64,000 nt of DNA, taken from positions 124,001 to 188,000 of the forward strand of contig JAAFIS010000001.1 in the NCBI GenBank assembly GCA_013298695.1, given 5' to 3'. Below, piece after piece: positions 1-64,000 of this stretch; the first letter of the stretch is position 1; each line of letters begins with the position of its first letter. Under the pieces are notes generated by a model. It was not told the origin of the DNA and made no database searches. It saw only the letters and a program-made list of their open reading frames with translations. This DNA comes from Betaproteobacteria bacterium (GTDB taxonomy: Bacteria > Pseudomonadota > Gammaproteobacteria > Burkholderiales > Casimicrobiaceae). Position numbers and translations under genes: made by a program.

Positions 1-731
1 ATGAATTGCAGCGTCATGTTGACTCGCTCATTGTTGTCCCTAACGAGAAGCTGATTCAAGTGCTCGGCCGCAACATTTCTCTACCTGCAGCCTTTGCGGC
101 GTCGAACGACGTATTGCACGGTGCGGTTGCCGGTATCTCAGAAATCATCAACAAACGTGGTTTGGTCAATCGCGACTTCGCCGACGTGCGCACGATCATG
201 TCAGAGCTCGGCATGGCGATGATGGGAACAGCGGTTGCAAGCGGCGAAGAGCGCGGCAAGGTCGCAGCGATGGCGGCAATCAAGAGCCCGCTGCTCGAGG
301 ACGTTGATCTTCAAGGCGCACGCGGTGTGTTGCTCAACATCACCACGTCGAGCAACGTCGAACTCGGCGAACTCTATGACGTTACCGACACCGTGCAGGA
401 GTTCGTCTCGCCTGAGGCAACCGTGCTCTGGGGACACGTCATCGACGACGCGATGGGCGACGAGATGCGGGTCACCATGGTTGCAACGGGGCTGGGTGCG
501 AAGCGCAAGATGCAAGCGGTTCAAGGCGGCGTGATCACTGCGCCGAAATTTGAGTTGCCGTCGCTGCGTACCGGTACCGACAACATGCCGGTGACCACTG
601 AAGCCGTAGCCACGCCTACGACTGAAGGCATTGATGTTTCGTACGACGTTCCGACCTACACGCGGATGACCGCACGTCCAGGTGCGCGCTCGCTTGAAAT
701 TCCAACGTTTCTGCGAAAGCAAGCTGATTAG
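1..731 (+). CDS. ftsZ: Cell division protein FtsZ, C-terminal part (5' end outside window)
   Basis: FtsZ is the tubulin-like GTPase that forms the cytokinetic ring. The reading frame is open from base 3, so the GTPase core lies upstream and only the last ~240 residues are present. Visible are the end of the nucleotide-binding half (HVDSLIVVPNEKL), the T7-loop region (NRDFADVRTIM), the C-terminal sheet domain, a variable linker and the conserved tail peptide EIPTFLRKQAD, which binds FtsA and ZipA-type partners. lpxC follows after a gap of about 275 bases, the usual end of a betaproteobacterial division cluster. Identification is secure; only the start is missing. Confidence 0.97.
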   Translation, partial: ELQRHVDSLIVVPNEKLIQVLGRNISLPAAFAASNDVLHGAVAGISEIINKRGLVNRDFADVRTIMSELGMAMMGTAVASGEERGKVAAMAAIKSPLLEDVDLQGARGVLLNITTSSNVELGELYDVTDTVQEFVSPEATVLWGHVIDDAMGDEMRVTMVATGLGAKRKMQAVQGGVITAPKFELPSLRTGTDNMPVTTEAVATPTTEGIDVSYDVPTYTRMTARPGARSLEIPTFLRKQAD

Positions 732-1006
732 TCGAAAAACAGCTATTGCATAAAATCGCTATTTCGTTGGGCCAGAACGCTATTTCTTTTATTTTTCGTT
801 AAGTAAATAAAACGATCTTCTAGCCCGGTTAAACGGCGATCTGTTGATGTAGCTGATGTTCTGTTCCTCACACACGTGTGCACGCATTCGCTCCGCGCGC
901 ATACGTGTGTTGACTAACCGTCTTCGCACATCACGGAGAATAGGGTGTCGCGCGCACGATTCCATCGTCCTGGCGCAACCTCAAGCTCTGCATCGACCCG
1001 AAATAA

Positions 1007-1900
1007 ATGTTCGCGAACCGCGCCACACAAAACATCCGACTTGAACAACAACACACAGTAGCCCGCGCGGTGTCCGCAACTGGCGTTGCGCTGCACTCTG
1101 GCGTTCGCGTTCGTTTAACGCTTCAGCCAGCGCCAGTGGATCATGGCGTTGTGTTTCGTCGAATCGATTTGTCGCCCGCCGTTGACGTGCCTGCGCGTGC
1201 CGAACTCGTGAAAGACACTCGGTTGGCGACAACGCTCGTTAAAGACGACGCGAAAGTTCAAACCGTTGAGCATTTCCTTGCAGCATGTGTGGGTTGCGGT
1301 TTGGACAATGTGCTCGTCGAAATCGACAACATCGAAGTACCCATCATGGACGGCTCTTCCGCTCCCTTCGTCTTTCTCATCGAAGAAGCCGGGCTCGTTG
1401 CGCAGAGCGCACCGCGCAAAACGATTGAAGTGCTGAAACCTGTTCGCGTCGAAGCTGGCGACAAGTACGCTGAGCTTTTGCCAAGCGATACGTTCTCCGT
1501 TGATTTCACGATTGATTTTGCCCACCCCGCGATCCCCGACGAACACTGTCGAGTGACGATGGAATTGGGCCCGCAAGCGTTTCTTGAGCACATCAGTCGC
1601 GCGCGAACTTTCGGGTTTTCGTTCGAAGCCGACATGTTGCGCGCGATTGGACTCGCGCAAGGCGGCAGCATGGAAAATGCCGTCGTGTTAGACGAGTACA
1701 AGGTGCTCAATCGAGAAGGTTTGCGCTTCGCCGATGAGCTTGCTCGGCATAAAGTGCTCGACGCTGTCGGTGATCTGTTTTTGCTCGGTCACCGTGTTCA
1801 AGCGAAATATCACGCGTTTAAGTCGGGTCACGATCTCAATAACAAGCTGTGTCGAGCCTTGCTTGCAGATCGCGACGCGTGGCGCTGGAAGCAGACCTAG
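1007..1900 (+). CDS. lpxC: UDP-3-O-acyl-N-acetylglucosamine deacetylase LpxC
   Basis: LpxC is the zinc enzyme that commits UDP-3-O-acyl-GlcNAc to lipid A synthesis in the cytosol. The 297-residue product has the family signatures: ATGVALHSG near the N-terminus, VEHFLAA carrying the first zinc histidine, and HKVLDAVGDLFLLG with the second histidine and the aspartate ligand. MDGSSAPFVF and the SRARTFGF segment are also typical. The chosen ATG gives about ten residues more than E. coli LpxC before the conserved block, and no later ATG is available. The position just after ftsZ is the classical one. Confidence 0.97.
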   Translation: MFANRATQNIRLEQQHTVARAVSATGVALHSGVRVRLTLQPAPVDHGVVFRRIDLSPAVDVPARAELVKDTRLATTLVKDDAKVQTVEHFLAACVGCGLDNVLVEIDNIEVPIMDGSSAPFVFLIEEAGLVAQSAPRKTIEVLKPVRVEAGDKYAELLPSDTFSVDFTIDFAHPAIPDEHCRVTMELGPQAFLEHISRARTFGFSFEADMLRAIGLAQGGSMENAVVLDEYKVLNREGLRFADELARHKVLDAVGDLFLLGHRVQAKYHAFKSGHDLNNKLCRALLADRDAWRWKQT

Positions 1901-1954
1901 GCAGAGGCTGATCCCGCTTTACTCGCTTCTCGAGGCGTGCAACACTTCCGCTCA

Positions 1955-2428
1955 ATGGCAACTTACAAGAAAACACAGACCGGCATTACCGAACTCAACT
2001 CGCACCAACTCGGATTGCGAACCGAGCTGCGCCGCTTGTTGATTCTGATTGACGGGAAACGGTCAATCCAATCACTCGCCCCTTTTTTCCGGCCAGGTGA
2101 AGTGTCGGGGTTGGTCGATGAACTCGAACGGCTCGGCGCGATTGAAATGGCGACGCCGATTACCGGCATGCTTCCCTCGGCCACGGCATCGAGCGCGATC
2201 TCAAGTAAACAACTTCAGGCCGCAATTGGTATTGCAAAAACAGTAGCAAAAAGCCGTTTCAATAGGGCAGCAGACCGGTTTATCACTGAACTCGATCGCT
2301 GTAAAGATTCGCAGTCTCTTCGAGCAATCGTCTCGGATATTCAGCTAAAGCTGATGGCTGAATATGATGAGGAAATGGCGACCGCGTTTGTCGCGCAAGT
2401 ACGAGCTGAATTCAACCCGAAACAGTGA
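1955..2428 (+). CDS. Unknown protein with winged-helix-like N-terminal domain
   Basis: The product is a soluble protein of 157 residues; I do not recognise a named family. The first ~65 residues follow a pattern (KTQTGI..L......RRLLILIDGKRS....L......SGLVDELERLGAIE) that looks like a small winged-helix or adaptor domain. The rest is predicted helical, with a serine/alanine linker near residue 70-80. The same N-terminal pattern recurs in the 226-residue protein at 13986-14666 in the photosensory operon. I chose the ATG at 1955; a GTG at 1937 in the same frame is possible. It sits between lpxC and a convergent DUF721 gene. Confidence 0.7.
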   Translation: MATYKKTQTGITELNSHQLGLRTELRRLLILIDGKRSIQSLAPFFRPGEVSGLVDELERLGAIEMATPITGMLPSATASSAISSKQLQAAIGIAKTVAKSRFNRAADRFITELDRCKDSQSLRAIVSDIQLKLMAEYDEEMATAFVAQVRAEFNPKQ

Positions 2429-2466
2429 TTCCGACGAACTGCTGTCGAAAGAGCCTTGATTTAGCG

Positions 2467-2913
2467 TTATTTCCCCAGCGTTTTCGCGAGCCGAGCAAGG
2501 CTTGTTTGTAAACGCTCACTTGCAATTGTCTCAGCCTGTGCACTTACTTTCTCTGCGATCTGCCGACCTGGACGGACTCGCGGGTGCCGCGGAATCGATG
2601 CTTTTGATTGCACATTCGCCAAAACTTCGTTAAATTTCAAGCCCTTATCAGCGAACACACGCTCCAACTCGGTGCGGTGCAAGCGAACCCAATGGGCGGC
2701 CTCGGGGGACGTGACGGAGATCACGACACGATGGTCGGCAAGTCGAATGGAATGCAGTGCCGCCACGATGTGGGCGGGCAGGCATTCCTGCAACACACGT
2801 TCAGAGCGAATGCTCGCGCGCGCATGGCTTAAGCCGGAACGCAATTGCGGCAGTCGCTCAAGGTACCCAGCCAATCCTTGTGGTTTTGGATAGAGGGTGC
2901 GGGAAGGTTTCAC
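2467..2913 (-). CDS. DciA-like DUF721 protein
   Basis: The product is about 148 residues. The central part (ECLPAHIVAALHSIRLADHRVVISV, AAHWVRLHRTELE) matches the DUF721 pattern of DciA, which loads or assists the replicative helicase DnaB in bacteria lacking DnaC. No membrane segment or signal is visible. The start is uncertain: a TTG at 2919 and a GTG at 2913 are in frame and no ATG fits, so GTG is taken here. It faces away from the M23 peptidase gene with start codons back to back, an arrangement I know from betaproteobacterial ftsZ-secA regions. Confidence 0.75.
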   Translation of the reverse strand: MKPSRTLYPKPQGLAGYLERLPQLRSGLSHARASIRSERVLQECLPAHIVAALHSIRLADHRVVISVTSPEAAHWVRLHRTELERVFADKGLKFNEVLANVQSKASIPRHPRVRPGRQIAEKVSAQAETIASERLQTSLARLAKTLGK

Positions 2914-3825
2914 ATGCAAATTATCTTAGTTTCGGACGATTACCGTACACGTCGAAACATCAATGTAGGTTGGCCACACTGGGTTGGTGGGATCGCGTTC
3001 TTGTTGGTGGCGCTCGCGCTCACGGCAACGCTTGCCAATTACTTGTCGCTCAAATACGCGGCAACCAGCGACCATCCGCTAATTCGCAGTATTTTGCTCG
3101 CCGATCAACACGAAAAGTCACGCGAACAGCGCCAGCAGATTCAAGACAACATTAATAATCTCGCGGTCAAACTCGGCGAGATGCAAGCGCACATGCTGCG
3201 CCTGGATGGTTTGGGTGAGCGCCTGGCAAAGGTCGCGGGTTTAAAACCTCAAGAGCTTCCGAGTGCGACGGCAACCTCGGGCCGCGGCGGGGCGGAAACG
3301 ACAGCAACCCCCCTTTCTTTTGAGCAATTTACCAAGCAGCTCAGCGAATTGCAGCGCGGAATCGATGTGAAAGCCGACCAAATGACCGTGCTCGAAGCGC
3401 TTCTGGTCGAAGGTAGTGCCCAGCGTAAATTCCTTCCGACGTTGCCACCAGTTGAAAACATCAATTACACCTCTAACTTCGGTTACAGAATCGATCCATT
3501 CAACGGTCACCAGTCGTTCCACGAGGGCGTAGATTTCGCTGCGGAAAGCGGCACCCCGATTAACGCCGCCGCCAGCGGCAAAGTTATTTATGCAGAAGTT
3601 CACCCCGCCTACGGAAAAACTGTCGATGTTGACCACGGAAACGGATTGGTCACCCGCTACGCGCATAGCTCCGAGCTCTTGGTCAAAGAGGGCGACTTGG
3701 TCGTTCGCGGGCAGCGCATCGCAAAAGTCGGCTCAACGGGCCGCTCGACCGGTCCGCATTTGCACTTTGAAGTCCGCCTCAACGGCGCACCGCAAAACCC
3801 CGCGCGTTTTCTCTCTGTCAACTGA
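2914..3825 (+). CDS. M23 family membrane-anchored metallopeptidase
   Basis: This is a likely peptidoglycan endopeptidase, or an activator of one, in the periplasm. The order is a short cytosolic N-terminus, one membrane helix (about residues 23-46), a coiled-coil-like helical region (about 60-175) and a LytM/M23 domain in the last ~120 residues. The zinc motifs are complete: HEGVDFAA (HxxxD) and GPHLHFEV (HxH). The ATG at 2914 is preceded by a GAAGG ribosome site; an upstream in-frame ATG at 2845 would overlap the divergent gene. A strong terminator follows, separating it from secA. Confidence 0.92.
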   Translation: MQIILVSDDYRTRRNINVGWPHWVGGIAFLLVALALTATLANYLSLKYAATSDHPLIRSILLADQHEKSREQRQQIQDNINNLAVKLGEMQAHMLRLDGLGERLAKVAGLKPQELPSATATSGRGGAETTATPLSFEQFTKQLSELQRGIDVKADQMTVLEALLVEGSAQRKFLPTLPPVENINYTSNFGYRIDPFNGHQSFHEGVDFAAESGTPINAAASGKVIYAEVHPAYGKTVDVDHGNGLVTRYAHSSELLVKEGDLVVRGQRIAKVGSTGRSTGPHLHFEVRLNGAPQNPARFLSVN

Positions 3826-3860
3826 CACGCACAACGCCGTAAAATCCGGGTATCTGAATC

Positions 3861-3892
3861 AAACCGCGCACCACTGCGCGGTTTGTTTTTTT
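3861..3892 (+). terminator. Rho-independent terminator after the M23 peptidase gene
   Basis: The stem AACCGCGCA / TGCGCGGTT has a short loop (CCAC) and is followed by a T-rich run. It lies 35 bases after the stop codon and ahead of secA. Confidence 0.85.
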
Positions 3893-3968
3893 CTCAGCGG
3901 CGTATCACCCGCTCGGCTCATTACAAAAACACACGGCCAACCGCAGCGCGCCGGACACGAAACCTACT

Positions 3969-6698
3969 ATGTTCGATAACGTACTCAAACTCATCTTCGG
4001 CAGCCGCAACGATCGTCTGCTTAAGTCCTATCGTGGCGTTGCAACGCGCATCAATGCGCTCGAATCATCGCTAACGCCACTGACCGATGACGAGCTGCGC
4101 GGCAAGACGGCAGCGTTCAAACAGCGCGTGGCCAATGGTGAATCAATCGATTCGATCCTTCCCGAAGCTTTTGCTGTCGTGCGCGAAGCGGCTCGTCGGG
4201 TACTCGAAATGCGCCATTTCGACGCGCAGCTCATTGGTGGCATGGTGCTTCACGACGGAAAAATTTCCGAGATGAAAACCGGTGAAGGCAAAACGTTGAT
4301 GGCGACGTTGCCGATCTACCTAAACGCGCTTTCTGGAAAGGGTGTTCACTTGGTGACGGTGAACGACTATCTCGTTACTCGTGACGCCGATTGGATGGGC
4401 CGCATTTATCGCTTCCTCGGGATGAGCGTAGGCACTGTAGTTTCGCAACAAGACACGGCGTCGAAAATTGCGGCGTACGCGGCCGACATCACCTACGGCA
4501 CCAACAACGAATACGGGTTTGATTACCTGCGCGACAACATGGAATACTCGTTGGCAGATCGCCGCCAGCGTGGACTAAATTTCGCAATTGTCGACGAGGT
4601 CGACTCGATTTTGATTGATGAAGCGCGCACGCCGCTCATCATCTCGGGGCAAGCTGACGACAATGTCGACATTTATTACCGCGTAAACGACCTTCCCAAG
4701 CAGCTTATTCGTCAGGCGAGCGAAGAAGGCACTGGCGACTATCTCGTCGACGAAAAAGGGCGCCAGGTTCACCTCTCAGAACAAGGCCACGAAAAAGCAG
4801 AGAAGTGGCTAGAAGCCTCTGGGCTGCTGCCGGCGGGCTCGAGCTTGTATGACGCCGCTAATATTTCGCTCATGCATCACGTGTACGCCGCGCTGCGCGC
4901 ACACACCTTGTACAACCGTGATGAGCATTACGTTGTGCAAAACGGCGAGGTCACGATCGTTGACGAATTCACTGGCCGATTGATGTCGGGACGTCGTTGG
5001 AGCGAAGGCCTACACCAAGCGGTTGAAGCCAAAGAAGGCGTGCCCATTCAGCGCGAAAATCAAACGCTAGCTTCGATCACTTTCCAGAATTACTTCCGCC
5101 TCTATAGCAAGCTCGGCGGCATGACCGGAACGGCGGATACCGAAGCCTACGAATTCCAGCAAACCTACGGGTTGGAAACCGTAATCATCCCTACGCATCG
5201 CCCGATGGTTCGTCGCGATGAGAATGATTTGTTCTTTAAAACACAAGCTGAGAAGTACGCTGCGGCAGTTCGCGACATCCGCGATTGCTACAACCGCGGA
5301 CAGCCCACGTTGGTGGGAACTACCTCGATTGAAAACAGCGAGCTCATTTCCGCGCTGTTGACTAAAGAAAATTTGCCGCACCAAGTTCTCAACGCAAAAC
5401 AGCACGAGCGTGAGGCGCAAATTGTTGCCCAAGCGGGGCGCCCGAAGATGATCACCATCGCAACGAACATGGCCGGTCGCGGTACCGATATTGTGCTCGG
5501 TGGCGCGCTAGAACCGGAGCTGCGTGCGATTCGTGAAGACGAATCTCTCACGCCCGATCAGCGCCAGGCCAAGCTATCGCTCACGCAGAAAGATTGGCAA
5601 AAGCGCCACGATGACGTTATCGCTGCTGGCGGGTTGCGCATTGTCGGCACTGAGCGGCATGAATCTCGCCGTATCGACAATCAATTGCGCGGCCGTGCTG
5701 GCCGCCAAGGCGACGCCGGATCGAGCCGCTTCTTCTTGTCGGCAGAGGACCAATTGATTCGCATCTTCGGCGGTGATCGCATGAAAAACATCATGACGAA
5801 GCTGCGGATTCCCGACGGTGAACCGATTGAAGCGGGCATCATGACGCGTCAAATCGAAAAGGCGCAGCTCAAAGTTGAAGCGCGCAACTTCGATATTCGC
5901 AAACAACTTCTGGAATACGACGACGTCGCGAACGATCAGCGCAAAGCGATTTACGAACAGCGTAATCATTTGCTTGAACACGCAAACGTGTCGGAGACAG
6001 TACGCGAGATGATCGGCGGGTGGGTTGAAGATCAAGTCAATTTACACGTGCCGCGCGAAAGCAGTGAAGAGCAATGGAATCTGCCGAGCCTTGAAGCTGC
6101 TTTGAGCGATGTCGGTATCCCGGTGCCAGTGAGTGAATGGGCAAAAACAGAGGCGAATCTCGACGATGTGGATGTTCGCGAACGCTGCAAAGCGAGCGCG
6201 CTAGATGCCTATGCGAAAAAGCGAGAAATCGCTGGCGACGAAGTGTTCAGCCAGTTCGAGCGAAATATTCTGTTGCAAATCATGGACACGCAGTGGCGTG
6301 AACATCTCTCAAACCTCGATCACTTGCGTCAAGGCATTCATCTGCGCGGTTATGCGCAAAAAAATCCTAAGCAAGAATACAAGCGCGAATCGTTCGAAAT
6401 GTTCGGGCAGATGCTCGATCGATTCCGCAGCGAAGTCGTTCGTATTTTGCTCACCGTCCAGGTTCGCACCGAGGCTGACGCGCAGGCGGTTGAACCAACC
6501 CCTGTCGCGCAAAACGTTTCGTACCAACATGCTGGCGTTGATGCGCTTACCGGCGAAGTGCAACCCGACACTGATCCAACAACGCTTGACGAGCGAGGCA
6601 CTCCCGTTGTGCGGCAAGGGCCGAAGCTCGGACGAAACGATCCCTGCTGGTGTGGCTCGGGCAAGAAATACAAGCATTGCCACGGCGCTCTTGAATAA
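3969..6698 (+). CDS. secA: Preprotein translocase ATPase SecA
   Basis: SecA is the ATPase motor that drives unfolded precursors through SecYEG. The product has 909 residues, normal for the family. Visible are the Q-motif region and Walker A ([13 protein letters not shown]), the DEAD-like box ([12 protein letters not shown]), [13 protein letters not shown] and [10 protein letters not shown] of the second motor domain, and the helical scaffold. The C-terminal zinc motif [17 protein letters not shown] binds SecB and phospholipid. The first codon gives [15 protein letters not shown], the usual SecA start. A terminator follows directly. Confidence 0.98.
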
Positions 6699-6715
6699 GA
6701 CAAACGGCGATGTAG

Positions 6716-6749
6716 AAAAGGCTCGTTGCGTAAAGCACGAGCCTTTTTT
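6716..6749 (+). terminator. Rho-independent terminator after secA
   Basis: The hairpin AAGGCTCGT / ACGAGCCTT is followed by six T residues, about 20 bases past the secA stop. Confidence 0.88.
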
Positions 6750-6877
6750 CTGTCAATCGCGTTGGCTGGCGTAGTTGAGTTAAACGCAGCGCGCCGAGCG
6801 ATCGGCTTTTTATGTTGGACAATCACGACTCTGTGGTTTGCATCTTTTTCTTGTTTGATACTGCGTAGAGGTTTTCA

Positions 6878-8116
6878 ATGACGGTCGCTTACTCTCCATT
6901 CCCAGCATCCGATGCCAAGCCCGTCGCTGGGGTTCGTCTCGCTGCGGTGCAAGCGCACGTACGCAAAACCAATCGCTACGACATGCTTGTGATTGAGCTT
7001 GCTGAGGGCGCGCAGGTCGGCGGTATCTTTACGCAGAGTCGATTCGCTGCCGCACCGGTGCAAGTGTGCCGGGAGCATTTGTCGATATCGGCGGCAGTTC
7101 GTGCACTCGTAATCAATACCGGAATTGCCAACGCAGCGACGGGTGATTTGGGACTATCGAACGCGCGGGCGACGTGTGATCGCGTTGCGAAAGCGTTGAA
7201 GATTAAGCCTCAGCACGTGCTGCCTTTTTCAACCGGCGTGATCCTCGAACACCTGCCGATGGATCGAATTACGTTCGGAGTTGACGCCGCCGCCGCCGCA
7301 CTTGAAAAGAGTGAACTCGCGGACTGGCGACGCGCCGCGCAGACGATCATGACTACCGATACGGTCTACAAGCTCGCGAGCGAGCAAATCGTGATCGACG
7401 GAAAACCCGTGAACATTACCGGCATCGCCAAAGGCGCCGGCATGATTCAGCCCAACATGGCCACAATGCTCGGCTTCGTGTTCACGGATGCAGCCGTTCA
7501 AGCGACTCTGCTCTCACCGCTTGCAAAATTGCTCGGAGACAAAAGCTTCAATCGCATCACGGTCGACGGTGACACATCCACAAACGATAGTTTCATCGTT
7601 GCCGCCACGGCCAAGGCAGGCAATACGCCTATTACATCGTTCGATACAGCGGACGGTAAGCTTTTCCACGCCGCAATGGAGCGCGTAAGCGTTGCACTGG
7701 CGCAGGCCATTGTGCGCGACGGCGAAGGCGCAACAAAATTTATGACCATTGAAGTGAGCGGCGGGCTTGATGCTGCGGAGTGCGACAAAATCGCGCGCGC
7801 GGTTGCCCATTCACCGCTAGTGAAAACGGCGTTCTTCGCAAGCGACCCCAACCTCGGCCGCATCCTTGCTGCTGTCGGCTATGGTGCGCCGGCTGACCTT
7901 GATCCAAACCGGGTGAGCGTTCATTTGAACGGTGTGCTTGTTGCCGAAAAGGGCGGTCGCGCAGCGTCATACAAAGAAGAGTTGGGTGCGGCGGCAATGA
8001 AGGAGCACGACATTACGGTGAGCATTGATCTAGGGCGCGGCGATGCGACGCAAACGATCTACACCTGCGATTTTTCATACGACTACGTGAAGATCAACGC
8101 AGATTACAGAAGCTAG
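6878..8116 (+). CDS. argJ: Bifunctional ornithine acetyltransferase / N-acetylglutamate synthase ArgJ
   Basis: ArgJ recycles the acetyl group from N-acetylornithine to glutamate in the cyclic arginine pathway and can also use acetyl-CoA. The product has 412 residues. The self-cleavage site is visible as [13 protein letters not shown], where the Thr of ATML becomes the nucleophile of the beta chain. [11 protein letters not shown] and [10 protein letters not shown] are other family blocks, and the tail [16 protein letters not shown] matches known ArgJ ends. The DUF815 ATPase gene begins 21 bases downstream, so the two, with mutT, probably form an operon. Confidence 0.96.
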
Positions 8117-8137
8117 TCGTTTCTGATTCATCCGCAC

Positions 8138-9016
8138 ATGAGCCAATCCAGCAAACAATTTTTAGAAACGCTAGACCGCATCGCAAACGCGCTCGAGCGG
8201 ATTGCGCCTCCTGCGCGCGCCAACCCCAACTTCAAGGCGTGCATTGCTGCGCGTTGGCGAGTGACCGGAACCACTCGTTATCTCGAAGCGGTTCAGCATG
8301 TGCATGAAATGAATGCCGACTGGCTGATCGGCGTTGAGGAGCAACACGCTCTCATTGATCGCAACACTCGTCAATTTGTGAGCGCTAAGCCGGCGAACAA
8401 TGTGCTGCTCACGGGTTCACGCGGCACCGGGAAAAGTTCACTAGTGAAAGCGATGCTCGCACGCTACGCTAAGCGCGGTTTGCGGTTGATCGAAGTTGAA
8501 AAGGAACACCTCAACGATTTGCCCGACATCGTCGATCAAATCGCGGATGAGCCCTATCGCTTCGTGATTTTCTGCGACGATTTATCGTTCGATGCTGGAG
8601 ACGGTTCTTACAAAGCGCTCAAGGCCGTTCTCGACGGCTCAATCGCGGCGGCAACGCCAAACGTGTTGCTCTACGCCACCTCGAATCGTCGTCATTTGCT
8701 ACCAGAATACTTCCACGAGAACGAAGAGACTAAGTACGTAGGCGAAGAAGTGCATTTCGGCGAGAGTATTGAAGAAAAAATTTCGTTGTCAGAACGTTTC
8801 GGACTCTGGATTTCTTTCTACCCTTTTTCGCAAGACGATTATTTGGCCGCAGTTCACTCGTGGATCAAGCAGCTCGGCGGCGTACTACCCACCGATGTAA
8901 AAAAGAAAGACGCACTGGAGCGAGATTGTTTGCAATGGGCGCTGCAGCGCGGTTCGCGATCGGGGCGCGTTGCGTACCAATATGCGAAAGATTTTGTCGG
9001 GCGCAGCGCGAAGTGA
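8138..9016 (+). CDS. DUF815 family ATP-binding protein
   Basis: This is a cytosolic P-loop ATPase of unknown physiological role, 292 residues. Walker A is GSRGTGKSSLVKA (about residue 89), the Walker B-like segment is RFVIFCDDLSFD, and ATSNRRHLLPEYF resembles a sensor 1 region, so the fold is AAA+-like. The family is common in proteobacteria and often sits beside argJ and mutT as here. The ATG follows argJ by 21 bases. Confidence 0.9.
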   Translation: MSQSSKQFLETLDRIANALERIAPPARANPNFKACIAARWRVTGTTRYLEAVQHVHEMNADWLIGVEEQHALIDRNTRQFVSAKPANNVLLTGSRGTGKSSLVKAMLARYAKRGLRLIEVEKEHLNDLPDIVDQIADEPYRFVIFCDDLSFDAGDGSYKALKAVLDGSIAAATPNVLLYATSNRRHLLPEYFHENEETKYVGEEVHFGESIEEKISLSERFGLWISFYPFSQDDYLAAVHSWIKQLGGVLPTDVKKKDALERDCLQWALQRGSRSGRVAYQYAKDFVGRSAK

Positions 9017-9038
9017 GCGCCTTGCGCAACCTCCTACG

Positions 9039-9485
9039 ATGACCGCCACATTCGATCCGAACGATCCGCGCCCGGTTACACGTGTTGCCGTGGTCATCAT
9101 CGAGCGCAACTTAGCTGGCGCGTACGAGGTGCTTTTCGCGCAGCGCCCAGAAGGCAAACCTTATGCGGGTCACTGGGAGTTTCCGGGCGGAAAAATCGAG
9201 CCAGGTGAATCGATCACCGATGCCGCGATTCGAGAAATTAAAGAAGAACTGGGACTGCAAATTTCAAGCGTCGAGCAGTTTGCGGTAGAGAGATTTAGCT
9301 ACCCACATGCGCATGTCGAACTCAATTTTGTAACTTCAGCGCAGTGGTCTGGCGAACCGCGCGGACTAGAAGGTCAAGCATTTGCGTGGCAGTCGCCGCG
9401 AAACATTAGTGTTGCACCGTTACTGCCCGCACTGCTGCACGAGCCAAAGACGATTCTGCGCAAACTTATGAATCGCACGAAGTAA
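9039..9485 (+). CDS. mutT: Nudix hydrolase, MutT type (8-oxo-dGTP diphosphatase)
   Basis: MutT-type enzymes remove oxidised dGTP from the nucleotide pool. The 148-residue product has a complete Nudix box, GKIEPGESITDAAIREIKEE, at about residues 50-70, preceded by the family's HWEFPGG. The ATG at 9039 starts MTATFDPNDP. An in-frame start at 8970 exists but would overlap the preceding gene by about 50 bases. It is the last gene of the argJ group; transcription then meets the convergent photosensory operon. Confidence 0.88.
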   Translation: MTATFDPNDPRPVTRVAVVIIERNLAGAYEVLFAQRPEGKPYAGHWEFPGGKIEPGESITDAAIREIKEELGLQISSVEQFAVERFSYPHAHVELNFVTSAQWSGEPRGLEGQAFAWQSPRNISVAPLLPALLHEPKTILRKLMNRTK

Positions 9486-9634
9486 TAGGACTAACGCTAC
9501 GAACCCTATTTAAGTGGACGAAAGTGCGACTAGCGGTACATATCGAGAAATCGACTAAAGCAACCGTAAAACCATTCAAATTGGCGCTAAAGGCAGAGTG
9601 TGGTTGCTAACTTTCTTGACCCAATAGTTCGCGA

Positions 9635-10273
9635 TCATCTACGGAGATCGTCGAATCGAATGCAAATATCTGCGCCTTCGGTCTCGCTCGCCGGGCGTAC
9701 GGTTGCGGTTCGCGGCGTTGACGCTGCGAACGAGTGTGCGGGCGCAGCCTGAGCGCTCCGAGCGGCCTGCAGGATTGCAAGTGCAGCCACATCCATAGCG
9801 TTGGTGCTTTTTCCATTCAGCGTTGCGGCGCCGACGTCCGCGACGGGCGGTCTCTGTGATCTCGCTGCTTTTGTTACACGCTTGACCATCAGCCACACGA
9901 CCTTTTTTCCTGCGTCAAGACCGGACACCATGTGGATGCGTACCTTGATTGGTTCATGTACCGACGCGTAAAGCGCGTTCTGAAACTCGTAGTCGAAAAT
10001 GAGGTTGAGCACTTTGTTGGTGTCCATCGCGTCGCGGAAGCGCCCGTAAAACTCAGGGCGCTGCGTGCAGACCGCGACGTCTAAAAAGAAATTGCGGCCC
10101 ACAACATCGTCGGGGTGAATTCCCGAGATTTCAGCTTCCGCCATGTTGTACGCGAGGATGGTGCCTTTGGGATCAAGCTTCACAACGCCAAACGGCAATC
10201 GATTTCGCGCCTCGTCGGGAAGACGATCCAACACGCCACTAATGTCAGTGCCTAAAAAATCAACACGTTCCAT
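9635..10273 (-). CDS. pyp: Photoactive yellow protein homologue, long type (PYP-B1)
   Basis: This is a PAS-fold photoreceptor of the PYP family, cytosolic, 212 residues. The first ~125 residues align without gaps to Halorhodospira PYP through the chromophore pocket: Tyr42 (LAYN), Glu46 (MAEAE) and Cys69 (DVAVCTQRPEFYGRF) fall at identical positions. Thr50 is Ser and Arg52 is Ile. These residues bind p-coumaric acid in known PYPs, so light sensing is likely but not proven. The PAS domain ends at MVKRV; then comes an Ala/Ser/Thr-rich linker and the terminal peptide GADICIRFDD, shared with the second long PYP at 12168-12986. The ATG at 10273 has a GAGGTGA ribosome site; it is 23 bases after PYP-A1. 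Confidence 0.9.
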   Translation of the reverse strand: MERVDFLGTDISGVLDRLPDEARNRLPFGVVKLDPKGTILAYNMAEAEISGIHPDDVVGRNFFLDVAVCTQRPEFYGRFRDAMDTNKVLNLIFDYEFQNALYASVHEPIKVRIHMVSGLDAGKKVVWLMVKRVTKAARSQRPPVADVGAATLNGKSTNAMDVAALAILQAARSAQAAPAHSFAASTPRTATVRPASETEGADICIRFDDLRR

Positions 10274-10296
10274 TGCTTCACCTCGATTGAGTTTGT

Positions 10297-10716
10297 CTAC
10301 GCTGTGGGCATGATGCGTCGCACCATGATCCACATACTTTTTTCACCGAAAACGCGCGATAGCGTCATGCGCACGAGCATCGCCGTTTCGGGCATCTCGT
10401 GGTAGAAAACGTATGGGAAGACCTCGTCATACGTGGGCTTCATGATGCCCTGCTTAAAACGGCCCCAAAACAGCGGGCCGACGCCGCAGGCGGCAAGATC
10501 AAGGAAGAAGTTACGACCGATCACCGCGCTCGGCTGGCGGCCCGTGATCTCGCCTTCGACGCGGTTATAACGCAGAATTTTTGCGTCGCGATCAAGCTTG
10601 ATGACACCGAAAGGTACCTGATCTAGCTCGAAGTCCGACATCATGTCGAGGCTGAAAATCGCGTCTTTGCCTTGTAACGAAAAGAAGCGGTTGTGGGCTG
10701 TAGCGACGGTGGACAT
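10297..10716 (-). CDS. pyp: Photoactive yellow protein homologue, short type (PYP-A1)
   Basis: The product is a 139-residue single PAS domain of the PYP family. The pocket residues are kept with PYP spacing: Tyr50, Glu54, Thr58, Arg60 and Cys77 correspond to 42, 46, 50, 52 and 69 (LRYNRVEGEITGR, LDLAACGVGPLFWG). After the cysteine the sequence departs from classical PYP, and the loop YHEMPETAM is specific to this type. An in-frame ATG 51 bases upstream exists, but alignment with PYP-A2 (also 139 residues) supports 10716. A 247-base gap separates it from the ligase gene, so it may have its own promoter together with PYP-B1. Confidence 0.88.
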   Translation of the reverse strand: MSTVATAHNRFFSLQGKDAIFSLDMMSDFELDQVPFGVIKLDRDAKILRYNRVEGEITGRQPSAVIGRNFFLDLAACGVGPLFWGRFKQGIMKPTYDEVFPYVFYHEMPETAMLVRMTLSRVFGEKSMWIMVRRIMPTA

Positions 10717-10963
10717 AAACGAACTGCAGTGCGTGAAAAGACTCCACGTGCTATTCGCAGCAGCCATGCCAGAAACTCGCGTTCGCCTGCAAAACCCTAA
10801 AAAACGATAGGCTCGTTAACCATTAATTCCGCACTTTGCGCGGGCACAGCTTCTCGCGTCGAAGTCCACTATTTAAGCGGTCTGGCTGAATATGTCCCAC
10901 CCTTCGCTCGGCGCGCGCGTCGGGAGGTAACTGCCGACGTGAGTTCGGCAACGACCGATAAAT

Positions 10964-12178
10964 TCACCAATCTGTGAGCTTGCCCATGTCGTTTTTCGGC
11001 ACTTGCGTGCCGACATTCCACTGTGAAACATGGATCGCCTGCGACCACGTACCACGCAGCGCTTGTTTCAAGTGGTCGATGAACGCGGGTTCGTCAACGC
11101 TTAAATCCTTCGGCACCACGAACGCTTTGAGCGCAGTAAATTCGCCGTCTTGAAATGTCCTTATGTTTGCGTCGGCTACGCCCACGATCCCGCGCAGAAT
11201 CTCTCGTGCCGTGGTCAAGTCAATACGCTCGCCTGCGATTTTTACGATGTCATCGTTGCGCGGCCCAACAATAAATCGACCGTCGTCGGTGCGCTCGATG
11301 TGATCAGGCAGTGGCAGTGAAACGAACTTATCCTCGATGGCGCGCGTAAGGTGAACTTCATCACGATTCGCCCCATTCGATTGGGCGATGTACGGTAACC
11401 ACGCGTAGCTCGCCTCACCACTTTTTCTCACGCCAAGCCCTGCAGTTTCGCTGCTTCCGTAGATTTCCCAAACGGACGTGAATCCCAACTTCTGCTGCGC
11501 GGTGTTTGCGTCTGAGCTCACAAAACGTCCGGTTGAGGAAATCGCGATCACGTCGTTGGCACTCGCGCTAATGCCGCGCGCGATCCACGATTCGAGTAGG
11601 TGCGGCGTCGTGATGAGCACATCACCATTGTCGAAGCTCGGCGTGCGCAGCGATTGCGTCGCTTGACGCGTCCACGGTAGGCCACTCACCACCGACAGCA
11701 TCGCGACCCACAAATAGCCATAGATGTGATGCAGCGGCACGTGGGTCACGATTCGCGTTCGACCGCTCTCTCGCAGCGCATCCGCCCAGTGCGATGCCTC
11801 TTGCTCGAGCCAAGCGTGTGGATGACGGAAGTGTTTCGCCGCTGCTGTGGAACCTGAGCTGCGAAAAGTGATGTTGCGGGTCGCCTCCGCTTGCGAGAGC
11901 AAAACTACTTCGGTCCAACGTTCGCAGTTAGCAACGCCGAGCAACGTGTCTTCACGACCACTGTCGTACACGTTAAAAAACTCGGCCGCTGCGGCGCTGA
12001 CTGCCATGCGATCTAGCGAATCAAGCGCAAAATCATCTCGCCAATTGCTGCTCGCTTTTACGTCGAGAGCGGAGACCTCCGCGAATTTCGTCGGCTTCCT
12101 TGCGCGAAGTTCACTCGCAACAAAGTCGGCGATGACGTCGGGAAGAATTTGCTCATAGCGAGCGGCGTCAAACGTCAT
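10964..12178 (-). CDS. Carrier-domain-fused acyl-adenylate ligase, candidate PYP chromophore activator
   Basis: The product has 404 residues. Residues ~1-90 resemble an acyl/peptidyl carrier domain with an ALDSLDR motif, where Ser54 would be the phosphopantetheine site. Residues ~95-404 form a compact adenylate-forming domain: the ATP loop FRSSGSTAAAKHF (~105-117), IYGSSETAG (~239-247), NDDIVKIAGERI (~308-319) and the C-terminal catalytic lysine in PKNDMGK (Lys400). Known PYPs need p-coumarate activated by a CoA ligase (pCL); the position between two PYP pairs makes this enzyme the likely equivalent. The ATG at 12178 overlaps the stop of PYP-B2 by 11 bases; an in-frame start at 12202 is less likely. 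Carrier function and substrate are inferred. Confidence 0.8.
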   Translation of the reverse strand: MTFDAARYEQILPDVIADFVASELRARKPTKFAEVSALDVKASSNWRDDFALDSLDRMAVSAAAAEFFNVYDSGREDTLLGVANCERWTEVVLLSQAEATRNITFRSSGSTAAAKHFRHPHAWLEQEASHWADALRESGRTRIVTHVPLHHIYGYLWVAMLSVVSGLPWTRQATQSLRTPSFDNGDVLITTPHLLESWIARGISASANDVIAISSTGRFVSSDANTAQQKLGFTSVWEIYGSSETAGLGVRKSGEASYAWLPYIAQSNGANRDEVHLTRAIEDKFVSLPLPDHIERTDDGRFIVGPRNDDIVKIAGERIDLTTAREILRGIVGVADANIRTFQDGEFTALKAFVVPKDLSVDEPAFIDHLKQALRGTWSQAIHVSQWNVGTQVPKNDMGKLTDW

Positions 12179-12986
12179 CAAAGCGAATAACGATGTCCGC
12201 ACCCATAGTCTCGGGCTGTGGCGCGGGCGCCGTAGGTGTCATCGGTGGCGTCATGCCGTACATCGCGTTCTGCGGGTAGGGCGCAGGCTGCGGCGCGAAA
12301 GCCGTTTGTTGCGGGTATTGCATCGGCTGACCCGGCTGCATTTGCGGCATCGGCTGCATTTGCGGCATCGGTTGCATGCCCGGTAGCGGCTGCGAATACA
12401 TCGGGGGTTGAGCTGCATAGCTTGGCACTTGCGAGGCGGCCGGTGCTGCCGTTGCCCCAGGCCACGTGGAAGGCACAGGCGGCATCACAAGCGGGGCTCC
12501 CGCGCCCAGCGTTGGCACGCCAAGCTGTGCAGCCGCATTCGCCGCAACATCCTGCACTGGCGCGCGCTGAGGTCGATTGCCGCCGACGCGCTTCACCATC
12601 AGCCACACGATTTTCTTGCCACCAATTTCGTAGCTCGAAAACATTTGAACACGCACCTTAATCGGGTCGTGCACGGCTGAATACAGCGCGTTCTGAAATT
12701 GGTAATCAAAAATGATGTTCAACACTTTGTCGTTGTCCATCGCATCGCGGAAGCGACCGTAGAACTCTGGGCGCTGTGTGCACACAGCGACGTCGAGAAA
12801 AAAGTTTTTTCCAATGACGTCTTCAACGCGCACACCAGAGATTTCTGCCTCTGCCATGTTGTAGGCAAGGATGTTTCCTTGCGTATCGAGCTTGACTACG
12901 CCAAACGGAAGGCGATTGCGGTCTGCATCGGGGATGCGATCAAGCACGCCGCTAATGTCCGCGCCCTGAAAATCAACACGTTCCAT
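12168..12986 (-). CDS. pyp: Photoactive yellow protein homologue, long type (PYP-B2)
   Basis: The product has 272 residues. The PAS domain (1-~135) matches PYP without gaps through the pocket: Tyr42, Glu46 and Cys69 are present (LAYNMAEAEIS, DVAVCTQRPEFYGRF), with Ser at 50 and Val at 52. It is followed by a ~125-residue linker rich in Pro, Met, Gln and Ala with PMPQMQ repeats, then the same terminal peptide as PYP-B1 (GADIVIRFDD). The linker is much longer than that of PYP-B1, while the PAS domains are close. A strong AGGAG ribosome site precedes the ATG, 12 bases after PYP-A2. Translation is probably coupled to the ligase gene downstream. Confidence 0.9.
   Translation of the reverse strand: MERVDFQGADISGVLDRIPDADRNRLPFGVVKLDTQGNILAYNMAEAEISGVRVEDVIGKNFFLDVAVCTQRPEFYGRFRDAMDNDKVLNIIFDYQFQNALYSAVHDPIKVRVQMFSSYEIGGKKIVWLMVKRVGGNRPQRAPVQDVAANAAAQLGVPTLGAGAPLVMPPVPSTWPGATAAPAASQVPSYAAQPPMYSQPLPGMQPMPQMQPMPQMQPGQPMQYPQQTAFAPQPAPYPQNAMYGMTPPMTPTAPAPQPETMGADIVIRFDDV
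12334..12377. repeat. 18-base tandem repeat inside the PYP-B2 linker
   Basis: The unit GGCTGCATTTGCGGCATC occurs twice exactly, with a third partial diverged copy. On the coding strand it encodes Pro-Met-Pro-Gln-Met-Gln, so copy-number change would lengthen the linker in frame by six residues. Confidence 0.85.
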
Positions 12987-12998
12987 TAGTTACTGCTC

Positions 12999-13418
12999 CT
13001 ATTGCGCGCTAGGCATGATTCGGCGAACCATGATCCACATCGATTTCTCGCCGATGACGCGCGACAGCGTCATTCGAACGAGCATCGCGGTCTCGGGCAT
13101 CTCGTGATAGAAAATATACGGAAAAATTTCGTCGTAGGTCGGCTTCATGATGCCCTGCTTAAAGCGCCCCCAGAACAGCGGCCCGACGCCACATGCCGCG
13201 AGGTCTAGGAAGAAATTTCTTCCGATAACAGCACGCGGATCGCGCCCCGTAATTTCGCCTTCAACGCGGTTGTAGCGAAGAATTTTGGCGTCTTTATCGA
13301 GCTTGATTGCACCGAACGGTACTTGATCGAGTTGCTGTTCGTTCAGCATATCGAGCACCTGGGCGGCATCGTGTCCTTGAATCTGAAAAAAGCGTTGGTA
13401 TTGGGCGGTGGCTGACAT
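12999..13418 (-). CDS. pyp: Photoactive yellow protein homologue, short type (PYP-A2)
   Basis: The product is 139 residues, the same length as PYP-A1 and very similar to it. Pocket residues are Tyr49, Glu53, Thr57, Arg59 and Cys76 (LRYNRVEGEITGR, LDLAACGVGPLFWG), matching positions 42, 46, 50, 52 and 69 of Halorhodospira PYP. The N-terminal ~30 residues differ from PYP-A1. The ATG at 13418 is preferred over one 21 bases upstream because it has GGAT upstream and gives a product equal in length to its paralogue. It lies 37 bases after the BLUF gene and 12 before PYP-B2, so the genes are almost surely cotranscribed. Confidence 0.88.
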   Translation of the reverse strand: MSATAQYQRFFQIQGHDAAQVLDMLNEQQLDQVPFGAIKLDKDAKILRYNRVEGEITGRDPRAVIGRNFFLDLAACGVGPLFWGRFKQGIMKPTYDEIFPYIFYHEMPETAMLVRMTLSRVIGEKSMWIMVRRIMPSAQ

Positions 13419-13455
13419 AAATCCCGATCCGTTTCGCACGGAGTCCTGTAGTTAG

Positions 13456-13950
13456 TTATCGCAAGAAACGCGCGAAGATGCTCTTCTCTTGAGCAGGTTT
13501 TGTACCGGGTTGATTTTGCTCACCCGGTTTAGCGTCGAGCGACATCGCAGTCGCTGACAATTCGATCAGAAGTTTCTCAGCGTTGTCGCCGCTCATTCCG
13601 TACGGATTGAACATGCTTTGATTGGAGTACTTCAGAAACATTGCGCGGTTGTCAGCGTTGGGCGCAGCAAAGCCCATCGACCACGCGGACCAGTGACGCT
13701 CTTCAATGGGCGTGTATTTCAACAGCATCAAATTGAAGTGGCGAGGATCGCGAACCAGCTTCGCGTAGAGATCGTTGATCGCCTCGCGACTGCCTTCGAG
13801 GGCTTGCAAGAACACTTTGCTGTTGAAAGCGAGCATGCCGGTCAAGTCGCGGGCTCCGTTGTTGGTTTGTGCAGTGTTGAGGATTTTTTTGAATTCGTTC
13901 AAATCAACAGAATCGAGCGCTGTTGAGACATAAACAAGGCGATAGATCAT
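13456..13950 (-). CDS. BLUF-domain blue-light sensor
   Basis: The product is 164 residues: a BLUF flavin-binding domain (1-~95) plus a short C-terminal extension ending in a basic, hydrophobic peptide (KSIFARFLR). The photochemical residues sit at the spacing known from AppA: Tyr7 (RLVYVS), Asn31 (QTNNGA), Gln49 (FLQALEG), Trp90 and Met92 (WSMGF). BLUF proteins sense blue light through FAD. No output enzyme domain (EAL or cyclase) is attached, so it probably acts by binding a partner, perhaps one of its operon neighbours. Confidence 0.93.
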   Translation of the reverse strand: MIYRLVYVSTALDSVDLNEFKKILNTAQTNNGARDLTGMLAFNSKVFLQALEGSREAINDLYAKLVRDPRHFNLMLLKYTPIEERHWSAWSMGFAAPNADNRAMFLKYSNQSMFNPYGMSGDNAEKLLIELSATAMSLDAKPGEQNQPGTKPAQEKSIFARFLR

Positions 13951-13985
13951 GAGTGGCTCCGGTGTTGTGCGGCGTTTAGCCGGTG

Positions 13986-14666
13986 TTATCGTTGAGTTAA
14001 GAGACGTATTTCGCGCAAATGGTCAACGCTCACGCGCCCTAGCTTTGCGATCATTTGTGAGTAATCGGGCAGGCTGCGTTCGAGTTCGTCGAACGAATCG
14101 ATGCGATCAATCGAGAGCGAAACTTCCATCGCGACGTCGGGCAGATGACTCAACAAAAAATCAGTCATCAAACTCTTGGCGCGATTGAGCTTTGCCGTGT
14201 TCAGGTAAGACGGACCCGCACGACCTGAAAGTGTGGGCGGGCTTTTCGAGAAATGGCTTTGTGCCTCGTTGATCTTGGCCAGAATGTCGTAGTTCTTGAT
14301 CGACGATTCACCGGGCACGCTTGGCTGCTGCGTTGATTCAAACGGCATGGTGGCGGCGAGTGTGCGCAAATCGTTTTGAATCGAGCTGGGCGTTGAACGG
14401 GGAGGCACGCTTGCTACTGTGTTGGCGACGCGTGTATTTGCGGCCGTGACCCGTGCGATGTAGCCTGCGTTTTCAAGGCCCTCGAAGAGCATGCCAACGT
14501 CACCGAGATGACTGAGAATCATTCGATACGACGCCAAGCGCGTGCGGCCGTCAACTGCGAGAAGAAGCGTGCGCATCGCACGCGGCATTTCGCGCGCTAA
14601 ATCACGCGCCACTTGGGTTCCGTGTGGCGTGCGCATGAAAATAATGCTGTCGTCGATAGTGCTCAT
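13986..14666 (-). CDS. Unknown protein of the photosensory operon with winged-helix-like N-terminus
   Basis: The product has 226 residues and no recognised named domain. Residues ~10-75 follow the pattern RTPHGTQVA......RTLLLAVDGRTR....I...LGDVGMLFEGLENAGYI, the same as the N-terminus of the protein at 1955-2428, and look like a small helical or winged-helix unit. A Ser/Thr/Pro-rich linker (~80-120) follows, then a helical C-terminal domain. There is no signal peptide or membrane segment. Its ATG overlaps the stop of the preceding gene (ATGA), so the two are translationally coupled. The domain layout suggests an adaptor or transcription-linked partner of the photoreceptors; this is inference. 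Confidence 0.75.
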   Translation of the reverse strand: MSTIDDSIIFMRTPHGTQVARDLAREMPRAMRTLLLAVDGRTRLASYRMILSHLGDVGMLFEGLENAGYIARVTAANTRVANTVASVPPRSTPSSIQNDLRTLAATMPFESTQQPSVPGESSIKNYDILAKINEAQSHFSKSPPTLSGRAGPSYLNTAKLNRAKSLMTDFLLSHLPDVAMEVSLSIDRIDSFDELERSLPDYSQMIAKLGRVSVDHLREIRLLTQR

Positions 14667-15844
14667 GTGCGCTCCTGTGCACGCAATAGATCGAATGCCG
14701 ATTCGATAGAAGTAATGAGTGTGGAGATGCGTGAGGCGAGGTCGACGCTGTCAGACGCCCAAAGCGACGAGATCATCAAACCCGGAAAACGCTCAGACGC
14801 ATTGAGCGCGAACACGGCGTCGTCGAGCTTGAGAGTCAAAGTGCGCACCGATCCTTCGTCAAACGCCGCAAGCTGCAGTGAAATACGTTCGTCGAAGCTC
14901 TGCCAGTCGCGCGATGCGTCTACGACGTCGTCAGTGACTAGGAGCGGTTGTGATCCGTCATGCAGCGATACACGGCGTGCTCCGCAGCGAATCATCGCTT
15001 CGTACGTCGCGCGCTCGATTTCGACTTCGGTTGAGGGCTGCTGCGCTGGCGTTTCCGCGCGCGTGCTGTCATTTTGGCTTTGATTAGGCACGCCCATTTC
15101 AATTGGGCGATCCTGCACTAAATTTTGTGCATCAACAAAACTAAAAATATGCGATATCGCCCCATTCAGTTGGATTTCAAGCGTTGCTGCTGGAAGCGCA
15201 AACGTAATCTTGCCGCCGTGCGACAAGTTCATCGAGTCGATTTGATCGGCGACGACAGGTAGCGTAGGCTCGTTGCGTGGATTGACAATTAAAACTTGCT
15301 TTACGTGCGCGTCGGTGAGCGACAACAATTGGTCGGCAAACGCGAGATCCAAGAGATCTGATTCAAGTTGCTCGCCGGGAAGCGTTGAGGCGTTAGAGAG
15401 GCACAAGATGAGCACGTCGGCCGCTGCATAGACGGGCAGTGTTGCGAGCAACGCTTTGTCTTGTGCAGCACTCGGCGATGCGGCGAACGCGGCGGGTTGA
15501 GCCGTGTAGACACTTATTTCTGTGTCGCCGCCGGTATCGCGGAAGCAGTTAATTGAGAACGGCGACTGCGCAGCGTCGCCGCTCACGTTGACATGCGCGG
15601 TTTGCCGATCAAATCCCAACGCCACCAATTCATTTTCTAGCGTTAGACAGAACGAACCGCTGCGATCAATGATCGCAAACACCATTTCGTTGGAGGATGC
15701 GTTGTGCCTACGGCGCGCAAACCAGAGGCGCGCTGCCTTGATTAGTTTTGATGTTCGCGCGTTCCGGTCTGTACTAGACAAACGTCGATCTGTTTGCGCG
15801 ACGTTTGCGTGTTTTGGTATCTGTTCATCTACAGAAATACCCAT
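14663..15844 (-). CDS. Unknown protein, first gene of the photosensory operon, roadblock-like C-terminus
   Basis: The product has 393 residues and I cannot name it. After a polar N-terminus (~1-50), residues ~53-240 form an alpha/beta region with strands such as VFAIID, VLILCLS and KQVLIVNP that resembles a GTPase-like fold but lacks a P-loop. A linker (~245-270) leads to a C-terminal ~110-residue part (GARRVSLHDGSQPLLV ... FDERISLQLAAF ... RTLTLKLDDAVFALN) with the pattern of roadblock/LC7 domains. Such domains partner small GTPases in bacterial polarity and motility switches. The ribosome site GAGGGTGAC precedes the ATG. Both domain calls are by pattern only. Confidence 0.7.
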   Translation of the reverse strand: MGISVDEQIPKHANVAQTDRRLSSTDRNARTSKLIKAARLWFARRRHNASSNEMVFAIIDRSGSFCLTLENELVALGFDRQTAHVNVSGDAAQSPFSINCFRDTGGDTEISVYTAQPAAFAASPSAAQDKALLATLPVYAAADVLILCLSNASTLPGEQLESDLLDLAFADQLLSLTDAHVKQVLIVNPRNEPTLPVVADQIDSMNLSHGGKITFALPAATLEIQLNGAISHIFSFVDAQNLVQDRPIEMGVPNQSQNDSTRAETPAQQPSTEVEIERATYEAMIRCGARRVSLHDGSQPLLVTDDVVDASRDWQSFDERISLQLAAFDEGSVRTLTLKLDDAVFALNASERFPGLMISSLWASDSVDLASRISTLITSIESAFDLLRAQERT

Positions 15845-16172
15845 GTCACCCTCGATTCTTTATCTTCGCTGAACGTTCGTCAGTGACGACGTTTTCTTGT
15901 GTTTTTTGTTCTGAGCAAGAATCGTACTACCAAAAGTAGTAGGTTTAAGGAATCAAACGGAGAAATCGGAAACAACTGGATGCAATCGCTGATTAATCCA
16001 GGCACGAGCTGAGTTTAGGAGAAGCTAATCGGGGCGCGAATCGCAGCAAAGTGTCAATGTGCGGCACGTCTTAGACAAATGCGACGAATTGCGGCAGGTG
16101 ACAAGACGAACTTGTGGCCGACAAAATGAGAAGAGGTGCGCTTACGCGTTTGTCGCTGCGGTGCGAATCGAT
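15845..16172 (-). promoter_or_regulatory. Upstream region of the photosensory operon with an inverted repeat
   Basis: This is the 328-base gap between egtD and the first gene of the operon, and it must hold the operon promoter unless transcription reads through from egtBD. It contains a perfect inverted repeat TACTAC-CAAAA-GTAGTA at 15925-15941, about 85 bases before the start codon, and a GAACGTTC palindrome near 15870. I could not settle on a -35/-10 pair. The rest shows nothing recognisable. Confidence 0.4.
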
Positions 16173-17186
16173 TCAATATGCGTAATAAACACAAAAATCA
16201 CACGCATCATCATGCCACGCCTGAACGTGATCGAAGCCTGCAGTGCGCAGAAGCGCCTCGAACTCGATGGGTGAGTACTTATATGAGTTCTCGGTGTGAA
16301 TTCGTTCGCCACTTTTGAAACGACGCGTTTCACCGCGAATCTGCAGGCTGAGGTCGCAGGTAGCCTCCACGTGCATTTCAATGCGACCAAGCGCGGCGTT
16401 GTAGAAGCCTCGATGTCGCCATTGGCTGACGTTGAAATTCGTTTTCAGCAACTCGTTGACATGGCGTAGCGTATTCAGATTGAACGCTGCAGTGACACCG
16501 AGCGCGTCGTCGTAGGCGGCGTCCAACCGTGCGTGATCTTTTTTAGTGTCGACGCCGATCAACAAGCCGCAGCCATCGGTTCTTCGGTGCGCGTGAATCT
16601 GTTTAAGAAACCATGCTGCCTCGTCCGGCATGAAATTGCCGATTGAGGAACCAGGATAGAAAAAAACGGTCGGCTCATCGCGAATGACGTGCTTCACGTT
16701 GAGCACACGTGAAAAATCAGTGATCAATCCGCACAATTCTGGCTTACCGTTCGTCGATATCGAGCCCGCTAGCCGCGCAAGCGCCTGCTCGACGGCCGAT
16801 TCCGAAATGTCGACCGCCACATAGCGCGAGGGCGCGAGTGAAGGAAACCATTTCTCAGCCTTTACAGAGTCGCCGCTGCCTAGATCAACAAATTGTTTGC
16901 CGCTGCCAATTGTGTCGGCAATCTCGGCGCGAAATTTATCGAAGATGGCAGCTTCGGTGCGCGTTGGGTAATACTCGTCGGTGAGCACGATAGCGTTGTA
17001 GAGCGTCGAGCCAAGCGCATCATAAAAATACTTCGGAGGAATCGACGCCGCAGGCGCGAGCAAGCTGCGCGCAAGCTGATCGAGCTCCGCCTTGGAATCG
17101 AGCTTGAGCTCGTTCACGATAAACGGCCGCGCAGTGGTGACGGCTGAACTTGCGCCGCCGACAGTGGTGATCGAACGAAGAGACAT
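16173..17186 (-). CDS. egtD: L-histidine N-alpha-methyltransferase EgtD
   Basis: EgtD trimethylates histidine with S-adenosylmethionine to give hercynine, the first step of ergothioneine synthesis. The 337-residue product shows PPKYFYDALGSTLYNAI and EYYPTRTEAAIF near the N-terminus, the SAM loop FVDLGSGDSVKAEKW, YVAVDISESAVEQAL and FFYPGSSIGNF. The EgtD substrate-site region is intact by eye. The gene lies 64 bases downstream of egtB on the same strand, so the two are an operon, with the photosensory operon next in line. Confidence 0.95.
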   Translation of the reverse strand: MSLRSITTVGGASSAVTTARPFIVNELKLDSKAELDQLARSLLAPAASIPPKYFYDALGSTLYNAIVLTDEYYPTRTEAAIFDKFRAEIADTIGSGKQFVDLGSGDSVKAEKWFPSLAPSRYVAVDISESAVEQALARLAGSISTNGKPELCGLITDFSRVLNVKHVIRDEPTVFFYPGSSIGNFMPDEAAWFLKQIHAHRRTDGCGLLIGVDTKKDHARLDAAYDDALGVTAAFNLNTLRHVNELLKTNFNVSQWRHRGFYNAALGRIEMHVEATCDLSLQIRGETRRFKSGERIHTENSYKYSPIEFEALLRTAGFDHVQAWHDDACDFCVYYAY

Positions 17187-17250
17187 AAGCGGTTTACTCG
17201 TTTACAAATAATTCACGAAGCGCGCTTCGTGTCAGTTTTTCTGGGTTGAG

Positions 17251-18480
17251 CTACCGCGCAAGGCGAAGCCCCGTAAATTGCCAGCGCTTGTCAGGCTGGA
17301 AGAAATTGCGATAGGACAGTCGAGTGTGTTCGACTGGAGTTGCGCACGAGCCGCCGCGCAACACGTACTGTTGATTCATGAATTTTCCGTTGTATTCGCC
17401 CACGGCCCCGCGCGCTGGCGCAAACCCCGGGTACGGCAAATACGCCGAAGCCGTCCATTGCCAAGCGGTGTCGTTGAGCTGTTTAAGCCCGCGACGAGCG
17501 TTCGCAGCGTGTTCCCATTCAAACTCGGTGGGTAGGCGAACGCCGGCCCAGCGCGCAAACGCATCCGCTTCAAAGTAACTCACGTGACAAACGGGCGCCT
17601 CGAGATCTATTGGTTTCAGCCCGGAAAGGGTAAACGTCTGCCACCCTTGATGGGCCTCATCCTGACGCCAGTACATCGGTGAATCAATACTAGATTGTTG
17701 CACCCAATCCCAGCCGTCGGAAAGCCAGAGCGAATGGTCACTATACGCACCGTCTTGCATGAACGAGAGATAGTCGCCGTTGGTCACTAGGCGGTCCGCG
17801 ATTTGATACGGTTGCAACAATACGCGATGCCGTGGTGATTCATTGTCAAATGCAAAATCGGTTGACGGCTGATGACCGACTTCCACGATGCCTCCCTCGA
17901 ACGCTTCCCATTGAATCGCAGAGGCGCTGATCGCTCGTGGTTGCGGCGCATTTGCCGCGTAAACTGGAGCGAGCGGATTGATTGAAAGCAGGTGCTTCAA
18001 ATCAGTGAACATGAGCTCTTGATGTTGTTGCTCATGATTGAAACCGAGCACCATTAGTGCAGCGATCTGTTCACGATCTTTTGGATCAGCGTTCAGCAGA
18101 AACGATTCAATCGCCGCATCCACATGGGAGCAATATGCGAGTACGTCGCTGAGCGAAGGCCGTGAAATCATGCCGCGCTCAGAACGCGGGTGTTTATTGC
18201 CGACGCCGTTGTAGTAGCTGTTGAAAAGCACTTTATAAGACGTATTGAGCGCCCTGTAGCCAGCATCAAACGCGTCGAGCAGGAAGGTTTCGAAGAACCA
18301 AGTCGTATGTGCAAGATGCCATTTAATCGGGCTGGCGTCAGCCATAGATTGCACTTGACAGTCTTCTGCAGAAAGCGGAGAGGCGATAGCCAGCGTGGCC
18401 GATCGAACACGACGGTATTGTGCGTTGAGTGTTTCAAAGTCGAGCGCGGAGCGTGCAACTGACGGATGAGACGGGCTCAC
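17251..18480 (-). CDS. egtB: Ergothioneine biosynthesis sulfoxide synthase EgtB
   Basis: EgtB is the non-haem iron enzyme that joins hercynine to a thiol with oxygen, giving the sulfoxide intermediate. The product has 409 residues. The N-terminal DinB-like half carries WHLAHTTWFFE and the HEQQHQE iron-ligand motif (HxxxHxE). The C-terminal half is an FGE-sulfatase-type domain, with GVRLPTEFEWEHAA, NGKFMNQQYVLRGGSCATP and RLSYRNFF. I see no egtA or egtC, consistent with versions that use cysteine; the lyase step would be encoded elsewhere. Confidence 0.94.
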   Translation of the reverse strand: MSPSHPSVARSALDFETLNAQYRRVRSATLAIASPLSAEDCQVQSMADASPIKWHLAHTTWFFETFLLDAFDAGYRALNTSYKVLFNSYYNGVGNKHPRSERGMISRPSLSDVLAYCSHVDAAIESFLLNADPKDREQIAALMVLGFNHEQQHQELMFTDLKHLLSINPLAPVYAANAPQPRAISASAIQWEAFEGGIVEVGHQPSTDFAFDNESPRHRVLLQPYQIADRLVTNGDYLSFMQDGAYSDHSLWLSDGWDWVQQSSIDSPMYWRQDEAHQGWQTFTLSGLKPIDLEAPVCHVSYFEADAFARWAGVRLPTEFEWEHAANARRGLKQLNDTAWQWTASAYLPYPGFAPARGAVGEYNGKFMNQQYVLRGGSCATPVEHTRLSYRNFFQPDKRWQFTGLRLAR

Positions 18481-18883
18481 GAGTGATGATTCCTTTCGCT
18501 AGCTTTTGTGCGGCTGAACTGTTCGCTGTACATGGGCAGCATACGCGAGCGCTGCTCATTTTGAATGCAGCCGTTATTCGACTTGGCTGCGCTGTCAAAA
18601 GATTTCGTCAAGCGAAACATCCGCACGAGCTCATGATTTGACCGCATCACGAGGCGTTAACAAGAAATCCTAGAGTGGTCGCGAAGCTCGACATGCGCCT
18701 TACAGTGGGAACACAGGCGGGCTCGGATCCGTTAACTACGAAAGCAGCTATCGTAGTAAAACGCCTGTTACGTGGGTTGAATATGCAGAAAATACTAGAA
18801 ATTGCTACTTAGAAAAAAGAGTCTTTACGCCCAAGATAACGGAAGATATGTGAAGTATATTGTTACCGAAAGGGGTTTACTAA
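18481..18883. other. Intergenic region between egtB and the TetR gene
   Basis: The region between these divergent genes has no credible gene. It should hold the egtBD promoter on the minus strand. Apart from the TetR-type operator at its right end, described separately, I see AT-rich stretches around 18770-18840 and nothing else definite. Confidence 0.5.
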
Positions 18884-18919
18884 TGACCGCTGGTCAGTTA
18901 ATGTTTCCAATAACTGACC
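18884..18919. promoter_or_regulatory. Operator-like inverted repeats upstream of the TetR gene
   Basis: Two overlapping dyads are present: TGACCGCTGGTCA at 18884-18896, and GGTCAGTTA (18892-18900) facing TAACTGACC (18911-18919) across ten bases. They end 35 bases before the TetR start codon. The position and symmetry fit an autoregulatory TetR-family operator that also controls the efflux genes. Confidence 0.7.
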
Positions 18920-18954
18920 CAGAGTCATTTTCTTTTTAAGGTTCGGCTCGCGCA

Positions 18955-19737
18955 ATGCCGCCCATCAAAAAAATCATTAGCGACGCTATTGCACTCCACG
19001 TGGAGCATCACGATGGACGCAATCGCGATTTTGCAAAGCAGGCGGTCAAAGAGCAGATTCGTTCGCTGATTCATTGCAAGAAAAAGCTGCGCGCCACCGA
19101 CCCGGCTGACAAGGAGGCGCGCCGCGCGAGCATTCTCGATGCGGCCGATTCGCTGTTCAAGCGCACTCACGAATTTGCAAACGTTTCGGAAGTGGCCAAC
19201 GCCGCTGGGCTCGCGAAGGGCACGGTGTATCTCTACTTCCAAACCAAAGAAGAAATTTATCTCGCGCTGCACATGCGAAACGCGCAAGCGTTTTTCGACG
19301 AGCTTATTTCTGATCTCGAAACGCGCGATGCAAACGCTGATTTACATCGAATGACTTTCGCTCGGATGCGAGAGTTGGTGGTGAAACACATGTTGGCGAA
19401 CGACATGTATTTTCCTTTGGTCGCATGCTGTGTAGGGCTTCCCCACGGGAGCGTGCCGCAGGAATCTGCGCTCGCGACTAAGGAGACTTTGACCCAATGG
19501 TTGCTACGCGCTGGCGCAGGGCTCGAACGCCATTTTCCGCAGCTCAAACCAGGCGAGGGCGTGCGCCTACTCAATCACAGTTACGCGATGATGATCGGTT
19601 TATTCCACTTGCTATTTGACCCTGCGCACGCGCCGCAGCGACCCGATGCAATTGGTCTCGGAAGTTTTCGCGACGAAGCGTTACTCGCGCTAGAGCGCTA
19701 TTGGCAAGCAGCGCTCGGCGATCTATCAATTCGATAA
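18955..19737 (+). CDS. TetR/AcrR family transcriptional regulator of the efflux operon
   Basis: The product has 260 residues. The DNA-binding domain starts around residue 60: RRASILDAADSLF, SEVANAAGLAKGTVYLYFQTKEEIYLAL, the typical TetR helix-turn-helix. A long ligand-binding helical domain follows. About 50 residues precede the usual start of the domain. The ATG at 18955 is the only one upstream of the domain, so either the extension is real or a non-ATG start is used. It sits directly before an RND efflux pair and behind an operator-like repeat, so it is most likely their repressor. Confidence 0.88.
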   Translation: MPPIKKIISDAIALHVEHHDGRNRDFAKQAVKEQIRSLIHCKKKLRATDPADKEARRASILDAADSLFKRTHEFANVSEVANAAGLAKGTVYLYFQTKEEIYLALHMRNAQAFFDELISDLETRDANADLHRMTFARMRELVVKHMLANDMYFPLVACCVGLPHGSVPQESALATKETLTQWLLRAGAGLERHFPQLKPGEGVRLLNHSYAMMIGLFHLLFDPAHAPQRPDAIGLGSFRDEALLALERYWQAALGDLSIR

Positions 19738-19825
19738 GCCACAGTGGCTCGTTGAAATTCCTCAAGTAGTTAAGTTTTTAGTTCACGACAGTACACCTAA
19801 AAGAAATCAACCAAGGCGTCTCACC

Positions 19826-21136
19826 ATGATTCGTTCAACATCCTCCTCGTCACATCGTCCGTCGTCGCTCAGCACTCGCTCACTGCTCTTCTTCTCGCTC
19901 ATCGCCGCTTCAGCGCTTGCGCTGACCGGTTGCGGAAAGAAAGATGAAGCTAAAGCCGCAGAAAAAGTTCCTGAGAAATCGGAAGTGCCGCGCCCGGTAC
20001 GCGTGATTACTGCCGGCGAGAGTGACGTGATTGACATCAGCTATTTGCCCGGCGAGGTGCGAGCTAGGTATGAGCAGCGCTACGGGTTTCGTGTGCCTGG
20101 CAAGATTGCACGGCGCGCAGTCGATGTCGGTCAAGAAGTCAAAGCGGGGCAACTCCTAGCGGTGCTTGATTCGCAGGACGTGCTGCCCACAATTAATGCG
20201 CAAGCCGCACAAGTTGAAGTTGCGCGCACCGATGTTGTGTTTCAGCAAAGCGAACTCAAGCGTCAAACCGAACTGCGTGAAAAGGGCTTCGTCAGCGGCG
20301 CTGCGCTCGAGCGTCAGAAGGCTGCAACCGACGCCGCCTTGGCTCGGATGAACGCTGCAAAATCGCAACTTGCCAGCGCGCAAAATGGGCTCAGTTTTCA
20401 ATCACTCCGAGCCGACAAAGCAGGTGTTGTGGTCGGTGTTGATGCCGAAGCGGGCAGTGTCGTGTCTGCCGGACAAAGTGTGATTCGTGTGGCGCAACTC
20501 GGCGAGCGCGAAGTGCTGGTTAACGCGCCAGAGCGCGCCGTCGCGCAAATCAAAAAAGCGATCGGGTTCGCGGTGATTTTCGATGCGCTTCCGGGAAAAG
20601 TAGTTCGCGCAAAACTGCGTGAACTTTCGCCTTCAGCTGACCCCGCGAGCCGCACGTTTGCGGCACGCCTCACCCTGCTCGACGCGGGCGACGACGTAAA
20701 ACTTGGAATGAGCGCAACGGTGCGTGGTGAGCTCGGTGCCGCGAAGTCCATCGTAGTGCCCAACTCCGCGCTCTACACGCGCGACAACACGACACGGGTT
20801 TGGGTCGTCAATCGCGCGTCAGAGACGGTCAATGCTGTGGACGTGAAACTAGGGGAGACCACCAACGATGGCATCGTCGTCGCGTCGGGACTAAAAGCTG
20901 GTGACACGGTGGTGACTGCCGGCGCAAACCTGTTGCAGGTAGGTCAGAAGGTTCGTGTCATTGATTTGGCCGCAACCGCGCCGACCGCAGCACCCACCGC
21001 GACGCCCTCGGGAACTTCTTTACAGGCGACGCCATCGGGCGCCAATTCTGCTGGGGCGTCAGCTAAAAAAAGTGATGTATCGAATAGTGCAACGAATTCG
21101 AACGTCGCCCCAGTTAAAGAGGCGCAAAAGCCATGA
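19826..21136 (+). CDS. RND efflux periplasmic adaptor lipoprotein (HlyD/AcrA family)
   Basis: This is the membrane fusion subunit linking an inner-membrane RND pump to an outer-membrane channel. It has 436 residues. The N-terminus is a lipoprotein signal with lipobox LALTGC near residue 36. A biotinyl-lipoyl-like half (GFRVPGKIARRAVDVGQEVKAG), an alpha-hairpin region (~100-185), a second lipoyl half (SLRADKAGVVVGV) and beta-barrel segments follow. The last ~60 residues are Ala/Ser/Thr-rich and unusual in length. The stop overlaps the RND start (ATGA), so translation is coupled. Confidence 0.93.
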   Translation: MIRSTSSSSHRPSSLSTRSLLFFSLIAASALALTGCGKKDEAKAAEKVPEKSEVPRPVRVITAGESDVIDISYLPGEVRARYEQRYGFRVPGKIARRAVDVGQEVKAGQLLAVLDSQDVLPTINAQAAQVEVARTDVVFQQSELKRQTELREKGFVSGAALERQKAATDAALARMNAAKSQLASAQNGLSFQSLRADKAGVVVGVDAEAGSVVSAGQSVIRVAQLGEREVLVNAPERAVAQIKKAIGFAVIFDALPGKVVRAKLRELSPSADPASRTFAARLTLLDAGDDVKLGMSATVRGELGAAKSIVVPNSALYTRDNTTRVWVVNRASETVNAVDVKLGETTNDGIVVASGLKAGDTVVTAGANLLQVGQKVRVIDLAATAPTAAPTATPSGTSLQATPSGANSAGASAKKSDVSNSATNSNVAPVKEAQKP

Positions 21137-24100
21137 AGTTGTCGACCGAATCTACGCGGCTTAACGTCTCTGCCGCGGCGCTTAAACATCAACAGCTCAC
21201 GCTATTTTTCATTCTCGCGATGGCAATTGCGGGATTGGCTGCGTATTTCAGTTTGGGGCAACGTGAAGACCCCAATTTCACGTTTCGCGCGATGACGGTG
21301 CGGATGCTCTGGCCGGGCGCAACGACCACGCAAGTGGATCAACAAGTTACAGATCGCTTAGAGAAGAAGCTACAGGAAATACCTTTTTTCAAACGAACGC
21401 AAAGCTACTCGAAGCCCGGTGAATCGCTTATCGTTCTCGAGCTTCAAGACACCGCGCCCAAAAAAGATGTGCAAGCGCTTTGGTATCAAGTGCGCAAGAA
21501 GGTGCAAGACATTCGACACACGCTGCCGAGCGAAGCCGTCGGTCCGTTCTTCAACGATGAGTTCGGTGATGTGTTTGGTTCGATCTACGCCTTCACAGGC
21601 GACGGATTTACGTTGTCCGAACTTCGCGATCACGTTGAAGCGGTTCGCCAAGAGCTGTTGCGTATCGAAGACGTTTCAAAGATTGAACTAATCGGCGTGG
21701 TTGACGACAAAATTTACGTCGAAATTCCTAATGCCAAAATCGCGTCGCTTGGAATCGATGCGACGTCGATCGCGAGCCAATTGCAGGCGCAGAACGCGAT
21801 TACCCCGTCAGGCGTGTTTCAAACCAAAGACAACGCAATTTCGATGCGTGTCAGCGGAAACTTTGATTCCGTGAAATCTGTTCGCGATCTCGAGCTTTCA
21901 GTCGCAGGCAAAACCGTTCGTTTGGGTGATATCGCTAGCGTGACGCGCGGCTATGCCGATCCGCCTTTTCAAACCATGCGTTTCGGTGGAAAACCGTCGA
22001 TCGCACTTGCGGTTTCAATGAAGGGCGACGGTGACGTTTTGCGCCTAGGCGACAACCTGACGCGCGAAATGACGCGGATCCAACGCGATTTGCCGGTTGG
22101 TGTTGAGTTTTCTCAAGTGTCGGATCAACCGAAGGTCGTGAAATCTGCCGTTGGAACGTTTATGCGCGCGCTGATCGAAGCCATCGCAATTGTTCTCGCA
22201 GTGAGTTTCATTGCGCTGGGCTGGCGCGCTGGCGCAGTGGTGGCGCTCACCATTCCGCTTGTGCTGCTGGGCACCTTTCTCGCGATGCGGATTTTCGGCA
22301 TCGACTTGCATCGCATTTCCACCGGCGCACTCATCATCGCGCTGGGTTTGCTTGTTGATGACGCGATGATCGTCGTTGAAATGATGGTGCGCAAACTTGA
22401 GGAGGGTTTCGACAAGTTTGCATCGGCGACTTTCGCCTACACCACTACCGCGTGGCCGATGCTCTCTGGCACTCTAGTCACCGCCGCAGGATTCTTGCCG
22501 ATTGCACTTGCAAAATCGGGTACCGGCGAATACACCTTTGACATGTTTAGCGTGACCACCATCGCGCTCATCATTTCATGGTTCGCGGCAATTATTGCAA
22601 CCCCGTTGTTTGGTTTTTGGATATTGAAAAAACCGAAAAACGCAACCGCAGAAGGTGAGCCCCACGAGCATTTCGACACACCGTTTTATTCGCGGCTGCG
22701 CAGTTTGATCGATTGGTGCATTCAGCATCGCTGGATCACAATCGCGCTCACTGTACTCGGTTTGTTCCTCGGCATCGTCGGGATGGGATTTACTGAAAAG
22801 CAATTTTTTCCGACTAGCGATCGAACCGAAGTCATGGTGGAAATGTGGCTGCCTGAAGGTTCGAGCTTCAAGGCTACGGAGACTCAAGTCGAGCGACTTG
22901 AAACAATGCTCAAAGCCGACAAGGATGTGCAGACGTTCATCACGAGCGTTGGCAATTCGCTGCCTCGCTACTTCTTATCCCTTAACCAAGAGCTGTTCCG
23001 CCCAAATTACGCGCACACCTTGATCCTCACTGACAGCATCGCCGCGCGTGATCGTGTGACAGCGAAACTGCAGAAAGAAATGGAAACTAACTTCCCGGGA
23101 GTACGTGGACGCGCGCTGCGCACCCCGCTCGGACCGCCCGTCGCCTATCCCGTGATCTTTAGAGTGAGCGGCCCTGACATTGCGGTGCTCAAGAAAATCG
23201 GCGAAGAGGTGGCAGCGGTAATGCGCAAGCATCCAAAGACGGTTGAAGTCAACACCGATTGGGGCGACCGAACACCGGCTATCGAAGTCACGGTGGATCA
23301 AGATCGCGCGCGTGCTTTGGGTGTAAGTTCGCTTGCGATTGCGCGATCACTGGGAGGGGCTGTCTCCGGCGCAACGATCGGGCAATTCCGTGAACGAGAT
23401 CGTCTGATCGATGTGGTCATTCGCGGACCCGAACTCGAGCGATTGGCTGTTGCTAACGTCGCTGATCTGCAAGTGGCTACCACTACCGGGCGCTACGTGC
23501 CGCTCGCGCAGGTGGCAACAGTTAAGCAGGTGATGGAAGAGCCGATCATCCGCCGCTACTCACGAGTGCCGACGCTGTCGGTTCGCTCCGATATTGTTGA
23601 AGGGGTGCAAGCGCCCGATGTGTCTGCGCAAATTATTCCCCAGCTAGAGTCGATTAAAGCGAAATTGCCACCGGGGTATCGCATCGAAGCAGGCGGCGCT
23701 TACGACGAAAACACGCGCGCACAAGCATCGATTAACGCGGGCGCGCCGCTCATGTTGTTTGTTTGGCTTGCGCTGCTGATGCTTCAGCTGCAGAGTTTTT
23801 CGCTCGCGGGGATGGTGTTGCTGACCGCGCCTTTTGGCATCGTCGGGGTTGCGATGGGGCTGCTTGTTTTCCGCCTGCCGTTTGGCTTTGTGGCGCTGCT
23901 CGGCGTGATCGCGTTGATGGGCATCATCATGCGCAATACGATCATATTGATCGATCAAATCAAGCAACACATGGCCGCAGGTGAGCACCCTTGGGTTGCT
24001 GCGCGGGAAAGTGCAGTGCAGCGGTTCAGGCCGATTGTGCTCACCGCTGCGGCGGCAATTCTTGCGATGATTCCGCTGACGCGAAGTGTGCTCTGGGGGC

Positions 24101-24216
24101 CGATGGCGGTTGCGATCATGGCCGGGTTAATCGTTGCAACGTTTCTGACGATTCTGGCTGTGCCTGCGATCTATGCGGCGTGGTATCGCGTAAAACGTCC
24201 GGCTGCATCGCGTTGA
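21133..24216 (+). CDS. RND efflux transporter permease
   Basis: This is a proton-driven inner-membrane pump of 1027 residues with twelve membrane helices in two repeats and two large periplasmic domains. The TM4 proton relay is present as GLLVDDAMIVVEMM (paired Asp). In TM10 the equivalent of the AcrB lysine is Arg in GIIMRNTIILID, a common variation in other subfamilies. The start overlaps the adaptor gene. No outer-membrane channel gene follows, so the pump must share a TolC-like protein from elsewhere. Substrate cannot be told from sequence. Confidence 0.95.
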   Translation: MKLSTESTRLNVSAAALKHQQLTLFFILAMAIAGLAAYFSLGQREDPNFTFRAMTVRMLWPGATTTQVDQQVTDRLEKKLQEIPFFKRTQSYSKPGESLIVLELQDTAPKKDVQALWYQVRKKVQDIRHTLPSEAVGPFFNDEFGDVFGSIYAFTGDGFTLSELRDHVEAVRQELLRIEDVSKIELIGVVDDKIYVEIPNAKIASLGIDATSIASQLQAQNAITPSGVFQTKDNAISMRVSGNFDSVKSVRDLELSVAGKTVRLGDIASVTRGYADPPFQTMRFGGKPSIALAVSMKGDGDVLRLGDNLTREMTRIQRDLPVGVEFSQVSDQPKVVKSAVGTFMRALIEAIAIVLAVSFIALGWRAGAVVALTIPLVLLGTFLAMRIFGIDLHRISTGALIIALGLLVDDAMIVVEMMVRKLEEGFDKFASATFAYTTTAWPMLSGTLVTAAGFLPIALAKSGTGEYTFDMFSVTTIALIISWFAAIIATPLFGFWILKKPKNATAEGEPHEHFDTPFYSRLRSLIDWCIQHRWITIALTVLGLFLGIVGMGFTEKQFFPTSDRTEVMVEMWLPEGSSFKATETQVERLETMLKADKDVQTFITSVGNSLPRYFLSLNQELFRPNYAHTLILTDSIAARDRVTAKLQKEMETNFPGVRGRALRTPLGPPVAYPVIFRVSGPDIAVLKKIGEEVAAVMRKHPKTVEVNTDWGDRTPAIEVTVDQDRARALGVSSLAIARSLGGAVSGATIGQFRERDRLIDVVIRGPELERLAVANVADLQVATTTGRYVPLAQVATVKQVMEEPIIRRYSRVPTLSVRSDIVEGVQAPDVSAQIIPQLESIKAKLPPGYRIEAGGAYDENTRAQASINAGAPLMLFVWLALLMLQLQSFSLAGMVLLTAPFGIVGVAMGLLVFRLPFGFVALLGVIALMGIIMRNTIILIDQIKQHMAAGEHPWVAARESAVQRFRPIVLTAAAAILAMIPLTRSVLWGPMAVAIMAGLIVATFLTILAVPAIYAAWYRVKRPAASR

Positions 24217-24224
24217 CTGTCTAG

Positions 24225-24249
24225 CGCAAGGGCGCGATGCGCCCTTGCG
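24225..24249 (+). terminator. Strong hairpin after the RND gene
   Basis: A perfect 11-base inverted repeat, CGCAAGGGCGC-GAT-GCGCCCTTGCG, begins 9 bases after the stop codon. There is no T-run, so it may be a Rho-type or mRNA-stabilising hairpin rather than a classical terminator. Confidence 0.55.
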
Positions 24250-24436
24250 TGATGCCGCTCCGCGCATGAACATGCGTTTCCGCCGCAACTGCTACCCGTG
24301 ATTCGTCGCAAAGCGCCGGATTCCCCGCAATTCACGCCGCTTCTTCCCCGTTCGTCGCGTGTGTCTTTATCGCGTAACCCAGGAACTTTATTGTTCGCTC
24401 CATTGAAATCAATTGCGATTCTTCAGGAGCAACAAC

Positions 24437-24658
24437 ATGGACTTACTCCATTTAGTATTTACGTTTAATTTGGTAACCGCCTTGTTCATTCTTGCAGGCT
24501 GCTTTTACCTGCATATGAAATACGACGACGCCATCACCACTAAAGATACGACTGACAGTCGTGAGTATTCGAAATCAGGCGCGATGAATGCAGCGGGTAT
24601 TGTCGGCGCGCTTGTTGCCGTGAGTTTAATGAGCGGTGTCGCGACGTTGTTTGTATAG
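24437..24658 (+). CDS. Small two-helix membrane protein, unknown
   Basis: The product is 73 residues with two predicted membrane helices (about 5-25 and 52-71) and a charged loop containing KYDDAITTKDTTDSREYSK. I recognise no family. A good ribosome site (CAGGAG, 8 bases upstream) supports the ATG at 24437. It stands alone, convergent with the following minus-strand gene. Confidence 0.65.
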   Translation: MDLLHLVFTFNLVTALFILAGCFYLHMKYDDAITTKDTTDSREYSKSGAMNAAGIVGALVAVSLMSGVATLFV

Positions 24659-24681
24659 CGTGAGGCTCTTGCAGCGCGCGT

Positions 24682-25989
24682 TTAGCGCTGCGTTGGGCGA
24701 GTCAACGCTTCCAGCAATGCCGGGTCGCCGTTTTGCCGAGCGTAGTCGATCGCTGTGCGCCCTTCGCGATCACGCGCACTAGGCTCGGCACCCGCAGCCA
24801 ACAACAATTGAACTGCATCTAAGCTCCCGGCTCGGCTCGCTAGTATCAGCGCCGTGACGCCCGTTGAGTCCACTGAATTCACTAAAGCACCCGCGCGGAG
24901 CGCTGCTCGCAGGCCTGCCAAGTCTGAGCGCGCTGCGGCGTTCCTAAGTGCGAGGTTTACATCAGTGGCCGCCTCGGGAGCGCGCGGGCTGGCGTTCGCA
25001 GCAGATCGCTGCAGCGTCGACGGTTCTTCTGCGCCAGCGGCCTCCGCCACACTGGCGCGTGCGGTAGGCGCAGCTGCACGTTTCGCCGTTGGCGGTGCTC
25101 CCGCGCGCTCCGCTTCAAAGCGATTTGAACTTGCGCTATCCGACGCAGCAGAGCGTGACTCGTTGCCACTTAAGGGCGCCGCCGCAACAGCGGTTGCAGC
25201 CGCCGATGGAGAAGCGGCTGGCGCGGGCGCTGGTGTTTGAGCCGCGGCAGGCGGTGCGGAGAGAGCGATAGTCGCTCCAGTTGATGAAGCCGGTGCTTGC
25301 GCCACGCCACGTTCGCGAACTACGTCATTCTGAACGGCGGCTGCACGAGTCTCAATACTTTTTTCAGCCTTGCGCTGCGTTGCAGCGCCCAGCGTCGACG
25401 ATTCTGCTCTTTGTGTTGACGTTGCATCCGCGATTTTTGGCGCGGCAGCGACTGAAGAATCTGCAGCTCGCGGTGTCGACAGACCGGCGGGCTCAGAGCT
25501 ACGGGCGCTGGCGGCAGCTTGCGACGCCACAGCTGCGACTTCTGGTGGCGCACCCGTTGTCGCCGAAGTAGTGGCCGCTGCTGGTGGCACGGACGTGGGC
25601 GCACCCGCAACAGAAGGAGCGGCCGTAGGAGCTGTCTCCCGTTGCGCAACCACTTCGGAATCAACGCGCTCACCGAGCTGAAACATGAGCAGTGCAACAA
25701 AGCCTGCAGTCACCACCGAAGCGGCCGTGGCGTACTTCCAAACGCTATCGTTCGCGGCGCGTTTTGCTGAAAACGTCTCGGCTGCGGCTCGCATAGCAGG
25801 GCGAGCATCGCTTGAGTTCGGTGATGATGCTTTGCTTGCAAGTGCATTTTGTTGTGCCTGAGCCATAGCTTGCGCTAGTACGCGCGCGCGCACGTCGGGA
25901 GACGGCGATGGATCGACGGCAAGCGCAGCGGCTCGATAGCTTTCAAGCAGCTCGTCTTTCGCGGCAAGTGGGACGTTTTTGTCGTTCAT
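24682..25989 (-). CDS. Membrane protein with C-terminal ankyrin repeats, probable anti-sigma partner
   Basis: The product has 435 residues. An N-terminal ~85-residue helical region is followed by one membrane helix (YATAASVVTAGFVALLMFQL, ~86-105), a ~220-residue low-complexity stretch of Ala, Pro, Ser and Thr, and about three ankyrin repeats (VNSVDSTGVTALILASRAG, PSARDREGRTAIDYARQNG). Its ATG overlaps the stop of the ECF sigma gene, the usual place for an anti-sigma factor. No zinc anti-sigma motif (HxxxCxxC) is present. The topology puts the ankyrin part in the periplasm if the N-terminus binds sigma. Anti-sigma function is inferred from position and topology. Confidence 0.75.
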   Translation of the reverse strand: MNDKNVPLAAKDELLESYRAAALAVDPSPSPDVRARVLAQAMAQAQQNALASKASSPNSSDARPAMRAAAETFSAKRAANDSVWKYATAASVVTAGFVALLMFQLGERVDSEVVAQRETAPTAAPSVAGAPTSVPPAAATTSATTGAPPEVAAVASQAAASARSSEPAGLSTPRAADSSVAAAPKIADATSTQRAESSTLGAATQRKAEKSIETRAAAVQNDVVRERGVAQAPASSTGATIALSAPPAAAQTPAPAPAASPSAAATAVAAAPLSGNESRSAASDSASSNRFEAERAGAPPTAKRAAAPTARASVAEAAGAEEPSTLQRSAANASPRAPEAATDVNLALRNAAARSDLAGLRAALRAGALVNSVDSTGVTALILASRAGSLDAVQLLLAAGAEPSARDREGRTAIDYARQNGDPALLEALTRPTQR

Positions 25990-26600
25990 CGTGTTGCCTC
26001 CGCGTGAACAGCGGCTGCGCCCTGGACTGGGCTGAGCAGTGCCTTCAACTTGCTGCGCGCGTAACGCAATCGACTCTTCGCGGTTTCGAAACTCACGTTG
26101 GTGGCGTGGGCGATTTCTTCGATACTCATCTCACCCTCCGCTTGCAATAAAAAGGTTTCTCGTTGGTCGTGCGGTAGCGCCTCCACAGCCTCTAACAGCT
26201 CGCGTGCCGCGTCCTTCGATTCCAGTTGCCGCAGCGGACCAAGCCGCGAGTCTGCCGCTAGTTCAGAAACAACGCTTTTCGCCGCGTCGCTTTCATCATC
26301 AATGCTGACTACAGATTTCGAAGTGCGCGCTAGATCAATCACACGATTCCGCGCCATCGTGAAAAGCCAGGTACGAAACTTTGCGGTCGCTTCATATTCT
26401 GTTGCCGATCGGGTGACGGCAAACCACAGCTCCTGCGTTACGTCGTCGGCGATTGCAGGCTCTTTCACGCTTCGCAAAACAAATCGCCATACCGGTTTCT
26501 CGTGCCGATCGTAGAGCAGCTCAAACGCGCGCGCATCGCCCGACGCAAACCGTTTCATCAATGTCTCGTCGCTCGGCGCGTCGTTGGCTTCAACCTGCAT
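25986..26600 (-). CDS. ECF-type RNA polymerase sigma factor
   Basis: The product is 204 residues from the ATG at 26600. Region 2 is clear (FELLYDRHEKPVWRFVLRSV, DDVTQELWFAV, FRTWLFTMARNRVIDLAR), as is region 4 (LLEAVEALPHDQRETFLLQ, SIEEIAHATNVSFETAKSRLRYAR). An in-frame start 78 bases upstream would add a non-conserved tail. It is followed by, and overlaps, the membrane partner gene. Regulon unknown. Confidence 0.93.
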   Translation of the reverse strand: MQVEANDAPSDETLMKRFASGDARAFELLYDRHEKPVWRFVLRSVKEPAIADDVTQELWFAVTRSATEYEATAKFRTWLFTMARNRVIDLARTSKSVVSIDDESDAAKSVVSELAADSRLGPLRQLESKDAARELLEAVEALPHDQRETFLLQAEGEMSIEEIAHATNVSFETAKSRLRYARSKLKALLSPVQGAAAVHAEATR

Positions 26601-26717
26601 AGCGCAATTATCACTTGACGCGCGCGCTGCACGAAATGCGCTATCCCGCGCGTTTGAGGTGCGGGATAGTCTGAGCACTAAGGCAATCAGTGAAGCTTCC
26701 GAACTGAATTCGATCGG

Positions 26718-27746
26718 TTATCGAAACCAGCGCGGTGGATCTGGAGCGTATCCGTTGTGTCCGTAGGACTCTGGAAACGGGTTCGGTGTGCGCTCATCAC
26801 GGTGAGCTTCGCGGATCACTCCCATTGATACGAGATTCGAATAGCTGTCGTAGCGGATGCGGATCACTTCGCTGGGCGCCGCGCTGGCGCGCTCGAAGTG
26901 ACTGCGAGTAATGCTGTCGTACTCACGTCTTCCGTGCCCCGTGCCGAGCGACTCTTCAACGCGTTGCGGTGCTGCGGCGGCGCGATCACTCAACTGTGCC
27001 GAACGCTTCGCACTCTCGCTTCGTGCCGAGGACGAGCCGACACCATCGGTTGCCGATGGCGCGGGTGATGCAAGCGGCGCTGACTCTGCGGGCGCGCTGC
27101 GCTCGCTGTAGTTTTCGCGCGTTTCGCTGCTTTTTTGGCGCGGTGATTCGTAGCGATACGGCTGATTTAGCTCGGGCTCATTAATGCGCGGCGCAGGATT
27201 CCAGCGAATCGGAGCACGCTCTGGGAATACTGCGATGCCGATAGTGCCAACGTTGTCGGGTCGACCGGTGCGCGATGCGTACGACTTCGGCGACGCAACG
27301 AACGTGAAGGCCGCGACTTCAGTGTCGCTTTTCCTCCAGCCGGATACCGCGTAGCTCTGAAAGCGGTTAATGATGTATCCCGTTTGATCAACGCTCGCGG
27401 TTTCGCCCGACACTACGTTGACGCCGTCAACCGATGTCACCGCAAGAATGCGTTCGCGTGCACGGTTAGTTACGGTGACCGAGTATTTCGCGCCGGGCGT
27501 GCCTGCCACCCAATATTCGCCACCAAAACGATAGAGCGGTAGCGCTTGGCCCGATGCGCGATCAATCACTGAAATCTGCGCAAGGCTTCCAAGCGAATAA
27601 AGCGCTGGGGCGGACGAATGCGCCGCTGCGGATTTACCGCCCATCGAAAGGATGGCGATGGCCGATGCTGCTGCGATCGCAGTGATTCGAGCGTTTGCAG
27701 GCCACGCGGCGAGCGCGGTGGTGCGGGGGGCGGATTGGATTTTCAT
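26718..27746 (-). CDS. Exported protein of unknown function
   Basis: The product is 342 residues with a signal-like hydrophobic stretch near the N-terminus (ITAIAAASAIAILSM, ~20-34). Residues ~50-175 form a beta-rich domain (YRFGGEYWVAGTPGAKYSVTVTNRA, VDQTGYIINRFQSYAVSGWR, GTIGIAVFPE). The remainder is low-complexity, rich in Ser, Glu, Arg and Pro, ending in Pro-rich DPPRWFR. A start 108 bases upstream is in frame, but AAGGAGA precedes the ATG chosen. It lies just upstream of the ECF sigma gene on the same strand and could be a target or sensor for it. Confidence 0.7.
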   Translation of the reverse strand: MKIQSAPRTTALAAWPANARITAIAAASAIAILSMGGKSAAAHSSAPALYSLGSLAQISVIDRASGQALPLYRFGGEYWVAGTPGAKYSVTVTNRARERILAVTSVDGVNVVSGETASVDQTGYIINRFQSYAVSGWRKSDTEVAAFTFVASPKSYASRTGRPDNVGTIGIAVFPERAPIRWNPAPRINEPELNQPYRYESPRQKSSETRENYSERSAPAESAPLASPAPSATDGVGSSSARSESAKRSAQLSDRAAAAPQRVEESLGTGHGRREYDSITRSHFERASAAPSEVIRIRYDSYSNLVSMGVIREAHRDERTPNPFPESYGHNGYAPDPPRWFR

Positions 27747-27868
27747 AACAGTCTCCTTCGTTGAGGAACACGCGAATGCCGCGCTTATTGACTGAAACGA
27801 ATGGGCTGAGAAAACGGGGTTATCGTTTCCAAACAAATTGCAAATGGTAAGCAATATTGCACACGTAG

Positions 27869-27885
27869 GCCCAATTTAATTGGGC
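27869..27885. repeat. Intergenic palindrome GCCCAATTTAATTGGGC
   Basis: A perfect dyad with 8-base arms around a single T, in the gap upstream of the exported protein gene. Near copies occur elsewhere in the window (35590, 38002, 45602), always between genes. Confidence 0.8.
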
Positions 27886-28034
27886 TGTAATAGCAATTAG
27901 CTTACAGATCGAGAAATAAACAAAATACTGCGATAGCCCATTAAAAACAACGATTGAACTCTGAATCCGCTAGTGAGCACAACTTTGACTCAACTGAGTG
28001 CGCTGCCACAGAGGCCGCGCCCCCTCTTGACCGT

Positions 28035-28769
28035 TCAGGGCTGTGCTGTGGGTGATGTGACAACGTCGGTTGGGATGATCGTTGGCATTACCGTGGGTTG
28101 ACCTTCGGCGTCGCGCAACATTTCGCGCAGCGTTTGCCCATCGATCAACTGCAGCTGGCGCCCGGCAGCGAAGGTGCGCGCCTCTTGTGTGAAGCTCCCG
28201 GTAGTAATGGCGATACCACCCGAGGCTTTGCTCACGATCACCATGCTGTAGAGCTCTCGAATGGCTCCGATATCCACGCTAGTTTGTCGCCATGCTTTGC
28301 AGTGTGCAATGAAAATCTGTCGCCCGCGCGTGAGTTGCAGATTTCGCGAACCATCATCTGTGCTGCCGCCACGTTCGGTAATTTGAAATCCGCGACGACG
28401 AAATGCTTCCACCGCTAGCAATTCAAATTGGCCCCAGCTCATGCGGGGCGCTGCGGGCGGGCTGCGATCTGCGTTTTTAAATGCGGCCTTTGCCGAGTCA
28501 TTTCGAAGCATGAAACTCAACGCGCCAAACACTGTGCAGAGGGCAAGCCCGGCCACCGAAGCGATGTCAATAGCGCTATACCAGCGCTCTGCAAGATCAG
28601 TTGCGGGATTGACGGCTGCATGAGCCCCTTGCAGCAGGAAGAACACAACGCCGCCGGCTAACAACCAGCCCCACCACGGCAGCATACCGAGCGCGCCGAC
28701 GAGCGACCAAGCGCCTCGCTCGCGAGCCAATGTAAGCGCCCTTTGGCGATGACGTGACGAAAATATCAA
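28035..28769 (-). CDS. Membrane protein with Mrr-like restriction endonuclease domain
   Basis: The product is 244 residues with two membrane helices (WWGWLLAGGVVFFLLQG, ~31-47, and VAGLALCTVFGALSFML, ~72-88). A C-terminal Mrr_cat-like domain follows (FELLAVEAFRRRGFQITERGG, RELYSMVIVSKASGGIAITTGSFTQEA). In typical members the catalytic motif reads D(G/x)GxD...QCK. Here the second acidic position is Asn (DGSRNLQL) and the Gln is His (IAHCK), so nuclease activity is doubtful. Proteins with this domain order are widespread and poorly characterised. Confidence 0.8.
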   Translation of the reverse strand: MIFSSRHRQRALTLARERGAWSLVGALGMLPWWGWLLAGGVVFFLLQGAHAAVNPATDLAERWYSAIDIASVAGLALCTVFGALSFMLRNDSAKAAFKNADRSPPAAPRMSWGQFELLAVEAFRRRGFQITERGGSTDDGSRNLQLTRGRQIFIAHCKAWRQTSVDIGAIRELYSMVIVSKASGGIAITTGSFTQEARTFAAGRQLQLIDGQTLREMLRDAEGQPTVMPTIIPTDVVTSPTAQP

Positions 28770-29087
28770 GCGAGAACCAGATCGTAGAAAAATTCGGACG
28801 GCAACGTTAGCATGCGATGAACAATTGCAGCAGCAGGAAAACCTGAAAAAATCCCTGTCCTCAACCGCGCGAAACCTCTTTGTAGCAGATATATCCTAAG
28901 TCATAAGAGATTAAGTTTCGGCGATTGATCTAGCGCAAGCTGTGTCATCGTTGGTGCGGTTCGGAGTACAGAAAAACCATTTAAAAGCAATTTTGATTGG
29001 GGTTAAAGAAGGATTTATGCAGGTATTGACTTATGCCAAATAGTCCGTTGCAGCCCAGTTCACTTGGCGTTTTCGTCCGTTGGCTAT
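28770..29087. other. Gap between the Mrr-like and creatininase genes
   Basis: About 318 bases on the upstream side of the Mrr-like gene. I find no gene, clear terminator or repeat; it is AT-richer than the neighbours and presumably holds the promoter of the Mrr-like gene. Confidence 0.45.
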
Positions 29088-29894
29088 TCACAAATGCTGA
29101 ACATCGCTCGGCCAACGATGAATCTCTTCGAACACTTTCACCCAACCACTCGCAAGTTGATCGAGGATTTGTTCGCCTTTTTCGAGCGAAGCGGTCGTTG
29201 GGTCGCCAACAGTGCCGTTGTGTGAAATGTCCGAAGTTGTCCACGCTTTTGTTAGGCGGCCAATGAAGTACGTCAGCTGATCCGCTCGCTTCTCTGCAGG
29301 CCAGCTCGCTTCCGCACGATCCATGTGCACGGTGTCTGGCAGGAGTTTCATCATCAGCGAAGTCTCGCCGTCGCCTGCGTGAATGCCAATCGCCGCTTCT
29401 TTCGGCGACAGCAGCGAATCAATCGTGTTGGGCACATCCCAAATAAACAAATGCCAGCAGTGGTAATCGCGATATTTCACATGCAAATCACGCGCTGCGA
29501 TACGCAAAATTTCCGGTTGACCGCCGTGCCCGTTCACCAAAACGAGTTTGCGGAACCCGCTCACATACGCCTGCTCACCGATTTCCATGAGTAGCGTCGT
29601 GAGCGTATTTGCGGAGAGCGTAATAGTGCCAGGAAAACCGTCGTGTTCATTGCTTTTTCCGTAGTAAAGCGGCGGCAAGCACAACGCCGGATTGCTTTGA
29701 GGCAAACGATTGAGCGCCTCACCAATCACGCCGAGCGTCAACGCCGAATCCACGGCTACGGGCAAATGCGGGCCATGCTGCTCAATCGAACCGATTGGCA
29801 ATATGAGCGGAACGTTCGCCTTATCCGGCAAGTCACGAATCTCTTGCCAAGTTCTGTAAGCGTAATAACGAGAGGCGGGAATGAAGCCGTGCAT
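29088..29894 (-). CDS. Creatininase family amidohydrolase
   Basis: The product has 268 residues. Family motifs: LPIGSIEQHGPHLPVAVD with metal ligands Glu, His and Asp, LVNGHGGQ, and IHAGDGETSLMM with a further ligand. The family includes creatinine amidohydrolase and related cyclic-amide hydrolases and peptidases of cofactor pathways; the substrate here is not evident. It lies beside an FAD oxidase and a RidA gene on the same strand, which suggests catabolism of a nitrogen compound. Confidence 0.9.
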   Translation of the reverse strand: MHGFIPASRYYAYRTWQEIRDLPDKANVPLILPIGSIEQHGPHLPVAVDSALTLGVIGEALNRLPQSNPALCLPPLYYGKSNEHDGFPGTITLSANTLTTLLMEIGEQAYVSGFRKLVLVNGHGGQPEILRIAARDLHVKYRDYHCWHLFIWDVPNTIDSLLSPKEAAIGIHAGDGETSLMMKLLPDTVHMDRAEASWPAEKRADQLTYFIGRLTKAWTTSDISHNGTVGDPTTASLEKGEQILDQLASGWVKVFEEIHRWPSDVQHL

Positions 29895-29919
29895 GATTTT
29901 TTGAATGATGAGAGAACGA

Positions 29920-30040
29920 TGTAGGCGCGGGCTTGACCGCGCTTCAATGGGCTTCGTTAATGTTAATTCGTTGCTGAAAGTGACTCAGCGTCGCGACTCA
30001 GATTCGAAATTGATCGAGCGACGTCAAGCCGTCGCCTACA
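29920..30040. repeat. Inverted-repeat pair between the creatininase and FAD-oxidase genes
   Basis: The left arm (29920-29942) begins TGTAGGCG and contains GGCTTGAC. The right arm (30018-30040) is its near reverse complement and ends CGCCTACA. The arms are about 23 bases with a few mismatches and are separated by about 75 bases. The right arm overlaps the stop codon of the FAD-oxidase gene. Confidence 0.75.
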
Positions 30041-31364
30041 GGGTGTTGCGATGCTGCCAACCGCGCAACTTCCCCGGATTCAAAAGCCCCAGCGGATCAA
30101 ACCGCTGCTTCGCCGCCACTTGTTTCGGATCAATCTGCCGCGAATTGCCTTCTTCTACTTCATACACATGCGGATTCATCACATATGCACCATTCGCCTC
30201 GAACGTTGCAATGTCGCGATCAATTTGTTCTCTCGATTCAAACTTGAGCACCGGCAATCCCCCGCAAGCAATTGCGCCTTCCGCATCGCGAATAAACTCG
30301 AAATGCATCATCACGCGAGGGTTCATCGCTTCGTATAAAGCGTTGGCCTGTTTCACCGGATCGGTCAAGATGCACTGCAAATAGGTAAACGTTGAATCAA
30401 GTCGTAACACGTGCATCGTGGTGTGATTCCAGCAAAACTCATGCGCGTAGCGACCTCTCGACGCCGCCTCTTCGGCGCTCGCAAAATGATTCACCGTGCC
30501 GCCGTGCGCAGCCACTAGTCCGCGATACGCCGCTTCGCCGCTATCTGCAACAAGCGAAATCGCATACGGCAAATCAGGCGTCAATTGCTTCTTCAAAAGC
30601 AACATGTATTTTGTAAAGCCCGAAGCGAAAATGCCGCACTGCTTCTTCGCGAGTGCTGGCGCAGCAGAAAATGCCGCGCCGAATCGCATCGCCGCATCAA
30701 ACGATGGAAAGCTCGCGTAGGTCTCATTCCAATGCTGTTTCGGCGCGAGCGCAATAGTCAACTCAACAATGATGCCGTTCGTCCCGTACGCATGCGCGAG
30801 CGCAAGACATTCATCGCCGACAAGCTCAACAATTTCCGGTGTTTCGGAAACCCTCATCACCTTGAGCGAGAGCACATTTCCAGGCGCATAGATCGGCCCG
30901 AAATTGATTGAACCCACGCCACCGAAACCGCCGCCAAACAAACCGCCAACCGTGGCCATTCGAAACGTGCTCGGATAAGTGCGCTGCTCGAACCCTTTCG
31001 CATGCGCAGCGCTTTCAAGTCCAAGCAACTTGCAACCCGCTTCCACCGTTGCCATTCCGCGCTCGATCGAAACAATGCGATTCATCGCCGTCATATCGAT
31101 CACAACACCGCCTTGTAAAGGAATCGCTTGCCCATAGTTGCCCGTGCCAGCGCCACGTATCGTGATCGGTGTTTTGGTTTTCACGCATTCACTCACCACT
31201 GCGGCTAGCTCTTCGCGCGTGCGCACTCGCACGACCGCTTCGGCTCGCTTATCGTCAAGCGCCTGCTTCAGCAGCGGCGAGAACCAGTAATAGTCCTTGG
31301 AAAGTTTTTCGATCTCTTTGTCTTCGGTGACCCAATCGAGAGCGGGTAAGCGATTTGTAATCAT
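30036..31364 (-). CDS. FAD-binding oxidoreductase (GlcD/PCMH type)
   Basis: The product is 442 residues. The FAD-binding PCMH domain is recognisable: AVVRVRTREELAAVVSEC, ITIRGAGTGNYGQ, GVVIDMTAMNRI, then TVGGLFGGGFGGVGS. A C-terminal oxidase cap follows, ending PLGLLNPGKLRG, which is typical of glycolate/D-lactate dehydrogenase relatives. The substrate is a 2-hydroxy acid or similar; unknown. It is probably in one transcription unit with the RidA gene upstream and creatininase downstream, although inverted repeats lie in both gaps. Confidence 0.9.
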   Translation of the reverse strand: MITNRLPALDWVTEDKEIEKLSKDYYWFSPLLKQALDDKRAEAVVRVRTREELAAVVSECVKTKTPITIRGAGTGNYGQAIPLQGGVVIDMTAMNRIVSIERGMATVEAGCKLLGLESAAHAKGFEQRTYPSTFRMATVGGLFGGGFGGVGSINFGPIYAPGNVLSLKVMRVSETPEIVELVGDECLALAHAYGTNGIIVELTIALAPKQHWNETYASFPSFDAAMRFGAAFSAAPALAKKQCGIFASGFTKYMLLLKKQLTPDLPYAISLVADSGEAAYRGLVAAHGGTVNHFASAEEAASRGRYAHEFCWNHTTMHVLRLDSTFTYLQCILTDPVKQANALYEAMNPRVMMHFEFIRDAEGAIACGGLPVLKFESREQIDRDIATFEANGAYVMNPHVYEVEEGNSRQIDPKQVAAKQRFDPLGLLNPGKLRGWQHRNTL

Positions 31365-31381
31365 GTTGAAAATGAGTGCTT

Positions 31382-31491
31382 ACCTCTCCCTTCGGGAGAG
31401 GTCGGCCGCCGGGCCGGGTGAGGGAAATCGGCGTTGAGCGTGGAGAACCCTCACCCAACGCTGCGCGTTGACCTCTCCCAAGGGGAGAGGT
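31382..31491. repeat. Palindromic intergenic element (ACCTCTCCC...GGGAGAGGT)
   Basis: Inverted copies of ACCTCTCCC / GGGAGAGGT bound the element. The left end itself forms a hairpin (CCTCTCCC-TTC-GGGAGAGG), and CCGGGTGAGGG faces CCCTCACCC inside. Elements of this kind are common in many proteobacterial genomes. Confidence 0.8.
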
Positions 31492-31500
31492 AAAAATCTT

Positions 31501-31899
31501 TCAATCGATCTTTGCAGCCGTAATCTCAACCTCCACCAACCACTCTGGTCGCGTAAAGCCAGACACCATTAGCAGCGTACTCGCCGGACGACAGTCACGC
31601 AAATACCCTGAACGCACTCGCGAATACTCTGCGATATGTTCGCGTTGAATCAAAAACGTTTTCACGCGCACCAGATGTTCGACTGTCATCTCTGCGCTCG
31701 CGAGAATGGCGACGATGTTTTGCCATACAAGCTCTGTTTGCGCAGCGATCCCTTCGGGCCACGAACCATCAACTCGCACCGGCAGCTGACCGCTCGATTC
31801 TAAAATCCGCGCACCGGGCGCCAATTCAATCGCGTGGTTATACGTGGAAAGCGGCGCATAGATTTGCGGCGGTGTGTGGGGTTTCCAAATTGTTTTCAT
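31501..31899 (-). CDS. RidA family protein (YjgF/YER057c)
   Basis: The product is 132 residues. RidA proteins hydrolyse reactive enamines and imines made by amino-acid enzymes, or act in dedicated catabolic pathways. Family pattern: LESSGQLPVRVDGSWPEGIAAQ, QNIVAILASAEMTVEHLVRVKTFL, and a C-terminal RPASTLLMVSGFTRPEWLVEVE. The catalytic Arg appears as RPAS. The position before an FAD oxidase and a creatininase-family hydrolase suggests a pathway role. Confidence 0.9.
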   Translation of the reverse strand: MKTIWKPHTPPQIYAPLSTYNHAIELAPGARILESSGQLPVRVDGSWPEGIAAQTELVWQNIVAILASAEMTVEHLVRVKTFLIQREHIAEYSRVRSGYLRDCRPASTLLMVSGFTRPEWLVEVEITAAKID

Positions 31900-32027
31900 A
31901 GCGAAGGATCAATCTTGTTTCGCACAATGCGTGCCGAGCAGGCAAGCCCATGCAATTTTCGGGCTCACGACAGGTTTTGCCAAGCCACGCAACCGATAAT
32001 AGTCGCTCCAAACGCCTAGAGCCTTTC

Positions 32028-33257
32028 ATGAACGATTCCATTCGCGCGAAAAACTTAGTTCGCGCTCTACTCGCCGTGTCCATCATTCTCGGCATCGCAA
32101 TGGGCACGCGAAACGCGTTCTCTGGTTTGTTCTTGCAACCGATTTCGAGCGACATGAAGTGGGGCCGCGAGGTGTTTTCTTTCGCGATCGCGCTACAAAA
32201 TTTGGTGTGGGGTGCGTCGCAACCCTTCATCGGCTACATCGCGGATCGCTATGGTGCAAAGCGCGTGCTACTGATTGGCGCAGCACTCTACAGCGTCGGC
32301 TTGCTGTGGACGGCATTCTTGTCGAGCGGCACCACGCTCGCGCTCTCTGGCGGCATCATCATGGGTGTTGCCGTTGCTTGCACCACGTATTCGGTGGCTT
32401 ACAGCGTGCTCGGGAAAATGGTGGACGCGTCGCGCCGCGCGTGGGCGTTCGGCATCAGCGCCGCAGCGGGATCGTTTGGCCAGTTCATCATGATTCCGGT
32501 CGGACAGTGGTTTATCTCGCATGATGGATGGGCGTTTTCGCTCATCGGGTTAGCGGTAGTCACAGCCACGATTGCGCCATTGGGCTGGTATTTTGCAAAA
32601 CTTGGAGAGCAGGGAAAGTTGCCCCAGCCCTCAAGCGTCGGCCAAGCCACTGCGGGTGAGGCGATGAAAACAGCATTTGCTGATCGATCGTATCTCTTGC
32701 TGACGCTCGGCTATTTCGTGTGCGGCTTCCAAGTGGTTTTCATCGGCGCACATCTAACGCCGTACCTTATCGATAAAGGCACGCCTGCACACGTCGGCGT
32801 CACTGCGCTCGCGCTTGTCGGGCTTTTCAATTGCATCGGCACGTATGTCGCGGGCGTCGTCGCCGGAAAAATGCCGAAGCGATATGTGCTCTCATTTATC
32901 TACATCATGCGTTCGGTCGTGATTGTGATTTTCCTCGCCGCGCCGCTCACCGCGTGGTCGGTGTATTTGTTCGCAGCTGCCATTGGCGTATTGTGGCTCT
33001 CGACCGTGCCGCCAACGAACGCGCTCGTCGCTCAAATTTATGGTGCGCGCTACTTAGGCATGCTCGGCGGCATCGTCTTCTTTAGTCACCAGGTCGGCAG
33101 CTTCTTGGGCGTGTGGCTCGGCGGTAAGCTCTTCGATTTGCAAGGCAATTACAACACCGTGTGGATGCTTACCATCGCACTCGGCATCTTCGCCGCGCTC
33201 GTGCATTTGCCGATTGATGAGCGGGCGTTGGATGCACGAGGAACGGTTCCTGCGTAG
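32028..33257 (+). CDS. Major facilitator superfamily transporter
   Basis: The product has 409 residues with about twelve membrane helices. The MFS signature between TM2 and TM3 is GYIADRYGAKRVL; the equivalent in the second half is VAGKMPKRYVLSFIY. It looks like the oxalate/formate- or monocarboxylate-type branch (NAFSGLFLQPISSDMKWGRE). The ATG at 32028 (MNDSIRAKN) is chosen; an earlier in-frame start would add 26 non-hydrophobic residues. It is divergent from the RidA-FAD oxidase-creatininase group and may import their substrate. Confidence 0.9.
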   Translation: MNDSIRAKNLVRALLAVSIILGIAMGTRNAFSGLFLQPISSDMKWGREVFSFAIALQNLVWGASQPFIGYIADRYGAKRVLLIGAALYSVGLLWTAFLSSGTTLALSGGIIMGVAVACTTYSVAYSVLGKMVDASRRAWAFGISAAAGSFGQFIMIPVGQWFISHDGWAFSLIGLAVVTATIAPLGWYFAKLGEQGKLPQPSSVGQATAGEAMKTAFADRSYLLLTLGYFVCGFQVVFIGAHLTPYLIDKGTPAHVGVTALALVGLFNCIGTYVAGVVAGKMPKRYVLSFIYIMRSVVIVIFLAAPLTAWSVYLFAAAIGVLWLSTVPPTNALVAQIYGARYLGMLGGIVFFSHQVGSFLGVWLGGKLFDLQGNYNTVWMLTIALGIFAALVHLPIDERALDARGTVPA

Positions 33258-33360
33258 CCCGGATGCTCGCATCCGGGTCCCCCTTATTCGACGAAATCAC
33301 GAACGAATTGATCGCTTCGCTATTTGTTTACAGAAACCCGGATGCGAGCATCCGGGCTAC
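33254..33360. repeat. Inverted-repeat pair with GTAGCCCGGATGCTCGCATC arms
   Basis: The left arm is 33254-33278. The right arm 33336-33360 is its reverse complement (ACCCGGATGCGAGCATCCGG followed by GCTAC). Each arm also contains a CCGGATG-CATCCGG dyad. The left arm begins at the stop codon of the MFS gene. This is a REP-type element. Confidence 0.85.
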
Positions 33361-33373
33361 GAGATACGTGGTG

Positions 33374-33871
33374 CTACACCTTCGGAATCCGACTCAAATG
33401 CTCGTGGATAATTTGCCACTGGCCGTTCATCTTCACTAGCACCCGCGTACCTCGCCCCTGAATGCGAAATTGCTTGTCGCCTTGCGCGCCTTCCCAGTTG
33501 TAGGTGTACGTTGCAGTGGCGCTCGTTTGGTCAGTCGATAGCACGACGATGTCCGAGAGATAAAACCGCGCTTTCTTCACGCTCGGATCGCCGCGCCAGG
33601 TTTTCTCGAATACGGCTTGAATTGCTGTGCGACCGCGAAAATCGCCGTCGTTGAAACGAAAGAACGCTTGCTCATGAATCATGTGACGAATGAGATCGAA
33701 ATCCTCTTTCTCTGCAAGCGCTTCGAAGTTGTGAAGAAATTGAACTACTTCGTCCGAAGTGAGCGGTGTATCCATTGCAGCTCTTCTTTCAGGTGGATTG
33801 ACACAGCCGCCGAGCGTGGCGGCGATCGCAATCATAAAACTCGCGGTGGCGATGAACAAACGTTGCTTCAT
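33374..33871 (-). CDS. SnoaL/DUF4440-like lipoprotein
   Basis: The product is 165 residues. The lipoprotein signal ends in lipobox ATLGGC (Cys about residue 22). The mature part has the NTF2-like pattern: VVQFLHNFEALAEKEDFDLI, FRFNDGDFRGRTAIQAVFEKTW, and strand-rich SATATYTYNWEG ... NGQWQIIHEHLSRIP. Such domains bind small ligands or act as scaffolds. The start at 33871 gives MKQRLFIATASF; an upstream start would overlap LysR. It lies 8 bases after LysR. Confidence 0.82.
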   Translation of the reverse strand: MKQRLFIATASFMIAIAATLGGCVNPPERRAAMDTPLTSDEVVQFLHNFEALAEKEDFDLIRHMIHEQAFFRFNDGDFRGRTAIQAVFEKTWRGDPSVKKARFYLSDIVVLSTDQTSATATYTYNWEGAQGDKQFRIQGRGTRVLVKMNGQWQIIHEHLSRIPKV

Positions 33872-33879
33872 CGGCCCTC

Positions 33880-34812
33880 TCACTTCTGTGCTTCCTTTTT
33901 TGCAAGCGCCGCAAAACTCGCTTCCCAATGATCGATGCAAGCGCGCACTTTCGGTAAACGATGTCGCTCGTGCAGCATTACCGCGTAGATAGGAATGGGT
34001 TCTTCCGCGTCGAATTTGTGCAACACACGCATCAGCGAACCGTTGGCAACGAGCGGCGCGACGAGCAGTTCGTTCAAGCGCGCGATGCCGACGCCTTCGA
34101 GTGCAAGCGCAAGCACGATGGAGGTGTTGTCTGCGCGCGTGTGACCTTTCACGATGAGCGTTGCATCGCGTTTTGGACCCTTCAACGCCTCACTCGATTT
34201 TAGTTGCCAACGATTCAACGATTGACTCGCGCTATTGGCAATCAATCGATGTTTGTCGAGGTCTTCGGGTTTTTTTGGTGTGCCGAATTCGCGCAAATAC
34301 TGTGGCGTTGCGTAGAGTTTGCGGCCATGCATACCGATTTTTCGGGCAATTAGATTCTCGCTCACTGCAACGCCCGCGCGAATCGCGACATCAATTCCGT
34401 CGCGCGCCAGATCCACCGCGCGATCATCTGCCGCGATATCCACTTGCAGCTTCGGATGTTTTTTGTAGAGCGCGCGCAACGACGGCACGATCACTCGCTG
34501 CGCCAATACCGGGCTCACAGCGACGCGCACCCAGCCGCTTGGCCCGGAGAGCCGACCCGACAACTCCACATCCAGCTCAGCTGCCGTTTCCAACATGCGT
34601 CGTGCGTGCGTGAGAAACGTGTCGCCTTCGTCGGTCAAGCTCAAACCGTGCGTCGTGCGATGTAGCAGGCGAACCCCGAGTGATTTTTCGATACGCACGA
34701 TCGCACGCGAGACTTGGCTTACCGGTTCATTGCGTTCAAGCGCAGCGGCGGAGAGCGTGCCGAGTTCGGCAACGCGAAGGAAGAGGGCAGCGTCTTCGAG
34801 ATTGAGTTGCAT
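33880..34812 (-). CDS. LysR family transcriptional regulator
   Basis: The product is 310 residues. The N-terminal helix-turn-helix reads LEDAALFLRVAELGTLSAAALERNEPVSQVSRAIVRIEKSLGVRLLHRTTHGLSLTDEG in register with the family. A periplasmic-binding-protein-like effector domain follows. It is divergent from a small gene and a tautomerase gene at 34947-35542, with a 134-base gap that should carry the binding site; these genes are its likely targets. Confidence 0.93.
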   Translation of the reverse strand: MQLNLEDAALFLRVAELGTLSAAALERNEPVSQVSRAIVRIEKSLGVRLLHRTTHGLSLTDEGDTFLTHARRMLETAAELDVELSGRLSGPSGWVRVAVSPVLAQRVIVPSLRALYKKHPKLQVDIAADDRAVDLARDGIDVAIRAGVAVSENLIARKIGMHGRKLYATPQYLREFGTPKKPEDLDKHRLIANSASQSLNRWQLKSSEALKGPKRDATLIVKGHTRADNTSIVLALALEGVGIARLNELLVAPLVANGSLMRVLHKFDAEEPIPIYAVMLHERHRLPKVRACIDHWEASFAALAKKEAQK

Positions 34813-34946
34813 GCCGCGATTGTGTGGCGTTTGCTTCAGTTTTGCAAATTATGCAAAGCCAAAGTGCTTTTTGTTGGGTTTCCGGTAATTGGGCTTGCAA
34901 ATACAGTTCAACCCATCGAAACGAAAACACAGAGAAGGAAAGCATC

Positions 34947-35168
34947 ATGAACGACACGTCCACTTACACACCACGATTCATGCGTTCGCAAGCGCTTGAT
35001 GCCGACGCGCTTGCTGCGATTCACGAACTCGCGAAACAACGCGCGCAAACGCTTCGCCGCGAAGCGGTTTCGGGCTTGATTGATGATGCGATTGCGTGGG
35101 TCTTTCATCGAGATGGTGCGGTTCGCCGTGCAACAAATGCGCGCTCGGACGTCGCATGCCACTCGTAA
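34947..35168 (+). CDS. Small protein encoded upstream of and overlapping the tautomerase gene
   Basis: The product is 73 residues with no recognised family. It is soluble, helical and rich in Arg and Ala (ALDADALAAIHELAKQRAQTLRREA). GAGAAGGAAA lies just before the ATG. Its 3' end overlaps the tautomerase start by 13 bases in another frame, so the two are probably translationally coupled and both controlled by the divergent LysR. Confidence 0.65.
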   Translation: MNDTSTYTPRFMRSQALDADALAAIHELAKQRAQTLRREAVSGLIDDAIAWVFHRDGAVRRATNARSDVACHS

Positions 35169-35542
35169 CCCTTACCGTTCGCAAGCAGCAGCCGTCGCAA
35201 TTCAAAACGATCGTACTCGACGCCGTACACGAAGCGCTAGTCGCGGTCGGCGTGCCGCGTGCGGATAAATTTCAGCGCGTGTTGTCACTCGACGAAGAGG
35301 ATTTTCGATTCGACCCAAGCTATCCCGATGCCGCAACGCCGCGCGGCACGGACTACGCGCTCATCGAAATTCTCTGGTCAGTCGGGCGCAGCGTGAAAGT
35401 GAAACGGCAGATGCTGGAAGCGCTCATGACGCGCCTTGAACAACAGGGCGTCAATCCTGAACACATCACCGTCGTGTTCAAAGAAACGCAGTGGGAAAAC
35501 TGGGCGTTTTCAGGCGGGCGATTGCTGCATGCGCAGGCGTAG
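35156..35542 (+). CDS. Tautomerase family protein (4-oxalocrotonate tautomerase-like)
   Basis: The product is 128 residues from MPLVTLTVRK, placing Pro2 as the catalytic base after Met removal, as in this superfamily. The protein is about twice the size of a classical 4-OT, matching the fused two-unit forms (second unit around RGTDYALIEILWSVGRSVKVKRQMLEAL). Substrate unknown. The start is fixed by the Pro2 motif; the upstream ATG at 35096 would lose it. Confidence 0.85.
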   Translation: MPLVTLTVRKQQPSQFKTIVLDAVHEALVAVGVPRADKFQRVLSLDEEDFRFDPSYPDAATPRGTDYALIEILWSVGRSVKVKRQMLEALMTRLEQQGVNPEHITVVFKETQWENWAFSGGRLLHAQA

Positions 35543-35589
35543 TTTCCGCTGATTTCACCTCGTCTACGCTCAATAGCTACGTCCGCCAT

Positions 35590-35608
35590 CGCCCAATTAA
35601 ATTGGGCG
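35590..35608. repeat. Intergenic palindrome CGCCCAATTAAATTGGGCG
   Basis: A perfect dyad with 9-base arms around a single A, between the convergent tautomerase and Bug genes. It may double as a terminator-like hairpin. It is flanked by CAATAGCT and AGCTATT boxes. Confidence 0.82.
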
Positions 35609-35633
35609 AAGCGATGAAATAAGCTATTTATTG

Positions 35634-36617
35634 CTATGACTTTTTATCAAGGCCAAGCCGTTGTATCGTCGCACGCTCTGCATTGAAAGTGCGTTCTGCG
35701 TAAGCCGTGTAATCGGCGGTGCTCATGTAGATCGTCGGCTGATGAAATTTTTCAAACGTTGCGAGCACTTTGGGATCGTCGAGCGTTTTCTTGAATGCGT
35801 CATGCAGCGCTTTCACAATCGCGGGATCAACACCTTTCGGCGCGCCGATTCCAAACGGGCTTTCGGTGATCGTGTCGTAACCCAACTCTTTCACCGTCGG
35901 CACATTGGGGAATTGCTTCGTACGCGCGCGACCGAGTGTGGCGAGCATGCGAAGTTTTCCGCTTTCCACGTGCGGCGCGAATTCCGTCGTGCCGCTCATC
36001 ATCATCAGTTGTCCGCCCAGAATCGCCGCGAGAATTTCAGCGCTGCCTTTGTACGGAATGTGGTTGAGTGTGATGCCTGCTTTTTGCGAGAACTCTTCAA
36101 TCGCCAAATGCGGCGTGGTCCCGATACCTGTGTGTCCATAGTTCAGAGCGCCTGGCGATGCTTTCGCGGCTTTCACCATATCGTCGAGCGTCTTGAACGG
36201 TGAGTCCGCAGGAACCACTAATCCAAACGTATAACCGGTCAAACAAATGACATGCGTCAAGTCCTTGATTGGATCAAACGCAGTTTTCTGCATGTGCGGA
36301 ATACGATAAATGCCGAGTGGCAACTGCGTGACGGTGTAACCGTCGGGCTTCGCGGTGACCATCGCAGCAGCGCCCAGCGTGCCGCCAGCGCCCGGCTTAT
36401 TTTCAACGACCACCGAAACACCTAATACTTTGCCCACGCTCTCCGCTAGGGCGCGAATCACCGCGTCCGACGAGCCACCGGGCGGCCAAGGACAAATAAA
36501 CGTGATGGGTCGCGACGGAAATTTTTCTTGCGCGAAAAGAATTGAGGGTGTCGCCGCCGCAAGCGCCGTCGTGCCCAAAGTTACCAGTGCCTCGCGGCGA
36601 TTAATGTGCGTTTTCAT
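35634..36617 (-). CDS. Bug family tripartite tricarboxylate transporter binding protein
   Basis: This is a periplasmic solute-binding protein of 327 residues. The signal peptide is Tat-like (NRREALVTLGTTALAAATPS, then LFA). The mature part starts KFPSRPITFICPWPPGGSSD, the hallmark of Bug proteins, with VVENKPGAGGTLGAAAM and FPNVPTVKELGYD further on. GGAGGA stands before the ATG at 36617. No TctAB permease genes are nearby, so this is one of the orphan Bug genes common in Burkholderiales. Confidence 0.93.
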   Translation of the reverse strand: MKTHINRREALVTLGTTALAAATPSILFAQEKFPSRPITFICPWPPGGSSDAVIRALAESVGKVLGVSVVVENKPGAGGTLGAAAMVTAKPDGYTVTQLPLGIYRIPHMQKTAFDPIKDLTHVICLTGYTFGLVVPADSPFKTLDDMVKAAKASPGALNYGHTGIGTTPHLAIEEFSQKAGITLNHIPYKGSAEILAAILGGQLMMMSGTTEFAPHVESGKLRMLATLGRARTKQFPNVPTVKELGYDTITESPFGIGAPKGVDPAIVKALHDAFKKTLDDPKVLATFEKFHQPTIYMSTADYTAYAERTFNAERATIQRLGLDKKS

Positions 36618-36795
36618 CGTTCCATCCTCCTGCCGCGAGTGTAGAACGAAGCCGCGAAAAATCCTATGCGGCGTTTCGTAACTCGCGCCGAGCTTGAGTG
36701 CCAATCGGTGCCAAATCCCGCGGTATTTTCGATCAGTGCTCGCGCGATGCGGCGCTTAATTTGCGGGCACTACGCGTTTGCGCGACAATTCGGGG

Positions 36796-37893
36796 ATGAC
36801 GAAATTTGGTTACCACGCTTATCGCTTTTCATTCTGGCTAGCGCCGTTGGTCGGTAGCTCTTTTTTGCTGGGTGTCTCGCGCGCGTTTGAAGATCCTTCT
36901 CTACATTGGATGACTTGGTGGGGCACGATCGTTACCTACCTCTTCGTGCCGCTTGTCGACAAGTTGCTCGGTCGCGTGACGACGCGATTCACGCCTGAGG
37001 AACAAGCAACGTTGGTGCGCGACTCGATGTTGCGCGCGATTCCCTGGGTGAGCGGCTTAGTGTGGCTTGCGATTTTGGGTTGGGCCATTGCGCATGTGCC
37101 GCAATTCGCAGAGCTTGCGTTGATTTATCAGATTGGGTTTATTGTTTCGCTCGGCGTGATGGGCGGAATTTTGGCGATCAACATCGCGCATGAACTTGTG
37201 CATCGAAATAATAAGTTCGAACGCTTCGCTGGCGGAGTATTGTTGGCGAGTGTGTGTTACGGCGTGTTCAAAGTTGAGCATGTGCGCGGGCATCATTTGC
37301 GCGTAGCAACGCATGACGATCCAGCGACGGCGCGGTTAAACGAAACCATTTACGCGTTTGTTCCGCGAGCAATTTTCGGCGTATTTTTCCATGGCTGGCG
37401 AATCGAATCCGAAGCGCTAAAACGTCAAGGCCACAGCGGCGTTGCTGCATTTCTTCGCAACGAAAACTTGCATTGGGCTGCGCTGAGTGCGGCGATTGCG
37501 GCGATTGCGTATTCGTTCGGCGGCGCGCTTGGCCTAGCGGTGTTTTTTGGCGCAAGTGCGGTTGCGATTATCGAGCTTGAGCTTGTGGATTACATCGAGC
37601 ATTACGGCTTGCTGCGCTCGCGCGATCCAAGCGGCAAGCTCGAGCCTGTGCGCTATCAACACTCGTGGGACTACAGTGGTTGGTTTACCAACGCGCTGCT
37701 GGTGAACTTGCAGCGCCACAGCGATCATCATGCGCACGGCGGTCGCGCATTTGGCGCACTAAACTCGCATCCCGAAGCGCCGCAACTGCCGGCCAGCTAC
37801 GCAGCAATGATTCTTGCGGCGCTCGTACCGCCGCTCTACCGCGCAATCATTCATCCGCGGATCAGCGCTGCTGGCGCGAGAGCCAGCGCGTAG
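36796..37893 (+). CDS. AlkB-type alkane/fatty-acid membrane di-iron hydroxylase
   Basis: The product is 365 residues with about six membrane helices. All histidine boxes of the alkane 1-monooxygenase family are visible: HELVH, VRGHHLRVATHDD, LQRHSDHHAHGG and the DYIEHYG motif that marks AlkB over desaturases. It would hydroxylate medium-chain alkanes or related substrates at the inner membrane. No rubredoxin gene is adjacent. The ATG at 36796 is favoured over one 18 bases upstream. Confidence 0.92.
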   Translation: MTKFGYHAYRFSFWLAPLVGSSFLLGVSRAFEDPSLHWMTWWGTIVTYLFVPLVDKLLGRVTTRFTPEEQATLVRDSMLRAIPWVSGLVWLAILGWAIAHVPQFAELALIYQIGFIVSLGVMGGILAINIAHELVHRNNKFERFAGGVLLASVCYGVFKVEHVRGHHLRVATHDDPATARLNETIYAFVPRAIFGVFFHGWRIESEALKRQGHSGVAAFLRNENLHWAALSAAIAAIAYSFGGALGLAVFFGASAVAIIELELVDYIEHYGLLRSRDPSGKLEPVRYQHSWDYSGWFTNALLVNLQRHSDHHAHGGRAFGALNSHPEAPQLPASYAAMILAALVPPLYRAIIHPRISAAGARASA

Positions 37894-38001
37894 TATTCGC
37901 GCCGAGACTGCGCTTTCCAGCTTCTACATACTAACGACCGTTTCATTGGTAGAGCTTCCATATTTCGCGAGTTTTCGAAATCTAGAAAAACACTAGTGAC
38001 C

Positions 38002-38018
38002 GCCCAATTAAATTGGGC
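38002..38018. repeat. Intergenic palindrome GCCCAATTAAATTGGGC
   Basis: A perfect dyad with 8-base arms, identical in core to the copy at 35591-35607. It sits about 110 bases upstream of adk. Confidence 0.82.
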
Positions 38019-38114
38019 TTTCCGACAAAAAGCTGATATTCGTTTCTTTCTGAGTTCTGGACGCGTCTTGCTTCGGTGCGCAGGTCATAATTGACGCACC
38101 ATTTCACAACATAA

Positions 38115-38783
<669 letters not shown>

Positions 38784-38801
38784 GTTAACGGAGTCGGCAA
38801 G

Positions 38802-38827
38802 AAAAAGGGCGCTTTGCGCCCTTTTTT
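38802..38827 (+). terminator. Rho-independent terminator after adk
   Basis: The stem AAAAAGGGCGC / GCGCCCTTTTTT has a short TTT loop, 20 bases after the stop. Its A- and T-tracts also allow use from the minus strand. Confidence 0.88.
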
Positions 38828-38859
38828 CGTATTGACTAGCGTATGCACACGCGCGAGAT

Positions 38860-39351
38860 TTAGTTGATGTTCGTCCTGAGTTCGTTATTTGCGTAATTCG
38901 ATTCTTGGATGACTTTTCCGTTATTTGCCTTGAATACCACCACTACCAGTTTTTCACCTGGCTTTACGCTTTGTGCGCCACTTCCAAAATCACAACTTAC
39001 GGTGTGCGATGCGTTCACGTTCAACGCGGGGATCGGCTGCACGCGCTCGATCGTGTAGTAATGCGTCGCGTTTGACACGGTTGCGGCGCAATAAACATTT
39101 GAGGCAGCGGATGGAATCACACCGATGTTTTTTACTTTCGCCGCATAGCTTTTTCCACTCGAGCCGGTCACTGAATCAACGATCAAATCCGGCAGCAACT
39201 GGGGCGGAAGTTTGTTCGGTGCGCCGATCGGGCCACTCGGCACCGGTGGCTTGTATTGAACGGCGCCTTGCGCAAATATGGTGCTGGACGCGGCGACCGC
39301 GAGCAGCGCGAGAACAAAGTGGCGATGCGAAGAGAATGAGTTTCGTTTCAT
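38860..39351 (-). CDS. Exported protein with CARDB-like domain
   Basis: The product is 163 residues. The signal peptide is clear (RHFVLALLAVAASSTIFA, cut after AQ). The mature protein contains LPDLIVDSVTGSSGKSYAAKVKNIG and ending VIQESNYANNELRTN, the pattern of the CARDB beta-sandwich that occurs in surface proteins. Two cysteines (VYCAATV, VSCDFG) could form a disulfide. It is the last of three exported-protein genes on this strand. Confidence 0.82.
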   Translation of the reverse strand: MKRNSFSSHRHFVLALLAVAASSTIFAQGAVQYKPPVPSGPIGAPNKLPPQLLPDLIVDSVTGSSGKSYAAKVKNIGVIPSAASNVYCAATVSNATHYYTIERVQPIPALNVNASHTVSCDFGSGAQSVKPGEKLVVVVFKANNGKVIQESNYANNELRTNIN

Positions 39352-39443
39352 AAGGGCTCCGTGAGATTGATGGATAAACGACTGCTACCGAGATAGACGA
39401 AACGCGCGCTCTTGCACCGACATCACGAAAAGCCTGTGTCGAG

Positions 39444-39995
39444 TTAGTTGAACCCCTTCGATCCCAATTGCTCGTCGAGCCCTTTGAATTTGCCGGCGGC
39501 AAGCACTTTTTTCTTCGTTTTCGCGTCAACGAGTTCTGCGGAAAATTCGCCCTCAATCGTTTTCCCTGCAACTTTGGTGAAGTTCACGAAACCGCTTTTG
39601 CTGCCCGACTTTCCGCTCACGAATTCGCCTTCGTTTGGTGTTGTTTTGTAGTCGGCGTCCATCATGCTTCGCCCCGCAATCACCCATTGCACGATACACG
39701 TGCCACCGCTGCCTTCGGTGGGAAACTTCTGCACTGCTTTCGGCAGCGGGCATATGATCGACATGCGGTCAGCAAACCCTTTCGGTGGCGGATACGCGCC
39801 GAAGCCTTTGGTGCGCGCGGAGATTGACACTGAACTGTTCGTTGGCACAACGGTGATGCCGTCGTTATCGGATTCAAACGATTTGCCGTCAAAAGTGGCG
39901 GTGAAAGTTTGCTGCGCATGCAAGATGCTCGAAGCAAAGACGGTCGCGAAAATCGCTGCGCAAATCGAGACGAGTTTGATACTTTTCATTTTCAT
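39444..39995 (-). CDS. Exported protein of unknown function
   Basis: The product is 183 residues with a signal peptide (LVSICAAIFATVFASSILHA, cut before QQ). The mature part is beta-rich: FTATFDGKSFESDNDGITVVP, then a region with two cysteines (IICPLPK, GTCIVQW) and a Lys-rich end (DAKTKKKVLAAGKFKGLDEQ). No known domain recognised. Two adjacent ATG codons (39995, 39989) are equally possible starts. Confidence 0.7.
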   Translation of the reverse strand: MKMKSIKLVSICAAIFATVFASSILHAQQTFTATFDGKSFESDNDGITVVPTNSSVSISARTKGFGAYPPPKGFADRMSIICPLPKAVQKFPTEGSGGTCIVQWVIAGRSMMDADYKTTPNEGEFVSGKSGSKSGFVNFTKVAGKTIEGEFSAELVDAKTKKKVLAAGKFKGLDEQLGSKGFN

Positions 39996-40043
39996 AATGT
40001 GTGAATGATTTCAATGGATGAATTGACGAGTGCTGGCTCAACG

Positions 40044-41753
40044 CTACGGGACAATTGTTTTCATGCCGCACTGCGTGATTAGATAGTCACGAATGGATGT
40101 CCACGAGGCTCGCGACGCGCCCACGCCCACAGCACCCGTGATGACCGCATTGCCCGTCATCCCGAGCGATGCGCGAGCAAGCAGCAGGCCATCGGTGGTA
40201 GCCAGCACTTTGCCGTCGCCATCAATATCGGCGCTGCAATTGCGCCCCGGATCCACGCGATTTTCGAACCTGATAACTCGCGCTTCGCGAGCACTGTCTG
40301 GCCCAGACACCGGTGGAGAAACGTAGATGTATCCCATTGCAAGCACCTTTCCGTTACTTTGTCGGCCGACAGCAACGCCTCTTTCCTGTGTGGCTGAGCT
40401 GCCAGGCTCTTTGAAAGAAAACGGTGCGCTGTTCCAGTTGGCATCTCGACTGCCGTCCTCGTTGTATCTGATTAAACTGTAGCTGTAGAAAAAAGGACCA
40501 ATGCCCGTAACGCTATATTTCAACGCAACCATCTTTCCGTCGGGCTGGAAAAATACCCGTGAGAATCCTTCTGATGCGAGAGGCGATCCTGCAACCCCGC
40601 GCAAGATTGAGGTTCCCGTTGATACTTCCGCGCCGAGGTAGTGTGTGCCGGGCGTGAATTGAGTCGCATTCGGTGCGCCCATCCGTAGTGCGCACGGCAC
40701 TTGAACGGTTGAGCTTGTATTCGAGCAGATGCCAGCAAAGACGAATTCGCCATTGGCTTGTACAACCATATCCGTTACGAAGTCATTCGTACTGCCGCCG
40801 CTCATCTGCGGTAATAGCAAAGGTTTGGGCGCGCTGCCTGAAAATCCGGTATCAATGCTGCCGTCGGTGTTGAGCCTTGAGACGCAGGGGCGATACAACG
40901 ATGTAGCGTCCGCTTTGCAATCGCCGCCCAAGTAAATCTTGCCGTCGGGTGTGAGCGCAATGCGTTTTACGCGATCAACAGGCGACGTGCTGCTCACCCC
41001 AAGATAGGTTCGCAGCGAAGTTGCGCCGCCGAAGGTACTGTCGGGATTGCCGTCTGGCAATCGACGCTCAGCGCAAAACGCCGTACCTGTTGTGCCGCCG
41101 CACTGCCCGGCAATCAAGATTTTCCCATCGGGTTGAATGGCCAGCGCATTCGCGTAGCTATTGCCACTGGTCGACGGCGATGGTGCGATGTTTTGAAAGT
41201 CGGCTGCGAAGCTGGTGTCAGACGTGAAATCGGCATTGAAACGAACGGTGCAAAACTGGTTCACGGTACCGACTGCAAAATAAATGCAGGCTCCCGCGAC
41301 AACGATCTTGCCGTCGGGCTGGCGCGCGATTGCACCGCCCACGTCTGCGCTCACGCGATTAACCGACGTTGAGTGCACGTAAAGCGCGACAGTGCCTCCG
41401 CTAGGGCTCCACACCGCAAGACAAAAGCGATTTCCCGCAGGAGACGCTCCTACCGCCACACAGGTGCCGCTCGCCACCACACGGTCATCAGGCAACACAA
41501 TCGCGTCGTGCATCCGAAACTGCTGCTCGGTAACTGGAGGATATGCACCGTAGGCCAGCCCGGCGTAGGGGCCGTATGTCGCGATGTCAGGCGCGCCAGA
41601 TTGTTGAGCGACGCTGACGGCGCTTAATAGCGTTGCCATCACGGCAGCAGAGGCGACTGTACCGATCACGCCGCTGACTTTTTTGCGCAGGCGTTGCAGC
41701 GCGCTGCCGACACATCTTGCAGCGCTTGTTTGCAGGGTCGTGGTTGCGTTCAT
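40044..41753 (-). CDS. Delta-60 repeat exported protein with dockerin-like C-terminus
   Basis: The product is 569 residues. A signal or membrane-like segment lies near residue 35-50 (GTVASAAVMATLLSAVSVA). The body consists of repeats with the delta-60 pattern (ALAIQPDGKILIAGQCGG, IARQPDGKIVVAGACI, LTPDGKIYLGGDC). The end (CSADIDGDGKVLATTDGLLLARASLG) has a calcium-loop DxDGDG motif like one half of a dockerin. Cys residues recur in each repeat. Several in-frame ATGs exist between 41840 and 41753; the last, with GAGAGGG upstream, gives the most normal signal. Confidence 0.83.
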   Translation of the reverse strand: MNATTTLQTSAARCVGSALQRLRKKVSGVIGTVASAAVMATLLSAVSVAQQSGAPDIATYGPYAGLAYGAYPPVTEQQFRMHDAIVLPDDRVVASGTCVAVGASPAGNRFCLAVWSPSGGTVALYVHSTSVNRVSADVGGAIARQPDGKIVVAGACIYFAVGTVNQFCTVRFNADFTSDTSFAADFQNIAPSPSTSGNSYANALAIQPDGKILIAGQCGGTTGTAFCAERRLPDGNPDSTFGGATSLRTYLGVSSTSPVDRVKRIALTPDGKIYLGGDCKADATSLYRPCVSRLNTDGSIDTGFSGSAPKPLLLPQMSGGSTNDFVTDMVVQANGEFVFAGICSNTSSTVQVPCALRMGAPNATQFTPGTHYLGAEVSTGTSILRGVAGSPLASEGFSRVFFQPDGKMVALKYSVTGIGPFFYSYSLIRYNEDGSRDANWNSAPFSFKEPGSSATQERGVAVGRQSNGKVLAMGYIYVSPPVSGPDSAREARVIRFENRVDPGRNCSADIDGDGKVLATTDGLLLARASLGMTGNAVITGAVGVGASRASWTSIRDYLITQCGMKTIVP

Positions 41754-42000
41754 AGTGTGTTGCCCTCTCGGCAGGTTCATAACGTGTTGATGTTCGATGC
41801 GTTGCTGGAATAGACGAAACGACGCTATCGAGACCGACATGCGATCCAGCGTTTTCAGAATTAAATGAAAATTACCTTAACACCCTGACAACAAGGGGGA
41901 CAGTGTCAACAATTTCGTTTGTCAAGAAATAACCGTTATAGCTATTTCGCCCATTGGAACAGGGCACATACGAATGTAGCCGTAAAGCCCTGAGCGCCAA

Positions 42001-44904
42001 CTAGACGCTGGGAAAAGGCGGCGGCAGCCAGGGCGTTGTCGGTTTGCGCAAATAGGCGCGATCAACCGCTTGTTGAGCTGCACGGATTCGTGAGGCGTCG
42101 GATGCAGCGAGCGCGGCGACGTATTCGATCATCGCGGCGTGATGCGGCGGGAGGTTGCCAAGCCTTTGAAACATGTCACGGCTGGTCGCGAGTGAGCGCG
42201 ATGCCGCTGCAGCGTCAATGCGCATTTCAAACAGCGCACGCTGCAACCACAGTGTTGCATGGCGCGGCGAATCACCTTCATTGGTCGCGGTGAAGGCGGC
42301 GAAGCGCGGTTGCAGAAGTGCCAAGGCTTGCGCAGCATCGCCTTCTGCGAATACAAGCGCCGCAGCTGCGCGCTCAATCTGTGCAAGGCGCTCGGCGAAC
42401 ACGACATTGGCCGCTTTCGCGTCGGCTCGCGCGCGCGCGATTGCGCGCTCCGCGACATCGTTGGCTTGCATGGAAAGCGCGACGTCGGCGACTGATCGAA
42501 ACATATTGCTGCGTTCTTGCGTAGGCGTCGGTACGACGAGCAAAATTTCTTCGAAGCGCTTTTCCAACTCATTGCGAAGTTGGGCGCTACTTTTCGCACC
42601 GCCTGTGGCGCGTAGCTCGGTGTAGGTCGCAAGGCAGCGCAGCAAAAATAATTCATCATCGATCTGCGCCGCAGGATCGAAACCTTTTCGTTTGGCGTTG
42701 TTCGCAATTCGCGTTTGGGTCAGCGCAAACATTTCGGCGAAACGCCCCTCCGCTGATGCGAGATTGGCGCGCAATTCTTCGCTGCGATAAGAGATCGGAC
42801 TGTCGCCGCCAAACAACTGAACCGCTTTCGCAGCATTGGCGCGTAGACGATCATCAACGCCTTCATATTTGCCGATGCGAATTCGGATCGCTTCGAGATT
42901 GTTGCGTTGAATCAGCGCGTCGCGTCCGGCAGCGCCTTCGAGCAGCGCGAGTTGCGCGAGATCGGGCTCATTTGCGGCAAGCACTTGCTCCGCTTCGCGC
43001 CACAGTCCGGCTCGTGTAAGCAGCACGGCCAGATCGTTGACGTTGTCCATGCGTTTGCGTAAATTGTTTGGAAACAATTCACGAATGATGGATTGAGATC
43101 GGCCGAGCAGCGCACGAGCCTCGTCAACGCGTGTACCGCGTGCCCGCTCAACGGCTAACTTCGCCAACACAGTGGCATAGGGCTCGCTCCTTTCTCCGTA
43201 GTGTTTTCGAATGAGCGGCGCCAACTTTTCGTATTCCAGCAGCGCCGCCTCATCGCGGTTTACGCGCTTGAGCATGTCCGCATAATGACCACGCGAATCG
43301 ATAGCGCGTTCGCTGGCGGACTCATTTGCTGTGTCAAACATTGCGAGAAGCGCCTCATACTGTTTGAGCGCCACTGTATCTCGATTAAGCACGTTATTCG
43401 TATCCGCTAGCCTCTGCAAAAGAAGGGATTTCGTTTTTGGATCATCGTTGAACGATGAATCGAAATCTTTTTCGGCTTGTTCCAATAACGCGACGACGGT
43501 GGGCCATTTTCCGCCGTGACTGTCTGGGTTTGCGCTTTGAATGAGTTCGCCCATGTAATCGGCGACCTTCACGGCGCGCGCGGCTTCGTCGTTGGCAAGT
43601 TTTGCCGCTTCGATTGCGACGCTACGCTGCCACAAACTTACCGCGAGTCCCGCCACAATCGCCGTCATCGCCACAGCACCTAGCCCCGCGAATTTCCAAT
43701 TGCGTTTTAGCCATAAACCCATGCGATAACGTCTGTCTTCGGCGCGCACGGAAATCGGGGATCGCGTTAGCCAGGCATCAAGATCGTCCGCAAACGCGCT
43801 TGCCGTCGCATAGCGCTCCAGCGGCGATTTGCGCAGCGCTTTGGCGAGAATGGCATCGAGATCGCCTTTTAGTTTTTCGCGATCAATGACTTGCGCAACC
43901 GTTTGCGAATTTGCGCTACCGCCGGATGCTTGCGCAACCGATTGCGACGCACGCGATGGCTCGTCGTGAATTACGGCATATTCAACTGCGCTGCGACCTT
44001 TTCGATCGGCGAAGGGTCGCGCACCGGTGCAAAGTTCAAACAGCATCGCGCCGAGCGAATACACGTCGCTCGCCGCCACCGATCGATCACCCACAATTTG
44101 CTCGGGGGCCGCGTACTCAACAGTCAAACCCCGCCCGGTCAGCTGAGTAAGGCTCGAACTCGCATCACTCGCCTCTAACTCACCGATTTCGGCGGCCACA
44201 CCAAAATCCAAGAGCTTCACCACGCCTGCATCACTGACAATCACGTTCGAGGGTTTGACATCGCGATGCAACACGAACTGCGCGTGGGCATGTGCCACCG
44301 CACGCGCTAGATCACGGATGATGATGACGCGCGAAGTGATCGTTGGCGCGTGCTCGGATACATAGGCAAGCAGCGATCTCCCGCGAACGAGTTCAAGTAC
44401 GAGAAACGCTTGATCGCCTTCAACGCCCGCGTCGAGCAAGCGCGCAATGTTCGGGTGATTGAGCCGCGCGAGCACGCTGCGCTCGCGTGCAAATCGTGCC
44501 GCGAGCCGTTCTGCGGGCAAATCGCTGCGAAGCAGTTTGATCGCCGCTTCGCCTTCATAGAGCCCGTCGCTGCGCGTTGCTCGCCACACTTCGCCCATGC
44601 CGCCACGGCCCAGCAGTTCTGCGAGCGTCCAGGCACCAAACCGCTCTCCCTGCTGGCGCGTCAACGCGGTGGCATCAAGCGCTGTTGAGAGCAAACGGGT
44701 GAACGGCTGCTGGTTTTCCGGCGCGGTGCTTACCGTTTCTGCGCTGCGCAGCAAACGTTCAACCGCGTTTGCAATCTCGGGTGTATCGTTTCGCAATTCG
44801 CCAAGCTTTGCGCTGCGCGTTGCTTCATCAGCATCGACCAACTCGTCGAACAGCGCAGAAACGCGTGGCCAAATCTCGCGCGGAATTCCAAAAGGCGTAG
44901 TCAT
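42001..44904 (-). CDS. Membrane Ser/Thr protein kinase with C-terminal TPR-like region
   Basis: The product is 967 residues. The N-terminal protein kinase domain (~80-385) has the glycine loop LGRGGMGEVW, the ATP lysine in AAIKLL, HRDVKPSNVIV, DFGVA and YAAPEQ. A membrane helix (FAGLGAVAMTAIVAGLAVSL, ~400-420) follows, then ~540 residues of alpha-helical repeats, probably TPRs, outside the membrane. The upstream ECF sigma gene lies 37 bases away and is cotranscribed. Pairs of this kind, an ECF sigma with a PknB-like TPR kinase, are known, and the kinase is thought to act on or with the sigma factor. Confidence 0.92.
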   Translation of the reverse strand: MTTPFGIPREIWPRVSALFDELVDADEATRSAKLGELRNDTPEIANAVERLLRSAETVSTAPENQQPFTRLLSTALDATALTRQQGERFGAWTLAELLGRGGMGEVWRATRSDGLYEGEAAIKLLRSDLPAERLAARFARERSVLARLNHPNIARLLDAGVEGDQAFLVLELVRGRSLLAYVSEHAPTITSRVIIIRDLARAVAHAHAQFVLHRDVKPSNVIVSDAGVVKLLDFGVAAEIGELEASDASSSLTQLTGRGLTVEYAAPEQIVGDRSVAASDVYSLGAMLFELCTGARPFADRKGRSAVEYAVIHDEPSRASQSVAQASGGSANSQTVAQVIDREKLKGDLDAILAKALRKSPLERYATASAFADDLDAWLTRSPISVRAEDRRYRMGLWLKRNWKFAGLGAVAMTAIVAGLAVSLWQRSVAIEAAKLANDEAARAVKVADYMGELIQSANPDSHGGKWPTVVALLEQAEKDFDSSFNDDPKTKSLLLQRLADTNNVLNRDTVALKQYEALLAMFDTANESASERAIDSRGHYADMLKRVNRDEAALLEYEKLAPLIRKHYGERSEPYATVLAKLAVERARGTRVDEARALLGRSQSIIRELFPNNLRKRMDNVNDLAVLLTRAGLWREAEQVLAANEPDLAQLALLEGAAGRDALIQRNNLEAIRIRIGKYEGVDDRLRANAAKAVQLFGGDSPISYRSEELRANLASAEGRFAEMFALTQTRIANNAKRKGFDPAAQIDDELFLLRCLATYTELRATGGAKSSAQLRNELEKRFEEILLVVPTPTQERSNMFRSVADVALSMQANDVAERAIARARADAKAANVVFAERLAQIERAAAALVFAEGDAAQALALLQPRFAAFTATNEGDSPRHATLWLQRALFEMRIDAAAASRSLATSRDMFQRLGNLPPHHAAMIEYVAALAASDASRIRAAQQAVDRAYLRKPTTPWLPPPFPSV

Positions 44905-44941
44905 GAAAGGTTAAGACGGAAATCGTCGTGCCCGACCGACA

Positions 44942-45538
44942 TCACTCTGCTTCGTCTTTTATATTGCCAAGCGCTTGATCAAGCAGCGCCCGCGCTTTGC
45001 TCAGTTCGCGATTTACGGTTCGCTCCGTGAGCCCGAGTTCCGCTCCGACTTCGACACAGGTGAGCCCGGAAAACACGTGCATTTCGATGATTTGATACAG
45101 CCGCTCGTCGAACGCTTTCAACTCATCCAGTGCGCGATCAAGGTCAATCAAGCTGCCTACTTCCATCCACGCCGACGGCACCGCATCAGCCGACGACATC
45201 GTTAACAAAGTGACGCCGCCGCCGCGTTTTTCTGCATCGCGCTCACGCACGAAATCGATCACGATTGAGCGCAACACTTTGCCGACGTAGGCAAAAAACT
45301 GTAATCGCGTTTCGCCTTGCATGCCTTCGCGCTCGGCCATCCGCATGAAGCCTTCGTGCACGAGTGCGGTGGCGTTAAGCCCCGTGACGCCGCCAGCTTG
45401 AGCGAGGCGGGCTCGCGCGAGGCGTTTGATGTCGGGATAGAGCGCGGCGAATAAACCGCTCACGGCAGATGCGTCACCATTGGCGGCGCGCGTTACAAGC
45501 TGCGTTGCAGATTCCAATCTTGTGATTCCCTCGATCAA
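44942..45538 (-). CDS. ECF-type sigma factor paired with a Ser/Thr kinase
   Basis: The product is 198 residues. Signatures of this ECF subfamily: DIKRLARARLAQ, NATALVHEGFMRMAE, FFAYVGKVLRSIVIDFVRERDAEKRGGG in region 2, and LYQIIEMHVFSGLTCVEVGAELGLTERTVNREL in region 4. There is no separate anti-sigma gene; the kinase gene follows at once. The subfamily commonly occurs next to such kinases. Confidence 0.93.
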   Translation of the reverse strand: MIEGITRLESATQLVTRAANGDASAVSGLFAALYPDIKRLARARLAQAGGVTGLNATALVHEGFMRMAEREGMQGETRLQFFAYVGKVLRSIVIDFVRERDAEKRGGGVTLLTMSSADAVPSAWMEVGSLIDLDRALDELKAFDERLYQIIEMHVFSGLTCVEVGAELGLTERTVNRELSKARALLDQALGNIKDEAE

Positions 45539-45601
45539 TTGTTTTCCGTTGTATGCGAAAACGTTACGGTATGTAAACCATTTACAGCAACAAATCGCAT
45601 A

Positions 45602-45618
45602 GCCCTATTAAACTGGGC
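45602..45618. repeat. Imperfect copy of the intergenic palindrome (GCCCTATTAAACTGGGC)
   Basis: The site has two mismatches to the symmetrical core but keeps GCCC...GGGC and the central ATTAAA. It lies upstream of the ECF sigma gene. Confidence 0.6.
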
Positions 45619-45728
45619 GATGATGACAAATATAAAGTGAATAGATAATTACATTAAATGCAATGAACGCCCCACGCAATGGAGCGTTTTATGTCGTTGC
45701 TATTTTGTAATTTAACCCACGACATTTG

Positions 45729-46604
45729 CTATCGCCAGAGCAATCCCACCACGCCAGCGACCATCAGTAGCGCGCCCAACAGTTTCTCGCCCAGTCGCTC
45801 TTCGCGCAATAGTTTCACCCCAAAGAATGCGGCAAACAGCATCGACACTTCGCGCAACGGCGCGACATGTGAAATTGGCGCCGACTGCATCGCGGTCAAC
45901 ACGAGGATGTAGGCAATCGGAGAGATGATTGAAATCACGACGATATAGCGCCAATTCTTTCTCCATTCGGCACGAATTTCTTCGCGATGGGTGAACAGCA
46001 TCGGCGACATGAAGACTGCGCGTAATGCATTGCACACGTAATCAAGCAGAATCGGCGCGATTAAAAGGTGCTTCACTGCGTAGCCGTCAATCGTTGTGTA
46101 GGCCGCAATGCATGCGCCCGTGGTTGCGCCCCATTTCACCCCGGCGCGCGCGCGCGGTGATGAGTCTTTCAGCGCGCGCAATCCGCCGGCTAAAACAAAA
46201 ATACCGCTTACGATCGCAATGATTCCAAGTGCGGAGGAAACGGTCACCGCCTCACCCAAAAAAATGATCGCCACCATGCTCGAAACAAACGGTCCGGTGC
46301 CGCGAGCGATGGGGTACACAACGCCGTAGTCTGCGGTTTGATAGCCACGCTGCAGCGCAAGCGCATAGGCAATGTGAACGATCGCAGAGAGCGTCAAAAA
46401 TAGCCACTGCGTTGCCGTGAGCTCGGTGATGAGTTCAGGTCGACTCCATCCCCACAGCAAAACGACAGGCCCCCAAATGACTGCCACCACAAACACGCCC
46501 AGCAATACGAAAGGCGCACCACCGCTTGCTTTTTTCGCGAGCAGATTCCACGACGCGTGGATCAGCGCCGCGAGGATGACAAGAGCGAATGTAGTGAGCG
46601 TCAA
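45729..46604 (-). CDS. EamA/DMT superfamily transporter
   Basis: The product is 291 residues with ten predicted membrane helices in two EamA repeats (AALIHASWNLLAKKASGG at the start of the first; PISHVAPLREVSMLFAAFFGVKLLREE in the second). Substrate unknown; metabolite efflux is typical. The start overlaps the stop of the thioredoxin gene by 4 bases. Confidence 0.9.
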   Translation of the reverse strand: MTLTTFALVILAALIHASWNLLAKKASGGAPFVLLGVFVVAVIWGPVVLLWGWSRPELITELTATQWLFLTLSAIVHIAYALALQRGYQTADYGVVYPIARGTGPFVSSMVAIIFLGEAVTVSSALGIIAIVSGIFVLAGGLRALKDSSPRARAGVKWGATTGACIAAYTTIDGYAVKHLLIAPILLDYVCNALRAVFMSPMLFTHREEIRAEWRKNWRYIVVISIISPIAYILVLTAMQSAPISHVAPLREVSMLFAAFFGVKLLREERLGEKLLGALLMVAGVVGLLWR

Positions 46605-47464
46605 TTCAGCGTTGTCGCGAGCGCCTGCCGGAAGCGGCGGACTAGCTCGGGTTGTTCTTTCGCGAGCGAGAAATACTCAATCAATTTTTTCCGCGCGGCT
46701 TGGTCGTTCCAACTGCGATCCAGTTGAACGCTTTCCAAGAGTGTTTCGAACGCGGGTTCAAATTGTGATTCGACAACGAGCACCGCCGCCAATTGCAACC
46801 GCGCTTCGTGATCGCTTGCATCAGCGGCAATCCGTGCTTTCAGCGCGTTGGCTTCGGGCGAATTCCCCGCTTGTTCTGCCGCATCAATTTTGGATGCAAC
46901 GCGCTGGTAATCCTCGTCCATTTTCGACGTCGGCTTGCACTGGGCAAGATACTGTTTGGCCGCTTCGATGCGGTTATCGCGCATCGCGATATCGGCGAGC
47001 ATTACACGCGCGCTGTCGAGCGCAGGCGTCAGCGCAAGCGCGACAGTCAGCTCGTCAATCGCGCCTTCAACGTCGCCCGCCTCGAGTTTTTCTTTTGCTT
47101 TAGTGAGTTTCTCTTCACCGGCACTCGGCAAAATTTTGTCGAGAAATTCGCGGACACGCGCTTCGGGTTGTGCACCCTGAAACGCGCTAACGGGCTTTTG
47201 ACCTTTCAGCGCGATCACTGTCGGAATCGAGCGAATGCCAAACATGCTGGCAATTTCTTGTTGCGCTTCGGTGTCGACTTTAGCCAACCGAAATCGACCG
47301 CCGTACTCCGTAGCAAGTTTTTCGAGAATAGGTGTCAATACCTTGCACGGACCGCACCACTCGGCCCAAAAATCGAGCACGATCAGCGTTTGTTCGGACG
47401 CAGCGATCACGTCGGTTTCGAAATTCTCAACGGTGACGTCGAAGATATGGGGCACTGAATTCAT
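46601..47464 (-). CDS. CnoX/YbbN-like thioredoxin with TPR region
   Basis: The product is 287 residues. The thioredoxin domain (1-~110) has the active site WAEWCGPCKVL, followed by helical tetratricopeptide-like repeats to the end. The size and architecture match CnoX, a redox chaperone working with GroEL and DnaK. Unlike E. coli CnoX, whose motif is SxxC, this one keeps both cysteines and may act as an oxidoreductase. The stop overlaps the transporter gene. Confidence 0.9.
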   Translation of the reverse strand: MNSVPHIFDVTVENFETDVIAASEQTLIVLDFWAEWCGPCKVLTPILEKLATEYGGRFRLAKVDTEAQQEIASMFGIRSIPTVIALKGQKPVSAFQGAQPEARVREFLDKILPSAGEEKLTKAKEKLEAGDVEGAIDELTVALALTPALDSARVMLADIAMRDNRIEAAKQYLAQCKPTSKMDEDYQRVASKIDAAEQAGNSPEANALKARIAADASDHEARLQLAAVLVVESQFEPAFETLLESVQLDRSWNDQAARKKLIEYFSLAKEQPELVRRFRQALATTLN

Positions 47465-47509
47465 AGCGTTACAAAAAGCGGAAGCAATAAACCGTTATTA
47501 TCGTTGCCG

Positions 47510-48430
47510 ATGCCGACTCAGCAGCACCAACATCGGCGCGCAATCATCTTGATGACCTGCGCGCTCGCCATTCTCATTTGCCTTGACGCCAGCGGCAAGT
47601 ACCTCGGGCAAGCAGGCGTTCCCGTTGCCGCGAGCGCCTGGTCTCGCTACGTCGGCCATTTTTTTGTTGTGCTTCTTCTGTTTTATCCACGAGAAGGGCG
47701 TCGTATCTTCTCCGCGCACCGACCGAGCTTCCAGTGGGCTCGCGGGATGTTGATGGTGACGGTGACACTTTTGTATTTCGCTGCGCTGATCCATTTACCG
47801 CTTGCCGAAGCGACCGCGCTCTTCTTTCTCACGCCGATCATCACGACGGCGCTCGCGGCATGGCTGTTGCACGAGCGCCCGGGTCGCGCGACGCTGATTG
47901 CCATTACGCTCGGTTTTCTGGGCGTTTTAGTGGTGGTGCGCCCGGGGACGTCACTGTCGCTGCTCGGGCTCGGGCTGGTCGTTGCAGCCGCTTTTTGTAA
48001 CTCGGGCTATCAAACACTCACCCGCGCGTCCGGTGCAAAAAGTGGCGCACGCCCGGAACGAGTGAGCACGCAGCTGCTGTACGCGGGGATGGTCGGCGCG
48101 ATTGTAATGACCGCATCGATGCCGTTTTGGTCGGATTGGAGCTGGGTCGCGGCGGCATCGACGACAACGCGCTTGGTGTTTTTACTGGTCGGTGTGCTCG
48201 GTGCGCTCGGACATCTGCTGCTGATCCGGGCGTTCACCTTAGCGCCCGCATCGAGTCTTGCGCCCTGGATGTACCTGCAGTTGGTATGGTCGGTTGCAAT
48301 CGGTTGGTTGGTGTTTGGCAACGTCCCCGACCTCATCACCCTCGCGGGAATGGCAGTGATTGGTCTAGCACCGCAGCTGACTCGATTTGATCGAAAAAAG
48401 ACAGCCGTGCCCAACGAAATTGCGCATTGA
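47510..48430 (+). CDS. EamA/DMT superfamily transporter
   Basis: The product is 306 residues with ten membrane helices and two EamA repeats (LIHLPLAEATALFFLTPIITT, FTLAPASSLAPWMYLQLVWS). It is divergent from the thioredoxin gene with a 45-base gap. Sequence is only distantly like the DMT protein at 45729-46604. The ATG at 47510 is used; a TTG 6 bases upstream is in frame. Confidence 0.9.
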   Translation: MPTQQHQHRRAIILMTCALAILICLDASGKYLGQAGVPVAASAWSRYVGHFFVVLLLFYPREGRRIFSAHRPSFQWARGMLMVTVTLLYFAALIHLPLAEATALFFLTPIITTALAAWLLHERPGRATLIAITLGFLGVLVVVRPGTSLSLLGLGLVVAAAFCNSGYQTLTRASGAKSGARPERVSTQLLYAGMVGAIVMTASMPFWSDWSWVAAASTTTRLVFLLVGVLGALGHLLLIRAFTLAPASSLAPWMYLQLVWSVAIGWLVFGNVPDLITLAGMAVIGLAPQLTRFDRKKTAVPNEIAH

Positions 48431-48453
48431 CTGTTGGAGCTAGATTAAAACGA

Positions 48454-48481
48454 ACGGCGAGCGACTGTGAGCGCTCGCCGT
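48454..48481. terminator. Hairpin after the DMT gene
   Basis: A perfect 10-base inverted repeat, ACGGCGAGCG / CGCTCGCCGT, with an eight-base loop, lies between the DMT stop and the ABC operon start. No T-run follows, so termination is only possible. Confidence 0.45.
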
Positions 48482-48531
48482 AGAATCGAGCGCTTTTAGA
48501 CCTAAAGCTGTTCAAAAGACGGCCTTTCGCC

Positions 48532-50403
48532 ATGGATCATCCAGTTTTCACGCGCAATGCGCGAGTCGGTGTGGCAGCGATCCTGTCAATTGCACTGATT
48601 GCGCTTACGGGTTGCGGCGACCAATCGCCCAAGAGTGCCCAGCAGTCACCGAGCGACGCCGCAGTCGCCTCAGCAGTTTCACCGGTGAAATCGGCGGACG
48701 GCAAAAAAGTATTGCGAATCCCGTTCGTTGTCGCCGAGACTGGTTTTGATCCTGCAAACGTGCACGACTTGTATTCAAGCATCGTGGTTGAAGGTATTTT
48801 TGATGCGTTGTTAACGTACGACTACCTCGCTGAACCGTCAAAATTAGTTCCGAAGATCCTCACCGAGATGCCGTTGGTTGAGGACAACGGCACGACTTAC
48901 ACGGTGAAAATAAAGAAGGGCATTTTCTTCTCGCCGCACGAAGTATTTGGCGACAAAAAGCGTGAACTAGTAGCGCAAGACGTCGTGTATTCGATGAAGC
49001 GTCACTACGATGATTCGATCAAACCGGTATGGCGTTTTTTGATCGAAGGAAAAATCGTTGGCATGAACGCGTGGTACGACGCGGGAAAAAAAGCGGGGAA
49101 GCTTGATTGGGACGCAACGATTCCTGGGCTGCAGGTCGTTGATTCACACACGTTAAAAATCAAGCTCACCAAACCCGACTACAACTTCAACTACGTGCTC
49201 GCGCATCCGGCGATGAGCGTCGTTGCGCGGGAAGTCGTTGAGAAATACCCAAACGACGTTCAGGCGCACCCTATTGGCACGTCAGCCTACTACTTAAAGG
49301 AATGGGTACGTGGCCAAAAAATCGTGCTTGAAAAAAATCCAAATTGGCGCGGCGGGACGTGGGATTTCAAGCCGTCGGGCAAAGACCCATACGACGAAGT
49401 TTTGGTCAAACAAATGCAGGGCAAACCGCTGGCCTCCATTGATCGCGTAGAGATTTACCCGATCGATGAAGAGCAATCACGTTGGCTTGCATTCAAAGAC
49501 AAGCAGCTCGATCTGATCAACGTGCCGCAGTCATTCGTGCCGCAAGCGATGCCCGGCGGTAAGCTCATCCCGGAATTGCAATCACAAGGGATTCGCGTTC
49601 AGAAAGCCATCGATCCCGAGTACACCTATATGTACTTTCAGTGGAACGATCCGATCTGGGGCGGCAGCGAAAAGCACAAAATTGCGCTACGTCGCGCAGT
49701 TGCGCACGCGATCAATCGCGATGAAGAAATCAACATCATCCGCAAAGGTCAGGCGATTCGCGCCGAGTTTTTAGTGCCGAAAGGCGTGGCGGGTCACAAA
49801 GAAGATTTCGCGTCAAACGTAGCGTACAACCCGGCTCTAGCCAACGCATTGCTCGATAAGTTTGGTTACAAAAAAGGCACGGACGGTTATCGCACGACAC
49901 CGGATGGCAAGCCGCTTGTTTTCAAATACAACTCAACACCGACGGCGATCGAGCGCGAGTTCGACGAGCTCTACAAGAAGAACTTAGACGTAATCGGCAT
50001 TCGCTATGACACAGAGAAAGAGAAGTTCGCCGACGCTATCAAACGTGAGAAGCGTTGCCAGATAACGATCCGTGGCGCGGCATGGATTGCCGACTATCCG
50101 GATGGCGACAACTTCACGCAGTTGCTCTACAGTAAGAACATCGGCGAGACCAATAACGGCTGCTACAAGAGCGAGGCGTACGACAAACTCTACGAAGCGT
50201 CGGCGCTGTTGCCGGATGGTCCAGAGCGCGACAAGATCTACCTCGAAATGCAAAAGCAGTTTGAGGCGGACACACCGTGGGTGATGGGTGTGACTCGCCT
50301 TCGCAATCAAGCGATCTATCCGTGGGTGCTTGGATACAAGAAACACCCGGTGCTGCTCGCAGAGTGGATGTACATGGATATCAATACGGGTAAGGGGAAA
50401 TAG
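48532..50403 (+). CDS. Oligopeptide-type ABC transporter substrate-binding lipoprotein (SBP family 5)
   Basis: The product has 623 residues. The lipoprotein signal has lipobox LIALTGC (about residue 27). Family 5 features: VLRIPFVVAETGFDPANVHD, DVVYSMKRHYD, HPIGTSAYYLKEW, RRAVAHAINRDEEIN. The family binds peptides, nickel or sugars; the large size is closest to the peptide/microcin C (YejA-like) group. It starts a tight four-gene operon with two permeases and a fused ATPase. Confidence 0.93.
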   Translation: MDHPVFTRNARVGVAAILSIALIALTGCGDQSPKSAQQSPSDAAVASAVSPVKSADGKKVLRIPFVVAETGFDPANVHDLYSSIVVEGIFDALLTYDYLAEPSKLVPKILTEMPLVEDNGTTYTVKIKKGIFFSPHEVFGDKKRELVAQDVVYSMKRHYDDSIKPVWRFLIEGKIVGMNAWYDAGKKAGKLDWDATIPGLQVVDSHTLKIKLTKPDYNFNYVLAHPAMSVVAREVVEKYPNDVQAHPIGTSAYYLKEWVRGQKIVLEKNPNWRGGTWDFKPSGKDPYDEVLVKQMQGKPLASIDRVEIYPIDEEQSRWLAFKDKQLDLINVPQSFVPQAMPGGKLIPELQSQGIRVQKAIDPEYTYMYFQWNDPIWGGSEKHKIALRRAVAHAINRDEEINIIRKGQAIRAEFLVPKGVAGHKEDFASNVAYNPALANALLDKFGYKKGTDGYRTTPDGKPLVFKYNSTPTAIEREFDELYKKNLDVIGIRYDTEKEKFADAIKREKRCQITIRGAAWIADYPDGDNFTQLLYSKNIGETNNGCYKSEAYDKLYEASALLPDGPERDKIYLEMQKQFEADTPWVMGVTRLRNQAIYPWVLGYKKHPVLLAEWMYMDINTGKGK

Positions 50404-50406
50404 GCA

Positions 50407-51345
50407 ATGTTTGCGTACATCATTCGCCGCCTATGGCAAATCGTGCCTACGATGCTCGGCGTCATCCTATTGATCTTCTTTTTGTTCAACGTCGTTGGCG
50501 GTGACCCGGCATATTTGCTGGCGGGAAAAATTTCTAACCCAGAACAGATTGCGAATATTCGCAAACAGCTCGGCATCGACGAGCCGTATTACATCCAGCT
50601 CTGGATTTTCTTCAAACAAGTCGTGACCTTTAACTTCGGCCAAAGCTGGAGCACGAACGAATACGTGTCGAGTATCTTTGCAACGCGACTTCCGGCATCG
50701 CTGATGATCGGTATTCCGCTGTTGATCCTCGAAACTATCATTGCGATTGGCATCGCGCTGTCGGTAGCTTACGTGCGCGGATCGCTCACCGATCGCTCGG
50801 TGATGGTGGGTTGCACCATTGCACAATCAATTTCGATTTTGGTCTACATCATTGTGTTCCAGTACGTGCTGGCTTACAAATTTGGCTGGTTTCCCGTGCA
50901 AGGCTGGGGCAACGGTTTCTTCGAGAATTTGTTCAAGTATTCCGCGCTGCCAGTGTTGATCGCGCTGGTTGTTTCGCTGGCTCCGAATATTCGGTTGTAT
51001 CGCACGTTCTTGCTCGATGAAATGAACCAAGACTACGTGCGTACGGCGCGTGCGAAAGGCTTAACTGAGCGTCGAGTCATGTTGCTACACGTGCTGCGAA
51101 ACGCGTCGATTCCGATCATCACCAATTTGATGATTCAACTGCCTGGCCTGCTTGTGGGGCTCTTTCTCATCGAACGGTTCTTCTCGATTCCAGGTATTGG
51201 ACGAGAGGTAATTTTGTCGGTGGAGCGCTCTGATTTTCCAGTCATCAAAGCGATCACTGTGTACGTAGCGCTTGCTACGATGCTTGCCAACCTCGCGGCC
51301 GACTTGCTCTACAAAGCAGTCGATCCACGCGTTGAACTGAAATAG
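50407..51345 (+). CDS. ABC transporter permease, DppB/YejB type
   Basis: The product is 312 residues with six membrane helices. It starts MFAYIIRRLWQIVPTMLGV, the usual DppB opening. The EAA loop reads NQDYVRTARAKGLTERRVMLLHVLRNASIP. It lies 3 bases after the binding-protein stop. Together with the next gene it forms the heterodimeric membrane channel. Confidence 0.95.
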   Translation: MFAYIIRRLWQIVPTMLGVILLIFFLFNVVGGDPAYLLAGKISNPEQIANIRKQLGIDEPYYIQLWIFFKQVVTFNFGQSWSTNEYVSSIFATRLPASLMIGIPLLILETIIAIGIALSVAYVRGSLTDRSVMVGCTIAQSISILVYIIVFQYVLAYKFGWFPVQGWGNGFFENLFKYSALPVLIALVVSLAPNIRLYRTFLLDEMNQDYVRTARAKGLTERRVMLLHVLRNASIPIITNLMIQLPGLLVGLFLIERFFSIPGIGREVILSVERSDFPVIKAITVYVALATMLANLAADLLYKAVDPRVELK

Positions 51346-51360
51346 GCGAGGGGAAGAAGA

Positions 51361-52536
51361 ATGAACACCGCAGTTATGAATCCCTCGATTGGAATTGAGC
51401 GCTCGCCGGGTTTGTGGTCGCTGGCTTGGAAGCGATTGATTGCCGACAAAATCGCCGTCATTTCGCTGGCCATTGTGATCTTGTTTTTGTCACTCGCGCT
51501 GGCCTCATTTGTGGGGCTTATCGCAAAGGGCTGGAACAATGAAGTGGGCGTGAATTACGCGCCGCCGACGTGGTTTAAAGGCTCTGCGCCGACCGAGGAT
51601 TTGTCGAAGAAACAAGCTGTGAACCCGACTGGCCCGTCACTCGATACGGGTCTGGCAAAACCTGAATTCGTGAATGACCGCGACCCGCTTCGCGAAACGG
51701 TGAATGAGCTTAAACAGCAGCTCGGTCAGAGTGCAGGCGCGAATAGCGTAGATGAAATAAAAATCGTTGATCCGCTCGCCGACGTCATTGCGGAGCTCAA
51801 GAAAAAGCTCGGGCGCGTGGGCGACGAGGGAGAAAAAGAGACGGAATCGACGCGGCTGCAGACACTGGCATTTGGTGCGGATAAATGGGGCCGTAGTGTG
51901 TTCGATAAAGTAGTGAAAGGTTCTGAGACATCGATTACGGTCGGGTTCGCGGCGGCCATCGTCGCTACATTGATCGGCACCTTTTTGGGAGCGCTTGCGG
52001 GTTATTACGGCGGTAAGGTCGACGACGCTCTAAATTGGTTTTATTCAATTTTTAACTCTATCCCCTACATTTTGTTGGTGTTGGCGATCGCGGCTGTGCT
52101 CAACAAAAAAGGAATTCTGACGGTTGTTTTGATCCTTGGTCTCACCGGCTGGGCGAGTATCTTCCGTGTCGTTCGAGCTGAGTACATCAAGCACAAAGCG
52201 CGCGATTATGTGCGCGCAGCAAACGCGATTGGCGCGAGTCATTCTCGGCGCATGTTCGTGCATATTTTCCCGAATATTTCGCACGTCGTGCTGGTGCAGC
52301 TCTCGCTCTATGTGGTGATCTTTATCAAGAGCGAAGTGATCTTGTCGTATCTCGGATTCGGTGTCGGTGTGGATACCGTCAGCTGGGGCTCCATGTTGAA
52401 TGAAGCACAAAACGAGTTGATCCTCGGATACTGGTGGCAGTTAGGTGCCGCGACGCTGTTCATGGCGATTTTGGTGACCGCGTTTAGTTTGTTTACCGAC
52501 GCGCTTCGTGATGCGCTCGATCCAAAGTTGAAGTAA
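51361..52536 (+). CDS. ABC transporter permease, DppC/YejE type, with extended periplasmic loop
   Basis: The product is 391 residues. TM1 is at ~31-55 and the remaining five helices lie after residue ~190. FGADKWGRSVFDKVV and the EAA loop RDYVRAANAIGASHSRRMFVHIFPN are typical. The stretch between TM1 and GADKWGRS is ~115 residues, much longer than usual. It contains two similar amphipathic segments (DPLRETVNELKQQLG at ~108 and DPLADVIAELKKKLG at ~137), apparently an internal duplication. It lies 15 bases after the first permease. Confidence 0.94.
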   Translation: MNTAVMNPSIGIERSPGLWSLAWKRLIADKIAVISLAIVILFLSLALASFVGLIAKGWNNEVGVNYAPPTWFKGSAPTEDLSKKQAVNPTGPSLDTGLAKPEFVNDRDPLRETVNELKQQLGQSAGANSVDEIKIVDPLADVIAELKKKLGRVGDEGEKETESTRLQTLAFGADKWGRSVFDKVVKGSETSITVGFAAAIVATLIGTFLGALAGYYGGKVDDALNWFYSIFNSIPYILLVLAIAAVLNKKGILTVVLILGLTGWASIFRVVRAEYIKHKARDYVRAANAIGASHSRRMFVHIFPNISHVVLVQLSLYVVIFIKSEVILSYLGFGVGVDTVSWGSMLNEAQNELILGYWWQLGAATLFMAILVTAFSLFTDALRDALDPKLK

Positions 52537-52550
52537 GCGCGGAGATCAAC

Positions 52551-54236
52551 ATGACAACACCTCTTCTCTCTGTAAAAAATCTTCGCGTTACGTTTCGCAT
52601 TGATCGCAAGAACACCTTCGAAGCGCTCAAAGGCGTCTCGTTCGACGTGATGCCGAACGAAACCGTCGCGCTGGTCGGCGAGTCAGGCTCAGGCAAATCA
52701 GTCACTTCGCTCGCGATCCTGGGTTTGCTGCCAAAGGAAAATGCGAAGGTTGACGCGGGTAGCCGCATTGATTTCGACGGGAAAAACTTGCTGTCTTTGT
52801 CGAAGTCGGAAATCCGCGAACTACGCGGCGACAAGATCTCGATGATTTTCCAGGAGCCGATGAGCTCCTTGAACCCTGTTTTCACAGTCGGCTACCAAAT
52901 CAAAGAAGTGCTGAAAGAGCACAAAAATTTGACGGGCGATGCCGCGCAAAAGCGAGCCATCGCATTGCTCAAAGAGGTTGGCATTCCAAGCGCAGAGGAG
53001 CGCATCGACTACTACCCGCATCAAATGTCGGGCGGCCAGCAGCAGCGCGTCATGATCGCGATGGCGATCGCTTGCGAGCCAAAGTTGCTCATCGCCGATG
53101 AGCCCACAACCGCGCTTGATGTAACCATTCAAAAGCAGATTCTTGATCTGATTGCAGAGATTCAGAAGAAACATGGGATGAGCGTGTTGTTCATCACCCA
53201 TGATCTCGCGGTGGTCGGTGATATCGCAGACCGCGTGGTGGTGATGCGAAGCGGCGACATTAAAGAGCAGGGCACAACGAAAGAAGTGTTCGCAAACCCG
53301 AAGGACGATTACACCAAAGCACTTTTGTCTTGTCGACCGGTGGTTGATTCGCGTCCCAAGCGATTGCCGGTGATCGAGGACTTCATGGCCGGCCGTGCAG
53401 AGGCGATGCGATTGGAGCAACGCTCGCGTGGGGTCAAAGAAAGCGATCCGATCGTGCTCGAAGTCAAGGGCTTGGCAAAAGACTTCTACTCACGCGACGG
53501 ATTGTTTGGAAAGAAGACCTTTCACGCCGCGAAAGATGTGTCATTCAAACTGCGCCGCGGCAAAACCTTGGGTTTAGTCGGCGAATCGGGATCCGGCAAA
53601 ACAACCGTTGGGTTAACGGTGATGCGACTGCACGACGCAACGCACGGCGAAGCGTGGTTCGATGGCAAGAATATTTTTGCGATGAGCGAAAAGGAATTTC
53701 TGCCGTATAAAAAGCGCATTCAAATCGTGTTTCAAAACCCTTACGCGTCTCTGAATCCTCGCTTTACAGTCGGGCAGATTTTGATGGAGCCGATGATCAT
53801 TCACAACATCGGAAAAGATGGCGCAGATCGATCCAAAATGGCGTTCGAGCTGCTCTCCAAAGTCGGTTTGCCGGAGATGAGTTTCTACAAGTACCCGCAC
53901 GAGTTTTCCGGCGGTCAACGCCAGCGCATTGCGATCGCGCGATGCTTGACGATGAAGCCCGACATTTTGATTTGTGACGAATCGGTGTCGGCGCTTGACG
54001 TCTCGGTGCAGGCACAGGTGTTGAACTTGTTGCAAGATTTGCAGGATGAGTTTGGCCTGTCGTACATCTTCATCTCGCACGATCTCGCGGTCGTTAAATA
54101 CATGAGCGACGAAGTGATGGTCATGAGTAACGGCGAAGTGGTGGAACATCGGGATTCCGACGCACTCTACGCCGCCCCTCAGCATGACTACACCCGGAAA
54201 TTGCTTGATTCGATTCCGAAGGGATTGCACGCGTAG
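52551..54236 (+). CDS. Fused oligopeptide ABC transporter ATPase (DppD-DppF / YejF type)
   Basis: The product is 561 residues with two complete ATPase halves. The first has Walker A GESGSGKS, signature [12 protein letters not shown] and Walker [10 protein letters not shown]. The second has [21 protein letters not shown] and [11 protein letters not shown]. Each carries the C-terminal extension of oligopeptide transporters ([28 protein letters not shown]). The fusion is as in YejF. It closes the operon, and no terminator hairpin is clear after it. Confidence 0.95.
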
Positions 54237-54671
54237 CGTCTGCCTAAGGGCTTACCCCAAACGCGTGTAGTCGCTTGTTGTAATCGCACAACTCATTCCC
54301 AACTGGCTATTTCGCTGCGGGCGCCTATTTAGTGGGCAATCACGGCGAATCAAAAATTAATCGATAATCCGATTAATTTGCGCGCCCACCCAACGTTTTA
54401 GGCATTAGGTCTGCGGAACGCACTTGTTTGCCAGCCGTATTTTTTGTAAGCAGCGGCGCAAGCAACGCGCGTTCTGCGCGTCGTCGGATGCTGCTCGTTC
54501 CCAAAAAAATCAATAGCTTAGCGTTCATTTCTAATGTGAATTTTCGGCTAAGTTCGCCCCGATGCTCCGCAATCGGCATTGGTCAAACGCTTACAGTTTG
54601 TTACCAGCCAATGACAAAATTGTGAAGTCGTTTATCAACCGTCCAACCGGACATTTCTGGAAAAAATCGCC
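54237..54671. other. Gap before the first TonB-dependent receptor
   Basis: A 435-base region. At 54321-54337 it has GCGCCTATTTAGTGGGC, a degenerate member of the window's recurring palindrome. A minus-strand frame of 68 codons at 54373-54579 has no recognisable features and is not called. The region probably holds the receptor promoter and a leader; I cannot place -35/-10 elements with confidence. Confidence 0.45.
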
Positions 54672-57440
54672 ATGATCCAAAAGAAACAGCTGGCAGTCGC
54701 TGTCGCGGCAACCTTCATTGCCACTGGCTTTGTATACGCGCAGACTCAGCCACAGACCCCGCAAAAAGTCGAAAAGGTCGAAGTGACCGGTTCGAACATC
54801 AAACGTGTTGACTCGGAGACGGTCGCTCCGGTTGACGTCATTACTCGCGAGCAAATCGAGCGTTCTGGCCAGCCAACGATCGCCGAAGTGCTCCGTAACG
54901 TGCCTGCAAACAGCGGTAACAGCTACAACGAGAGCTTTGCAAACAGCTTCGCGCCGGGTGCTTCTGGCATCTCGCTGCGCGGCTTGGGTCAAAAAGCAAC
55001 TCTGGTTCTGATCAACGGTCGCCGCACCTCGGGTTACGGCTTCGCACAGAACTTGCAAGACACATTCGTCGACTTGAACTCGATCCCTTCGTCTGCCGTT
55101 GAGCGCATCGAGATCCTCAAGGATGGCGCATCTGCTATTTACGGCTCTGACGCCATCGCCGGTGTTGTGAACGTCATTCTTCGCAAGGACTACAAAGGCA
55201 TTGAGATTTCTGGTGGTGCAGGTCAAGCCGCTGGCAAAAACGATTACCGCTTCGCGTTGACCGGTGGCTTCGGCGATCTCGGTCGCGACAAGTTTTCGGT
55301 TCTCGGCGTTGTGGACTATTACAAACGTGATCTCGTTACGCTTGCAGACACCGATTTTGGTTCGTCACGCGATTTCCGCGGCCGTGCAGATGGTGGTCGT
55401 AACTTCACGAGCTTGACCGGTTTGGGCACTTGGCAGCAGTATTCGTCTGCGACCGCAGCGACACAAAACTTCCGCGCTGTTGACAACTGTGCTGCAGTCG
55501 GTGGCACTGTGATGACCGGCCCGCAAGCTGTTGCTGCTGGTTTGATCAACCTATCTGCAAACCAGTCGGCCGCAAACTTGGCTATTTTGAACGCGCGCGC
55601 GGCAGCAACTAACACGTTCTGTACGTACGATCAAAACAAGGCGATTACGGCGCTGCCAAAGACTGAGCGTATTGGCGCGATCCTTCGCGGTACGGCGGAA
55701 TTCTCGCCTTCGATTCAAGGTTTCGCAGAGCTCGGCCTTTCGCAAGTAAAGAGCTTCCAGGTCTTCACGCAGCCGTTCTTCAACACAACGGCCTTGACTC
55801 CAACGGCAGTTGGCTTGCGCCCATTCACCTACACCATCAACTTCGCACCTGGCGTTGCTGGCAACCCATTTAACTCGCTCGCTCGCTACGCGGGTGCGTT
55901 GAACGACATGGGAACGCGCGACACCGAAGTGAAATCTGACACCCTGCGCGCTCTCGCAGGCGTGAAGTGGACGTTCGGCGCATGGGACGGCGAGTCAGCA
56001 GTGGGCTGGTCGAAAAACGAAGTCACGTCGACCAACACCAACCGCTTGACGCTTTCGGGCGTGAGCGCAGCATTCGGTATCCCAACCAGCGCACAGCCGC
56101 CGATCCCAACATCGAATAGCTCGACTTATAACCTCAACAACTCATCGGCCAACAGCGGCGCAGTTCGCGACAGCATTCGCGCTAACTTCGATCGCGCGTC
56201 TGAGTCTGAATTGTTCTTCGTTGACACTCGCGCATCGACTGAGTTCTCGGCACTCCGCCTGCCAGGCGGTAACGTGGGTCTCGCAATCGGCGCTGAATAT
56301 CGCTCGGAGAAGCTGAACGACATTCCAGCACTGATCGCGCAAAACGGCTTGATCTTGGGTCAAGGCATCACCCGTACCAACGGTGATCGCAACAGCACCG
56401 CAGTGTTCGCTGAATTGGGCTTGCCAATTCTCAAATCGCTCGAGGCACAGCTCGCAGTTCGTTCAGATCGCTATAGCGATTACGGCAGCTCGACCGTGCC
56501 AAAAGTGGGTTTGAAATGGAAAGTTTCGCCTGAACTCGTTATCCGCGGTAACTGGGGCGAGGGATTCCGCGCACCTACGCTGCCTGAGATTTCGCCATCA
56601 GTTGCAACCTTCTTCGTTCAAGTTAACGACCCTGTCACCGGCGCTAGCGGTGTGAACATCTCCGGTGTTTACGCAGGTAACCCAAATCTCAAAGCTGAGA
56701 CATCGAAGAGCAGCACCATCGGTCTCGTGTTTGAGCCAATGCGCGACCTGAACTTCGGTTTGAACTGGTATCAACTCGAGTGGAAAGATCAAATCGCATC
56801 GTACGGTTTCCAAACGCTCGTGAACAATAACGGCATCATCAATGGTGTGCAGCAAGGCGTTGTAACCCGCGATCCAGTGACCAACGCGATCGTGTCAGTT
56901 TCGACCAACTACACCAACCTTACCGAAGTCAAAACGCGTGGCTTGGACATCGATGCAGCTTATCGCATGAACACGCTTTACGGTCGCCTTGGCTTCCGTG
57001 CTGGTGCATCGTACATCGAGAAGTTTGACGTTGAAGGTAGCGTGTCTGTTGGCCGTAACGACGTGTTTGGCTCGATCCCACGTGTTCGTGGTTTCGGCTC
57101 GGTCACGTTTGAGCGCGGTCCAATCGTTGCGACATTTACGACGAACTACATCCACAGCGTGTACCAAGGCCTGTTGGCTGCAACGTATTTCGCTACAACG
57201 AATGACCCACGTTTCCAGACTGGTGTTTATCCAAGTCGCGCGGGTTCACGCACAACGTTCGACCTTACGGGCAGCTACGAGTTTGACAACAAGTTGAAAA
57301 TCAGCGCGGCAGTGTTGAATATTGCAAACAAGCAGCCGCCGTACGATCCGGGCGCATCGGCAACGTTCCTGTACGATTTCACGCAGCACGATGTGCGTGG
57401 TCGTGCATTCCGTGCAAACCTGACCTACAAGTTCCGTTAA
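54672..57440 (+). CDS. TonB-dependent outer-membrane receptor
   Basis: The product is 922 residues. The signal peptide is LAVAVAATFIATGFVYA, cut before QTQPQTP. The plug domain contains KVEKVEVTGSNIKR, VDVITREQIERSGQPTIAEVL, LRGLGQKATLVLINGRR and IEILKDGASAIYGSDAIAGVVN. A ~700-residue beta-barrel ends in ANLTYKFR. The CarO/oar-like 'GSNIKR' receptors often take up peptides or glycans; the substrate is not visible. Position between an oligopeptide ABC transporter and an S9 peptidase points to peptides. A strong terminator follows. Confidence 0.95.
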   Translation: MIQKKQLAVAVAATFIATGFVYAQTQPQTPQKVEKVEVTGSNIKRVDSETVAPVDVITREQIERSGQPTIAEVLRNVPANSGNSYNESFANSFAPGASGISLRGLGQKATLVLINGRRTSGYGFAQNLQDTFVDLNSIPSSAVERIEILKDGASAIYGSDAIAGVVNVILRKDYKGIEISGGAGQAAGKNDYRFALTGGFGDLGRDKFSVLGVVDYYKRDLVTLADTDFGSSRDFRGRADGGRNFTSLTGLGTWQQYSSATAATQNFRAVDNCAAVGGTVMTGPQAVAAGLINLSANQSAANLAILNARAAATNTFCTYDQNKAITALPKTERIGAILRGTAEFSPSIQGFAELGLSQVKSFQVFTQPFFNTTALTPTAVGLRPFTYTINFAPGVAGNPFNSLARYAGALNDMGTRDTEVKSDTLRALAGVKWTFGAWDGESAVGWSKNEVTSTNTNRLTLSGVSAAFGIPTSAQPPIPTSNSSTYNLNNSSANSGAVRDSIRANFDRASESELFFVDTRASTEFSALRLPGGNVGLAIGAEYRSEKLNDIPALIAQNGLILGQGITRTNGDRNSTAVFAELGLPILKSLEAQLAVRSDRYSDYGSSTVPKVGLKWKVSPELVIRGNWGEGFRAPTLPEISPSVATFFVQVNDPVTGASGVNISGVYAGNPNLKAETSKSSTIGLVFEPMRDLNFGLNWYQLEWKDQIASYGFQTLVNNNGIINGVQQGVVTRDPVTNAIVSVSTNYTNLTEVKTRGLDIDAAYRMNTLYGRLGFRAGASYIEKFDVEGSVSVGRNDVFGSIPRVRGFGSVTFERGPIVATFTTNYIHSVYQGLLAATYFATTNDPRFQTGVYPSRAGSRTTFDLTGSYEFDNKLKISAAVLNIANKQPPYDPGASATFLYDFTQHDVRGRAFRANLTYKFR

Positions 57441-57458
57441 TCGGCGCTCGTTGTTCAG

Positions 57459-57488
57459 AAAGGGAGCCTTCGTGGCTCCCTTTTTTTT
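57459..57488 (+). terminator. Rho-independent terminator after the TonB receptor
   Basis: The stem GGGAGCC / GGCTCCC has a five-base loop and eight or more T residues, 20 bases past the stop. Confidence 0.9.
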
Positions 57489-57539
57489 AGCGTGCTCCGA
57501 TATGATCGAAGCACTGTTTTTTGGAAGTACACTTTTTGT

Positions 57540-59561
57540 ATGAAACTTATCTTTTTAAGCGCGCGCACGCTCTTGCGTAAGTTGACAGTCGTGGTGGGAC
57601 TAAGCGTTTGCGCGCTCGCGCCAATCACGGCGGCTATCGGTAACGAAGAAATTCCGGTGGAGACACTCTTCAGAAAATCGGAATACCGAAGTCTTACCTT
57701 CTCGCCCGACCAGAAATTTATGGCGGCGTTGATTCCCATTCGTAGCCGCTATAACTTGGTGGTGGTGGATTTAGACAAGCGGGCTGCAACGCGTATCACC
57801 GACATGCCCAATGCCGACGTGCTGAGTTTCAGCTGGGCAAGCAATGACCGACTGATTTTTCGCACTGGAAATGAGGCCGAAATTGGCCGAGCCCGCGGAG
57901 ACGGTGGTTTGTTCGCCGTGGACAAAGACGGTGGCAACGCGAAGGTATTGGTTCAACCGCTAGCCGACAAAGAAGGGCAGTATGTTTTGCGTGTGACGAG
58001 CGTTTTGGGTCGCATCAAAGACAACAAAGACGAGGTTCTAGTAGCGGCCAACGATCGCGATGCAGAGTCGCTAGACATCTATCGAATGAACATGTTCACG
58101 GGGCGCAAAACGCTGGTGAGCTTCGATTCACCGGGCAAGGTTTCTGACTGGGTGCTAGATCGAAACAACGTGGCGCGCGCGACATTTCAAGTTGATTCAA
58201 AACAGAAAAAGTATTCGTTTTCTTATCGCTCGAACGACAAATCACCGTTTCGCGAGTTACGGAGCTGGGATCACAATCTGGAAGGTGTTGTCATTCCACT
58301 TTCGTTCGACCAAGACAACAAAACCATGTACGTGGCAAGCAACATTGGCCGCGACACGATGGCATTTTTCCGATTTGATCCTGAGACAAACAAACTCGGC
58401 GATTTGATTTATGGCGATGATCGATACGATATGTATTCGACGTACCTGATTGGAGCGTCGCTTGGAGAAGGCGGACGATTGATTTTCAGTGGGCGTGACG
58501 AGGATCAAGGCAAAGTGATTGGTGTTAGCTACTTCGCAGATAAACCGCGCACGGTTTGGTTAGACGAAGACATCAAGAAAACTCAAGCCATGCTCGATGC
58601 GGCTCTTCCCTCTGGAAACGTCAACTCATGGAATCCAAACCAACGCAGATCACTCGTGTTCTCACGCGGCGATCGGGACCCGGGCCGCTACTACATTTTC
58701 GATCAAGACAAAAAATCGATCGAAGAGACCGCGGTTCAGCCCGCGCGCTGGATTGATCCAAAGCAAATGCGCCCGATGCAATACGTCACCTGGACTGCGT
58801 CTGACGGAATGAAAATTGGCGGCTATCTCACGTTGCCTGCTCAATACGCGCCAGGAAAACCAGTGCCGATGATTCTTCACCCGCATGGCGGTCCGTGGTC
58901 GAAGGACAACTGGAGATTTAATTCGGAAGTGCAGTTCATGGCCAATCGCGGCTTCGCAGTGCTGCAGCCCAATTTCCGTGGTTCTACCGGCTACGGAACT
59001 AAGCATCTCAAGGCAAGCTACAAGCAATGGGGCGACGCCATGATTGACGACATGATCGCAGGCGTCGAGTGGGCTGTTAAAGAGGGCTATGCCGACAAAG
59101 ATCGACTCGCGGTGTACGGCGCGAGCTACGGCGGCTACGCGACGCTAATGTCAATGGTGAAACGGCCTGATTTGTTTAAGTGGGGGATCAACTACGTTGG
59201 CGTAACCGACATGTTTGTGCACCAAGACACTCAGCCCGCGCAGCGCTTCGGCGACTTTGCGGTGCTAGCAAAACTTATCAATGGCGATCAGCGCGAAGAC
59301 CGAGCAATGTTCGAGCGCACATCGCCAACGCTGCAAGTCAGCAAGATTTCCGGCCCCGTTTTCCACGCTTACGGCGGCGAGGATCGTAATGTTGACATTG
59401 CGAACGGTCGAGCCATTCGGTCGGCAATGGATCGCGCGGGAAAATCACAAGAATGGATGTATATCTCGGACGAAGGACACGGTTATCGGCTTGACGCAAA
59501 CAGTTTCGAGTTCTACAAACGATTCGACGCGTTTGCAAAAAAACACACGCCAAAGAAGTAA
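57540..59561 (+). CDS. S9 family prolyl oligopeptidase-type peptidase
   Basis: The product is 673 residues. A signal peptide is likely (VVVGLSVCALAPITAAIG, ~18-35), so it is periplasmic or secreted. An N-terminal beta-propeller (~40-400) with repeated strands is followed by an alpha/beta hydrolase domain. The catalytic triad is visible: Ser in YGASYGGYATL, Asp in YGGEDRNVD, His in DEGHGYRL. HPHGGPWSKDNW forms the oxyanion region. Start at 57540; an in-frame start 48 bases upstream is less likely. It is convergent with the paralogous peptidase gene downstream. Confidence 0.92.
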   Translation: MKLIFLSARTLLRKLTVVVGLSVCALAPITAAIGNEEIPVETLFRKSEYRSLTFSPDQKFMAALIPIRSRYNLVVVDLDKRAATRITDMPNADVLSFSWASNDRLIFRTGNEAEIGRARGDGGLFAVDKDGGNAKVLVQPLADKEGQYVLRVTSVLGRIKDNKDEVLVAANDRDAESLDIYRMNMFTGRKTLVSFDSPGKVSDWVLDRNNVARATFQVDSKQKKYSFSYRSNDKSPFRELRSWDHNLEGVVIPLSFDQDNKTMYVASNIGRDTMAFFRFDPETNKLGDLIYGDDRYDMYSTYLIGASLGEGGRLIFSGRDEDQGKVIGVSYFADKPRTVWLDEDIKKTQAMLDAALPSGNVNSWNPNQRRSLVFSRGDRDPGRYYIFDQDKKSIEETAVQPARWIDPKQMRPMQYVTWTASDGMKIGGYLTLPAQYAPGKPVPMILHPHGGPWSKDNWRFNSEVQFMANRGFAVLQPNFRGSTGYGTKHLKASYKQWGDAMIDDMIAGVEWAVKEGYADKDRLAVYGASYGGYATLMSMVKRPDLFKWGINYVGVTDMFVHQDTQPAQRFGDFAVLAKLINGDQREDRAMFERTSPTLQVSKISGPVFHAYGGEDRNVDIANGRAIRSAMDRAGKSQEWMYISDEGHGYRLDANSFEFYKRFDAFAKKHTPKK

Positions 59562-59572
59562 GGCAACGCATA

Positions 59573-59602
59573 AAAAAAAGGAGGCCGAGGCCTCCTTTTT
59601 TG
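59573..59602. terminator. Bidirectional terminator between the two S9 peptidase genes
   Basis: The GGAGGCC / GGCCTCC hairpin is flanked by A8 on the left and T7 on the right, so it can serve both convergent genes. Confidence 0.85.
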
Positions 59603-59630
59603 TTTTGCGATTTCAGTAGCTCAACTCAAG

Positions 59631-61646
59631 CTACTTACCAATCTGATCATCAAGAAACTTGAGCAGTTGGGTGTAAAGATCCACGTTGTTTTCGAGCTTG
59701 CCGAAGCCGTGACCTTCTTTTGCTTTCACGACATAGCCTTTGGCTGGATTCCCCGCTTCACGTAGGGCTCTATCCATTCTTTTGATTTGGTCAATCGGTA
59801 CTCGAATATCGTCCTGACCCGCGTATAGGAAAACAGCGCCCTTAATTTTTGAAGCATGATTAACGGGCGACAAATCTCGTACCAGCTGTGATTTAAGGTC
59901 GTTGGTACCGATGATTGCTTTCCAGAAATCGACCAAAGCGGGCTCGCTCACATAGTCGGTGTCGAGCGAGGTGTTTTGGTAGACCAGATCCGTGACCGCG
60001 AGTCCGGCGATCGCGCACTTGAACAGGTCAGGTGTTTTCACCATCGCCTGCAGCGCAGCGTAGCCGCCGTAGCTCGCACCCGAAATGCACATCCGCTTGC
60101 TGTCGCCAAAGCCTTGGTCGACCGCCCATTTCGCGGCATCTTCGTGGTCTTCCGACATCTGGCGACCGATGGTGCCGAATCCTGATTGGAAGATTTTTTG
60201 CCCGAATCCCGGTGTGATGCGGAAATTTGGCACGACCACCGCATAGCCACGCGATGCGAACAGCTGGCCTTCAATGTAGCCAAACCCTCCGCCGTAGCTG
60301 TCGGCGCGCACGGACGGGCCACCGTGGATGTGCACGATGGTTGGCAGCTTCATGCCTTCCTTGTAGTTCTTCGGCAGGAACAGATAGCCCGGAATCTCTA
60401 ATCCATCACGCGTCTTGAAGCGCATTGGGCGCTGCTCGACGAGCTTGCCGTCGAGCCACGGACGCGAGGTTCCAATTTCCTCTAGCGTCTTCTTCACTTC
60501 ATCAAGGATGTACCAACGGCGTGGTTTGGTGCTTGAGTAAGCGCTCACAAGGAAACGTTTGCCATCGGGCGTACGGCGAAAGCTGTTGATGGTGTCAGGG
60601 AGCGCGTTGTCGAGCGTTTTCTGAGTCCGCGCGCGCACTTCATCTGTCCACACGGTCTCGGGTTTGTCCCCGTTAACTTGGTAGCCCAGAATTCGGTTTT
60701 CGCGCGAATCCCAAATGACACCGGCGACATCGTTACCTTGCGAGTCCGCGCCCATGTCGTAGCGTGGATGCGCGGCGATTTGCTCGCCGAGTTCTTTCTT
60801 GTCAGGGTCGTAACGGAACACGGCCATGGTGTCGCGACCTTTGTTGGTGGAGACTTGCATCATTCGATCATCAGACTCAAAGGCGATCGGAACGAATACG
60901 CTTCCTTTGTCGCGCGAGTAGCGCGTCAGCTCAACCCACGGGCTGCTGGCGTCCTTGCGGTAATGAACGACTCGTGTGAGTTCGTCTTTCACGCCAGAAA
61001 CGACAACGCGCGGGACAAACTTACTATCCATCATCCACTCGAACGTCATGCTCGCCGGACGTCCCGACGTTAGAAGTTCAGTGCGACCGTTGTTGAGATT
61101 CAACTTGTAGAGGTCAACCGAATCTGCTGACGTTTGATTGCCTTCAGCGATCACTTCGTTAGTGTTGCCCGGAATCGTGCGATGAACGCTCAGTCCACGA
61201 TAAACAAATTGCCCGCTGTTTCGCACTTCGCGCACCGTTGGCGCGAGCCGGCGTGATGACGAACCGTCGCGCGCGATAACGAATAAACCACCGCCGTCGA
61301 ACTGGCCTGCGCCAGTGGGCGAATTAGCTTGACCCAGCGAAAAGAGCAGGCGCTCGTCTTCGACCCAAACGATATTGAGCACGTCGAAATCTTCGAACGA
61401 GGTCAACAGTGATCCTTTGCGCGTCTCCATATCGAGCACAAATAAATTCATTCGACCTTTGTGCGGCGCGGTCGCAGCGAGGTAGCGCCCCGACGTCGAC
61501 ATTGTGAGGTTTGACAAACTTGGGTTGCGCCAAATGTCCTCGACCGAAAGCGACGCAGAGGCGGCTTGAGGTGATTGCGCGTGTGCAACACCCGCAATCA
61601 GCGCAAGGGAGCATAGCCCGGCAGCGACTAGCGATTTTTTCAACAT
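59631..61646 (-). CDS. S9 family peptidase, second copy
   Basis: The product is 671 residues. Signal peptide SLVAAGLCSLALIAGVAHA, cut before QSP. An N-terminal propeller (~35-400) precedes the hydrolase domain: Ser in ISGASYGGYAAL, Asp in YAGQDDIRVP, His in KEGHGFGK. The architecture and domain starts match the 57540 protein, but the sequences are well diverged. GGAGGG lies before the ATG at 61646; a further in-frame start at 61673 is disfavoured. The gene is divergent from the second TonB receptor. Confidence 0.92.
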   Translation of the reverse strand: MLKKSLVAAGLCSLALIAGVAHAQSPQAASASLSVEDIWRNPSLSNLTMSTSGRYLAATAPHKGRMNLFVLDMETRKGSLLTSFEDFDVLNIVWVEDERLLFSLGQANSPTGAGQFDGGGLFVIARDGSSSRRLAPTVREVRNSGQFVYRGLSVHRTIPGNTNEVIAEGNQTSADSVDLYKLNLNNGRTELLTSGRPASMTFEWMMDSKFVPRVVVSGVKDELTRVVHYRKDASSPWVELTRYSRDKGSVFVPIAFESDDRMMQVSTNKGRDTMAVFRYDPDKKELGEQIAAHPRYDMGADSQGNDVAGVIWDSRENRILGYQVNGDKPETVWTDEVRARTQKTLDNALPDTINSFRRTPDGKRFLVSAYSSTKPRRWYILDEVKKTLEEIGTSRPWLDGKLVEQRPMRFKTRDGLEIPGYLFLPKNYKEGMKLPTIVHIHGGPSVRADSYGGGFGYIEGQLFASRGYAVVVPNFRITPGFGQKIFQSGFGTIGRQMSEDHEDAAKWAVDQGFGDSKRMCISGASYGGYAALQAMVKTPDLFKCAIAGLAVTDLVYQNTSLDTDYVSEPALVDFWKAIIGTNDLKSQLVRDLSPVNHASKIKGAVFLYAGQDDIRVPIDQIKRMDRALREAGNPAKGYVVKAKEGHGFGKLENNVDLYTQLLKFLDDQIGK

Positions 61647-62371
61647 AAATTCCCTCCGATAGGGTTGAAACAACAGCCCGAAGAATAGGGTTGAACGACG
61701 CGCATCGAATCGACGCTCATCGCGTCAAGTCGTCGTTCGTCTCAGCAAACTGCATGTGCGCTATTTTCAAGTCGAAGACTGGCCGAGCGATACGGGTGAA
61801 CGACATCCGGCGCTCAGAAAAGTATGAGCGCTGAGCCGCACTAGAACCCGAGCTCAGGACGGCTGCAAAAGTTTGTCGCGTAGCCATCGCGCGTCCGTAG
61901 CGACTACGCTTTCGCAAGGGCGGAAGTTTTTTGGAAGATTTCCGTCGATCGCGGCGGCTGGACGGGACGCTGCCACAGCTTCCGCGGGTCAGATGTTGTA
62001 TCTGCACAACGGATAAATCAAGTTTATGACTTTAACGCCTATTTATATGGGCTTAAGGTTGTATAAAATGAAATATCGAAAATTGCACGAACTATTATGC
62101 GCGCCCAATTCGATAGAGCTCATAGCGCGTGAGCTAATGTGAAAATTCAATCGCTGTCATCGCAACTGTCTTGCCCAAATCAACCCGCAGGCGCGAGCCG
62201 CGTTGAAAATAAATCAACGATTTCATACACTTAACAACTTGTCACGATTTTGCGCCGGAACTGGCTTGCGTTTGAAGCGGGGATCACTCGGCTTCGATCC
62301 ATTTCGTTTCTACGAGCCGCTGCGGCAAAATCTTTAAGTCAAATTCTTGTCACAAACCTGTGGAGGGTTCC
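61647..62371. other. Long gap between the S9 peptidase and the second TonB receptor
   Basis: A 725-base divergent intergenic region. It has GCCTATTTATATGGGC at 62037-62052, a degenerate member of the recurring palindrome, and AT-rich sequence from 62030 to 62260 likely to carry promoters. A minus-strand frame at 61717-62007 encodes an Arg/Ser-rich string without family features and is not called. No RNA gene was recognised. Confidence 0.45.
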
Positions 62372-64000
62372 ATGTACGTTAAACAAAAACGGATCGCATT
62401 TGCGGTGCTACACGCGGTCGCCGGAATGGCGATTGCTGCTAGCGCATCTGCGCAGACCACTCAGCCTCAAAAGGTTGAGAAAGTTGAAGTCACCGGCTCG
62501 AACATTAAGCGGATCGAAGCTGAGTCGGCTAATCCGGTGCAAGTCATCACGCGCCAAGACATTGAGCGCACTGGCGCTGCCACCGTCAATGACGTGTTGC
62601 AGCGCATCAGCGGTGCAGGTTACGCAGCCGATGACCGTATCACCAACGGCTTCGCCCCAGGCGGCGGCGCACTCAACCTGCGTGGTTTAGGCTTTAACAG
62701 TACGCTGATTTTGATCAACGGACGTCGCCTACCGACCTACCCGTTTGCTCAACAATTCGGCACCTCCCAAGGCTTTAACGACATCAACAGCATCCCGTTG
62801 GCAGCTGTTGAGCGTATCGAAGTATTGAAAGACGGCGCATCCGCTATTTACGGCGCTGACGCTGTTGCTGGCGTCGTCAACATTCTGCTCCGCCGCGACT
62901 ACACCGGCATGGAAGTTTCTGCAGCGTTCGGTACATCGCAGCGCAGCGACGGTGAAACCTACAACGCAAGCTTTGCTGGCGGCTGGGGCGATCTCGCAAA
63001 AGACCGTTTCAACGTTCTGCTGACCGGCAACATTTCGGGTCGTGACCCGATCGCTGCCAAAGATCGCGACTGGTCGAAAACTGAAGATCTCCGCAATCGC
63101 GGCGGCGCTGATCGCCGTTCCTCATACGGCTACCCCGGCACCATTACCGACTATGAAACAGGTGAAATCGCTTTCGCGGGTGGCGCTTGTGGCCCGACTT
63201 CGCAGCGTGGTGGCTCAAGCGTTCGTGCGGGGTTCTGCCGCTATGATCGTCCGAGCCTCGGCTCGTTGCAGCCGAAGTCTGAAAAAGCGGGCGTTTACAG
63301 CCGCTTGAATTTCGCGATTACACCGGACATCACCGCGTTTGCAGAAGCACTCTTCACGCGTAACAAATTTAAGTCAATTGGCTGGCCTGCAGGCACGACC
63401 GACGACGTCGGTATTGGTACGTTCTACCTGCCCGCTGGCGCACCCAACAACCCGTTCCCGAACGACGCTGATTTGCGCTATCGCTTCTTCGACGTAGGAA
63501 ACCGCGGCGACGACGGCACCACCGACACCACCCGCGCAGTTCTCGGAGTCAAGGGCACCACCGCAGGCTGGGATTGGGAAGGCGCAGCCAACTTCAATCG
63601 CATCAAAATTGACACGTTCGCAACCAACAATACATTGAACTCACGTTTGTTGTGCTTGATGAACCCGCAAGCTGCGGCAAGTTATGCGGCCGGCGGCAAC
63701 CCGCTTGGTTTGGGTACGCTCAATCAAATCTTCGCAGCAAACCCTTCGTATGCTGCCTACTTCCAGCGTGAGCTCGCGAAGTGCGGCGCTGCGTTTGCGC
63801 AGTTCGGCTACTACAACTTCGTTGATCCATCGAAGAACAACGCAGGTGTTGCGGCGTACTTGCGCCACGATTCGCTGCGTCAAGGTCGCTCGAACCTCGA
63901 CGGTTATGATTTCAAAGCCTCGCGCGAGATCATGCAGTTAGCCGGTGGCCCACTTGCGTTCGCGTTCGGTGCTGAAACCCGCAAGGAAAAAGTGTCGGAC
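62372..64000 (+). CDS. TonB-dependent outer-membrane receptor, 3' end outside window
   Basis: The frame is open from ATG 62372, with GGAGGG just upstream, to the window edge: 543 codons with no stop. The signal peptide is VAGMAIAASASA, cut before QTTQPQ. The plug reads KVEKVEVTGSNIKR, NPVQVITRQDIERTGAATV, LNLRGLGFNSTLILINGRR and IEVLKDGASAIYGADAVAGVVN, closely like the receptor at 54672. About 380 residues of barrel strands follow. The two receptors are paralogues flanking the S9 pair. Confidence 0.94.
   Translation, partial: MYVKQKRIAFAVLHAVAGMAIAASASAQTTQPQKVEKVEVTGSNIKRIEAESANPVQVITRQDIERTGAATVNDVLQRISGAGYAADDRITNGFAPGGGALNLRGLGFNSTLILINGRRLPTYPFAQQFGTSQGFNDINSIPLAAVERIEVLKDGASAIYGADAVAGVVNILLRRDYTGMEVSAAFGTSQRSDGETYNASFAGGWGDLAKDRFNVLLTGNISGRDPIAAKDRDWSKTEDLRNRGGADRRSSYGYPGTITDYETGEIAFAGGACGPTSQRGGSSVRAGFCRYDRPSLGSLQPKSEKAGVYSRLNFAITPDITAFAEALFTRNKFKSIGWPAGTTDDVGIGTFYLPAGAPNNPFPNDADLRYRFFDVGNRGDDGTTDTTRAVLGVKGTTAGWDWEGAANFNRIKIDTFATNNTLNSRLLCLMNPQAAASYAAGGNPLGLGTLNQIFAANPSYAAYFQRELAKCGAAFAQFGYYNFVDPSKNNAGVAAYLRHDSLRQGRSNLDGYDFKASREIMQLAGGPLAFAFGAETRKEKVSD

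Follow-up and report, generated by a model that had tools for sequence, protein, structure and literature searches.

Cyanobacterial PixD, a BLUF protein, pairs with PixE. An H. halophila-type PYP operon, pyp-pcl-TAL, was observed in Indioceanicola profundi. Elsewhere pyp loci adjoin GGDEF/EAL or chemoreceptor genes, and Caballeronia sp. SBC2 is reported to carry PYP operons that include BLUF, with five PYPs genome-wide (PMC12826048). The original prediction took PYPs to be usually single genes; multiple PYPs are not rare, more than one being present in 16% of the genomes analysed (PMC12826048). The signal output of single-domain PYPs is considered an open question (PMC12826048).

Organisation of the photosensory gene block

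The window, the whole stretch of 64,000 nucleotides analysed here, contains a genuine photosensory gene block. Eight ORFs between positions 9635 and 15844, all on the minus strand, encode four PYP homologues, a BLUF protein, a ligase (LIG) and two head proteins, H1 and H2 (Table 1). The order of transcription is H1, H2, BLUF, B2, A2, LIG, B1, A1, and codon usage favours the listed frame in all eight genes. The Pfam and NCBIfam matches and the dN/dS values given below support the predicted compact photosensory block: it combines two photochemistries with a PYP-type ligase, and its two PYP pairs are retained by selection. The earlier reading of four PAS proteins with the Tyr, Glu and Cys of PYP, a BLUF protein with five key residues, a dedicated ligase and two unassigned proteins, all on one strand, was likewise correct.

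H1 and H2 overlap by 4 bases, A2 and LIG by 35, and B1 and A1 by 37, the last becoming a 23-base gap if A1 starts at its inner ATG. The gaps are 35 bases from H2 to BLUF, 16 from BLUF to B2 and 12 from B2 to A2. The predicted spacing of 0-40 bases with one exception of 247 thus holds for these junctions (4-37 bases), but the gap from LIG to B1 is 196 bases and reaches 247 only from the inner ATG of B1, evidently the start assumed in the prediction. Between egtD and H1 lie 328 bases. The tight packing on one strand suggests that the eight genes may be co-transcribed. Promoter-like and terminator-like sites were no better than chance. None of the eight genes encodes a kinase, cyclase, phosphodiesterase or chemoreceptor, and the block has no c-di-GMP gene.

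Two further candidates were rejected. The palindrome upstream of H1 was considered as a regulon operator; it occurs once in the genome and a reversed control pattern is equally or more frequent, therefore no regulon is indicated, and its chance figure is biased in that the pattern was taken from this very site. A mobile element was also considered. No close direct repeat links the two block borders (the longest common word is 9 bases), and no integrase or transposase was evident by eye in the ORF list.

Table 1. Positions of genes and sequence features in the window
Feature	Position	Strand	Description
H1	14663..15844	-	393 aa; first gene; orphan protein
H2	13986..14666	-	226 aa; widespread unnamed family; N-terminal 'VDG' domain and helical C-terminal half
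BLUF protein, PixD-like	13456..13950	-	164 aa; PF04940 E 2.7e-28
PYP_B2	12999..13439	-	146 aa, short; Thr50, Arg52, Gly70; TIGR02373 110.4 bits
PYP_A2	12168..12986	-	272 aa; Ser50, Val52; Pro/Gln-rich tail ending GADIVIRFDD; TIGR02373 106.5 bits
LIG	10964..12202	-	412 aa; 4-coumarate ligase of the PYP type; N-terminal part carrier-like; short adenylation domain
PYP_B1	10297..10767	-	156 aa; B2 paralogue; inner ATG 10716 possible start; TIGR02373 107 bits
PYP_A1	9635..10333	-	232 aa; A2 paralogue; Ala-rich tail ending GADICIRFDDLRR; inner ATG 10273 possible start; TIGR02373 108.4 bits
Carrier-protein-like stretch of LIG	11969..12079	-	Asp-Ser-Leu motif (Ser62); PF00550 12.8 bits, whole-genome search
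Tail motif IVIRFDD of PYP_A2	12174..12194	-	relaxed motif search, window
Tail motif ICIRFDD of PYP_A1	9647..9667	-	relaxed motif search, window
Palindrome TACTAC-N5-GTAGTA	15925..15941	.	upstream of H1; possible operator; exact copy unique in genome

Two types of PYP homologue

The top NCBIfam match of all four PAS proteins is TIGR02373 (photo_yellow), with E values of 9.2e-31 to 5.8e-32 and scores of 106.5-110.4 bits. These scores lie under the curated cut-off of 143.05 bits, and the proteins are therefore classed as PYP homologues rather than TIGR02373 equivalogs; the model is a strict equivalog model whose cut-off is reached in just one of 399 genomes of the order, so that missing it tells little. 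A profile of the four matches PDB PYPs at E 1.7e-36. The conserved Cys69, which is the family criterion in PMC9664959, is present in the alignment of all four, together with Tyr42 and Glu46, whereas Pro68, also conserved in the family, is replaced by Val or Ala in each. A TIGR02373 search of the 4.08-Mb genome found only these four PYPs, all in the block.

Binding of p-coumarate to the window PYPs is proposed from these residues. It is very improbable that some of the sensors have kept the PAS fold and lost p-coumarate and photoactivity, a reading that would fit the replaced Pro68, the scores under the cut-off and the lack of a visible TAL gene. Against it stand the retention of all three residues under purifying selection and the PYP-type ligase within the block, and the cut-off is uninformative for the reason given above.

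The four proteins fall into two pairs of paralogues, each shaped by purifying selection. Thr50 and Arg52 mark type B; type A has Ser50, Ile or Val at position 52 and, alone among the window PYPs, a variable tail ending GADI[CV]IRFDD. Identity is 88% between B1 and B2 across 118 core codons and 78% between A1 and A2 across 133. Core dN/dS by the Nei-Gojobori count is 0.046 for B1/B2 and 0.040 for A1/A2, ratios that are only rough because dS (2.1 and 3.4) is at or near saturation. The A1 and A2 tails are 41% identical across 76 aligned codons and have the final motif in common. A relaxed search for this motif in the six frames of the window gave two sites only, the two A tails.

The arrangement of the pairs, B-A followed by B-A, and the 88% identity of the B cores could also mean that the four genes are redundant dosage copies, with A and B doing the same job rather than forming a two-input set. 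This is improbable, as A and B are only about 35-37% identical, the tail is confined to A, and both copies show corresponding A/B differences at residues 47, 50, 52, 66, 68, 70 and 97-100 (the alignment of 97-100 being uncertain because type A carries an insertion near residue 100).

Two distinct types would also be expected to differ in colour. Six Thr50 PYPs absorb at 445 +/- 2.7 nm and two Ser50 PYPs at 434 +/- 1.4 nm, a trend from which some PYPs depart (PMC12826048). By this trend, type B is predicted to absorb near 445 nm and type A near 434 nm. The natural Ser50/Thr50 pair in one cell offers a clean test of spectral tuning.

Ligase, BLUF protein and head proteins

LIG matches TIGR02372 with an E value of 3.2e-52 across model positions 26-385 of 386. 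Its score of 177.5 bits misses the curated cut-off of 334.7 bits, as do those of six further PYP-linked ligases (291-322 bits). Its P-loop and final Lys align, and the gene lies beside pyp. The genome has one aromatic lyase, HutH-like and in an apparent hut cluster (hut names assigned by eye), and no tyrosine ammonia-lyase (TAL) was found in it. Thus p-coumarate is probably taken up from outside the cell.

The sole Pfam match of the N-terminal 96 residues of LIG is PP-binding (E 0.11), under the cut-off, which for PF00550 is 20.8 bits. Among the N-terminal fragments of 13 PYP-linked ligases (12 distinct), nine gave a sub-cut-off PF00550 match and four none, and an Asp-Ser pair is invariant in all 13. 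A profile match to E. coli AcpP scored 34.6, compared with at most 17.4 across 200 shuffles and 189 unrelated fragments. Since the invariant Asp-Ser lies in a carrier-protein-like stretch common to all 13, carrier-bound loading of the chromophore is suggested. If this region is real, the accepted CoA route of loading would need re-examination. This side result may outweigh the operon itself in importance.

The BLUF protein scores 98.3 bits against a Pfam cut-off of 25. Counted on the sequence, its key residues are Tyr7, Asn31, Gln49, Trp90 and Met92. Its best PDB relatives, Tll0078 and Slr1694, align to residue 131-132, past the BLUF domain, which gives it a C-terminal extension of the PixD type.

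H1 has gene-like codon usage, no Pfam or NCBIfam match at E <= 0.1 and no convincing match among PDB sequences (best E 0.58). A strand pattern in its C-terminal half prompted the idea of a Roadblock domain; there is no such Pfam match. H2 also has no Pfam match, but it scores 73.5 bits against a profile of 22 family members built without it, and a search with an H2 profile hit 134 of the 399 order genomes, that of H2 included. The 'VDG' domain is probably winged-helix-like, and one member of the family carries a fused receiver domain. Neither H1 nor H2 itself has a receiver or other Pfam domain, hence no PixE-like domain was found in them. The AlphaFold models of H1 alone (pLDDT 36.4) and H2 alone (40.6) were too poor for use.

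Occurrence, proposed signalling and known systems

The full block was found in no other genome of the family, order and phylum samples or in a narrow species scan. H1 is absent from the other 63 of 64 family genomes, and two weak matches among 398 other genomes of the order each contain an internal stop. H2 occurs in two of 17 genus genomes, its own and G009. A PYP model matched five of 60 relatives, its own genome included, one convincingly (G004) and three weakly in long proteins; it matched 11 of 399 order genomes at E <= 1e-12, and the four-PYP profile five of 398 phylum genomes at 1e-10, both counts again including the genome itself. Two narrow patterns run over 84,980 species gave three loci, none with another block gene. 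In no other sampled genome do H1 and H2 together accompany a PYP, and a search of 72,556 plasmid records matched neither. The congener G002 has the same flanks with the entire block absent. The idea of a conserved system, for which conserved gene order had been sought, was therefore not borne out, an outcome that the earlier reading had itself named as counting against it. A second carrier may exist, since the species scan was narrow and only part of the order and phylum was sampled. The block is proposed to be lineage-specific and was probably acquired.

We propose a blue-light sensing operon of this origin, an explanation that as a whole has about an even chance of being right. LIG would activate p-coumarate, probably imported, and load Cys69 of the four PYPs, whose two types would absorb different wavelengths. 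Light would change the shape of the PYPs and, in type A, the availability of the tail. The tail would most likely dock on a partner, H1 or H2, because its end is conserved and the linker varies freely. The PixD-like protein would signal blue light through its flavin, likewise through contacts between proteins. As the block has no kinase, cyclase, phosphodiesterase or chemoreceptor, these signals would probably be received by H1 and H2; complex formation and an output through them are part of the proposal. In a more elaborate and unlikely form, a heteropair of B and A, each type kept in duplicate, with the A tail on H1 or H2 would act as a two-colour comparator, the ratio at about 434/445 nm and the BLUF flavin signal setting one output, with chromophore supplied by the ligase-borne carrier domain and not by free p-coumaroyl-CoA, a way of loading that in this case would extend to PYPs generally.

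A less probable alternative is that the targets of the PYPs, for instance diguanylate cyclases or chemoreceptors, are encoded outside the block, as is thought for most PYPs, so that H1, H2 and BLUF need not share a pathway with them. Loci of pyp beside GGDEF/EAL or chemoreceptor genes (PMC12826048; Caballeronia SBC2, SBC1 and M1242; Indioceanicola, Rhizobium and Methylobacterium plasmids) agree with it, as do the restriction of the H1/H2/PYP combination to this genome and the many unrelated contexts of H2-like genes, whose neighbours (aspartate decarboxylase, GreA/GreB, AMP-binding, EamA and others) have no common theme. The tight one-strand packing with overlaps and the lack of the whole block in G002 speak against this alternative. 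With its sensors, ligase, two candidate partners and conserved type A terminal peptide, the block makes the PYP output question directly testable.

Like the clade C PYPs found with GGDEF/EAL genes, as described in PMC9664959, the window proteins belong to the PYP family and come from related bacteria; unlike them, they fall outside the 15-row tree group that holds most PYPs of the same order, and they lack a c-di-GMP gene in the block. The BLUF protein has the key residues of PixD (Slr1694/Tll0078) and similarity past the domain, in a block without a PixE-like response regulator. Caballeronia sp. SBC2 likewise has PYP and BLUF in one predicted operon and several PYPs per genome (PMC12826048). 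In each of the two SBC2 pyp regions examined, pyp and a ligase have EAL/GGDEF genes as neighbours, together with a further PYP-like gene annotated 'phosphonate transporter'; the gene table of the plasmid, which is incomplete, lists no BLUF in these regions. The claim of an undescribed packaging thus stands in part: PYP with BLUF in operons and up to five PYPs per genome are in print, and a literature search, with supplements outside its reach, found no operon with four PYPs. In the tree a well-supported branch (100/99) has the window PYPs and H. halophila on the same side, and like the H. halophila-type operon the block joins PYP to a dedicated TIGR02372-type ligase. It differs from that operon, which has a single PYP, in lacking TAL, in having four PYPs that fall into two types and in adding BLUF, H1 and H2, an unusual packaging of known sensor kinds into one eight-gene set.

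Layout and origin of the gene block

The eight ORFs of the block are consecutive on the minus strand at 9635-15844 and overlap or are narrowly spaced, as the first reading described. Codon usage backs the coding status of all eight. The source genome (4.08 Mb, 22 contigs) is 99.5% complete, its gene content suggests a member of the Burkholderiales, and the GC content of the block genes, 0.507-0.581, is similar to that of the flanking DNA. Genes resembling egtD and egtB (ergothioneine synthesis; 16173-18480) lie directly upstream on the same strand, 328 bases from H1, the first head gene. Transcriptional read-through from these genes into the light block is possible.

Features of the block and its flank, with positions in the window
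Feature	Position	Strand	Length (aa)	Description
ATPase gene	8138			First of two genes after argJ
Nudix gene	8970			Second of two genes after argJ
H1		minus	393	Head protein; 1st in transcription order
H2		minus	226	Head protein; 2nd
BLUF		minus	164	PixD-like protein; 3rd
PYP_B2		minus	146	Type B PYP homologue; 4th
PYP_A2		minus	272	Type A (tailed) PYP homologue; 5th
LIG		minus	412	PYP-type 4-coumarate ligase; 6th
PYP_B1		minus	156	Type B PYP homologue; 7th
PYP_A1		minus	232	Type A (tailed) PYP homologue; 8th
N-terminal stretch of LIG	11858-12145	minus		Carrier-protein-like; invariant Asp-Ser

A genome of the same genus, G002, keeps the flanking order secA, argJ, ATPase gene, nudix gene, egtD, egtB, tetR and RND gene, with about 230 bases in place of the block. 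Nucleotide similarity between the two ends at 9392 and restarts at 16232. EgtD occurs in 13 of the 17 genomes of the genus, the source included, and thus egtD is not part of the insert. The corresponding stretch holds no block gene in the 10 genomes inspected out of the 12 others with egtD. Loss of the block from these genomes is a less simple account of the empty sites than its gain in the source lineage, which is the simplest reading.

Two types of PYP and a BLUF protein

The four PYPs score 106.5-110.4 bits against the photo_yellow model TIGR02373, below its strict cut-off, and a profile built from them retrieves the solved PYPs. Tyr42, Glu46 and Cys69, the PYP-type residues claimed at the outset, are present in all four; the conserved pocket residue Pro68 is substituted in all four. 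Type B carries Thr50, Arg52, Ala68 and Gly70; type A carries Ser50, Ile/Val52, Val68 and Thr70, plus a tail. Reported absorption is 445 +/- 2.7 nm for PYPs with Thr50 (six proteins) and 434 +/- 1.4 nm for those with Ser50 (two), a trend that has exceptions (PMC12826048). By position 50 the B pair falls into the first group and the A pair into the second.

The cores of both pairs are under purifying selection, with dN/dS of 0.046 for B1/B2 (118 codons, dS 2.07) and 0.040 for A1/A2 (133 codons, dS 3.4); dS approaches saturation, which marks the copies as old and makes these ratios approximate. A tree of 28 PYPs with 200 bootstrap trees pairs A1 with A2 (99/96) and B1 with B2 (100/100). A 100/99 branch puts all four on the H. 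halophila side, apart from a 15-row group of most same-order PYPs. The tree does not support A and B as mutual closest kin. Because none of the 200 bootstrap trees groups the four as one clade, it is from gene order that we infer copying of the B-A pair as a single unit. A single, different PYP homologue is seen in G004, of the same genus, at the end of a short contig (L014, 6264-6638); it falls in the group of most same-order PYPs.

The A1 and A2 tails are of unequal length, with 41% identity over 76 aligned codons, and both terminate in ET[EM]GADI[CV]IRFDD. A relaxed form of this motif has no further occurrence in the six frames of the window. A kept terminus behind a freely varying linker suggests a putative docking peptide.

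The third gene certainly encodes a BLUF domain, as originally assigned. Its closest solved relatives are Tll0078 and Slr1694 (PixD), and the likeness extends past the BLUF domain. PixD acts via a partner protein, PixE.

The ligase and the chromophore source

LIG aligns to positions 26-385 of the coumarate ligase model TIGR02372 (length 386). The search for aromatic lyases in the source genome returned one, which by motif and neighbours reads, by eye, as a histidine lyase in a hut cluster, and no tyrosine ammonia-lyase was seen. The supply of p-coumarate is therefore probably external. Most pyp operons in PMC12826048 likewise lack this enzyme.

LIG was compared with 12 other PYP-linked ligases (L009, L010, L018, L020, L021, L025, L026 and L103-L107; 12 distinct sequences among the 13). 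Their common N-terminal region has just five invariant residues, Glu31, Leu32, Asp61, Ser62 and Trp96; the Asp-Ser pair is present in 13/13. Pfam PP-binding matches nine of the 13 fragments, all below cut-off (E 0.0011-0.17), and is absent from four; unrelated families reach a comparable E of 0.08-0.17 in three. At E <= 10, PF00550 (PP-binding) has three matches in the source genome: acpP, LIG and one other. The ligase profile matches E. coli AcpP with score 34.6 (E 9e-6, probability 83%, 31 columns) and two AcpPs with E 5.5e-6 (86%, 34 columns). Among 200 shuffles and 189 unrelated fragments, none scores above 17.4. The match is confined to the Asp-Ser-Leu helix and does not span the whole carrier fold. 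The common carrier-like stretch with its invariant Asp-Ser suggests possible chromophore loading from a carrier within the ligase itself. The word "carrier" does not occur in the main text of PMC12826048 or PMC9664959, and no earlier description of such a region was recognisable in the titles and abstracts searched.

Head proteins, proposed scheme and known systems

H1 matches no known family, and the 63 other genomes searched from the family of the source organism gave no homologue. Two weak matches in a partial sample of 398 other genomes of the order, each with internal stops, look like chance. The H2 family is widespread in the order: of 399 genomes sampled (partial sample, source included), 134 have a member. 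The N-terminal half of H2 has a conserved DG motif, whereas conservation of the C-terminal half is weak (14.8 bits alone); the 73.5 bits of the whole protein involve some circularity, since the family was assembled with an H2-derived profile. Among the members, L091 is a fusion with a receiver domain and L098 heads a long protein with a weak YhdP match. No Pfam model for the family was found among the members scanned (L072-L100), and their neighbours in other genomes have no common theme. An apparent second member was noticed by eye at 1937-2428 on the plus strand, downstream of an lpxC-like gene; the 5' part of the H2-like gene is also conserved in G002 (67% over 215 bases).

The light response, binding and output predicted for the block would run as follows. 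LIG most likely attaches imported p-coumarate to the four PYPs. Types A and B would signal two blue bands and BLUF would contribute a third signal. H1 and H2 would be the receivers of the PYP and BLUF signals, with the A tail as a docking arm in the transfer.

Comparison with known systems draws on PMC12826048, PMC9664959 and PMC6848086. Two pyp operons with BLUF are described, both from Caballeronia sp. SBC2, whose genome has five PYPs (PMC12826048). BLUF within a predicted pyp operon and several PYPs per genome are found there as in the window. Four PYPs in one operon had no recognisable description in the literature searched, main texts without supplements. The types of parts being already known, the block is a new combination of known kinds of parts.
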